From NCBI GenBank assembly GCA_007132385.1, contig SLOU01000039.1, positions 1 to 42,512 on the forward strand: a DNA stretch of 42,512 nt, written 5' to 3'. A program made the position numbers and the translations under genes. This DNA is from Balneolaceae bacterium. Its GTDB lineage: Bacteria > Bacteroidota > Rhodothermia > Balneolales > Balneolaceae. Below are positions 1 through 42,512 of this stretch, one piece after another (position 1 is the stretch's first letter; each line of letters opens with the position of its first letter). The notes under the pieces are model-generated. The model did no database searches. It saw only the letters and a list, made by a program, of their open reading frames with translations, and was not told where the DNA came from.

Positions 1-980
1 AACACCGTTTCAAAAATGAGTTAACGACTCTTGAAAAACTGGCCAAAACATTGCGAGACAAAAGATTCGGAACCGGTTCTATTAATTTTGAAACCCCCGA
101 ACCCGAGTTTGTTTTGGATGATAACGGCAAACCGGTTGAAGTGGTCATCAAGGAACGTATATTTGCCCATAAGCTGATTGAAGAGTGTATGTTGATGGCG
201 AATAAAACAGTTGCTCACCATGTTGAAAACCTGAGACAGCAATCGGGCAAAAAAAAATCAAAATCAAACCACCCTTTTTTATACAGAATTCACGATCAGC
301 CTGACCTGGAAAAACTCTCCAATATCCGTGAAAATGTAAAACCGCTCGGAATCGAATTTGATCTGAAAAACCAGGTAACCCCCAACTATATCAATAGCCT
401 GTTGAACAAAGTGCAGGGCACCAATATGGAAGCGATTATCAATGACCTTACACTACGTGCTATGGCCAAAGCAGAATATAGCCCGAAGAACATCGGCCAT
501 TTTGGCCTCGGGTTTTCTCAATATGCACATTTTACCAGCCCGATACGACGCTATCCGGATGTGATTGTTCACCGCCTGCTTAAAAAATACTACTCCGGAG
601 CCATTGAATACACGCATACCGAGTTGGAAGAAATGGGGGAACACTGCAGCGAAAGAGAACGTTATGCCGTAGCCGCAGAAAGAGACTCGGTGAAACTGAA
701 ACAGGTTGAATTCCTTTCGGAACGTCTGGGCGAGAAATTTGACGGGGTAATCAGCGGTGTAACAGAAAACGGTTTGTATGTAGTTTTAAATGATATATAC
801 TGTGAAGGAATGGTTCACGTTAGTGATCTTAAAGACGATTATTACGTTTACAATGCTCAACGCCATTGTCTCCTGGGACGATCCAAAGGTAAGCAATTTC
901 GATTGGGTGACGTCATAAGCGTTAAAGTCGTAAAAACAAATATCGATCGAAGGCAGATCGATCTGTCTGTAGCTGATTAG
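1..980 (+). CDS. rnr: Ribonuclease R, 3' part (5' end outside window)
   Basis: This is the C-terminal part of RNase R, a processive 3'-to-5' hydrolytic exoribonuclease that degrades structured RNA in the cytoplasm. The reading frame is open from base 3 with no start codon before the window edge, so the gene is cut by the edge. Seen: the RNase II/R signature YAHFTSPIRRYPD near bases 520-560 in the catalytic RNB domain, the family motif FGTGSINF near bases 66-90, and a C-terminal S1 RNA-binding domain (about 735-965, starting FDGVISGVTENGLYV). The protein ends directly after the S1 domain, without the long basic tail found in E. coli RNase R. The N-terminal cold-shock domains and part of the RNB domain must lie upstream of the window. 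Confidence 0.95.
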   Translation, partial: HRFKNELTTLEKLAKTLRDKRFGTGSINFETPEPEFVLDDNGKPVEVVIKERIFAHKLIEECMLMANKTVAHHVENLRQQSGKKKSKSNHPFLYRIHDQPDLEKLSNIRENVKPLGIEFDLKNQVTPNYINSLLNKVQGTNMEAIINDLTLRAMAKAEYSPKNIGHFGLGFSQYAHFTSPIRRYPDVIVHRLLKKYYSGAIEYTHTELEEMGEHCSERERYAVAAERDSVKLKQVEFLSERLGEKFDGVISGVTENGLYVVLNDIYCEGMVHVSDLKDDYYVYNAQRHCLLGRSKGKQFRLGDVISVKVVKTNIDRRQIDLSVAD

Positions 981-1008
981 AAGCATCGAGATGATTTATA
1001 TGATGAAC

Positions 1009-1023
1009 CCGGGAATACCCCGG
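1009..1023 (+). terminator. Possible terminator hairpin after rnr
   Basis: A GC-only inverted repeat, CCGGG-aatac-CCCGG, lies 28 nt after the rnr stop codon. The 5-bp stem and 5-nt loop could end transcription, but no T-run follows, so the call is weak. Confidence 0.25.
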
Positions 1024-1129
1024 TGTCTGCAAAAAATTACCGATCATTTCTGCGGTTGAGACATGGGTTTTTTGTAACAAATTTGATTTTCAATCTAAAC
1101 CAACCCTCTATAAAAAACAGGTACGTGGC

Positions 1130-4100
1130 ATGCGGTACTTACATAAATTTTCAGTTCTTTTCCTGATTTCTGTTTTTTCCGGACTCACATTTGCAGAATA
1201 CGCCCTGGCACAACAGGATTTTGTATTTGGGAAAAACCGGGTACAGTACGAAGCGTTTGACTGGCGGTTTATCGAAACCGAGCATTTTAACATCTATTAC
1301 TACGACCAGAAAAACTACCACCTTGCCCAGTTTACTGCCGAATCTGTGGAATCAAGCCTTCAGCAGCTTATGGAGGATTTTAATCACACCCTCACCGACC
1401 GCATTGATGTGATTATTTATGATTCGCACAGCGATTTTTCCATGACCAATGTGGTTGCCCTGCCGGTGGATGCCCAGGGCATCGGAGGGGTTACGGACAA
1501 GATGCAAAACCGTATGACTCAACCTTTCATGAGTGATTACAGGGATTTTCGCAGAGTTCTTCAGCACGAATTACTGCATGCTGTTGTCAATGATTTCTAT
1601 TATGGTGGTGGTATTCAATCTATGATGAGACATAATATACAGTTGCGGATTCCACTCTGGTTTGAAGAGGGCCTGGCTGAATACCTTGCTCAGGGATGGG
1701 ATACCGAAACAGATATGGTCATGAGGGATGTCGTAATTAACAATCTGCTCCCGCCTTTGTATCAAATTTCCGGAATTTTATCATACAGGGGTGGGCAATC
1801 TTTCTGGAATTTTATTGAAGAAGAATATGGGCGTTCAAAAATAACCGAGATACTTCAAAGGCTGCGCCAAACCCGTAGCGTCCAACAGGCACTGGTACAG
1901 TCAACCGGGTTAAGTGTTCAGGAACTGAGTGATCGCTGGAAAGACAGCCTTCAGAGACGGTATTTCCCCGAGGTGGCCGAACGTCAGGCTCTGACACAGG
2001 TTGCCACCCGGATCTCCGAACGCAGCCGGTTTATGTTCAATACGAGCCCGGCCATATCTCCCCAGGGCGACAGGATTGCCTATATATCGGCACGACGCGG
2101 TGTTTTTGATGTTGTGGTTGTCAGTGCGGTTACCGGTGAGCACCTCAGAACGGTCATCCGCGGCGAAGACAGCCCGATGTTTGAAGAGTTGAATATCCTG
2201 AATCCCAACCTGGCATGGTCGCCCGATGGGCAGCAAATCGCCCTTTCCACCAAGTCGGATGGAAGATACAACCTCGGTGTTATCGACTACGAATCCGGTG
2301 ACCTGCAAATGTATCGTTTTCCGCAAGTTGATGCGATCAATTCGGTAGCATGGTCGCCCGATGGACAAAAAATTGCTTTTGACGGTAATATCGGCGGATA
2401 TCAGAGTATCTTTGTCTATAACCTGGAACGGGAAGAACTTATGAATCTGACCAAAGATGTATTTACCGATGTGGAACCTGCCTGGGGTCCGGATTCCGAA
2501 ACGGTTTACTTTGTATCCAACCGCGGAAACCGTCTGACTGCCGGCCAGCACAGATCAGGCTACTCCATCCTCAGGCATGAAGAATCCTATCAACAGGATA
2601 TCTATTCCATCCGTATCGGTTCCAACCGAATAGAACGGCTTACCAATGGTGCCTGGGATGATTACCAGCCCACTTTGACCAATGACGGAAGAATGTTGTT
2701 TGTATCAGACCGGAATGGTATTCCCAATATTTATGAGTACAATTTTGACGATCGTTCCGCCCGCCCGCTCACCGATGTACGAACCGGTATTTACCAGATC
2801 TCAGTATCCAACGATGGCAGCAGGCTGGCGTTTAATGCACAGTTTGAAGGCGCACGCCATCTCTACCTGATGAGAAATCCTTTCGAGAGTAGCATGGACC
2901 GGACTCTTACACCCAATTATTGGGCAGAAAGGCGGGCCAGTGAATCCCTTTCCGACCGGGTACCGGCGATCGGTTATGCTATGGAGATGATCAACCGCAG
3001 GCAACAGGGTAACCAGGTCGTGATTCGTGAACCGGTGACAAGCCCCGACCCGGATGCACTTGTCCATGTGGACGATATTACCGAAGAACCTGCAGAAGCC
3101 GAAGAGGATGCCACAGACGAGGCTATCGATTTTCGAAATTATGTTTTTGGCGAATCGGTCGTCAGAGACACTACGCTGCAATTGCGCGATGACCCACGTA
3201 AATTTCAGCCTGTGGACAACCTTACTGAAGACGGACGCTACCAACCAAAACGATACCGCCTGACATTTGCACCTGAAATTACAATGGCTGCCGGGCAGAT
3301 CAACACATTCCACGGCGGACAGGCGTTTGCCATGTTTACACTGAGTGATCTTTTTGGCGATCACCGGCTTGCCCTCGGTACAAATCTCGTCTTTGACCTG
3401 CGTGACAGCGATTATATCATACAATATGGCTATTTCAGGCAACGCACCAATTTCGTTGGCAGCTTTTTTCACCAGTCACGGAATTTTCAGACTTTCCAGG
3501 GACAGCTCCTGCGATTCCGTACTTTTGGCATCGGTGCAGACTTCCAGTACCCGTTCAACCGCTTTGAACGGGTCGATTACGGGATTTCACTGATCGGCGT
3601 TAACCGGGATTTCAGTTCAATCCAGGGAGTTGGTGATTTAAACCTCCAGCAGGAAGCAAGCCGGTTCCTGCTGCCACAGGTGACCTATACGGCAGACTAC
3701 ACCCTTCCAGGGTTTATTACCCCCAGGTCGGGCAGCCGATATTCACTTCGTGCTTCCGGAAGTCCTCCCAGTTTCCTCCTGGATTCACCGCAGTTCTTTA
3801 CACTCCACGGTGATTACAGGCGGTATTTTGACCTTGGAACTGATTATGCCTTTGCGATCCGTGGAGCCGGAGCAGGTTCATTCGGCCCGGATTCACAGAC
3901 CTTTTTCATGGGCGGCATGCTCGGCTGGATCAATCAGCGATGGTCCGATGTTGAAATCCCCTTCGACCGTCTAACCGATACGTTCTTCGCCCAGCCCGCA
4001 ACACCGCTCAGAGGACACAGATTTAACGAATCATTTGGCGACCGTTTTGCCCTTTTCAATGCTGAATTCAGATTTCCTCTGTTTGCCGCTGTCATACCCG

Positions 4101-4498
4101 GAGCCGTTCCTATATTACCACTCTGGAATATTACAGGAGTCGCATTCGTTGATGCCGGTGCTGCCTGGGGTATGGATATCAATTATTCAAGATATGTAGA
4201 TTCACGTACCGGAGAACCGATCGTTTTCCGGCAAAAAGGTGGATCTTTAGATTTTAAAATCGCACAGGAAAAAGAAGTTTTACTGGATCCAAGGACCGGA
4301 CTGGAACTTGAACCGGGAGCAGGTATTCAGGGAGAACCGGCCAACTACCTGGATGGCGATATCCTGATCGGTGCGGGATTCGGCCTGAGGGCTATAATGC
4401 TCGGACTTCCTTTCAGATACGACATCGGGTGGGCTTACGAAAGAGATGGATTCCGCAGCAGCCCGATTCATTACTTTACCATCGGCATCGACTTCTGA
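1130..4498 (+). CDS. Secreted metallopeptidase / TolB-like propeller / outer-membrane barrel protein
   Basis: A 1122-residue exported protein with three parts. Residues 1-28 form a signal peptide ending at an Ala-rich site (YALAQ). Residues about 40-280 resemble the peptidase MA-like gluzincins: HELLH at 146-150 is a zinc-binding HExxH motif, and WFEEGLAEY (177-185) supplies the downstream glutamate. Residues about 295-620 contain repeated TolB/WD40-like blades, each with a W(S/G)PDG or SNDGS core (for example WSPDGQQIA and WSPDGQKIA). After an acidic linker (about 655-690), the last ~400 residues alternate polar and hydrophobic or aromatic residues and end in phenylalanine (YFTIGIDF), as outer-membrane beta-barrels do. 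Inference: an outer-membrane-anchored surface or periplasmic protease or processing factor. The substrate is unknown. The gene stands alone between rnr and a convergent HU gene. Confidence 0.8.
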   Translation: MRYLHKFSVLFLISVFSGLTFAEYALAQQDFVFGKNRVQYEAFDWRFIETEHFNIYYYDQKNYHLAQFTAESVESSLQQLMEDFNHTLTDRIDVIIYDSHSDFSMTNVVALPVDAQGIGGVTDKMQNRMTQPFMSDYRDFRRVLQHELLHAVVNDFYYGGGIQSMMRHNIQLRIPLWFEEGLAEYLAQGWDTETDMVMRDVVINNLLPPLYQISGILSYRGGQSFWNFIEEEYGRSKITEILQRLRQTRSVQQALVQSTGLSVQELSDRWKDSLQRRYFPEVAERQALTQVATRISERSRFMFNTSPAISPQGDRIAYISARRGVFDVVVVSAVTGEHLRTVIRGEDSPMFEELNILNPNLAWSPDGQQIALSTKSDGRYNLGVIDYESGDLQMYRFPQVDAINSVAWSPDGQKIAFDGNIGGYQSIFVYNLEREELMNLTKDVFTDVEPAWGPDSETVYFVSNRGNRLTAGQHRSGYSILRHEESYQQDIYSIRIGSNRIERLTNGAWDDYQPTLTNDGRMLFVSDRNGIPNIYEYNFDDRSARPLTDVRTGIYQISVSNDGSRLAFNAQFEGARHLYLMRNPFESSMDRTLTPNYWAERRASESLSDRVPAIGYAMEMINRRQQGNQVVIREPVTSPDPDALVHVDDITEEPAEAEEDATDEAIDFRNYVFGESVVRDTTLQLRDDPRKFQPVDNLTEDGRYQPKRYRLTFAPEITMAAGQINTFHGGQAFAMFTLSDLFGDHRLALGTNLVFDLRDSDYIIQYGYFRQRTNFVGSFFHQSRNFQTFQGQLLRFRTFGIGADFQYPFNRFERVDYGISLIGVNRDFSSIQGVGDLNLQQEASRFLLPQVTYTADYTLPGFITPRSGSRYSLRASGSPPSFLLDSPQFFTLHGDYRRYFDLGTDYAFAIRGAGAGSFGPDSQTFFMGGMLGWINQRWSDVEIPFDRLTDTFFAQPATPLRGHRFNESFGDRFALFNAEFRFPLFAAVIPGAVPILPLWNITGVAFVDAGAAWGMDINYSRYVDSRTGEPIVFRQKGGSLDFKIAQEKEVLLDPRTGLELEPGAGIQGEPANYLDGDILIGAGFGLRAIMLGLPFRYDIGWAYERDGFRSSPIHYFTIGIDF

Positions 4499-4503
4499 GG
4501 TGC

Positions 4504-4532
4504 AAGCCGGAGATCGAACGATTATCCGGCTT
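4504..4532. terminator. Shared hairpin between convergent genes
   Basis: AAGCCGGA (4504-4511) and TCCGGCTT (4525-4532) form a perfect 8-bp stem with a 13-nt loop. It sits between the end of the large outer-membrane gene (4498) and the 3' end of the convergent HU-like gene, overlapping that gene's last codons. Only a short T-rich stretch follows on the + strand. It could act in both directions. Confidence 0.4.
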
Positions 4533-4818
4533 TCTCCATAATTGACTTGTTTACAGCCTCTTTAAAATCCCTGGAGATTTTAAGTGTAGGTACGTACTGT
4601 TCCGGAACAATGACTTCTTCATTTGTTTTAGGGTTCCGGGCAACACGCTGGGCACGTTTTACAACTTTAAAACTGCCGAACCCGCGAAGCTCGATGGTTT
4701 CCCCCCTTTTCATTGCCTCAATAACTGTCTCCATAAAGCCTTTAACAACAGCTTCAGTTTCAACTTTTGTAAGTCCGGTGGATGAAGAAATTATATCAAC
4801 GATATCTGCTTTTGTCAT
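4522..4818 (-). CDS. HU/IHF-family DNA-binding protein
   Basis: A 98-residue histone-like nucleoid protein, the usual length for HU/IHF. It starts MTKADIVDIIS, has the family core IELRGFGSFKV at about 42-52, and a DNA-gripping arm with the proline-containing RNPKTNEEV segment. The ending DFKEAVNK also fits the family. It should dimerise, bend DNA and compact the chromosome. The arm sequence resembles IHF as much as HU, and I cannot assign a subclass from one copy. It is transcribed alone, convergent with the upstream surface-protein gene and divergent from the symporter gene at 5023. Confidence 0.93.
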   Translation of the reverse strand: MTKADIVDIISSSTGLTKVETEAVVKGFMETVIEAMKRGETIELRGFGSFKVVKRAQRVARNPKTNEEVIVPEQYVPTLKISRDFKEAVNKSIMEKAG

Positions 4819-4973
4819 AGTTTGGTAGGTTAGTTTAAGGATGTTTCCTGTTTTAATTCTTACAAGCAGTTGCGCTACATTAACAAACTAAGTCTCCATT
4901 CAGTTTCCGGTAAAATAATTTTTAGTATGAGTTATCTGAATAAACCGGAATCTCGCTAAAATATTCAAAAATC

Positions 4974-5004
4974 TTTTATACATTCGAACCTGAATTGTAT
5001 AAAA
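4974..5004. promoter_or_regulatory. Perfect 9-bp inverted repeat upstream of the alanine symporter
   Basis: TTTTATACA (4974-4982) and TGTATAAAA (4996-5004) are exact reverse complements separated by 13 bases. The element ends 18 nt before the symporter ATG at 5023. The spacing and AT-rich arms suit a dimeric regulator's operator. A 5'-UTR hairpin is the alternative. No regulator gene lies beside it. Confidence 0.45.
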
Positions 5005-5022
5005 TCTGATTAACCCTGCTAC

Positions 5023-6654
5023 ATGGATACATTCGACCTGGTAATATCTTGGCTTGAAAACCTCATTTGGAATACACCGGAAGCCCTGCCGGTAATGGTC
5101 GTTATACTACTTGCATACGGAATCTTCATCACCATTCGATTAGGATTCATTCAAATTACCAAATTTAAACACGGGCTAAAAGTTGTTACCGGGTATTATG
5201 ATGACCCGGATGATGAAGGCGATATTAACCATTTTCAGGCACTGACTACGGCTTTGTCAGCCACCGTTGGTATCGGAAATATTGCTGGTGTCGCACTTGC
5301 AATCCACTTTGGCGGCCCGGGTGCGCTATTCTGGATGTGGATCACGGCGATCCTCGGAATGGCGATCAAATATACTGAGGTAACCCTGGCCCAGAACTTT
5401 CGCAAGACCAACCCGGACGGCACTGTATCCGGCGGTCCGATGTATTATATCGAAGAAGGCCTTGGCCCAAATTGGAAATGGCTTGCTGTCGCTTTCTCCA
5501 TTGCTGCCGCTATTTGTGCATTTCTTACCGGCAATGCTGTACAGGCCAATACAGTTGCAGATGTGATGAGCAGCGATTTCGAAATCCCCGTTGCAGTTAC
5601 CGGATTCATCACAGCCAGCCTGGTAGCAGCTGTTATTCTTGGCGGTATCAAACGAATCGGTTACGTCACAGCCCGGCTGGTACCGTTCATGGCAACCATC
5701 TACGTACTTGCCGGCCTGGTGATCCTTTTGATTCATTATGACCAGGTACTCCCCTCACTCTGGATGATCTTAACCTACGCATTTGACCCTCAGGCCGGGG
5801 TGCTCGGTGTCGGTTCCGGTGCGTTTATATTCACGCTAAGCTACGGTGTTCAGAGAGGCCTTTTCTCAAATGAAGCCGGCCAGGGATCTGCTCCCATCGC
5901 ACACTCTGCCGCCAAAACTGATCAACCCGTAAGAGAAGGCGTCGTTGCACTGCTCGAACCTTTTATCGACACACTAATCGTTTGCTCGATCACAGGCCTT
6001 GTTATCGTTTCAACTGGAGCCTGGGATATGCATCATCCTGCCTCGGTCAATCCCTCGGAGGGCAATATATCCTACATGGTTGACCCGGACTCGGAAGACC
6101 TGACCGCCCTGGAGTTTGAAAACGGTGTACCGGTCAACGGAGAAATGCTCAGATACAACGCCGCGGTGGATACAATGTATGCCGACAGCCAACATAGTGT
6201 GCTTTTTGAAGGCACTATCTCCGGTATCGGGATCGCTCCGATCGCAGTCTCACTGGACGGGAATGTCCTGAACCGCATTTACGGCGGTGTTGTAGAAAAC
6301 GGGGCGCCCTTAACATCCAGGGCTTTTGAAATTGGCCTGGGGCCTATACTGCCCAACGGCGGACTCATTGTGACATTTGCTGTACTTCTTTTTGCTATTT
6401 CCACATCTATAAGCTGGAGTTACTATGGTGACAGGGCAGCCCAGTACCTGTTCGGGTTTAAAGCGATCTTCTGGTACCGGGTCACCTTTGTCCTCATGCA
6501 TTTTTTCGGTGCAGTGGTTGCATTGACAACCATTTGGGCCTTTGGCGATGTGATGCTCGGACTCATGGCATTCTTTAATATCATCGCCCTGTTTGCTCTC
6601 TCGGGTGTAGCCTATAATCTCACCCAGAAATATTTTGAAAATACGGAAGTTTAA
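5023..6654 (+). CDS. Sodium:alanine (AGCS-family) symporter
   Basis: A 543-residue inner-membrane transporter of the alanine/glycine:cation symporter family, which imports small neutral amino acids with Na+. Family motifs seen: SATVGIGNIAGVALAIHFGG with the following GPGALFWMW (about 75-108), and GLFSNEAGQGSAPIAH (about 281-296). About eleven hydrophobic segments can be traced. The protein is longer than the usual ~450-480 residues because of a polar insertion at about 340-425, between STGAW and the conserved GAPLTSRAFE segment. The ATG at 5023 follows a perfect inverted repeat. It is the first gene of a compact run: upp starts 12 nt after its stop. I see no functional link between alanine uptake and the LPS-export genes that follow. 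Confidence 0.93.
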   Translation: MDTFDLVISWLENLIWNTPEALPVMVVILLAYGIFITIRLGFIQITKFKHGLKVVTGYYDDPDDEGDINHFQALTTALSATVGIGNIAGVALAIHFGGPGALFWMWITAILGMAIKYTEVTLAQNFRKTNPDGTVSGGPMYYIEEGLGPNWKWLAVAFSIAAAICAFLTGNAVQANTVADVMSSDFEIPVAVTGFITASLVAAVILGGIKRIGYVTARLVPFMATIYVLAGLVILLIHYDQVLPSLWMILTYAFDPQAGVLGVGSGAFIFTLSYGVQRGLFSNEAGQGSAPIAHSAAKTDQPVREGVVALLEPFIDTLIVCSITGLVIVSTGAWDMHHPASVNPSEGNISYMVDPDSEDLTALEFENGVPVNGEMLRYNAAVDTMYADSQHSVLFEGTISGIGIAPIAVSLDGNVLNRIYGGVVENGAPLTSRAFEIGLGPILPNGGLIVTFAVLLFAISTSISWSYYGDRAAQYLFGFKAIFWYRVTFVLMHFFGAVVALTTIWAFGDVMLGLMAFFNIIALFALSGVAYNLTQKYFENTEV

Positions 6655-6666
6655 AAACTCCAATTA

Positions 6667-7302
6667 ATGAATCGGATTCCAGATAATGTAACTGTCATCA
6701 AACATCCGCTCATCTTGCGGGATATGAGCATCGTACGTGATGTGAATACCGATACAGCCGGATTCAGGTCTGCATTGGCTCGCATCGCCATGATCCTTGC
6801 CTATCATTCCCTTGCCGAGCTTCCTCTGAAAGAGATCAGGCTGAAAACACCCATCCAGCAAGCCAAAGGTCACAAACTGGATACAGACGTTATTGTGGTC
6901 CCTATATTACGCGCCGGACTGAGCCTGGTAGATGCCATCATCAACTATGTACCTGAAGCCAAAGTGGGACATATTGGCATGTACAGAGACGAAAACACAC
7001 ATGAACCCGTTGACTATTACTCCAAGCTACCTCCTGGAGTGGACTCGGCATTGGTTCTGGTCGTGGATCCCATGCTGGCTACCGGCGGCAGTGCCGATGA
7101 TGCAATTAACTTTTTGAAACAGAAAGGAGCCGGAAATATTCGGTTTACATGCCTGATTTCTGCACCTGAAGGACTGGAAAAAGTTAGCAGGAACCATCCG
7201 GATGTTCCGATTATTACCGCTTCATTAGATGAAAAATTGAATGATGATGCTTTTATTGTACCAGGGCTCGGAGATGCGGGAGACAGATACTTTGGCACGT
7301 GA
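6667..7302 (+). CDS. upp: Uracil phosphoribosyltransferase
   Basis: A 211-residue cytosolic enzyme of pyrimidine salvage that joins uracil to PRPP to give UMP and pyrophosphate. Length and motifs match the family: the PRPP loop VVDPMLATGGSADDAI, the region VVPILRAGLSLVD, and the C-terminal uracil-binding signature PGLGDAGDRYFGT, which ends the protein. It starts 12 nt after the symporter stop. Its 3' end is followed closely, or overlapped depending on start choice, by the LptC-like gene, so the four genes from 5023 to 9292 are probably co-transcribed. Confidence 0.97.
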   Translation: MNRIPDNVTVIKHPLILRDMSIVRDVNTDTAGFRSALARIAMILAYHSLAELPLKEIRLKTPIQQAKGHKLDTDVIVVPILRAGLSLVDAIINYVPEAKVGHIGMYRDENTHEPVDYYSKLPPGVDSALVLVVDPMLATGGSADDAINFLKQKGAGNIRFTCLISAPEGLEKVSRNHPDVPIITASLDEKLNDDAFIVPGLGDAGDRYFGT

Positions 7303-7321
7303 TCCGGGAAGTTATCTTGGT

Positions 7322-7858
7322 ATGGGTACGCTCATCGGTTTTCTTTTGTTTATAACCGGTTGCGGAGACCTGACCGAGTACGATACCCAACAGGTCCGTA
7401 CAGCCATGCATGACTCCCTGATCTCTACAACCGAAAGCTGGGATGTGAATCTGACACTTCTTAAAAATGGACAGCGGCGTATCACTCTGGATGGATCCTA
7501 TGCAATCAACTACCAGGATCCGGATCGCAATGAAACCTTGATTCGGGGGCCTGTATATGTCCAAATCTATGACTCCACCGGCACACTTGAGTCCGAAGCC
7601 TGGAGTAAACGAGCCGTCTATCATGCGGAAGAACGTGAATTTGAGCTCTACGATTCTGTCCGTGTTCATACCGTTCACGATCGTCAATTGTACAGCGATT
7701 ACCTGTTGTGGCGCGAGAGAACCGACCGTATTACATCCGACTACATTGTCACGATTATTACCCCGACCGACAGCATCTCCGGCAGCGGATTCGACGGAAA
7801 AACCGATCTTTCAAGCTATATCATTACCGACCCCAGAGGCCGGGTGATTGTGGATTGA
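7322..7858 (+). CDS. lptC: LptC-like LPS-export lipoprotein
   Basis: About 178 residues, a probable inner-membrane-anchored periplasmic member of the LptC/YrbK family, which passes lipopolysaccharide from the LptB2FG transporter to LptA. The N-terminus (MGTLIGFLLFITGCGD) is a short lipoprotein signal with lipobox ITGC. The body is beta-rich, with the LptC-like pattern of GPVYVQIYDSTG, SEAWSKRAVYHAEE and LWRERTDRITSD. I place the start at ATG 7322, preceded by GGGAAG. An in-frame ATG at 7274 would give a longer, more basic signal region overlapping upp, and is a real alternative. The next gene is the OstA-like protein 18 nt downstream, which supports an LPS-transport role. Confidence 0.75.
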   Translation: MGTLIGFLLFITGCGDLTEYDTQQVRTAMHDSLISTTESWDVNLTLLKNGQRRITLDGSYAINYQDPDRNETLIRGPVYVQIYDSTGTLESEAWSKRAVYHAEEREFELYDSVRVHTVHDRQLYSDYLLWRERTDRITSDYIVTIITPTDSISGSGFDGKTDLSSYIITDPRGRVIVD

Positions 7859-7876
7859 TTTTCTTATCCTGAACCT

Positions 7877-9292
7877 ATGTCCCTTTATACAAAATCTATT
7901 CCTTTTTTAATTCTGCTGTTGTGGGTATCAGGTACCTTTCAGGAAAGCTATGCCCAGGAGCAGATTAACATTCTCAATGCCCAGCGGGCTGAAGGGGGAA
8001 TGGTAGACGGGGAACCGGTCCGTAAACTGCTCGGCGATGTGCGACTGGCTACCGATAACCTGGTGATGGACGCCGATAGTGCCTACCAGTTTGAAAATCT
8101 CAATATGATTCACGCCTTTAATATACAGATTGAATCGGAAAATGATATCGTTTGGGCCGATACTCTGTATCACAATACGTTTAGGGAATACAGTGAGTTC
8201 CGCGGGCGTGTAATCATGTTATCTGAAAATAATATTCTCTTCAGTGAAGAGATCGACTACGATCGTATTTTTGACGTTGCCCTGTTCAACACACCTGTAC
8301 GTTTTGAGGACGAGGACGGAGTATTGGTTGCGGAAGGCGGATATTATTTTCAGAATACCGATATCGCTTTTTTTCGCGGTGATGTCCGATTGGCCGATTC
8401 CACTCAATATCTTGAAGCTGATTCCCTGTTTATGAATCGAGAATCCAGGTTCTACAGGCTGTATAACAATATCTATGCAGAAGATTATGAAGACCGTGTT
8501 ACATTTACCGGAGATTACCTCGAAGCAGACTCTCTCGGTCACCGGCTTCTCTCCGGCAATGCCTGGATGATGCAAGTAAATGAAGCGGAAACCGATACAT
8601 CACACCTGACTTCTGATATAATCATGGTAACTGAAACCGACACATCCGATTTTATCGATTCATACGGCAATGTCGAAATATGGTCGGAGTCGTTCACTGC
8701 ACTTGCCGATACCGCCCATTACCGGAGTGATATCGAACAATTCAGGCTGATTTCAAACCCGGTTGCCTGGCAGAAACGAATACAATTGACCGGCCCGTAT
8801 ATCGAAGCACTTCTGGAAGATGATGAGATCAGGTTCCTGACTTCCTATCCCACCCCTATCGCTGTTCAGGAAGACAGCCTGACCGGTCGGCTGAACCAGA
8901 TGACAGGCGATACCCTTCAGGCTTATTTTGAAAATGGGGATATCGACCGGATCATTGTTTTTGACAATAGTGAACTCATTTTTCATCTGAAAGATGATGA
9001 CGACAATCCTGACGGCCTGATCGAACTGATTGCGGCCGGGGCAAGCACGATCAAGTTTGAAAACGGAGAACTCTACGACTTTATAGCCAAACGCAATGCG
9101 GAAGGATCGTACCTGTCCGAAAGTCCTGATATCGTCAATCGGCAGTTATCCGGATTTCGCTGGGATCCTGACATGAAACCACTAAAACCACCCGTTCAAA
9201 AACCACGACTTCCGGATATCGACCCGGAAAGGCCTTTCGACCTGCCTGATCGCTATCTCATGTACATACAGGAAAACGGGCTCATCCCCTGA
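7877..9292 (+). CDS. OstA-like LPS-export protein (LptA/LptD N-terminal family)
   Basis: 471 residues with a signal peptide (residues 1-26, ending ESYAQ) followed by a long repeated beta-strand region typical of the OstA/LptA fold. Strand units recur with an acidic pattern: GDVRLATDNLVMDADSAY (residues about 54-71), GDVRLADSTQYLEADS (about 171-186) and GDYLEADSLGHRLLSG (about 214-229). It lacks the large C-terminal barrel of LptD, so it resembles the stand-alone OstA-like proteins of Bacteroidota, which probably form part of the periplasmic LPS bridge. The C-terminus is proline-rich (KPPVQKPRLPDIDPERP). It directly follows the LptC-like gene. Confidence 0.82.
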   Translation: MSLYTKSIPFLILLLWVSGTFQESYAQEQINILNAQRAEGGMVDGEPVRKLLGDVRLATDNLVMDADSAYQFENLNMIHAFNIQIESENDIVWADTLYHNTFREYSEFRGRVIMLSENNILFSEEIDYDRIFDVALFNTPVRFEDEDGVLVAEGGYYFQNTDIAFFRGDVRLADSTQYLEADSLFMNRESRFYRLYNNIYAEDYEDRVTFTGDYLEADSLGHRLLSGNAWMMQVNEAETDTSHLTSDIIMVTETDTSDFIDSYGNVEIWSESFTALADTAHYRSDIEQFRLISNPVAWQKRIQLTGPYIEALLEDDEIRFLTSYPTPIAVQEDSLTGRLNQMTGDTLQAYFENGDIDRIIVFDNSELIFHLKDDDDNPDGLIELIAAGASTIKFENGELYDFIAKRNAEGSYLSESPDIVNRQLSGFRWDPDMKPLKPPVQKPRLPDIDPERPFDLPDRYLMYIQENGLIP

Positions 9293-9306
9293 ACCAAGTT
9301 TTTACA

Positions 9307-12300
9307 TTACATATTCCTCCGGTACTGGCCACCTACCTCGTAAAGTGCCTTTGAAATCTGTCCAAGAGAAGCCACTTTGACAGTTTCCATCAAAGTTTCG
9401 AACAGGTTCTCGTTTTCACGGGCTGTCTTTTTGAGATCCTGAAGGGCTAATTGACACGCTTTTTCATTTCTTTTCTGAAAATGCCCCAAATTCTCTATTT
9501 GCTGTTTTTTTTCATTCCGGGTCGACCGGATTAACTCCTGTTCCTTCTCCTGTTCTTTCTCTTCAGAATCGCTTGTAAACGTATTCACCCCGATGATCGG
9601 CAATTCACCGGAATGCTTCATCGATTCATAATTCAGGCTTTCATCCTGAATTTTTCCGCGCTGGTACATATGCTCCATGGCTCCCAGAACTCCTCCCCGC
9701 TGAGTCAGACGATCAAATTCGGTCAGTATTGCTTCCTCTACCAGATCGGTCATTTCCTCGATAAAATAGGATCCCTGATTGATATTTTCATTTTTGGCAG
9801 TTCCAAGCTCTTTGTTGATAATCAGTTGTATCGCCAGTGCTCTACGCACCGATTCTTCGGTGGGAGTTGTTATCGCTTCATCGTAGGCATTGGTATGCAG
9901 CGAATTACAGTTGTCATAAATGGCCAATAGTGCCTGGAGCGTCGTACGAATATCGTTAAATTGTATCTCCCGGGCATGAAGCGAACGGCCACTTGTCTGA
10001 ATGTGGTATTTCAACTTTTGCGAACGTTTATTGGCACCGTATTTGTGTTTCATGGCCACTGACCAGATCCTCCTGGCAACACGACCGATTACGGCATATT
10101 CGGGGTCCAGCCCGTTGCTGAAAAAGAACGACAGGTTATGTGCAAAATCATCAATCTTGAGTCCTCTTGAGAGATAATACTCTACATATGTAAACCCGTT
10201 TGCCAGGGTAAATGCAGCTTGTGTAATCGGATTGGCGCCCGCCTCTGCAATATGGTAGCCTGAAATCGACACTGAGTAGTAGTTGCGAACATTTTTCTGT
10301 GTGAAGTAAGCCTGAACATCACCCATCATCTTCAGTGCAAATTCTGTCGAAAATATACAAGTATTCTGTGCCTGGTCTTCTTTCAGAATATCGGCCTGAA
10401 CTGTTCCGCGCACAACATTCAGAGACTTCTCCCGAATCCGTTCGTATGTTGGCCCGTCAACAAGCTGATCACCGGTTAATCCCAGCATGCCGAGGCCAAA
10501 CCCATCGTGTGATTTCGGCAGGTCCAGGCTATAAACAGGAGCTGGCAGATTGTCCTTTTCAATGTCATCACGGGCCTTCTCCAATACCTTTTCCCACTCC
10601 CCTTGCTGCTTCAGATAATGCTCTACCTCCTGATCGATGGCCGTATTCATAAACATCGCCAGGATCATCGGCGCCGGGCCATTGATTGTCATCGATACAG
10701 ATGTTTCAGGAGCAGCCAACCTGAACCCGGAATATAGTTTTTTCATATCATCCAGGGTACAAATACTCACACCCGAATTGCCGATTTTTCCATAAATATC
10801 CGGGCGGTGATCGGGATCCTCACCGTAAAGCGTTACCGAATCAAATGCCGTTGAGAGGCGGGCAGCCGGCATCCCTTCACTGAGATAGTGAAACCGTTTG
10901 TTTGTTCTCTCGGGTGTACCTTCACCTGCAAACATCCGTGTCGGGTCTTCAGCTTTCCGTTTAAACGGGTATACACCGGCTGTGTAAGGAAAATAACCAG
11001 GCAGGTTTTCTTTAAGTGCAAACTTCAGCCTTTCGCCGAGATGTTTCGTTTTTGGCAAAGCCACCCGGGGTATTTTTGTACCACTTAACGACTTGCTGAA
11101 CAGTTTGCTTTCGATCACCTTATCTCGAATTTTCACCCGGAAAAGTTCTTCGTTATACTTCTGGTACAATTCATCCCAGCCGTCGAGAATACTCAGTGAA
11201 ATTTTGTCAAGATTACTTCTCCAGTGATCCCGCATCGTTTCAAGCCGTTCCAGCATCAGCTCCTGGTTCTCAGGATCCCAGTTTTTAACCTGGTCGATCG
11301 TACCCAGTACCTGTTCGAGCCTGGATGCAATTTGCACCTGTTCTTCCGCCCATTCGTGATAATCCTGCAGCGCCTCTGCAATTTCCGACAGGTAACGCTG
11401 CCGCTTGCCCGGAATTATGGCCTGCGACTGCAACCCGTCAGCAGGCTCTGTATTTGTATATATAGACGTCACCCAGTTGAGGTTATACCGGCTGTTGATT
11501 CGGTTAACCAACGCACTAAAGAGACGGTTTACACCTTCATCATTAAACTGGGCTGCCACTGTCGGGTAAACAGGCATCTCTTCAGGTTTCAAGTGCCAAT
11601 CCCCCCTGTTGCGCTGTATCTGTTTACGGATATCCCGTAATGCATCCAGCGAACCCTTTTTGTCAAACTTGTTCAATACAACCAGTTCTGCCAGCTCCAG
11701 CATATTAATCTTTTCAAGCTGTGTTGCAGCTCCATACTCATGGGTCATTACATAGATAGGGATATCTGTAATATCCACGATTTCTGTACCACTTTGTCCG
11801 ATCCCGCTCGTCTCAACGATAACCAGATCGAAACCGTACGCTTTATAGGCAGCAATGACTTGCTCTACAGCAAGACTTACCGATTTATTGGCAGACCGGG
11901 TAGCCATACTTCGCATAAATACCCTGTCCGTATCAATACTGTTCATCCGGATACGGTCACCCAAAAGGGCTCCTCCGGTTCTCACTTTCGACGGATCGAT
12001 GGAGATAATTCCAATCGTAACATCTTCAAATTCACTCAGAAACCTCCTTACAATCTCATCAGTCAGTGAACTTTTGCCCGCTCCCCCGGTACCGGTGATA
12101 CCGATCAGAGGCGTCATCACACCCTTCTTCTCTCGGATCATCGTCCCCTCTCCATCGAGCAGCACACCGTTGTTTACCCGGACAAGGTCATGATGACCGT
12201 TTTCGAGCGCTGTAATGACCCTTGAAAGAGTATTTCTTTCTTTTTGAGTAATTTTTAGAACTTCTGGCGGCGACTTTAGAGCAGGATCGAAGTCGCATTG

Positions 12301-12792
12301 TTTCATCATATAATTGATCATTCCCTGCAAGCCCATGTGGCTGCCGTCTTCAACAGAAAAAATTCGTGAAACTCCGTAATCATGAAGCTTCCTGATCTCC
12401 TCACCCGCAATGACCCCGCCACCTCCTCCGAATACCCTGATATGAGAAGTTCCCTTTTCTTTCAATAAATCAACCATGTATTTGAAATACTCCATATGGC
12501 CGCCCTGGTATGAACTGATTGCAATTCCCTGGACATCTTCCTGGATTGCACAATTGACAATTTCATGCACTGATCGGTTGTGCCCCAGGTGGATCACCTC
12601 GGCGCCGCTGCTCTGAAGAATCCTGCGCATGATATTTATACTTGCATCGTGGCCATCGAACAGGCTGGCTGCAGTGACAAACCGGACGTTGTGTTTGGGG
12701 GTATAAATATTCGGACTGGATTGACCGTTACCCGATGAATGCTCCGGAGATTTCCCCGGATCCTTTTGGGTTGTTTCAGCTTCTTGAGACAT
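9307..12792 (-). CDS. icmF: IcmF-type fused acyl-CoA mutase (B12-dependent, with GTPase chaperone)
   Basis: A 1161-residue fusion in the IcmF order. The B12-binding domain (about 35-165) has DGHDAS at 46-51, with His48 as the expected cobalt ligand. A MeaB/MeaI-like G-domain (about 225-430) has P-loop GTGGAGKS at 234-241, ETSGIGQSG at 327-335 and NKFD at 374-377. The mutase TIM barrel occupies about 560-1130. Family role: interconverting isobutyryl-CoA and n-butyryl-CoA by adenosylcobalamin radical chemistry, with the built-in GTPase loading and protecting the cofactor. Related fusions act on isovaleryl- or pivalyl-CoA, and substrate choice cannot be read here. A ~30-residue Ser/Gly/Pro-rich N-terminal extension precedes the B12 domain. 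Transcribed alone. Confidence 0.92.
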
Positions 12793-12846
12793 TATTGAAC
12801 CATGATATTTGGAAGCGTTTTTTTAAAAATACTTAAAAATTGTGTG

Positions 12847-12858
12847 ATTCTGCAGAAT
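12847..12858. promoter_or_regulatory. 12-bp perfect palindrome upstream of icmF
   Basis: ATTCTGCAGAAT is a perfect palindrome 54 nt upstream of the icmF start, in the divergent spacer with the HAD-like gene. It is a possible operator, but a palindrome this short can occur by chance. Confidence 0.2.
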
Positions 12859-13028
12859 ACAGCTTAAAGAAATGAATATTCTGTTGATAATAAACACACA
12901 CTTTCCACTATATAAACCGTGTTATCCATGTTTTCATTCTTTTTGTATTACCTGGGTGCCTGTGATCTGTAACATTTTGGTGATTAATTTATCTATTTGA
13001 ATAAATACTCTCAGGTCAAACAAGGACC

Positions 13029-13559
13029 GTGCTTAAAAAAGAAATCTACATATTTATCGATCTGGATGGTGTATTGAGTACTGATATGCACAAACTCTAT
13101 CAAACCAGGGAGCATGGAGATTCTTCACCGGATCGTTGGTGCCCGGTCGCTACCAACAATATCTATCGGCTTTGTAAAAAATATCTTGCCAAAATTGTTG
13201 TTACGACCCGGTTCGACAAGGAGATTACGATAAACCAGCTCAAAACACTATTTGAAAAAAACGGAGTTCCCGGGGGATTTGTTGCCGGTTTTGCCGGTGA
13301 AGAGCTGGCTGCTCAGGAAAACAGTTTTGCTGAAAAAGGTAATAAAATCAAGGCCTGGCTTGATGATAACGCCGCCGGCAACCAAACATATCTGATACTG
13401 GATAAAGATGATGACCTACTTCCTGAACAGTGGGATCATTTTATCCACGTTGACCCGGAAAACGGTTTTGCAGATCCGAATTCAATGATTGAAGCTGTGG
13501 AAATTCTCACCAATTTCAGTTTCAACAAAGGCTCGGACATACTTGATCGGCTCGGCTAA
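13029..13559 (+). CDS. Small HAD-like protein
   Basis: 176 residues starting at GTG, with AAGGA just upstream. HAD-superfamily features seen: motif I FIDLDGVL (9-16) with the two catalytic aspartates, a Thr-containing motif II (KIVVTTR, about 55-61), a lysine segment KGNKIKAW for motif III, and an acidic motif IV (LILDKDDD). The ending DHFIHVDPENGFAD recalls the HAD domain found in Swiss-Army-Knife RNA-repair proteins, so a nucleotide or RNA 5'/3'-phosphatase role is possible; this is family recall, not proof. Starting later would remove the catalytic Asp. The gene stands alone between divergent icmF and convergent phosphofructokinase. Confidence 0.75.
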   Translation: MLKKEIYIFIDLDGVLSTDMHKLYQTREHGDSSPDRWCPVATNNIYRLCKKYLAKIVVTTRFDKEITINQLKTLFEKNGVPGGFVAGFAGEELAAQENSFAEKGNKIKAWLDDNAAGNQTYLILDKDDDLLPEQWDHFIHVDPENGFADPNSMIEAVEILTNFSFNKGSDILDRLG

Positions 13560-13588
13560 CTGTATAGTTTTCAATGAACTGAACAACG

Positions 13589-14665
13589 TTACTTCCCGAG
13601 GTTGATCCCTATATCAGTTGCTGTCAGGATTGTATCCGATTCCAGCGGCACATTCTTTACCTTGCCAGCAACTTCCGAAATCGGAATCCGTCTGATTGAA
13701 TTTTCGCGTAACACCACAAGCTTATTCATATCGCCCTGATCGATAGCCCGGATAGCTGCAGCCCCAAACCGAAGTGAGATAAGCCTGTCGTAGGTTGACG
13801 GAGTCCCACCCCGCTGAAGATGTCCCAAAACCAGAGACCTGGCCTCTTTCCCGGTTTTCCTGGCAAGTGCTTTTTCAAGATGTTCCCCGATGCCACCCAA
13901 AACTTCAGCCTGCCCCGGTTTTTTAGACCTTACAAAAAGTTCACCTCCCTTTTCTTTTGCACCTTCTGCCACTACGACAATGGCATACTTTTTACCTGTA
14001 TCTTCAATTTCATTGATTTTCCGGGTGATCGCATCCAGTGAAAACGGAATTTCGGGTATTAAAACCACATCCGAAGAAGTTGATAACCCGGCATGAAGGG
14101 CAATCCATCCGGCATAACGCCCCATTACCTCAACAACCATTATCCTCTGATGGGATTTGGCCGTAGTCCGTATGCGGTCAATCGCCTCCGTAGCTATGGA
14201 AACTGCAGTGTCAAAACCGAGCGTAACGTCACAACCGACGATATCGTTGTCAATGGTCTTTGGAACCCCAACAACATCGATACCTTTCTTGACAAGTTTA
14301 TTTGCTATAAACATCGACCCATCGCCACCAATAGCTACCAGGGCATCGATATTATGTTCACGAAAGGTATTTACGATCACATCCGACCGGTCTTCGGTAT
14401 CCCAGGTACCGTCCTTTATTTGATACGCCATTTCAAACGGATTGCTTCGGTTGGCAGCTCCCAAAATGGTGCCTCCCTTCATGGCAATACCATAAACCGA
14501 CTCTTCGGTCAGAGGAAGAAAAGGGGTATCCGTATATATGGATCCATAACCATTTTGAATACCAACAACTTCCCAGCCTTTTCTCAATGCTGCAATCGTT
14601 GCTGCTTTGATTGCTGCATTCAGGCCCGGTGCATCTCCGCCTCCTGTATTTATAGCTATTTTCAT
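13589..14665 (-). CDS. pfkA: 6-phosphofructokinase, group III type
   Basis: 358 residues. The enzyme phosphorylates fructose 6-phosphate at the committed step of glycolysis. Motifs: N-terminal TGGGDAPGLN (7-16), GGDGS (113-117), PKTIDND (135-141, holding the catalytic Asp) and MGRYAGWIAL. The position equivalent to E. coli Gly104 is Gly116, which favours ATP. The position equivalent to Gly124 is Lys136, a residue typical of pyrophosphate-dependent enzymes. This mixed signature is known from group III phosphofructokinases, many of which use ATP and are not allosteric. Phosphoryl donor is therefore ATP more likely than PPi, but not settled. It lies 51 nt downstream of the YciO-like gene on the same strand and may be co-transcribed with it. 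Confidence 0.93.
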   Translation of the reverse strand: MKIAINTGGGDAPGLNAAIKAATIAALRKGWEVVGIQNGYGSIYTDTPFLPLTEESVYGIAMKGGTILGAANRSNPFEMAYQIKDGTWDTEDRSDVIVNTFREHNIDALVAIGGDGSMFIANKLVKKGIDVVGVPKTIDNDIVGCDVTLGFDTAVSIATEAIDRIRTTAKSHQRIMVVEVMGRYAGWIALHAGLSTSSDVVLIPEIPFSLDAITRKINEIEDTGKKYAIVVVAEGAKEKGGELFVRSKKPGQAEVLGGIGEHLEKALARKTGKEARSLVLGHLQRGGTPSTYDRLISLRFGAAAIRAIDQGDMNKLVVLRENSIRRIPISEVAGKVKNVPLESDTILTATDIGINLGK

Positions 14666-14716
14666 AAAAATTGTACTCTGATGATTATAAAAACTTCCGT
14701 GCAGTGAAAATGTTTA

Positions 14717-15394
14717 TTAAAGCTGAATCCCGTTTACCAGCTCTCTACCTTCAATTGCAATGGCTTCTGCAAGTTTTAGCATACCGGGCCCTTCCCTGAG
14801 CAGTTCCGGCTCATCATTCGTCAAGTCAACGATTGTCGACTCCGTATCGGCAAGCGGCTGCTGATTATCGATGATAATATCGACAAAATGCTCAAAGCGA
14901 CTAAGAAACATTTCTCTGTTTCCACTGGATGGGTCTCCGTATTCGGTATCCTGCAATTTGGCTGTTATAGCTAACAGGGGACGGTCTAACGTCTTTATCA
15001 AACTCATATTAATCGGATAATCGGGTACCCGGATTCCAACCGTTTTTTTCTTCGGATTGACCAGTAATTTGGGTACTTCCCTGGTAGCAGGCAGGATAAA
15101 TGTAAATGGCCCGGGGATGATTCGTTTAACAAGTTTAAAATTTTGATCATCCATTTTGGCAAATACTGCCGCATGTTGCAAACTATGGCACATAACCGTT
15201 AAATGATCGTTTTTCTCAAAGTTTCGGATATTACGTATGCGATCGATCCCTTTCTTGTTTTGGTAATCACAGGCGAGTGCGTATTGAGAATCTGTTGGCA
15301 TCAAAAGTACAGCTCCCGATTTCAATGCATCCACTATTTCAAAAACTCTTTTCTGATGTGGCGTTTCCGGATGAAGCTTAATTCGTTCTGCCAT
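14717..15394 (-). CDS. Sua5/YciO/YrdC-family protein, YciO-like
   Basis: 225 residues with the YrdC-type RNA/nucleotide-binding fold. Seen: MPTDSQYALACD near residue 32 (the family's PT-(D/E)-xYGL region), PGPFTFILPA, VGIRVPD and STIVDLT. Sua5/TsaC enzymes make threonylcarbamoyl-AMP for tRNA t6A, but in this copy the usual SAN-x-SG loop is replaced by ITAKLQDTE. That divergence and the overall length fit the YciO branch, whose function is less clear, better than a bona fide TsaC. It is divergent from the hydrolase at 15578 and upstream of pfkA. Confidence 0.82.
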   Translation of the reverse strand: MAERIKLHPETPHQKRVFEIVDALKSGAVLLMPTDSQYALACDYQNKKGIDRIRNIRNFEKNDHLTVMCHSLQHAAVFAKMDDQNFKLVKRIIPGPFTFILPATREVPKLLVNPKKKTVGIRVPDYPINMSLIKTLDRPLLAITAKLQDTEYGDPSSGNREMFLSRFEHFVDIIIDNQQPLADTESTIVDLTNDEPELLREGPGMLKLAEAIAIEGRELVNGIQL

Positions 15395-15577
15395 TCAGTT
15401 CCTCGCTGATTTTTTTGGGGTTAATTGCTTTTTGAAAATACGATCTGGCTGAAGCCGATTCAAACAAGTCTGCTTAGATTTTTTCTTCATCGACTTTATT
15501 GATAACATTAAAGGAACCATTTGTCAATTATTTCTTTTCAATCAGTAGAAATCACAACCTAATTAAAGATCAGAAAT

Positions 15578-16285
15578 ATGTTAGATACCGATGTAAAAAT
15601 ATTTTGGCTGGGACATTCAGCATTTAAACTCGTAAGCCCGGCCGGAAAAACCATCTATATTGATCCGTTTCTTCAGCAAAACCCCAAGACTCCCGATTCA
15701 TTTAAAAAAGCTGATGATGCGGACTATATTCTGCTCACGCACGGACACGAAGACCATGTCGGTGATTCGCTTGAGATTGCAGAGAAAAGCGGCTGCAAAG
15801 TAGTATCGCAGGTAGAACTTTCACACCTGTTAAAAAAACACGGCCTGGATGAAGATCAGCGTGTGGAGTTCAACAAAGGGGGTACTATCTCTTTTGATGA
15901 CTTTTCCGTAACCCTGGTGTCGGCAAATCACAGTTCTTCGTTTGGCGGTGAATATGCCGGAGAAGCGGGTGGCCTGGTTGTCTCCTTCGACGACGATATC
16001 ATTTTTTACCACCTGGGAGATACCAATATTTTTGCAGATCTTGAATTTTACGGAGAGCTGTATGAACCGGATGTTATCGCCGTCCCGATGGGCGACTACT
16101 ATACCATGGGACCGAAAGAAGCTGCCATGTGCTGCGAGCTGATCGACGCCGCTGTCGCCCTGCCTGTTCACTACGGCACTTTCCCGGTCCTGACCGGCGA
16201 TCCGGGCGAATTCAAAGATCTTACCGAAGAATATTGCGAAACTGAAGTCCTCATCCCAAAACCCGGTGAAGAGATCTTCGGGTAA
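15578..16285 (+). CDS. UPF0173-type metal-dependent hydrolase (MBL fold)
   Basis: 235 residues of the metallo-beta-lactamase fold. It begins with the family pattern IFWLGHSAFKL and YIDPFL, and has the metal-binding motif THGHEDHVGD (about 51-60). Further ligand candidates are the His in SANHSSSFGG, the Asp in YHLGDTNIF and the His in LPVHYGTFP. Length and order match the UPF0173 family of cytosolic hydrolases, whose natural substrate is not established. The gene is monocistronic, ending 46 nt before the convergent DUF420 gene. Confidence 0.88.
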   Translation: MLDTDVKIFWLGHSAFKLVSPAGKTIYIDPFLQQNPKTPDSFKKADDADYILLTHGHEDHVGDSLEIAEKSGCKVVSQVELSHLLKKHGLDEDQRVEFNKGGTISFDDFSVTLVSANHSSSFGGEYAGEAGGLVVSFDDDIIFYHLGDTNIFADLEFYGELYEPDVIAVPMGDYYTMGPKEAAMCCELIDAAVALPVHYGTFPVLTGDPGEFKDLTEEYCETEVLIPKPGEEIFG

Positions 16286-16331
16286 ACCCCAAGCCTCATG
16301 AACAATTCAATATGGAAAATTCGGGAGATCT

Positions 16332-16907
16332 CTACACGTAGGCATTCAGGATAAAGAAGATCATCACACCGGTGACCGACACATAAAGCCAGATCGGAAA
16401 TGTCCATTTGGATACACGCCGGTGGGTTTGAAAACGCCCGGAATAGGCAAAATAAAAACTGGTAAGTACCAGTGGAACAACAAAGGCCGACAAGACAATG
16501 TGTGTAATCAGTATGAAGAAATAGACCGGCCGTATCAGGCCTTCGCCCGGGAATGGAGTATGACCCACATAACTGTGGTAGATCAGATAGCTGATCAAAA
16601 AGAAGGAAGATGTGACAAAAGCCGTAAGCATTAGCTTCATATGCCGTATGAATTTTTTATTGCGGATGGCTATAAACCCAAGTACAATCAAAACGGTACT
16701 GGCGCTGTTCAGCAAGGCGTTCAGAGCCGGCAGATGCTGAACCCAGTCTGCTGTGGTTTCGCCTGTTTCGCGAAAATAAATTAGCCAGATAAGAAAGAGA
16801 AAAGCCGCCAGACTGATGAAGACAATGACCCCAATAGCTTTGGGTACACTGAACTCTCGCACAAAATCAATCGTAATATCTTTTTTCACATTCTGTGTTT
16901 TACTCAT
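16332..16907 (-). CDS. DUF420 membrane protein (cytochrome oxidase assembly type)
   Basis: About 191 residues with five predicted membrane helices, matching the DUF420 family. Homologues such as CtaM in Firmicutes are needed for heme-copper oxidase maturation. Conserved-looking polar points are HLPALNALLNSAST, HMKLML and the histidines in SYLIYHSYVGHTPFPG. I prefer the start MSKTQ at 16907 because AGGA lies nine bases upstream. A longer start at 16928 (MNTGIDS) lacks such a site. It is divergent from the ACIII/caa3 cluster across a ~470-base spacer, which fits a role in building that oxidase. Confidence 0.85.
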   Translation of the reverse strand: MSKTQNVKKDITIDFVREFSVPKAIGVIVFISLAAFLFLIWLIYFRETGETTADWVQHLPALNALLNSASTVLIVLGFIAIRNKKFIRHMKLMLTAFVTSSFFLISYLIYHSYVGHTPFPGEGLIRPVYFFILITHIVLSAFVVPLVLTSFYFAYSGRFQTHRRVSKWTFPIWLYVSVTGVMIFFILNAYV

Positions 16908-17377
16908 TGAATCAATTCCTGTATTCATTTGATGATATTCGAATGCACAAATTTATCACTTTATATCGAACAATTTTTCAGGAAATCCCCTTTTTTTCAA
17001 GGGAATTTCTATGTTGACTACCCTGGCGGCTGTACTGGTAAACCAGGAAAAAGGAATCTAAAATCTTTGGTTTCAGTAACTTCTGAAGGGTTTTTCAGGA
17101 GATCGGGGAATCTGCAGGAAATCCCGATGAAATCCTTCAATTTTGTTATGAAAACTTGGGAATTTATCCCAATTCTATATTATCTTGATATCCGTTTGAA
17201 CACGACAGATGCCGGGGTGTAACACTGATGGATTCTGAAAACTTATTTAGAATGAATTTAAATATCTTTTAGGGCTGCTGGGACGGTATGTGAAGTATTG
17301 AGATTTTCGGTACTTTCAATGCGGTTTAACAGACACCACTCGCAAACCGGTAAACGCTTAATGATCTAACTAAATCT
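16908..17377. other. 470-base divergent spacer upstream of the respiratory cluster
   Basis: No convincing gene. It should hold the promoters of the DUF420 gene and of actA. Seen: a near-perfect hairpin at 16982-17009 (GAAATCCCC / GGGAATTTC, one mismatch, T-rich loop), a second hairpin at 17102-17128 (ATCGGG / CCCGAT), and a direct repeat CAGGAAATCCC at 16979-16989 and 17115-17125. CGGTTT/AAACCG arms occur at 17322-17349, just before actA. An open frame at 16929-17222 has no recognisable features and I do not call it. Confidence 0.5.
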
Positions 17378-18022
17378 ATGGCTCAAGTTTTTCCCAAGTG
17401 GGTAGACGACATCCCCAAACGGTTATTGATTGGTATTATTATTTTACTCAACGGGTTGGTATTTGGTGTCTGGTATTTTATGTCTCCGGAATACACCAAT
17501 GTGGGATACGCACCTGAGCAGCCTGTCCCCTTCAGCCATAAGCTTCATGTCAGTGAAATTGGCCTCGATTGCCAGTATTGCCATTCACAAGTATTCGACT
17601 CCCGTTATGCAAATATCCCGGCAACCGAAACCTGTATGACTTGTCACAGTCAAATTGCAACCGACAGTGAAGACCTCGCACCTGTTTTTGAAAGTTGGGA
17701 AACCGGTGAACCGCTCGAATGGATCCGGGTGCATAATCTGCCCGATTACGCTTATTTTAACCACAGCTCACACGTAAATGTAGGTGTTGGATGTGAAGCG
17801 TGCCATGGACGTGTCGACCGGATGGAAGTTGTTTTCCAGGCAGAACCGCTGAGCATGAGTTGGTGCCTCGATTGTCATCGGGAGCCCGAAAAGCATGTAC
17901 GGCCGGTGGAAGAGGTAACAACCATGGGATATCAGGTTGAAAACCAAATTGAAGCTGGAAGGGAATTGGTATCCAAACAGAATATCAATGCGCCACTTTA
18001 CTGCCAGAGTTGTCACTATTGA
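17378..18022 (+). CDS. actA: ACIII pentaheme cytochrome c subunit ActA
   Basis: 214 residues with one N-terminal membrane anchor (about 15-35) and five CxxCH heme-c sites at 65-69, 86-90, 139-143, 163-167 and 209-213. The last lies at the extreme C-terminus. Several extra histidines (FSHKLH, FNHSSH) can serve as distal ligands. This is the pentaheme subunit of alternative complex III, which oxidises quinol and passes electrons to a c-type cytochrome or directly to the oxidase. The hemes face the periplasm. It is the first gene of the act/cox cluster, separated from actB by a 92-nt gap that contains a strong hairpin. Confidence 0.96.
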   Translation: MAQVFPKWVDDIPKRLLIGIIILLNGLVFGVWYFMSPEYTNVGYAPEQPVPFSHKLHVSEIGLDCQYCHSQVFDSRYANIPATETCMTCHSQIATDSEDLAPVFESWETGEPLEWIRVHNLPDYAYFNHSSHVNVGVGCEACHGRVDRMEVVFQAEPLSMSWCLDCHREPEKHVRPVEEVTTMGYQVENQIEAGRELVSKQNINAPLYCQSCHY

Positions 18023-18035
18023 ACGAACACAGGAT

Positions 18036-18070
18036 GGGCCTGTCCTGATTTTGTCAAATCAAACAGGCCC
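18036..18070 (+). other. Long stem-loop between actA and actB
   Basis: GGGCCTGT (18036-18043) pairs exactly with ACAGGCCC (18063-18070), and the inner TGATTT (18046-18051) pairs exactly with AAATCA (18056-18061). That leaves only a CC/A internal loop and a 4-nt tip. The 14-bp stem starts 13 nt after the actA stop. No T-run follows, so it looks more like an mRNA stabiliser, processing site or attenuator than a simple terminator. Confidence 0.6.
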
Positions 18071-18114
18071 GGCTGGTAATGTAAAGCGATTTTGAATTTA
18101 AGTCTGAATGACGA

Positions 18115-21100
18115 ATGAGCGATAAACTCAAACAAAATAGTTACTGGAAGAGCCTCCGAGAGCTCGCTGAGAATGAGGAGTATAAAAAATACGAGGAGCG
18201 TGAATTTCCGGAGAATGCAGCTGAAATGACCGATCAGGTCTCTCGCCGCAGCTTTTTGCGTGTTATGGGTGCCTCTATTGCACTTGCCGGTTTTGCGGCC
18301 TGCCGGAGACCGGTTCAGAAGATCATTCCATTTTCTGAAATGCCGGAAAATATGATACTCGGTGAACCCCTTTTTTACGCAACCGCTCATCCTTTCCAGG
18401 ATTCACTGAACGGGCTGCTTGTAAAAACCAATGAAGGCAGACCTACTAAAATTGAAGGAAACGAAGCTCATGAAGGTAGCGGTGGACGCACCAATATTTA
18501 TGACCAGGCTGAAATCATCGGTTTATATGATCCCGACAGATCCAGAACTGTTCTTAACAACGGAAATGAAGCTTCGAATGAAGATTTTATCGAATTCGCT
18601 TCAGGTCATTTTTCAGAGACCGATCAACGTATTCTTTTTATCAGTGAAGCCAACTCCTCACCTACCCTTCAACGGATTCGAAGCCAGGCTTTAGCCGACT
18701 ATCCGAACAGTGAATGGGTAACCTATGAAGCTTTCAATGATGAAAACCAGATAGAAGGTGCCGAAATTGCATTTGGCAGCCGGCTGCGTACGATCAATCA
18801 TTTTGATAATGCGGATGTCGTCGTAGCCCTTGACAGTGATTTCATGAACCCATACGGGCATAAAAACAGCGTGGAAAATGCCCGTAAACTGGCCGGAAGG
18901 CGTCAAATTCAGGGTACGGAAGACTCCCTGTCAAGAATCTATTCTATCGAAAGCACATTTACCAATACCGGTTCTTTTGCTGATCACAGGCTTCGCTTAA
19001 AAGCCTCCGAAATTCCTGCCTTTACCTTTGCCCTTGCTGCTGAACTCTCCGGATCTGTATCCGGGCTGGAAGCATTTAGCGGTGTCAGCAATGAATTCAG
19101 TGGTCACGATTGGGTCTCAATGCTTGCCCAAGATCTGCTTGAAAGCACCGGCTTGTCTCTGTTAACGGCCGGATATGGACAAATCCCGGCCGTGCATGCT
19201 GCCGTAGCTGCAATTAACGCGGCACTTGATAATATCGGAAGCACAGTCACCTACCACGACGTGCCGCATTTCGGTGAGGAAAATCAGCAAAACCGTTTTA
19301 TTGAAGCAGCTCGTGAACTGCAAAATGGCGAATATGATACCGTTGTATTGATCGGCAGCAACCCGGCATTTACCGCACCTTCAGACCTCCGGTTTGAGGA
19401 GGCTCTCGGGCAGGCCGAAACCGTCATTCATCTTTCGCATTATGTTGACGAAACCTCCCGAATTGCAGACTGGCACGTAAACCGGGCCCACTTTCTCGAA
19501 TCATGGGGTGACGGATACTCCTATACCGGTATCAGTTCGGTTATACAGCCTCAAATTCAGCCCTTGTTCGGAGGCTGGAGCGAGATTGAATTTTTGAATG
19601 CCATTGTATCCGGAGAGTGGCAGGACGGATATGAACTGGTACGTGAAACCTGGCAGGAGCAATACCCTGATGATTTTGAAGCACGCTGGCGGGAAATACT
19701 TCACGACGGTGTCGATACCGAGTTGAATTTTGAAGAAATCGAGGTCAGCCTCTCGGAAGATTTTGCCGGCCAAATTTCCGTCCACCTCGACACATCACCC
19801 GTTTCAGGCATCGAAATCGTCCTTAAACCCGATGCGAAGCTGTTTGATGGCCGGTATGCCAACAACAGCTGGCTGCAGGAACTGCCTGAACCCATGACCA
19901 AAATCACATGGGATAATGTAGCTCTGATGAGTCCGGCAACCGCCCGGGAACTCGGAATTCCGGACGAACGCAGATTAAAAGACAAAGATACGCCGGTCAT
20001 TCGCATTGATACCGGTGACTCAACCATTGAAATTGCTGCATGGGTACAGCCGGGGCATGCCGACGAATCTATTACACTGACAGTCGGTTACGGCAGGTCG
20101 GGGCTCGGGCGTGTAGCCGACGGTGTGGGTATTGATACATACCCCTTGCGAACCACGGAGGCACTCTATTACCGGCAGGCAGACGTATCGGCAACCGGAC
20201 GGAATTATGAAATTGCCTGTGTACAGGATCATCACAGCCTCGAAGGCCGAAGCATGATTCGCGAAGCAACCATGGATGAGTATCGGGAAAATCCGGGCTT
20301 TGCAACGTTTGAAGGAGTGTACGGATTCGAAGTGCCCGGAATGAGAGAAGCGCGTGAGAAGGGAGATGATCAACCCATTACCCTCTTCAATGCGAGGGAA
20401 TACCCGGATTACGAACCCCAATGGGGAATGGCGATCGACTTGAACGCCTGTTTTGGCTGCGGTGTGTGTACCATTGCCTGCCAGGCCGAGAATAATATCC
20501 CGGTGGTTGGCAAACGTGAGGTAGGAAGGCGCCGCATGCTGCACTGGATTCGAACCGACAGGTACTACGAAGGGGATGAAGATAATCCGCGGGCACTCCA
20601 TCAGCCGGTTCCCTGTATGCATTGTGAACTTGCCCCTTGTGAACAGGTTTGCCCCGTTGCCGCGACCGTACATAGTGACGACGGTATGAATCAGATGACC
20701 TACAATCGCTGTATTGGAACACGTTATTGTGCCAACAACTGCCCATATAAAGTACGACGGTTCAACTTTTTCAACTACTCACGGGAATTCCTGACAAACG
20801 GGGATGATCCGGAAGTTGTACAGATGGCCATGAATCCGGATGTGACCATCCGCTTCCGTGGTGTCATGGAAAAATGCACCTACTGCGTACAAAGAGTAAG
20901 CCGTGCAAAAACGAAATCCAGACAGGAAACCGGATCCAAAAAACCGGCTGACGGTGCCGTTCAAACCGCCTGCCAGCAGGCTTGCCCGGCAAATGCCATC
21001 TATTTCGGCGACCTTACCGATGAAAACAGTAACGTTTCCCGTGCAAAACAGAACGAGCGCAACTATGTGATGCTCGAAGAGCTGAACGTACGGCCGCGCA

Positions 21101-21147
21101 CCTCCTATTTAGCAAAAGTTCGAAATCCGAACCCGGAGATAGGATAG
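18115..21147 (+). CDS. actB: ACIII Fe-S subunit ActB (molybdopterin-oxidoreductase-like)
   Basis: 1010 residues. A twin-arginine signal SRRSFLRVMG (43-52) runs to FAAC, so Tat export and possibly lipidation at Cys63 are expected. Residues about 70-750 resemble the large molybdopterin oxidoreductase subunit, which in known ACIII binds no molybdenum cofactor. The C-terminal ferredoxin-like part carries four cysteine groups: 779/782/785/789, 834/837/842/846, 866/872/876 and 921/924/953/957. Together these fit the three [4Fe-4S] plus one [3Fe-4S] clusters of characterised ACIII. It acts on the periplasmic side, relaying electrons from quinol toward the ActA hemes. The ATG at 18115 was chosen over an out-of-frame ATG seven bases upstream. 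Confidence 0.96.
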   Translation: MSDKLKQNSYWKSLRELAENEEYKKYEEREFPENAAEMTDQVSRRSFLRVMGASIALAGFAACRRPVQKIIPFSEMPENMILGEPLFYATAHPFQDSLNGLLVKTNEGRPTKIEGNEAHEGSGGRTNIYDQAEIIGLYDPDRSRTVLNNGNEASNEDFIEFASGHFSETDQRILFISEANSSPTLQRIRSQALADYPNSEWVTYEAFNDENQIEGAEIAFGSRLRTINHFDNADVVVALDSDFMNPYGHKNSVENARKLAGRRQIQGTEDSLSRIYSIESTFTNTGSFADHRLRLKASEIPAFTFALAAELSGSVSGLEAFSGVSNEFSGHDWVSMLAQDLLESTGLSLLTAGYGQIPAVHAAVAAINAALDNIGSTVTYHDVPHFGEENQQNRFIEAARELQNGEYDTVVLIGSNPAFTAPSDLRFEEALGQAETVIHLSHYVDETSRIADWHVNRAHFLESWGDGYSYTGISSVIQPQIQPLFGGWSEIEFLNAIVSGEWQDGYELVRETWQEQYPDDFEARWREILHDGVDTELNFEEIEVSLSEDFAGQISVHLDTSPVSGIEIVLKPDAKLFDGRYANNSWLQELPEPMTKITWDNVALMSPATARELGIPDERRLKDKDTPVIRIDTGDSTIEIAAWVQPGHADESITLTVGYGRSGLGRVADGVGIDTYPLRTTEALYYRQADVSATGRNYEIACVQDHHSLEGRSMIREATMDEYRENPGFATFEGVYGFEVPGMREAREKGDDQPITLFNAREYPDYEPQWGMAIDLNACFGCGVCTIACQAENNIPVVGKREVGRRRMLHWIRTDRYYEGDEDNPRALHQPVPCMHCELAPCEQVCPVAATVHSDDGMNQMTYNRCIGTRYCANNCPYKVRRFNFFNYSREFLTNGDDPEVVQMAMNPDVTIRFRGVMEKCTYCVQRVSRAKTKSRQETGSKKPADGAVQTACQQACPANAIYFGDLTDENSNVSRAKQNERNYVMLEELNVRPRTSYLAKVRNPNPEIG

Positions 21148-21189
21148 TTTAATAAAGGATTTATTTATACAAATAGATAAGAATCAAAC

Positions 21190-22614
21190 ATGAGTAAAAC
21201 GTACGAATACGTACATGAGCCGGTTCTGGTCAAAGGGGATCACGACTTTAAAAGCATAACGGCTCTGGTAACCGATGTAAATTTGAGGCCAACACCTACA
21301 GGCTGGTACATCGCTTTTGGTATTGCCAACATCCTGTTATTGATCATGCTCGTTTCGATCGCGTACCTGATCTGGGAAGGAACTGGCATCTGGGGATTGA
21401 ATACTCCTGCCAACTGGGGATGGGCGATTATCAACTTTGTATGGTGGGTTGGGATCGGTCATGCCGGTACGTTAATCTCGGCGATTCTGTTTCTCTTCCG
21501 TCAGGATTGGCGAACAGCTATCAACCGCTTTGCTGAAGCGATGACTATTTTTGCAGTTATGTGTGCCGGAATTTTTCCCGCCATTCATGTCGGACGGATC
21601 TGGGTGATCTACTGGGTGTTTCCGATTCCCAATCAAATGGCGATGTGGCCAAACTTTAACAGCCCCCTGTTGTGGGACGTTTTTGCCGTATCCACCTATT
21701 TCACCGTCTCCGCCCTTTTCTGGTATGTCGGGCTTGTCCCTGATCTTGCCACAATTCGTGACCGGATCAAAAGCAAAATCGGTAAAGTACTCTACGGAAC
21801 CTTCGCTATGGGCTGGAGAGGCAGTAACCGGCAGTGGTGGACGTACGAAAAATCGTATATGATCCTGGCCGGACTGGCCACACCCCTGGTACTATCCGTG
21901 CACTCGGTTGTATCGTTCGACTTTGCCGTCTCCATCATTCCCGGGTGGCACACCACGATCTTCCCTCCCTATTTTGTTGCCGGAGCGATCTTCTCGGGTT
22001 TTGCCATGGTATTGACCCTCATGATTATCTGCCGGAAGATCTATAAAATGGAAGATATTATGACAATCGACCATATGGAGAAGATGAACATGATTCTCCT
22101 GGTTACGGGGATGATGGTCGGATTTGCCTATGCCATGGAATTTTTCATCGCATGGTACAGTGGTGTTGAATACGAAAAAGCTATTTTTATTCTCAGGGCC
22201 ACCGGTCCCTATGCCTGGGCATACTGGATTATGATTACCTGTAATGTATTGTCACCGCAGTTTTTCTGGGTCAAGAAGTTCCGCAGGAATGTGGCACTTA
22301 CGTTTGTCATTTCCATTGTTGTGAATATCGGAATGTGGTTCGAAAGGTTTGTTATTGCGGTAACATCACTTTCGACTGATTTTCTCCCCTCATCCTGGGG
22401 CTATTACACACCGACTTTGTGGGACGTACTGACCTATGTAGGTACTTTTGGCCTGTTCTTTACTTTTTTCCTGCTGTTTCTTCGGTTCCTGCCAATGGTT
22501 GCCGTTGCCGAAATCAAAAATATATTACCACAGGCTGATCCCCATAATTACGATGAAAATGGAAATTACATTCAACCAAAAGTAGAAGTACCGGAACCCA
22601 ACCGTGAATCATAA
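21190..22614 (+). CDS. actC: ACIII NrfD-like membrane subunit ActC
   Basis: 474 residues with about ten membrane helices of the NrfD/PsrC type, the integral quinol-binding subunit of alternative complex III. Seen: [20 protein letters not shown] around residues 77-96, [10 protein letters not shown], and a [12 protein letters not shown] segment rich in buried polar residues, with candidate quinol/proton residues His and Asp. The hydrophilic C-terminus (ending [10 protein letters not shown]) is cytoplasmic by family analogy. It lies 42 nt after actB and 36 nt before actD in the same transcript. Confidence 0.95.
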
Positions 22615-22650
22615 ACTCTGATATATCCGGAATAAACCACTGGATTGGAT

Positions 22651-23214
22651 ATGGATAAGGAAATGGAATCAACCAAATCAGACAAGAAACTTTTTGGCGT
22701 TCTCGCGGAATTCAGAAATCCCGGCGAACTCATTCAAATTGCACGAACTGTAAACAGGAACGGCTACCGTGATTATGATACCTACAGCCCCTTCCCGATT
22801 CACGGGATGGATAAAGCCATGGACCTGAAAAAATCGAAACTCGGCTGGGTCGTCTTTCTTCACGGGCTGCTTGGCTTTTCCGGTGCCATCGCCATGATCT
22901 ACTATATGTCTGTGGTTAACTATCCGCTTAATATCAGCGGTAAATCCCTGATGAATATTCCTGCCTGGGTCCCGGTCATTTTCGAGATGACAATTCTGTT
23001 ATCTGCATTCGGAGCAACCTTTGGAATGTTTTTCCTGAATGGACTGCCCAGGTTTAACCATCCGCTTTTTAACTCCAAACAATTTGAAAAAGTAACCGAC
23101 GACGGTTTTTTTGTCTGTATAGAAGCCGATGACCCTCAATTTGAAATTGAAAAAGTGCGCAAACTTTTCAAAGACCAAGGCGCAGTACATGTGGAAGAGG
23201 TCTATGATGATTAA
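22651..23214 (+). CDS. actD: ACIII subunit ActD (DUF3341)
   Basis: About 187 residues of the DUF3341 family. The first part begins LFGVLAEFRNPGELI and continues to YSPFPIHGMDKAM, the usual ActD pattern. Two membrane helices follow (LGWVVFLHGLLGFSGAIAMI and a second before LPRFNHPLF), then a small ferredoxin-like C-terminal domain (DDGFFVCIEADDPQF). It is a structural membrane subunit without cofactors. I chose ATG 22651; a TTG two codons earlier and an ATG at 22663 are alternatives. Its 3' end overlaps the likely actE start. Confidence 0.93.
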   Translation: MDKEMESTKSDKKLFGVLAEFRNPGELIQIARTVNRNGYRDYDTYSPFPIHGMDKAMDLKKSKLGWVVFLHGLLGFSGAIAMIYYMSVVNYPLNISGKSLMNIPAWVPVIFEMTILLSAFGATFGMFFLNGLPRFNHPLFNSKQFEKVTDDGFFVCIEADDPQFEIEKVRKLFKDQGAVHVEEVYDD

Positions 23215-24226
23215 AGGAAATCCTAGCAACATGAATGTTTCGAACACGTACAGATACCCTCTGCTCAGTGTGCTGATACTGGCATTTGCCATGGTATCGT
23301 GCCGGGGACAACTGTCCGATAAGCCACCCATTCATCCACAGCAGAATATGTATTTCCAGGATCGATACAATGCACAACAGGAAAATCTGTTTTTCGAAGA
23401 CCGGCGCGCGATGAGAACACCTGTGGAAGGAACCGTTGCAAGAGGCAACCTCAGAGATAATTTAGAATTACATGAAGGTACTTATGCCGATGGTGAGTTT
23501 TTGGATGAAAATCCGATGGAAATCACCGAAGAATTTTTATATCGCGGAAAAGACCGGTATGACATCTACTGTACCATGTGCCATGGCGGAGTTGGCGACG
23601 GTCAGGGAATTATCATGACAGGGGAATACGGTTATGTGCCTGCTCCTTCATTTCATGAAGAACGTATTCGTGAAATGCCCGATGGAGAGATCTACTCCGC
23701 TATTCACAATGGTGTCAGAACGATGCCCTCTTACAGGAACCAGCTTCCTGTTGAAGATCGTTGGGCGGTTGTGGCTTACGTGCGCGCATTGCAGCAAAGT
23801 CAGAATGTACCGGAGGATATCCTCAGAGAGTATGACATAGATATTGCTGCCCTTGACCAGGCCTATATACAGGAACAGGAAGCCATTGCGGAGCTGGAAG
23901 AACAAAGAGTCCCTGATGATGAAGGCGAAGTCAGCGTTGAACGTGGCGAACAGCTTTTCACACAACAGGGTTGCCAGGCGTGCCATTCAACAGACGGTAC
24001 TGAAATGATCGGGCCTAGCATGGCCGGACTTTTTGAAAGTGACGTTGAGCTTGATGACGGTTCCACTGTAACTGCTGACGAAGATTACTTATACGAGTCT
24101 ATTGTGAACCCGCAGGACCAAATTACAGCAGGATTCGATCCGGTTATGCCGGCTTTCGGACATCTTTCTGACGACGAGATCCATTCCCTGATCGAGTATA
24201 TCAAATCTTTAGCTGATAACGACTGA
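23207..24226 (+). CDS. actE: ACIII cytochrome c subunit ActE, diheme form
   Basis: About 339 residues. A lipoprotein signal ends at MVSC (Cys32 with this start). The first heme-c domain has CTMCHGG (122-126), the usual ActE monoheme domain (with PSFHEERI...MPSY and axial Met candidates). After an acidic Glu-rich linker, a second domain begins with CQACH (256-260) and ends FDPVMPAFGHLSDDEIHSL. This second domain resembles the cytochrome c domain at the end of CoxB, encoded 3.5 kb downstream. Known ACIII ActE has one heme, so this copy looks like a fusion with an extra electron carrier. I chose ATG 23207 (GAGG six bases upstream, slightly overlapping actD); ATG 23231 is possible. Confidence 0.9.
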   Translation: MIKGNPSNMNVSNTYRYPLLSVLILAFAMVSCRGQLSDKPPIHPQQNMYFQDRYNAQQENLFFEDRRAMRTPVEGTVARGNLRDNLELHEGTYADGEFLDENPMEITEEFLYRGKDRYDIYCTMCHGGVGDGQGIIMTGEYGYVPAPSFHEERIREMPDGEIYSAIHNGVRTMPSYRNQLPVEDRWAVVAYVRALQQSQNVPEDILREYDIDIAALDQAYIQEQEAIAELEEQRVPDDEGEVSVERGEQLFTQQGCQACHSTDGTEMIGPSMAGLFESDVELDDGSTVTADEDYLYESIVNPQDQITAGFDPVMPAFGHLSDDEIHSLIEYIKSLADND

Positions 24227-24255
24227 AAAACGATTTTTAAACCAGAAACGGATAC

Positions 24256-25455
24256 ATGGCGACAAGTAGCTCAAAAATAACTGATTCGGTTGAATTTCCA
24301 TCCGGAATCGACACCTCCAAAACCCTTTTTGGTGTAGGGATTGTCGGACTCATTGCGAGTTTTGTCGGATATTTCCTGAATCACGAACAATTTTTCTTTT
24401 CATATCTGACCAGCTACACGTTTTTCACCAGCTTTGCACTGGCTGCACTATTCCTGGTGATGATACACCACATTACTCGATCATCCTGGGGAACCGTCTT
24501 GCGCCGTATACCCGAGGCTTTTTCATCCAACATCTGGATCTGGGCAATCTTTTTTATTCCTGTCCTGATCGGAATGGGTACACTGTACTCCTGGACCAAT
24601 CCCGATTATGTTACCGGGGACCCGATCATGGAAGGCAAAATTCCGTACCTGAATGAACCCTTCTTTATCATCCGGCAGTTTATCTACTTTGGGATTTGGG
24701 GTTGGCTGGGTTACAAGCTGCACAAGATTTCCGTGGATATGGACAGGACCAACGATTGGGGCATGACCACATTGCTGCGAAAAATCAGTGCTCCCGGTAT
24801 CCTAATATTTTCATTTACATTGGCCTTTGCAAGTTTCGATTGGCTGATGTCGCTCGATGCCCATTGGTTTTCAACAATTTTCGGTGTCTATTTCTTTGCC
24901 ATGAGCTTCCAGGCATTCTTCCCGATGATGATCCTGCTGATTTACTGGATGCATAAACGAGGAATTCTGGAAAATACCATTAGAAAAGTGCATATTTACG
25001 ATCTGGGAGCCTGGTTTTTTGCATTTACCGTTTTCTATGCCTACATCGCATTTTCACAATTTATCCTGATTTACTATGCCAATATTCCCGAGGCAACACT
25101 TTGGTATTACCACCGTCTGGAAGGAAGCTGGGCCATTATCTCCTACAGCCTGATATTCGGGCGATTTGCCATACCCTTTATTCTGCTGCTAAATCGGGAT
25201 ACCAAACATAATCCGAGAATACTGATCGGCACCTCAATACTGGTACTGGTCATGCATTTTATCGAACTCTACTGGATTGCGATGCCGATATTGGATCACC
25301 ACGGTATGAGTATCAGCTGGATGGACGTAACAACGATATTCGGCCTGGGAGGAATCTTCTTCGGCCTGTTTTTCAAGAAATTGAAAAAACACAAGATCGT
25401 GCCGGTGAACGATCCGAAACTTGCAGATTCTCTGGCAAAGCATTATCACCAATAA
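24256..25455 (+). CDS. actF: ACIII membrane subunit ActF
   Basis: 399 residues with about ten membrane helices, the second large integral subunit of alternative complex III and a distant relative of ActC. Features: FASFDWLMSLDAHWFSTIFGVYFF (about 192-215), SFQAFFPMMILLIYWM, YIAFSQFILIYYANIPE and a lysine-rich cytoplasmic tail. The FDW/DAHW motif is typical of this subunit in Bacteroidota. ActF is thought to help with quinol binding or proton movement. It is 29 nt after actE and 25 nt before the HTH-membrane protein. Confidence 0.95.
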   Translation: MATSSSKITDSVEFPSGIDTSKTLFGVGIVGLIASFVGYFLNHEQFFFSYLTSYTFFTSFALAALFLVMIHHITRSSWGTVLRRIPEAFSSNIWIWAIFFIPVLIGMGTLYSWTNPDYVTGDPIMEGKIPYLNEPFFIIRQFIYFGIWGWLGYKLHKISVDMDRTNDWGMTTLLRKISAPGILIFSFTLAFASFDWLMSLDAHWFSTIFGVYFFAMSFQAFFPMMILLIYWMHKRGILENTIRKVHIYDLGAWFFAFTVFYAYIAFSQFILIYYANIPEATLWYYHRLEGSWAIISYSLIFGRFAIPFILLLNRDTKHNPRILIGTSILVLVMHFIELYWIAMPILDHHGMSISWMDVTTIFGLGGIFFGLFFKKLKKHKIVPVNDPKLADSLAKHYHQ

Positions 25456-25480
25456 TGAACGATTTTGAGCACAAATAACC

Positions 25481-26029
25481 ATGAGTAACGAAAAGAAACC
25501 ATTCAGTCGCGAATTTAAGGCCAAAGTTGTCCTTGAAGTGGTATCAGGGGAACACATTAACCCTCATGAAGTTGCGGAAAAATATGACATAAATCCTTCG
25601 GATATCCTTGCCTGGGCACATGAAATGGATATTTCGGACGTTAACCTTGACAATCTGTCGAAAGCTGTTGAGGGCTCCGGTCAGGAGTTGGAAAATGAAG
25701 TAGAAATCGAAATAAAAAACGATACACTTGCTTCAGAAATAGAATACGGGGTTACTTTTGACTATCTCGACATGAAGAAGCTGACATTTTGGTCAGTCTT
25801 CGGAACCGTGTTGGTAATCCTTATTATTCAATCTCTTATCTGGGTCTATGGTTACAGCAGTGACCAGACAACCCGGCAAGTTCTTGAAGGAAGTGAATAC
25901 CGTGAAATCAATCAGTTAAAACTTCGCGACGAGGAAACGTTATCTTCATTCGGAGTTGTTGACCTTGAAAACGGAATCTACCGGATGCCGATCGATACTG
26001 TCATCACTCGTATGGCACAACAAGATTAA
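25481..26029 (+). CDS. IS3-type HTH fused to a single-span membrane protein of the respiratory cluster
   Basis: 182 residues. Residues about 5-50 (FSREFKAKVVLEVVSGEHIN and on to NPSDILAWAHEM) look like the helix-turn-helix of IS3-family OrfA transposase proteins. A hydrophilic acidic linker follows (about 55-98), then one transmembrane helix (about 101-123), then a ~60-residue periplasmic tail ending SSFGVVDLENGIYRMPIDTV. That tail resembles small proteins of cox/ACIII clusters with a YGWVD-x-GIVRIPID pattern; this is recall, not a search. No catalytic DDE domain, no second transposase frame and no terminal repeats are present, so it is not an insertion sequence. Set between actF and the Sco gene with 25- and 29-nt gaps, it probably serves the oxidase or ACIII as a subunit or assembly factor, and the HTH may be exapted. 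Confidence 0.8.
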   Translation: MSNEKKPFSREFKAKVVLEVVSGEHINPHEVAEKYDINPSDILAWAHEMDISDVNLDNLSKAVEGSGQELENEVEIEIKNDTLASEIEYGVTFDYLDMKKLTFWSVFGTVLVILIIQSLIWVYGYSSDQTTRQVLEGSEYREINQLKLRDEETLSSFGVVDLENGIYRMPIDTVITRMAQQD

Positions 26030-26058
26030 TTTAGAAGCATACTGAGGTAACACAAACT

Positions 26059-26892
26059 ATGTATAAGGCACTGAAAGCCGTCAGTATAATGATTTCAGTG
26101 TTTCTATTTGCCGGAGCAGCAGAAGCGCAATTGAATCAGAAACCGGCTATTTTGGAAGACATTGGCGTTGACGAAAAGCTTGGAGATCAGATTCCGCTGG
26201 ATGCCGAATTTACGAACTCCGAGGGTGAAATTGTGACTATAGCCGAACTTATGATTGACGGCAAACCGGTGCTGTTGAACCCGCTTTATTATGACTGTCC
26301 GATGCTTTGCAACCTGGTTGTTGAAGGAGTTTATAATGTTGTGGAAGAATTACAATGGTCACCCGGTAAGGATTATACCATAATCTCATACAGCATCGAT
26401 CCTGATGAAAATTATAGACTGGCAGCAGAAAGTAAAAATCGATATATGAATGAATTAAACCGGGCTGGTTCTGAAGATGGCTGGCACTTTTTAACCGGAT
26501 CGGAAGAACAGATCCGGAAACTGAGTGAAGCGACCGGTTTCAGGTATATGAAAGATGAACGTATCGGAGAATATATCCATCCCGCTGCGATCATGTTTCT
26601 TAGCCCCGAAGGTGTCATTACACGCTACCTCTACGGAACCCGGTTTTCCGAATTCGACCTTAGAAATGCCCTTTATGAATCAGCGGACGGACAGATCGGT
26701 TCCACGATTGAGCGAGCTGTCCTTTACTGCTTTACCTACGATCCGGCATCTGAGAGTTACGTGCCGGTTGCCATGAATATCATGAAACTTGGCGGGTTGG
26801 CTACCATGATTATTCTGGGTATATTTTTGGGTCTTTTTTGGAGAAAAGAACGACGATCCAACCACTCACAAAAACTTGATTTTCAGGAATGA
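26059..26892 (+). CDS. Sco1/SenC-family copper chaperone
   Basis: 277 residues: signal peptide (1-23), thioredoxin-like domain, and a C-terminal membrane helix (about 242-260) before a basic tail. The copper site is visible as CPMLC (Cys80 and Cys84) and His174 in EYIHPAAIMF. Sco proteins deliver copper to, or reduce the cysteines of, the CuA site in oxidase subunit II. CoxB directly follows: the stop of this gene overlaps the coxB start in ATGA (26889-26892). The C-terminal anchor is unusual relative to the classical N-terminal anchor of Sco1 but is common in this group. Confidence 0.93.
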   Translation: MYKALKAVSIMISVFLFAGAAEAQLNQKPAILEDIGVDEKLGDQIPLDAEFTNSEGEIVTIAELMIDGKPVLLNPLYYDCPMLCNLVVEGVYNVVEELQWSPGKDYTIISYSIDPDENYRLAAESKNRYMNELNRAGSEDGWHFLTGSEEQIRKLSEATGFRYMKDERIGEYIHPAAIMFLSPEGVITRYLYGTRFSEFDLRNALYESADGQIGSTIERAVLYCFTYDPASESYVPVAMNIMKLGGLATMIILGIFLGLFWRKERRSNHSQKLDFQE

Positions 26893-27830
26893 ACAGACTT
26901 AGTGACTTTATGCTCCCTGATGCCCGCAGTACATTTGCGGGAGATGTGGATGCACTGTTTAATTTTATCAATGTGGTTAGTCTGATTTTACTGATCGGCA
27001 TCACCATTGCCATTATCTACTTTGCTTACAAGTACAGAAGAAAATCGGAAGACGAAACAACACCACTAATTACCCATAACAGCAAGCTGGAGATTACCTG
27101 GTCGGTGATTCCCCTTATCCTTGTGATTATTGTCTTCGGATGGGGATATAACGGTTATCTGAACCTGACGACAGCTCCTGATGACGCCTATGAAATCCGT
27201 GTCGTTGGTAAATCCTGGCTTTGGGAGTTTCATTACGATACCGGGTTTGTTAGTGTAAACGAACTGCATGTTCCGGCCAATCAACCGGTCAAGCTTATAT
27301 TAAGTTCGGATGATGTGATCCATTCTCTGTTTATTCCTGAATTCCGGGTAAAAATGGATGCCCTTCCCAACCGCTACACCTCCCTCTGGTTTGAAGCAAC
27401 CGAACCCGGGGAAATGACCATCTACTGTACAGAATACTGCGGAAGCGCGCACTCCAATATGCTGGCTGACCTGTATGTTCATTCCCAGGAAGATTTTCAA
27501 ACCTGGCTTGAAACGGCTGATGCAGTCGATGAAACACTTTCTCCTGCAGAACTGGGACAACAACTTGTTCAACGGCAGGGATGCCTCGCCTGTCATTCCC
27601 TGGATGGTTCCACACTGCAAGGCCCTTCATTTGAGGGCATTTTCGGCCGGGACCGGGAACTTCAGGACGGATCTGTTGTAACGATCGATGAAAATTATTT
27701 GCGACAATCCATTATTGAGCCGAATACACAAGTAGCTGCGGGTTTCCCGGCTATTATGCCATCCTATGCCGGTTCTCTTGATGACCGACAAATTGATGCG
27801 ATTATCGAATATCTTAAAACTCTAGATTGA
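26889..27830 (+). CDS. coxB: caa3-type oxidase subunit II with fused cytochrome c
   Basis: 313 residues. Two membrane helices (about 26-47 and 70-88) precede the cupredoxin domain. The CuA ligands are all present: His145, then [12 protein letters not shown] with Cys180, Glu182, Cys184, His188 and Met191. A C-terminal cytochrome c domain follows (CLACH 232-236, axial Met290 in PAIMPSY). This architecture defines a caa3 enzyme, in which the tethered cytochrome takes electrons, here presumably straight from ACIII. The cytochrome domain is a close relative of the second heme domain of ActE. Translationally coupled to the Sco gene by ATGA; coxA begins 1 nt after its stop. Confidence 0.97.
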
Positions 27831-27831
27831 T

Positions 27832-29571
27832 ATGGCAACCTCCGAATCAACGAATATTAAAAAAATACAGGTTCGCCGGTTTAAACCCGATGAGAATCCT
27901 ACGAGTAATTATCTGACCGAAGAGCGTGGATTATGGGCATGGATGACCACCGTCGATCATAAAAAGATCGGCTGGATGTACCTCGGATCCATCGCAATAT
28001 TCTTCGCTGTAGGTGGGATACTTGCCCTGCTTCTGCGGACCGAACTGCTTACCCCGGCACAAACCTTCTTTACTGCCGATGCGTATAACCAATTGTTTAC
28101 TCTGCACGGGGCGATCATGGTATTCTTTTTCCTGGTCCCATCTGTACCGGCAGCTCTAGGAAACTTTATCCTGCCGCTGCAACTCGGTTGTAAAGATGTG
28201 GCTTTCCCGCGAGTCAATCTGCTTAGTTTTTATATCTATGTAGTGGGGGCCTTGTTCACCCTCTTCGCCATTTTTACCGGCGGGGTGGATACAGGATGGA
28301 CATTCTACACTCCGTACAGTTCGTCAGCAGCCGGCGGAAATGTAATGGCAATGACTTTCGGGGTCTTTATTCTCGGATTTTCATCCATTCTGACAGGACT
28401 AAACTTTATCGTAACCATCCACCGAATGAGGGCGCCGGGCCTGACCTGGAACAAGCTTCCCCTGTTTCTGTGGGCACTTTACGCAACCAGCATCATTCAG
28501 ATCCTGGCTACACCGGTACTTGCCATTACGCTGCTTTTACTCACGATGGAAAGGCTGCTGAGCATCGGAATATTTGACCCGGCTCTCGGGGGTGATCCTG
28601 TGCTCTATCAACACTTTTTCTGGTTCTACTCACATCCGGCAGTTTATATTATGATTGTGCCGGGCTTTGGCATCATATCGGAAATCATATCAACGTTTTC
28701 CAGAAAACATATATTCGGTTACTGGGCCATCGCTCTTTCATCACTGGCCATTGCATTTATCGGATTCCTGGTTTGGGGACATCACATGTTTGTGGCGGGT
28801 CAGTCTTCACTCGCAAATCTGGTGTTTTCTTTTCTCACATTTCTTGTAGGAATTCCAACCGGTATCAAAATATTCAACTGGATCGCAACGATGTACAAGG
28901 GATCCATCGACCTGAAAACCCCGATGCTATACGTGATGGTATTTCTATTCTTGTTTACCATTGGCGGATTTACAGGTATCATGCTGGGAGCCCTTGCCGT
29001 TGATATTCACCTGCACGACACCTATTACGTCGTCGCACACTTCCACTATGTAATGGTCGGGGGTATGGTGATGGCCTTCCTTGGAGGCCTGCATTACTGG
29101 TGGCCTAAAATGACCGGAAAAATGTACAATGAAATGTGGGGAAGAATTTCATGCGCAATAGTTTTCATCGGGTTTAACCTGACCTTCCTGCCACAGTTTG
29201 TGATGGGATCTCTCGGAATGCCACGGCGTTATTTCAACTACCTTGAGCAGTTCCAGGGATATCACGTCATGTCGACGTATGGTTCCTATATACTGGGCTT
29301 AGGGTTCCTTATGGTATTGATTTACCTGACTCATTCCATTTTTAAGGGCAAAAAAGCCCCTGCCAATCCCTGGCAAAGCCGCGCTATGGAGTGGCAGGCG
29401 CCATCTCCACCCCCATTGCACAACTTTGAACATACACCTGTGATTATCCACGGTCCGTACGATTATCACAAGCCGATGTCCGAATTCCAGCTCGGAATTG
29501 CCGGCTCTCACAATGGCCACGGACATCACGAGCACGAAACTGAAACTAAAACTGTAGAAGCAGACAAATAA
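27832..29571 (+). CDS. coxA: caa3-type oxidase subunit I, A2 class
   Basis: 579 residues with about twelve membrane helices: the catalytic subunit that reduces oxygen to water and pumps protons. Ligands seen: heme a His92 and His405, heme a3 His403, CuB His268, His317 and His318, and the crosslinked Tyr272. The motif YSHPAVY (266-272) lacks the D-channel glutamate of mitochondrial-type enzymes and has the Tyr-Ser pair of the A2 class described from Rhodothermus marinus and Thermus caa3. The C-terminal tail is His-rich ([12 protein letters not shown]), perhaps a metal reservoir. Starts 1 nt after the coxB stop. Confidence 0.97.
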
Positions 29572-29588
29572 ATCGCACCTGACTAACC

Positions 29589-30245
29589 ATGGAACAACCT
29601 TCTACGTTAGAAAAAAAACAGGACCACCTTCAACATCACTTTGTCGATTCAGACCAACAGTTCGAGTCGGCAAAAATGGGAATGTGGATATTTCTTGTAA
29701 CGGAAATTCTTTTTTTCGGTGGCCTGTTTGCAGCTTACATTGTATTTCGGTCCTGGTACCCCGAACTATTTCTCCTGGCATCTGACCACCTGGATACTTT
29801 TTGGGGTGCGGTTAACACCGTTGTACTGATTTCAAGTTCCCTGACGGTCGCAATGGCGATACGTTCTGCACAGCTCAATCAGCAAAAAGGAATCATTATT
29901 AACCTGGCCATAACCATAGCTCTTGCTTTCGTATTTATGGTTATCAAGTATTTCGAATACACGGAAAAGTTTGCCGTTGGCATATTTCCGGGAGGGTATT
30001 ACACTTACGAAGGGATTGCTCACGATCAGGCCAATATCTTTTTCAGTATCTATTATATGATGACCGGTTTGCACGGGATACACGTAGTTGTTGGTATCGG
30101 GTTGATGGTATGGCTGTTGTTACGGGCGCGAAAAGGTCATTTCAGCAGTGAATACTACACGCCTGTGGAGATTACCGGCCTCTACTGGCACCTTGTGGAT
30201 ATCATCTGGATATTCCTGTTCCCGTTGCTCTACCTGATCGATTAA
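29589..30245 (+). CDS. coxC: Cytochrome c oxidase subunit III
   Basis: 218 residues with five membrane helices, matching the short prokaryotic subunit III. Motifs: [23 protein letters not shown] (about 29-51), [14 protein letters not shown], and the C-terminal signature [18 protein letters not shown]. Family role: stabilises subunit I and its proton uptake. The first 28 residues are polar with several histidines. It is 17 nt after coxA. Confidence 0.96.
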
Positions 30246-30321
30246 AGAGCGGCTAACACGTTAAAATCCGAATACAAAATAGATTCGTTATCAATTTCAG
30301 CCTAAGACAACATAATTTATT

Positions 30322-30624
30322 ATGAGTGGACATCACGTTTCATCTGCCAAATTTTTATGGGGTGTGGCAATTGCATTACTGTTCCTCACCTATGTAACCG
30401 TTGCAGTTACCTGGATTCATATTCCCGAACCCTGGAATGTGGTCGTTGCAATTGCCATTGCCGTTGTGAAATCTGCAATTGTAGCTGCTTTTTTCATGCA
30501 CCTTTGGTGGGATACCAAATTCAACCTGTTGCTGCTGATTACCTCGATCGTATTTTTCCTGATACTGATCGGCATTACCCTGCTTGATACACTTTACCGT
30601 ATCGACCCTGTGCCATCGTTTTAG
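30322..30624 (+). CDS. coxD: Cytochrome c oxidase subunit IV
   Basis: 100 residues with three membrane helices, of the prokaryotic cytochrome c oxidase subunit IV family. The pattern VVAIAIAVVKSAIVAAFFMHLWWD (about 36-59) is characteristic. It has no cofactor and supports assembly. It closes the respiratory cluster, 76 nt after coxC. No clear terminator follows before the next gene at 30834. Confidence 0.9.
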   Translation: MSGHHVSSAKFLWGVAIALLFLTYVTVAVTWIHIPEPWNVVVAIAIAVVKSAIVAAFFMHLWWDTKFNLLLLITSIVFFLILIGITLLDTLYRIDPVPSF

Positions 30625-30833
30625 GACTCTGAAACCCTTTTTAGATGAAATCGGCAGTGCGAAGTACGGGCCAGGTAATAAGCCAAATTTGTAGCCTGTT
30701 GCACAATGGCAATGGATATCATAATTCATTGAGTTTCTGGGAAAAAGCCTGATGTATGGCCTGTTACACCCGTTTTTTCACTTCCTCTCCAGAAAGCAGG
30801 TCGTTGAACCGTGCATTTTGACACAATCGCCTT

Positions 30834-31718
30834 ATGACAAAACCAACTCTTTCAAAAACAAAGGCCGGGCCCTTTGAATTATTCGTCATCGAGGCCGGCC
30901 GGTTCCGTTTGGATGGCGGGTCCATGTTCGGTGTTGTTCCTAAAACCCTTTGGGAGCGAAAAATAAAGGCAGATGGAAAAAATCGTATCCCGATGGCCAT
31001 GAGGTGCCTCTTGATTCGATCCGAATCAACCGGAAATGTTTACCTGATCGACAACGGAGCCGGAGACAAGTTCAATGAAAAAATGAGCAGTATCTACGCA
31101 CTGGATTATAAGCATAGTGACCTTGTTCGCTCTTTAAAAGCTTGCGGGCTATCTCCGAAAGACGTAACCGATATCATTTTCACCCATCTTCATTTCGACC
31201 ACGGTGGCGGGACAACCTTTTACAATGACAAAGATGAGCTGCAACATCGTTTTCCGAACGCAACCTATCATGTCAACAAACGGCACATGCTTACGGCACT
31301 TAATCCCAACGAAAGGGAAAAGGCAAGTTTCTTCCCGGATAATATCCAGCCGCTGGCTGAGAGTGAACGCCTGCACCTTGTTAATGACCATCATATTTAT
31401 GAAAAAGGACTTTACTCTATTCCGGCCGATGGCCACACCAGCGGCCAACAACTTCCAGTGATCGAAGCAGGTGGTAAAACCATCGTGTTTGCCGCCGACC
31501 TGATTCCAACATACGCCCATGTACCAATGCCCTGGGTAATGGGCTTCGACATGATGGCCATTCAAACAATCAAAGAAAAAAAACAATACCTCGACGAAGC
31601 GATTGACAATCATTGGTACTTTTTTCTCGAACATGATGCGGAACACGAGGTTATTACCGTAAAGAAAGAGAATGGCAAATACGCTGTTGACCAAATCCTC
31701 ACGCTGAACGACCTATAA
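30834..31718 (+). CDS. MBL-fold metallo-hydrolase
   Basis: 294 residues of the metallo-beta-lactamase superfamily, with HLHFDHGGG (about 117-125) as the dinuclear metal motif, and further ligand candidates in DGHTSGQQ and in VFAADLIPT. The layout resembles AHL-lactonase and related lactonase/esterase-like MBL proteins, but I cannot assign a substrate. No signal peptide, so cytoplasmic. A 209-nt gap separates it from coxD. It is probably its own unit, as a hairpin lies just after its stop. Confidence 0.85.
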   Translation: MTKPTLSKTKAGPFELFVIEAGRFRLDGGSMFGVVPKTLWERKIKADGKNRIPMAMRCLLIRSESTGNVYLIDNGAGDKFNEKMSSIYALDYKHSDLVRSLKACGLSPKDVTDIIFTHLHFDHGGGTTFYNDKDELQHRFPNATYHVNKRHMLTALNPNEREKASFFPDNIQPLAESERLHLVNDHHIYEKGLYSIPADGHTSGQQLPVIEAGGKTIVFAADLIPTYAHVPMPWVMGFDMMAIQTIKEKKQYLDEAIDNHWYFFLEHDAEHEVITVKKENGKYAVDQILTLNDL

Positions 31719-31729
31719 CTTCAGCGGGT

Positions 31730-31748
31730 TAAACCTTACTGAGGTTTA
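31730..31748 (+). terminator. Possible terminator hairpin after MBL hydrolase gene
   Basis: TAAACCT (31730-31736) and AGGTTTA (31742-31748) form a perfect 7-bp stem with a 5-nt loop, 11 nt after the stop codon. No T-run follows. Confidence 0.3.
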
Positions 31749-31848
31749 CCAAATCGATTGTCACCGGATCAATTTGTCGACGAGTTTCCTATCTCATTTT
31801 TTACGGAATCTAAAGAAATTTCCTTTCCCTTTAATTCGTTACTTTAAC

Positions 31849-31863
31849 GTGTTAAATTAACAC
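31849..31863. promoter_or_regulatory. 15-bp palindrome before the DUF4175 gene
   Basis: GTGTTAAATTAACAC is a palindrome with perfect 7-bp arms around a central A. It ends 15 nt before the TTG start at 31879. It could be an operator for a dimeric regulator or a small 5'-UTR hairpin affecting initiation. Confidence 0.35.
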
Positions 31864-31878
31864 AGTGCCCGGCTGACT

Positions 31879-34800
31879 TTGGATAATGATTTTTATTCGG
31901 GCAATGAACCTGTACGGCATGGATACTTGACGGATAGAACGCCACATACCGAACTTGCCAGAGAGTTAATCGCTAATCTGCGCACACGCTACAACACACT
32001 GAGAAAAAAAAGCCGGATATCGGTTATTTTTCTCTTCCTGGGTGGACTCCTTGCCGGTATAGCCCTGTTTCTCCTCGTCGAGACTTTTTTCTACCTGCCA
32101 CCGGCAGCCAAAACCGGAATATGGATTATTTTGTTTACCACGGCAGCAATCCCGGCATTCTTTTACCGTCGAAAATACCTTTCAGATAGCTCGACTTTTA
32201 TCCGTTTTTACCGTTCGTTTTGTGATACATACGGCTATAATGAACTCGAAAATGCTCTTGACCTCTACCTTGACCCCTCCGGGAGCAAGTCGGGATTGCA
32301 CTTGCTCGCCATTCAAAAAAACCTTGAAACCGTTGATTTCGACGCTTTACAGGATAAGCTGAACGAGTACAAATCAAGTCACACCTATCACAAAAACTTT
32401 CTTTCAACATTTACTTTCCTGGCTGCATCCCTGTTACTGGCCGGTACCTTAAGCTGGATGCACTCCGATTCCCTGGATCGTACTCTCACATTTTGGCAAT
32501 CCTTTGAACAGCCTAACCCGTTCAGCTTTGTGATTGTACCCGGTGATACCACTCTTGAACACGGTAGTTCATTTGAACCGGAGATCGAATTTACGGGTAC
32601 ACTGGGACAGTTGCCCGACAGGGTTACCCTGGCCATTAGAACTGATATTGAAGAGGAATACAGGTATAGACCGATGGAGCTTGTCGATGATCGGACGTAT
32701 CGCTCCCGGCCGATTGAACTCACTGGTGCGACCCGTTATTATGTTACGATGGATGGATTCAACAGTGATCCGTACCAAGTTAATGTACAGTTAAGGCCCC
32801 GTTTTGAGGATCTGACGGTACAGATCGACCCTCCCCCCTACACAGGGCTTGCTTCTGATGAACGCTCCTATCCCTTCGCACGGATACGGGCCTACGGCGG
32901 ATCACAAATTCAGATATACGGTACATCAAATAAGCCACTGGATGATCATGTGCTGTTATTCGGAGATGAAGATATAACCATGGAGCAGGCAGGCGACGAC
33001 TCGCTGCAGTACCGGGCAGAATTCACGGTATCCGGAAGTGACACGATCGCTTTCCATATGACCGATCAGGATGGACTGAGCAACCGGAACTCCTTTAACT
33101 TTACACTGGACTTGCTGGAAGATGAATACCCTGTAGTTTTTATACGTGAACCGGAGCAAAACCTTACGATATCTGAACCGGATATGCTTGATATTTTTTA
33201 CCAGGCAGCAGATGACTTTGGACTCACAAGAGCCGAATTAAATTGGGAGCTCAACCGCGCTTTTTCAGATAACCCGGTAACCGGATCCATGGAACTTGAC
33301 AGGCCTTCTATCGGTGAAACCCAACATATTCCCTGGGAACTCGGCGATATGGACCTGCGTCCGCGCGATAAGCTGACATTTTGGGTAACCGTATGGGATA
33401 ATGACCAGTTCAGCGGTTCAAAATCGTCTGATTCGCAACATCTGATCCTTGAAGTGCCATCCATGAGTGCCCATTTAGACCAGATCGAACAGCGTGAACG
33501 CAATGTACAGGATTCATTGGAAGATGTATCGGAGAGCTTCCGTCAGATGGAAAGGGATTACGAGCAATTCAGGGAAAGAATGAGACAGAACATGGATCCC
33601 GGCTGGGAAGAACAGCAGATGCTGGATGATGTCAGTGAACAGCAACGAGAGATTGAAAACGCAATTCAGCAGCTTGGTGAAGAATTTGAAGATATACGCA
33701 ATGAAATAAACAGTAACAGCCAGATCTCTGAAGAAACCCGCCGAACCTACAACGAACTTCAGGATTTAATCGAACAACTTGATGATCCCGAACTCCAGCG
33801 CGCCCTCGAAGAGTTAAGAAATGCACTCGAAAACATGAACCAGCAAGACCTTCAGCGTGCAATGGAGGACTTTGAGTTTAATGAACAGGTCTACAAGGAA
33901 CGTCTTGAACGCACCCTGGAACTCTTCAAGACACTGAAAATGAATAGTGACCTGGACAAACTTGCTGCTCAGTATGAAGATCTGTCCGAAAGAATGAGAA
34001 ATGTGGCTGAAGAAGAGGAAAGAAGCAATGGCGAAAAAATGCAAGAGCAACAAGGTGTTCGGGAAGATACGGATACCATCGGCCATCAGCTCGAAGAACT
34101 TGACAACAGCCCCCCCAATCGAGCCAGAGAACGTCTTCAGCAACTGAAAGAGGAAAGTTCACAGGAACTTCGGGAAATTCAGGAAAAACTGGATGATCTG
34201 ATTGAACAAAGCAACGGAAATAGTGATCCGGGAAACGGAAATGGTGATCCGGGAGGGGAAGGCGAAAGCGAACAAATGGATGAGATCCGTCAACAGCAAC
34301 AGGAACTGAGCGACCAGTTCCAGGCCAGGGCCGATGCAATGCGGGAAGCTCAGCAGCAGATGAGCGGCCAACAGATTCAGGTCAATTTACTTGCACTTCA
34401 ACAATCACTGTATACCCTTCTGGAGCTGTCCGAATCACAGGAAGACCTGAGCCGGTTGACCGGGAGAACGGAATCCAGAAGCCAGGGTTTTGTGGAACTC
34501 GCCCGTGACCAGCAAAATATTTTGTCCCAATTTACACGGGTTGCAGACACCCTATACCAGGTATCATCAGAAATCCCTTCACTGTCCAACGATATTAACC
34601 GGAGAAAATCTGAAATCGAACGAATCCTTTCACGTTCTGTCGATCATATGGCTGACCGTGAGCAAAGATCATCCGTCATCACTACACGTGAGTCTCTGGG
34701 AGGTATAAACGACCTGTCTTCCATGATCGCAAATGCAATCGATCAGCTTATGGATCAGCAATCGAACGGAATGGGTGGCTCCATGTCGATGCAGCAAATG

Positions 34801-35349
34801 CTCGAACAGATGGAAAATATGAGCGGCGAGCAACAGATGATGAATGAACAGCTCCAGGAACTGATCAATGATATGCAAGGCGAACGGCTCTCACGTGAAC
34901 AATCCGAACGTCTTGATCAACTTGCGCGTCAGCAAAATGAAATCCGGCAGCAGCTTGAAGAATTGCAGCGCAGCGGTGCATTGCGTCAGGGAGACACTAT
35001 GATGAGTGAACTTCAGCGCCTATCTGAAGAGATGGAAGACGCTATCAATGACATGCGCGGCGGAATGACCGACCCTTTGATGATAGAACGTCAACAGAAT
35101 ATCCTCTCCCGAATGCTGAATGCAGAAGAATCCCTGCAGGAACGTGGACAAACAGACGAATATGAAGGCAGAAGGCCTGAGGACTTTGACAGGACCATGC
35201 CTCCGGGTATCACACTGGATGAGCTGAGGCAGGAGATTCGTACCCGCCTTCAGGATCCGGAATATACCCGTTTTCAGGATGACTACCAGCGGCTCATCGA
35301 ACGCTATTTTGAACTTCTTCGACGATTTGAAGACCGCCCAATGCCCTGA
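31879..35349 (+). CDS. DUF4175-family membrane protein with long coiled coil
   Basis: 1156 residues. An N-terminal cytosolic segment leads to membrane helices at about 45-68, 73-94 and 173-193. Residues about 210-540 look beta-rich and Ig-like (repeated VQIDPPPYTG and VFIREPEQNL type strands). From about 545 the protein is a long charged coiled coil rich in Gln, Glu, Arg and Met, interrupted at about 779-792 by a Gly/Asn/Asp/Pro linker encoded by a 21-bp tandem repeat. This matches the DUF4175 family; its biochemical role is not known. Topology suggests a large periplasmic structural or scaffold protein. The start is TTG, since an in-frame TAA lies at 31858 and no ATG precedes the first helix. 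Confidence 0.8.
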   Translation: MDNDFYSGNEPVRHGYLTDRTPHTELARELIANLRTRYNTLRKKSRISVIFLFLGGLLAGIALFLLVETFFYLPPAAKTGIWIILFTTAAIPAFFYRRKYLSDSSTFIRFYRSFCDTYGYNELENALDLYLDPSGSKSGLHLLAIQKNLETVDFDALQDKLNEYKSSHTYHKNFLSTFTFLAASLLLAGTLSWMHSDSLDRTLTFWQSFEQPNPFSFVIVPGDTTLEHGSSFEPEIEFTGTLGQLPDRVTLAIRTDIEEEYRYRPMELVDDRTYRSRPIELTGATRYYVTMDGFNSDPYQVNVQLRPRFEDLTVQIDPPPYTGLASDERSYPFARIRAYGGSQIQIYGTSNKPLDDHVLLFGDEDITMEQAGDDSLQYRAEFTVSGSDTIAFHMTDQDGLSNRNSFNFTLDLLEDEYPVVFIREPEQNLTISEPDMLDIFYQAADDFGLTRAELNWELNRAFSDNPVTGSMELDRPSIGETQHIPWELGDMDLRPRDKLTFWVTVWDNDQFSGSKSSDSQHLILEVPSMSAHLDQIEQRERNVQDSLEDVSESFRQMERDYEQFRERMRQNMDPGWEEQQMLDDVSEQQREIENAIQQLGEEFEDIRNEINSNSQISEETRRTYNELQDLIEQLDDPELQRALEELRNALENMNQQDLQRAMEDFEFNEQVYKERLERTLELFKTLKMNSDLDKLAAQYEDLSERMRNVAEEEERSNGEKMQEQQGVREDTDTIGHQLEELDNSPPNRARERLQQLKEESSQELREIQEKLDDLIEQSNGNSDPGNGNGDPGGEGESEQMDEIRQQQQELSDQFQARADAMREAQQQMSGQQIQVNLLALQQSLYTLLELSESQEDLSRLTGRTESRSQGFVELARDQQNILSQFTRVADTLYQVSSEIPSLSNDINRRKSEIERILSRSVDHMADREQRSSVITTRESLGGINDLSSMIANAIDQLMDQQSNGMGGSMSMQQMLEQMENMSGEQQMMNEQLQELINDMQGERLSREQSERLDQLARQQNEIRQQLEELQRSGALRQGDTMMSELQRLSEEMEDAINDMRGGMTDPLMIERQQNILSRMLNAEESLQERGQTDEYEGRRPEDFDRTMPPGITLDELRQEIRTRLQDPEYTRFQDDYQRLIERYFELLRRFEDRPMP
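34213..34254 (+). repeat. Two tandem 21-bp units in the DUF4175 gene
   Basis: 34213-34233 and 34234-34254 are two adjacent 21-base units differing at one position (A/G). They encode NGNSDPG and NGNGDPG, a flexible linker in the coiled-coil region. Unit number may vary between strains without breaking the frame. Confidence 0.85.
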
Positions 35350-35424
35350 ATGCTCCCTTATCAGAAAACACACAATCAATATCCGGTTGGAACGATTAAA
35401 TAGAGCCGGGTCAGTACCGATTCT

Positions 35425-36396
35425 ATGAAAAAAATTAAATTTGGCGTATTAAGTACCTCAAAAATTGCTATTGAAAAAGTTATTCCTGCACTCCAGTCCT
35501 CATCTTTTTGTGAAGTAACCGCTATAGCATCCCGCAACCTGAATAAAGCGAAATTTGCAGCAAACAAACTCGGAATTGGAAAAACATATGGTGATTATGA
35601 AGAGCTATTAAACGATCCTGACATAGAAGCTGTATATATCCCTCTGCCAAATCATATGCACGTACCCTGGTCAATACGCAGCCTGCACGCCAACAAACAT
35701 GTATTATGCGAAAAACCGATCGGATTAGACACGGCAGATGCTGAGGCTCTTCTGAAAGAATCCAGGCGTTTTCCTGAACTGAAAGTCATGGAAGCGTTTA
35801 TGTATCGCCACCACCCCAGGTGGAATAAAACCGTGGAATTGATCCGATCGGGTACAATCGGCCGGATCAAAACCATTCACTCACTTTTCAGTTACTATAA
35901 CACCGACCCGGAAAACATCCGTAATAGCGTGGAAATGGGTGGTGGTGGTTTGATGGATATCGGTTGTTATTCCATATCTGTTTCACGATGGCTTTTTGAT
36001 GCAGAACCCCGGGTTGTTAAAGCGGCCGTCTACAATCACCCCGATTTTAAAACCGATATCCTGGCTTCGGGGATACTCGGATTCGAAGAAGGTACTTCGA
36101 TTTTTAGTTGTTCAACCCAGTGTTTCAAAGATCAGTATGTGGCAATCTATGGTGACAAAGGGAAAATAGAACTCGATTGGCCATTTAACCCTTCATTTAA
36201 TGAACCAACCCGATTGGTTCTGACCGTCGGAGATAAAGAGGAAAACATGACCTTCGATTCTTGTAACCATTTTACACTTCAGGCCGATGAATTTGCAAGG
36301 GCGATACTGGATGACCGTCCGGTTGCGTCTCCACTGGAGGATTCTGTACGTAACATGGAAGTAATCGACCGCTGCAAAGCTTCAGCTTTAAAATAA
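35425..36396 (+). CDS. Gfo/Idh/MocA-family NAD(P)-dependent oxidoreductase
   Basis: 323 residues. The N-terminal Rossmann domain (about 1-120) starts IKFGVLSTSKIA and holds the family EKP motif (CEKPIGLD, about 91-98). The C-terminal domain carries EAFMYRHHPRW and the GGGGLMDIGCYS segment with the usual catalytic His/Asp/Tyr region. The closest recalled pattern is the D-xylose / dihydrodiol dehydrogenase-like branch (AFMYRHHP), so a sugar or polyol is a likely substrate; not proven. It stands alone, 75 nt after the DUF4175 gene and 4 nt from the convergent flavoprotein gene. Confidence 0.9.
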   Translation: MKKIKFGVLSTSKIAIEKVIPALQSSSFCEVTAIASRNLNKAKFAANKLGIGKTYGDYEELLNDPDIEAVYIPLPNHMHVPWSIRSLHANKHVLCEKPIGLDTADAEALLKESRRFPELKVMEAFMYRHHPRWNKTVELIRSGTIGRIKTIHSLFSYYNTDPENIRNSVEMGGGGLMDIGCYSISVSRWLFDAEPRVVKAAVYNHPDFKTDILASGILGFEEGTSIFSCSTQCFKDQYVAIYGDKGKIELDWPFNPSFNEPTRLVLTVGDKEENMTFDSCNHFTLQADEFARAILDDRPVASPLEDSVRNMEVIDRCKASALK

Positions 36397-36400
36397 AATA

Positions 36401-37882
36401 CTATACGATCCGGTCCGGGTTGCTATAATCCGGAATGGACCCCCGGTATCCAAAAATACGTTTTATCCACTTTACAAGTGTTGCCGACTGTTTTTTAATA
36501 TACCATTGATCGGCCGCCCTTCGGGCTCCCAGCGCATAGGTTGGATATGGATAGATGGTGTCGGCCATATTTCGCAGTGTGACACCATTTCTCATGGCCA
36601 GTGCATATTGCGATATTATCTCACCTGCATAGGCGCCAACGGCATCGGCTCCAAAAATTTTGCCATTTCTTTTTTTTGCATAGATCTTGATCCAGCCTTT
36701 CTTATGCCCCTCTGTGATTGCACGGTCGATCTTCGAATAGGGAAACTTGTAAATCTGGTAACTCTCTCCCTTCTTGTCAAGCTCCTCACGGGTTGCCCCT
36801 ACATGAGCAATTTCCGGATCCGTATAGGTTGCCCACGGCACATGTTTTGAGTCGATTTTCATCGGAAATTTTAACAATGCATTGGTCGTAGCCACTTTTG
36901 CCATATGCTCCGACATATGTGTAAACTGATACCGGCCGGTTACGTCTCCGATGGCATAGATATGTTTTACATTCGTCCGGCATTTGTCATTCACATCAAT
37001 ACCCTTGCCGGAATGTTTCACACCTGCAGTGTCGAGATTCAGACTGTCGATATTGGCTCTTCTACCCGTTGCAAACAGCAGTGCATCACACTCTACGGTT
37101 TCAGTGGATCCGTTCTGCTCAATAGTTACTCCGATCACTTTTCCTTTTTTGGAAACTCTTCTAACGCCCGCTTCAAGCTTGAAGTCAATGCCATCATTAA
37201 CCATCTGTTCCATTAAAATGGATGCATGCTCTTCGTCGTCATTCAGCATAATACGGGGAGCCATATCAATTAGTGTAACGTCCGAACCAAACCGGGCAAA
37301 ACTCTGTGACATTTCCGATCCTATAGGGCCGCCACCTATAACTATCAGTTTTTCAGGCATTTTATCGATTTCAAATAGAGACTCATTCGTTAAGTAGTCG
37401 ATTTCGTCCACGCCCTCTACCGGTGGTACAAAGGCTTTTGCACCGGTGCAGATGAAGATTTTTTTTGCGGTAACCTGGCGTTCACTATCGTCTTCAGGTT
37501 TGATCGTCATTGTATGTGGATCCACAAAACTCGCCTCACCGTGTACTACATGGATACCCATATCTTCAAATATCTCCGGGCGATCGGCATCTTCATAGAC
37601 TTCATTTCTAATTTCATGAACATGTTTAATAACTTCATGCATATTTACATTCAGCTTGTCAACCGTTATACCGTAAGCAGATGCCTGTCTTAATTCATGA
37701 ACCACTTTGGCCGCTTTGATCAGAGTCTTACTGGGAACACATCCGGTCCAGGTGCAATCCCCGCCAAGCTTTTCTTTTTCTACCATCATGGTTTTGGCGC
37801 CAAAATTCGCTGCAATTCCCGAGGTTGTTAGTCCGGCTGCCCCTCCCCCGACTACAAGAGCATCATAGTCATATTTACTCAC
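36401..37882 (-). CDS. Mercuric-reductase-like pyridine nucleotide-disulfide oxidoreductase
   Basis: 493 residues of the class I flavoprotein disulfide reductases. FAD site [11 protein letters not shown] (10-20), redox-active CTWTGC (Cys43, Cys48), NAD(P) site [11 protein letters not shown] and second FAD motif YAIGDVTG are all visible. The C-terminal His-Glu pair that acts as acid/base in lipoamide dehydrogenase and glutathione reductase is not present: the matching segment reads YPYPTYALG. There is no N-terminal heavy-metal domain and no terminal Cys pair, so mercury reduction is unlikely. This fits the mercuric-reductase-like group of unknown substrate. Its start overlaps the stop of the upstream membrane-protein gene in ATGA (37879-37882). 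Confidence 0.88.
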
Positions 37883-38235
37883 AATTCCGTCCCCGCTTTG
37901 ACTTTAATATGTTCCGGTTTAACCTGTTTACGTACTTTTTGATACGTAGAATAGCCTCCATAGAGAAGTATGCCGATGACAATTCCATACACCCACCAGG
38001 GCACGTTTTGTCCGGCAATCATCAGGTAAAGATAAGCCGATACGAAGAAGAATGAAGTCGCAATTACCGGCATGGCAATCGACTTCTTTCTTCTGTAATT
38101 CCTGACAATCCACCCAACTGACAGGGTGAAAAATGGAATAGCTCCGACGTAAATAGCTCCAAAAATATATGGATTGACACCATATTCTTCTCCAAGATCA
38201 AGAAACCATGTATGTATTATTTCAATAATTTCCAT
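37879..38235 (-). CDS. Small three-helix membrane protein coupled to the flavoprotein
   Basis: 118 residues with membrane helices at about 22-43, 53-73 and 79-97, and a basic C-terminus. I do not recognise the family. Its stop overlaps the start of the flavoprotein gene by 4 nt, so the two are translationally coupled and may work together, for example with the small protein tethering the reductase or linking it to the quinone pool. That is inference from position only. Confidence 0.8.
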
Positions 38236-38337
38236 GACTGGTAAAATATATGCATTGTTTAACTGTTATAAATTTGCTTTATGTTTGGTCATAGGACGCA
38301 AGGTGGGAACGAACTCTTACATTTTTATGTATTTTTA

Positions 38338-38370
38338 TTTGGTTTGATGGCGAAACTCCCTTTATATTTG
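38338..38370 (+). promoter_or_regulatory. Bacteroidetes-type promoter
   Basis: TTTG (38338-38341) and TATATTTG (38363-38370) are separated by 21 bases. They match the Bacteroidetes primary sigma-factor consensus TTTG-N19-21-TAnnTTTG at every fixed position. A start site a few bases downstream would give a ~28-nt leader for the gene at 38405. Confidence 0.5.
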
Positions 38371-38404
38371 GACTTAGTTGACATATCAGCCAGTATAAGC
38401 AGAC

Positions 38405-38713
38405 TTGAGAAGATTTAAACCAATCATATCGTCATTTTTTACCCTCCTACTTTCGGCAGGTATGATGATTTCTGCATTTCACCTGCATGAATTGACGGAT
38501 CTTCACGAACATCACGATGACCAACTCGTGATTGAAGATATCCACCTCTGTCCGATTTGCGATGCTGTTTTCGAATACGATTTTGATATTGATGTTGACA
38601 CAAAAGCATTACATGTTTCCGGTGAAATCGCATCTGCATTACAGGAGCAGCTTTTCACCCAACGAATCTTTACCGACAAGGACGGCCGCTCTCCACCTGT
38701 TTTTGTCTCCTGA
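38405..38713 (+). CDS. His-rich small secreted protein with CPIC motif
   Basis: 102 residues starting at TTG. The first ~25 residues form a good signal sequence (MRRFKPIIS then a hydrophobic stretch to ISAF). Just after it lie six histidines (26, 28, 34, 36, 37, 47) and CPIC (49-52), then an acidic stretch (FEYDFDIDVD) and an ending with RSPP. Small His/Cys proteins ending in an R-x-PP pattern occur next to TonB receptors for metals (DUF2946-like); this one may be of that kind. Likely role: periplasmic binding or sensing of Zn or Cu. A matching promoter lies just upstream, which supports the TTG start; a later ATG would lose the basic n-region. Confidence 0.65.
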   Translation: MRRFKPIISSFFTLLLSAGMMISAFHLHELTDLHEHHDDQLVIEDIHLCPICDAVFEYDFDIDVDTKALHVSGEIASALQEQLFTQRIFTDKDGRSPPVFVS

Positions 38714-38830
38714 TTATTCCCTTGTGATCCTTTAGTGCTATTTCTGAGTCTCGCATGAACTTGTCTTAAGTGCAGGCTTAAATACTATACTGGTAATAAC
38801 AATCGGAATAACAGCCTTTCATTCCTGCGG

Positions 38831-38860
38831 ATAAACTGTAAACCAACTCAGACGGTTTAT
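38831..38860 (+). other. Stem-loop between the His-rich gene and the lipoprotein gene
   Basis: ATAAACTGT (38831-38839) pairs with ACGGTTTAT (38852-38860) with one U-G wobble and a 12-nt loop. An overlapping alternative pairs TAAACC (38839-38844) with GGTTTA (38854-38859). It could end the upstream transcript or form a leader for the lipoprotein gene. Confidence 0.3.
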
Positions 38861-38925
38861 ACAAATCAATGTTTATTCATTCATTTTTTAATCAATAAAC
38901 TCAAACATAAACCTAAAACAATTCT

Positions 38926-39624
38926 ATGAAATACTTGAAAAACAACAAATTGATAAGTGGTCTGGCCATTTTGGTCATAGCCGCATTTACCTTTCAGGCA
39001 TGTGATTCGTCCAGTGCCAACGATGAAGATGAACATCTCGATCCGATCGGTTTTGTTATTGAGCAAAACAATGCGGAAATCGTTCGCTATGAAAACAACC
39101 AGTTTAACTGGGATCCCTCAGGTACCTGGGGTGTTTATTACCGGGAGGGCTTCGATGGTATCGTGATCTCACCGGATGTGATCGAACTCTCGGAAGAAAA
39201 CCCGAGAGGAATGACGCCGTCAGTAAGGATTCGCTGGATTGATCCGGATGGGGATGTGTTCGACCTGCCCGACCTTTCTGAAGAGGAAGGCGGTGAATAT
39301 TGGCTGCGCTGGGACTGGGGGAAACCCAACGTCATGGCCGACGAGTGTTCGGATGAAGCCCGTGAAAATACAGATGATCTTGAGGCTATACGGCCTTCCA
39401 ACCTGGAGCAACACGGGGATGACGGTCAGTGGGGCTTTCATTTCAGGGCTGATCACAGCGGTGTCGACCAGATTCGCTTTCACCTGATGCATGAACACGG
39501 CGATTCCGCTCATCCCGATTTTACATCTCTCTGGATGGATGTCTACGTTCCTCATGACGAACATGACCTGATCGATGAGTATGGTATCTACCTTCATGAC
39601 AGAGATAAATGCCGTGAAAGATAG
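38926..39624 (+). CDS. His/Asp-rich lipoprotein of a metal-uptake locus
   Basis: 232 residues. Signal peptide with lipobox FQAC (Cys26), so lipid-anchored. The mature chain is very acidic, with DEDEHLDP after the linker, a beta-rich body (VRIRWIDPDGD and GEYWLRWDWG), and a C-terminal histidine cluster around FHLMHEHGDSAHPDF (185-199) plus further His at 163, 172, 177, 210, 213 and 224. I do not recognise a named family. The layout (EHLDPxGFVI at the start, a HxxxH-x-H...HPDFTS segment at the end) suggests a periplasmic or surface metal-binding protein. It lies between the His-rich small protein and the TonB-dependent receptor, and is followed by a strong terminator. Confidence 0.8.
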   Translation: MKYLKNNKLISGLAILVIAAFTFQACDSSSANDEDEHLDPIGFVIEQNNAEIVRYENNQFNWDPSGTWGVYYREGFDGIVISPDVIELSEENPRGMTPSVRIRWIDPDGDVFDLPDLSEEEGGEYWLRWDWGKPNVMADECSDEARENTDDLEAIRPSNLEQHGDDGQWGFHFRADHSGVDQIRFHLMHEHGDSAHPDFTSLWMDVYVPHDEHDLIDEYGIYLHDRDKCRER

Positions 39625-39695
39625 AGAACAAACTAAAACGGCTTTATTACAACCTGTTCAAATTAAGTAATAGTATCGTGGTACAATAACCTGTT

Positions 39696-39723
39696 AAAAG
39701 GTGGTTTGACAGGCCGCCTTTTT
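39696..39723. terminator. Rho-independent terminator after the lipoprotein gene
   Basis: AAAAGGTGG (39696-39704) pairs with CCGCCTTTT (39714-39722) with one U-G wobble and a 9-nt loop. The A-run before and T-run after the stem make it a good intrinsic terminator, possibly in both directions. It lies 71 nt after the lipoprotein stop, so the receptor gene probably has its own promoter. Confidence 0.65.
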
Positions 39724-39919
39724 CCTTCTGAATTTTCAATCCAAACAGGATATATAAATCTGAGATTTTGTTCAAGATTAGGACCAAAGAAATTTATAAA
39801 ACCGAATTCTCCCAATCACATTCCTGGTATGAAGTTTTAAAGTTCCGAAAACGCAAAGATTGGACAAAAGATGGTATTTTGAAAAGTTACTTCTAAAAGT
39901 TAACAGATTTGAAAATAAA

Positions 39920-42187
39920 ATGTTAAGAATAGCAGCTTACATCTTACTCTTATCCATTTATACTGATTTGGTATACAGTGCATCTGTAAAGGATGATAAT
40001 GAAACATCCAGAAGTACGGTTTCGGGAATTGTTGTAGATACTCAGACCGGTGAACCGGTTTCTTTTGCCTATCTGCACCTCGAACAGATCAACCGGACCA
40101 CTACTACCGACCGGGATGGTCGTTTTCAATTAAGAAATGTACCGGAAGGCTCTTACACAGTGATGGTCCACCGTATCGGTTACATCTCTACCACCCAAAC
40201 GATATCCGTTGATTCCGAGGATGAAACTGAATTACGGCTCGAGATGACTTCTACCGTATTATCCGGGCAAGCCGTCGAAGTGGTCGGTGATGCAGAGATC
40301 ACAAGAGGTGCACGGATTGAACATGCTTCCATTAAGGTGGTGGGCGATCAACTCCGAAGAGACCTGGATGTCACACTTTCTTCAACCCTTAGTAATCAGG
40401 CCGGATTTGCAGAACGAAGCATGGGACCGGCACCCGGACGACCCGTGATCCGGGGTATGGGTGATGAAAGAGTGAAAATCCTGGAAGATGGCGGAGCCAC
40501 AGGTGATGTTTCATGGACTGCGGGAGACCATTCTGTAACTGTGGACCCCTCTTCTGCAGATGAAATTGAAATTGCCCGTGGACCTGCTGCTCTGGAACAC
40601 AGTTCCGGGGCTATTGGCGGTGTGATCAATGTTGTACGAAATCAAATTCCCAACAGTGTACCGACCAGAACAACCGGCAGCATCTCTACGCAAGGATCTT
40701 CCGTGAACCAGGGATTGATGGCTGGCGGAAATATCAAAGTACCCTGGAATAATGATTTTGTATTCAATCTTGATCTGAATGGGCGTATAGGCCAGGATTA
40801 TAACACACCGGTTGGCAGATTAACCAATTCATATATTCAAACTACCTCAAATGGACTTGGTGCAAGTTACATCCGTCCGTGGGGTTATGCCGGTGTTTCA
40901 GGCTCCATGTATTTGAGTGAATACGGTATTCCGCCGGACCCTCAGGGTGGTCACCCGGCAGGTGTGGATATTGAAATGTCGAAATATCAATTCGATGGAC
41001 GTTCGGAAGTACTGCTAAACCGTTCAATATTTAAACTCCTGGAGGCAAGAGCTTCTTTCACACGCTATCATCATGTAGAACTCGAAGCCAGCGGCAATGT
41101 AGGTACTCAGTTCGACATGAATACGATGAGTGGTTCTGTAAAATTAAGAACCAGGGGAAGGGGAATTTTTGAAGATGGTGTAATTGGAGTATGGAGTGAA
41201 TTTATCGATTATTCTGTATTTGGTTCCCGTACTCCGAATTCCAATTCCTGGAGCGGCGCAATTTTTGCAGTTCAGGAAGCTGATATCGGTCGACTTCATC
41301 TTGAAGGTGGAGTAAGATTGAATCATACGTCAACCTGGCCGGTCCGGGAACGACCGAACTCTTTTATCGGACACATCAGACAAAGAGATTTCACCGGGCT
41401 TGAGTCCTCATTCTCAGCTATATACAATGCCGGCAAGGGCTTTTTCCTGGGATCGACCCTAATGCACTCATGGCGTGCTCCAAGCATGGAAGAGCTTTAT
41501 TCCGAAGGACCGCATTTAGGCGTTTTTGCTTTTGAGGTTGGTAATCCCGAACTCGGTTCCGAGAGAGGTCTCGGAACCGAACTTTTTGTCCGTTATAATA
41601 CACAAAATGCCTCCTTTCAATTAGCCGGTTTCAACAACAGGTTCGGAAATTTCCTTCACACCCAAGATACAGGCCAACCAAGTGTTATACGGGGTGATTT
41701 GAATGAGTTCCGTTATGTTGAGACGGAAGCAACGATCTACGGAGCCGAAATATCCTCGGAATTTGAAATCTTGAATAACCTCGTTTTTGATGGTAATTTT
41801 TCACTGACTATCGGCGACCGGGTTGTCTCGGAAGAGGAAAAAGAAGCTACGGGTCTTACAGAGTCTGAACAACCTCTACCCCAAATCCCTCCTTTAAATG
41901 GAAATTTGGCCTTACGGTATTCCGTTGATAATTTTACATTTGGAGGCAGGCTTCGTCTTGCAGCTAAACAAGACCGCCTTGGAGAATTCGAATCTTCCAC
42001 TGATGGCTATACCGTTTTTGATCTGAATGCTCAATACCGGTTTAACTGGGGTACTACCCTTCATACAGTTACCCTGAATGGCTTAAATCTTCTCAACGAA
42101 GAACACTACAACCACCTCTCCCTGGTTAAAGAAATCTTCCCCGAACCGGGCCGGTCTGTGAATTTGCTATACAGGGTTTATTTCTAA
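39920..42187 (+). CDS. ZnuD-like TonB-dependent outer-membrane receptor
   Basis: About 755 residues. Signal peptide MLRIAAYILLLSIYTDLVYSA, then a carboxypeptidase-regulatory-like domain (GIVVDTQTGEPVSFAYLHL to HRIGYIST), plug domain (PVIRGMGDERVKILEDGG, then GDVSWTAGDHSVTVDPSSA and GPAALEHSSGAIGGVINVV), and a 22-strand-type barrel ending LLYRVYF. The plug closely follows the ZnuD pattern (RxKILEDG, GDVS, DHxVTV, GxxAIGGVxNVV), so zinc or another metal ion is the likely ligand. I chose ATG 39920 over TTG 39860 because it places the signal peptide at the N-terminus. It lies downstream of two His-rich export proteins, apparently in its own transcription unit. Confidence 0.85.
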   Translation: MLRIAAYILLLSIYTDLVYSASVKDDNETSRSTVSGIVVDTQTGEPVSFAYLHLEQINRTTTTDRDGRFQLRNVPEGSYTVMVHRIGYISTTQTISVDSEDETELRLEMTSTVLSGQAVEVVGDAEITRGARIEHASIKVVGDQLRRDLDVTLSSTLSNQAGFAERSMGPAPGRPVIRGMGDERVKILEDGGATGDVSWTAGDHSVTVDPSSADEIEIARGPAALEHSSGAIGGVINVVRNQIPNSVPTRTTGSISTQGSSVNQGLMAGGNIKVPWNNDFVFNLDLNGRIGQDYNTPVGRLTNSYIQTTSNGLGASYIRPWGYAGVSGSMYLSEYGIPPDPQGGHPAGVDIEMSKYQFDGRSEVLLNRSIFKLLEARASFTRYHHVELEASGNVGTQFDMNTMSGSVKLRTRGRGIFEDGVIGVWSEFIDYSVFGSRTPNSNSWSGAIFAVQEADIGRLHLEGGVRLNHTSTWPVRERPNSFIGHIRQRDFTGLESSFSAIYNAGKGFFLGSTLMHSWRAPSMEELYSEGPHLGVFAFEVGNPELGSERGLGTELFVRYNTQNASFQLAGFNNRFGNFLHTQDTGQPSVIRGDLNEFRYVETEATIYGAEISSEFEILNNLVFDGNFSLTIGDRVVSEEEKEATGLTESEQPLPQIPPLNGNLALRYSVDNFTFGGRLRLAAKQDRLGEFESSTDGYTVFDLNAQYRFNWGTTLHTVTLNGLNLLNEEHYNHLSLVKEIFPEPGRSVNLLYRVYF

Positions 42188-42512
42188 ATTTCAATTTCCG
42201 GATTCGGAATTCTATACTTCTGATATCAAAATTGATGATAATCCCTGTTTTTGTCCAGTATACATTAGCCTTTCCCGGCTTGATGCATCTTTATTAGGAA
42301 CTATTTAATTAACATAGATTAATGGTAAGGTATTTAAGATTTATTCATCTTTGGGTCGACTGATTATTGATCATCAGAGACGGCAAATAAATACAATAAC
42401 CGTTATCATAAATAAAATAAGAGAGAACCAATAAAAGTCAGGAGAATAACCGGTAATGAACCGGAATAGATGCGCTAGGTTTCAGAGTGTGGGAGCTTTA
42501 AAGGGCCCGGCA
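42188..42512. other. Non-coding tail of the window
   Basis: 325 AT-rich bases after the receptor gene with no supported gene, tRNA or repeat. A short palindrome ATAACCGTTAT lies near 42397-42407, with a related ATAACCGGTAA about 50 bases later. The region probably holds the promoter of a gene beyond the window. Confidence 0.4.

Follow-up and report, generated by a model that had tools for sequence, protein, structure and literature searches.

The locus studied here raises the question of why a membrane protein encoded within a gene cluster for the respiratory alternative complex III (ACIII) and an oxidase begins with a helix-turn-helix (HTH) of the transposase type, and what this domain does there. 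In the window, i.e., the whole 42,512-nucleotide stretch of Balneolaceae DNA that was analysed, the gene lies between actF and sco (Table 1). A sequence-only reading had described it as a one-helix protein of the ACIII/oxidase cluster to which an IS3 OrfA-type HTH is fused, with gaps of 25-29 nt on its two sides and with no transposase catalytic domain. All of this was confirmed, as the domain is linked to OrfA by a profile match (E 3e-12), a single transmembrane (TM) segment follows, the gaps are 25 nt to actF and 29 nt to sco, and the window protein has no catalytic transposase domain. The protein also has no cofactor motifs (zero CxxCH and zero Cys). Neither an OrfB/DDE integrase neighbour nor a mobile multi-copy element was found, the neighbours being actF and sco and the gene being single-copy in its genome. 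Among the 142 loci examined, actF stands directly before the gene in 141 and sco directly after it in 138. An assembly chimera was ruled out by the identical junction in dozens of independent assemblies, and the family-wide occurrence described below excludes a recent chance fusion confined to a single genome.

Table 1 Features of the ACIII-oxidase cluster and of the actG product in the window.
Feature	Position	Strand	Residues	Remark
actA	17378-18022			ACIII-oxidase cluster
actB	18115-21147			ACIII-oxidase cluster
actC	21190-22614			ACIII-oxidase cluster
actD	~22645-23214			ACIII-oxidase cluster
actE	within 23129-24226			ACIII-oxidase cluster
actF	24256-25455	+		immediately upstream of actG
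actG	25481-26029	+		182-aa ActG with N-terminal HTH domain; ATG at 25481, TAA ends at 26029
IS3 OrfA-type HTH	25493..25630	+	5-50	model helices 10-22, 28-35, 39-48
recognition-helix region NPSDILAWAHEMD	25592..25630	+	38-50	OrfA basic DNA-contact residues lost, acidic
variable acidic linker	25631..25771	+	51-97	evolves fastest; pLDDT of the model falls to 44 mid-linker
single TM segment	25784..25846	+	102-122	predicted N-in/C-out
conserved ActG motif FGVVDLENGIYRMPIDTVI	25949..26005	+	157-175	beta hairpin followed by a helix in the model; predicted periplasmic
sco	26059-26892	+		immediately downstream of actG; oxidase genes then follow
coxB	26889-27830			same cluster as actE

Judged by its position at the locus and by its matches to the ActG proteins of Rhodothermus marinus and Chloroflexus, the window protein is ActG, an optional one-helix subunit of ACIII, with an extra domain added at its N-terminus. 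ActG has been described as the seventh, non-universal, one-helix subunit of the complex; it was confirmed in R. marinus by mass fingerprinting, and its density is not visible in the R. marinus cryo-EM map (PMC5928083). In Chloroflexus, actG also adjoins actF (PMC3150298). At one of our loci (L132, genome G167), ActF is identical to R. marinus ActF (PDB 6f0k_F) over all 417 aligned residues, and the 130-aa ORF between actF and sco was therefore taken as R. marinus ActG; this ORF matches the family profile (6.4e-15) and aligns with the family via the C-terminal motif. Using the ActG core profile, the best PDB match was Chloroflexus aurantiacus ActG (8k9e_G), which is weak and very distant (E 0.0028). 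When the single window protein was used as the query, the PDB search gave chance matches only and the genome contig search was empty; an alignment-based query of the contigs succeeded. Orthologues were present in 56 of the 59 Balneolaceae and other Balneolales genomes tested, and the long-form profile matched 202 of the 245 genomes of the class, a few weak matches among which may be OrfA and not ActG. ActG was not found in G020, G030 (g21) and some g5 genomes, which are small Balneolaceae genomes (1.4-2.7 Mb). The "respiratory-cluster membrane protein" of the sequence-only reading is thus refined to a known ACIII subunit in a new domain variant, whose function we infer. Searches of an open-access body of literature yielded no account of an HTH within ActG.

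The origin of the added domain was traced by profile comparison. Residues 5-50 of the window protein score 18.5 bits against Pfam HTH_Tnp_1, under the curated cut-off of 24.1, and a fold search with the whole model, which returned mostly HTH proteins, gave none with E below 0.001 and is weak support only. Both results would fit a three-helix domain of other descent whose likeness to the OrfA HTH is accidental. Across the family, however, HTH_Tnp_1 is matched by 17 of 26 members (best 2.3e-7), and a scan covering Balneolaceae placed many ActG orthologues above the cut-off, with up to 36 bits. Particularly, an ActG-HTH profile built from 64 sequences matched two genuine IS3-type OrfA proteins of Balneolaceae with E 3e-12 and 3e-10. 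The alignment is colinear over residues 1-57 from the initiator Met for the former and over residues 5-58 for the latter, and runs past the HTH to a shared A-x-x-F ending. Both OrfA genes are followed by an overlapping ORF with an integrase-type sequence, identified by eye from conserved motifs; overlapping orfA and orfB genes are the classic IS3 layout. Chance resemblance is refuted in practice by the orthologue Pfam scores and the OrfA profile match, and we consider it extremely improbable. The AlphaFold2 model contains three helices with a pLDDT of 90-96 across the HTH. As shown by the alignments, the HTH domain of an IS3-type OrfA, comprising its initial ~57 residues, was in all likelihood added to ActG in the ancestor of Balneolaceae, and we are almost certain that the protein is an ActG with an OrfA-derived HTH.

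The fusion is widespread in the family. Long forms with the HTH were counted in 71 Balneolaceae genomes and short forms in 12, i.e., in 71 of 83 scorable genomes, the counts being made by hand from profile-match spans and two further Balneolaceae genomes being unscorable. Homologues outside the window's genome thus do not always lack the domain, but the conservation across Balneolota/Rhodothermota act operons that the sequence-only reading had raised does not extend beyond Balneolaceae: the HTH is absent from ActG of other Balneolales families, Rhodothermales, KSB1, Zixibacteria and Neomarinimicrobiota. In a quick tree of ActF and Sco (101 loci), all HTH forms fall inside Balneolaceae, and the HTH label requires 5 changes, compared with 31 in shuffles; the change counts alone cannot separate gain from loss, and the outgroups give the direction. 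The simplest reading is one HTH gain at the Balneolaceae stem followed by several losses, or losses and one regain in genus g10. Two loci of this genus (L019 and L024) carry the HTH, by retention or by regain.

Some Balneolaceae short forms retain the first ~15 residues, which resemble the HTH start. This N-terminal scar reaches the limit of 200 shuffles in L022, L025 and L141, is weaker in L026 and L144, and is not significant by the same test in L029, L077 and L081; short forms from outside Balneolaceae have no resemblance to the HTH start. Because the scars occur in short forms of the family but not in those outside it, comparison of the N-termini points to internal deletion as the probable origin of the Balneolaceae short forms. 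Since several lineages lost the HTH yet kept ActG, the domain is apparently dispensable for ActG. HTH-less ActG, in effect a natural knock-out of the domain, was seen in G005, G023, G033 (g6), G012 (g13), G031/G078 (g4), G002 (g3), G081 (g10) and g5 genomes, some of which bear an apparent N-terminal scar. Gracilimonas amylolytica without the domain and G. mengyeensis with it form a natural pair.

Another subunit of the cluster has also changed. The window ActE is a diheme protein: a second cytochrome c domain makes up its last ~105 residues and shares 45% identity (E 5e-31) with the cytochrome c domain at the C-terminus of CoxB from the same cluster. In a quick domain tree, a single branch with a support of 94 divides the ActE copies from those of CoxB. 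All 45 Balneolaceae ActE proteins found have two CxxCH, and those of other Balneolales and outgroups have one, which dates the remodelling of ActE to roughly the stem at which ActG changed.

With regard to the state of the captured domain, its fold and its DNA-binding face have had different fates. Pooled over 12 close pairs, dN/dS was 0.14 for HTH residues 8-50 (bootstrap 0.09-0.23), compared with 0.33 in the linker and 0.09 in the core, and the value of 0.14 demonstrates that the HTH domain is maintained by purifying selection. The conserved HTH residues are fold positions (an aromatic residue at 8, K13, A20, L31, A32, V37, I42 and W45), and the hydrophobic core together with W45 is nearly invariant. 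In contrast, no basic DNA-contacting recognition helix is found in the ActG HTH. Position 46 is K/R in 0% of ActG and 70% of OrfA sequences, position 44 is K/R in 9% and 70%, and position 48 is acidic in 72% and 20%, respectively. Residues 38-50 carry a mean net charge of -1.95 in ActG (3% positive) compared with +2.3 in OrfA, with a p value of 1e-6 that is only indicative, the sequences being related and not independent. Over the first ~55 residues the net charge is -2.7 in ActG and +3.4 in OrfA, and the N-terminal arm of ActG is less basic than that of OrfA. Halophile proteins are acidic in general, but the control for this comparison was OrfA proteins from Balneolaceae, which stay basic; because they come from the same bacterial family, general halophile acidity does not explain the acidic ActG HTH. 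The comparison shows that the ActG HTH has retained its fold and lost its basic DNA-binding surface.

The remainder of the protein places this domain with respect to the membrane. The motif FGVVDxExGIYRIPID is conserved C-terminal to the TM segment and is predicted to be periplasmic. As ActG has no signal peptide and K/R is slightly richer on the N-side of the TM segment (1.95 vs 1.08), an N-in/C-out topology is predicted, in which the HTH end would be cytosolic and the C-terminal motif periplasmic. For the exapted, cytosol-facing HTH that the sequence-only reading had proposed, exaptation is supported, and the cytosolic side is predicted from topology only. In several Rhodothermales families, ActG is ~250-275 aa long and carries in place of the HTH an N-terminal domain of ~95 aa (L126-L130, L133, L134, L136, L210, L212, L220), whose sequence is plainly unlike the HTH; L088 also belongs to the ActGs with such an N-terminal domain. 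The domain has the Ig/Fn3-type pattern V-x-F-x-W ... Y-x-L-Q-V-A ... Y-x-W-R-V; its Pfam matches are all weak (fn3 0.004 as the best, Ig_Rha78A_N 0.0055 and SusE 0.0066), its best PDB match is 0.33, and its single-sequence model is poor (pLDDT about 30-45), so the domain is only provisionally called Ig/Fn3-like. It precedes the TM helix without a signal peptide, and a cytosolic beta-sandwich would be unusual. The predicted cytosolic end of ActG thus appears as a site of domain exchange, which bears nothing, an HTH or an Ig/Fn3-like domain, and the receipt of different domains in related lineages argues for a role in interaction.

For the function of the HTH, we propose that ActG would be an accessory single-helix subunit of ACIII and its caa3-type oxidase partner, probably anchored to the complex by the TM helix and the periplasmic GVVD-x-PID hairpin/helix. 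The acidic cytosolic HTH fold may then work as a module for docking or stabilisation through protein-protein contacts and would not act as a DNA-binding switch; candidate docking sites lie on ActC/ActF at their cytosolic faces, on the oxidase, or between supercomplexes. We lean towards docking as the function of the HTH, and on balance we favour the whole statement, namely ActG with a captured OrfA HTH that is reused as a cytosolic docking or stabilising module. The sequence-only reading had offered both a docking surface and a membrane-bound DNA-binding regulator, and the former fits better. A membrane-tethered regulator of the ToxR/CadC type, in which the periplasmic and membrane parts sense the state of ACIII and promoter binding falls to the cytosolic HTH, would agree with the predicted layout of HTH, linker, one TM and periplasmic domain and with the homology of the HTH to a DNA-binding domain. 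However, the recognition helix is acidic and the N-terminal arm has lost basic character relative to OrfA, the HTH was lost several times without loss of actG, the Ig/Fn3-like domain replaces it at the same end in relatives, and it is of the OrfA type and not winged. Because the basic face is lost and another domain is found at the same end, a docking module that does not bind DNA is favoured, and the regulator is improbable. A point against docking is that DNA binding is occasionally retained by an acidic HTH. It could be imagined that the ActG HTH, via non-canonical DNA contacts, either links the ACIII-oxidase supercomplexes to the nucleoid or to DNA, or relays their state to transcription; we rate this speculation as slightly more doubtful still.

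A serious rival to docking is a constrained passenger, i.e., a piece of OrfA that was fused in an IS event and persists by weak structural constraint only, which would merely keep it from misfolding, with no dedicated role. The repeated loss of the HTH is also compatible with such a near-neutral passenger, as are the deletion scars and the surface residues, which are free to drift. On the other hand, a tolerated piece would hardly be expected to remain in most genera of the family, with a dN/dS little above that of the core and with the near-invariant core and W45 described above. We therefore consider the passenger unlikely, although clearly less so than the regulator, and retain the docking module as the preferred reading.

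In ActG, a piece of a selfish element has apparently settled as a lasting component of an energy-converting complex, and the case is phylogenetically placed and widely replicated. The natural paired losses, as in Gracilimonas, make the role of the HTH testable. In addition, ActG, which has been enigmatic, gains a handle from the exchange of its cytosolic domains.

Compared with known systems, the protein combines features of several. ToxR/CadC-type regulators have a cytosolic N-terminal HTH, one TM and a periplasmic domain, and their HTH is basic and winged. ActG shares this layout, as far as its predicted topology goes, but its DNA face is lost and its periplasmic part belongs to a respiratory-complex subunit. 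With IS3 OrfA (Pfam HTH_Tnp_1; PDB 2jn6 Cgl2762), ActG shares the HTH sequence and fold, and with Balneolaceae OrfA also the colinearity from the start to residue 57; unlike OrfA, it has no OrfB/DDE partner, is membrane-anchored, has an acidic recognition helix and occurs as a single copy at a fixed locus. Chloroflexus aurantiacus ActG (8k9e chain G) matches the core profile via its C-terminal LNSYG...HIPIDRAMDLI; in contrast to the window protein, it has 112 aa and no HTH. R. marinus ActG (PMC5928083) is encoded at the same position, has a single TM helix and the C-terminal GVVD...YRxPIDxA motif, and matches the profile significantly, but it has no domain before the TM helix, where the window ActG adds a 55-aa HTH and a linker.
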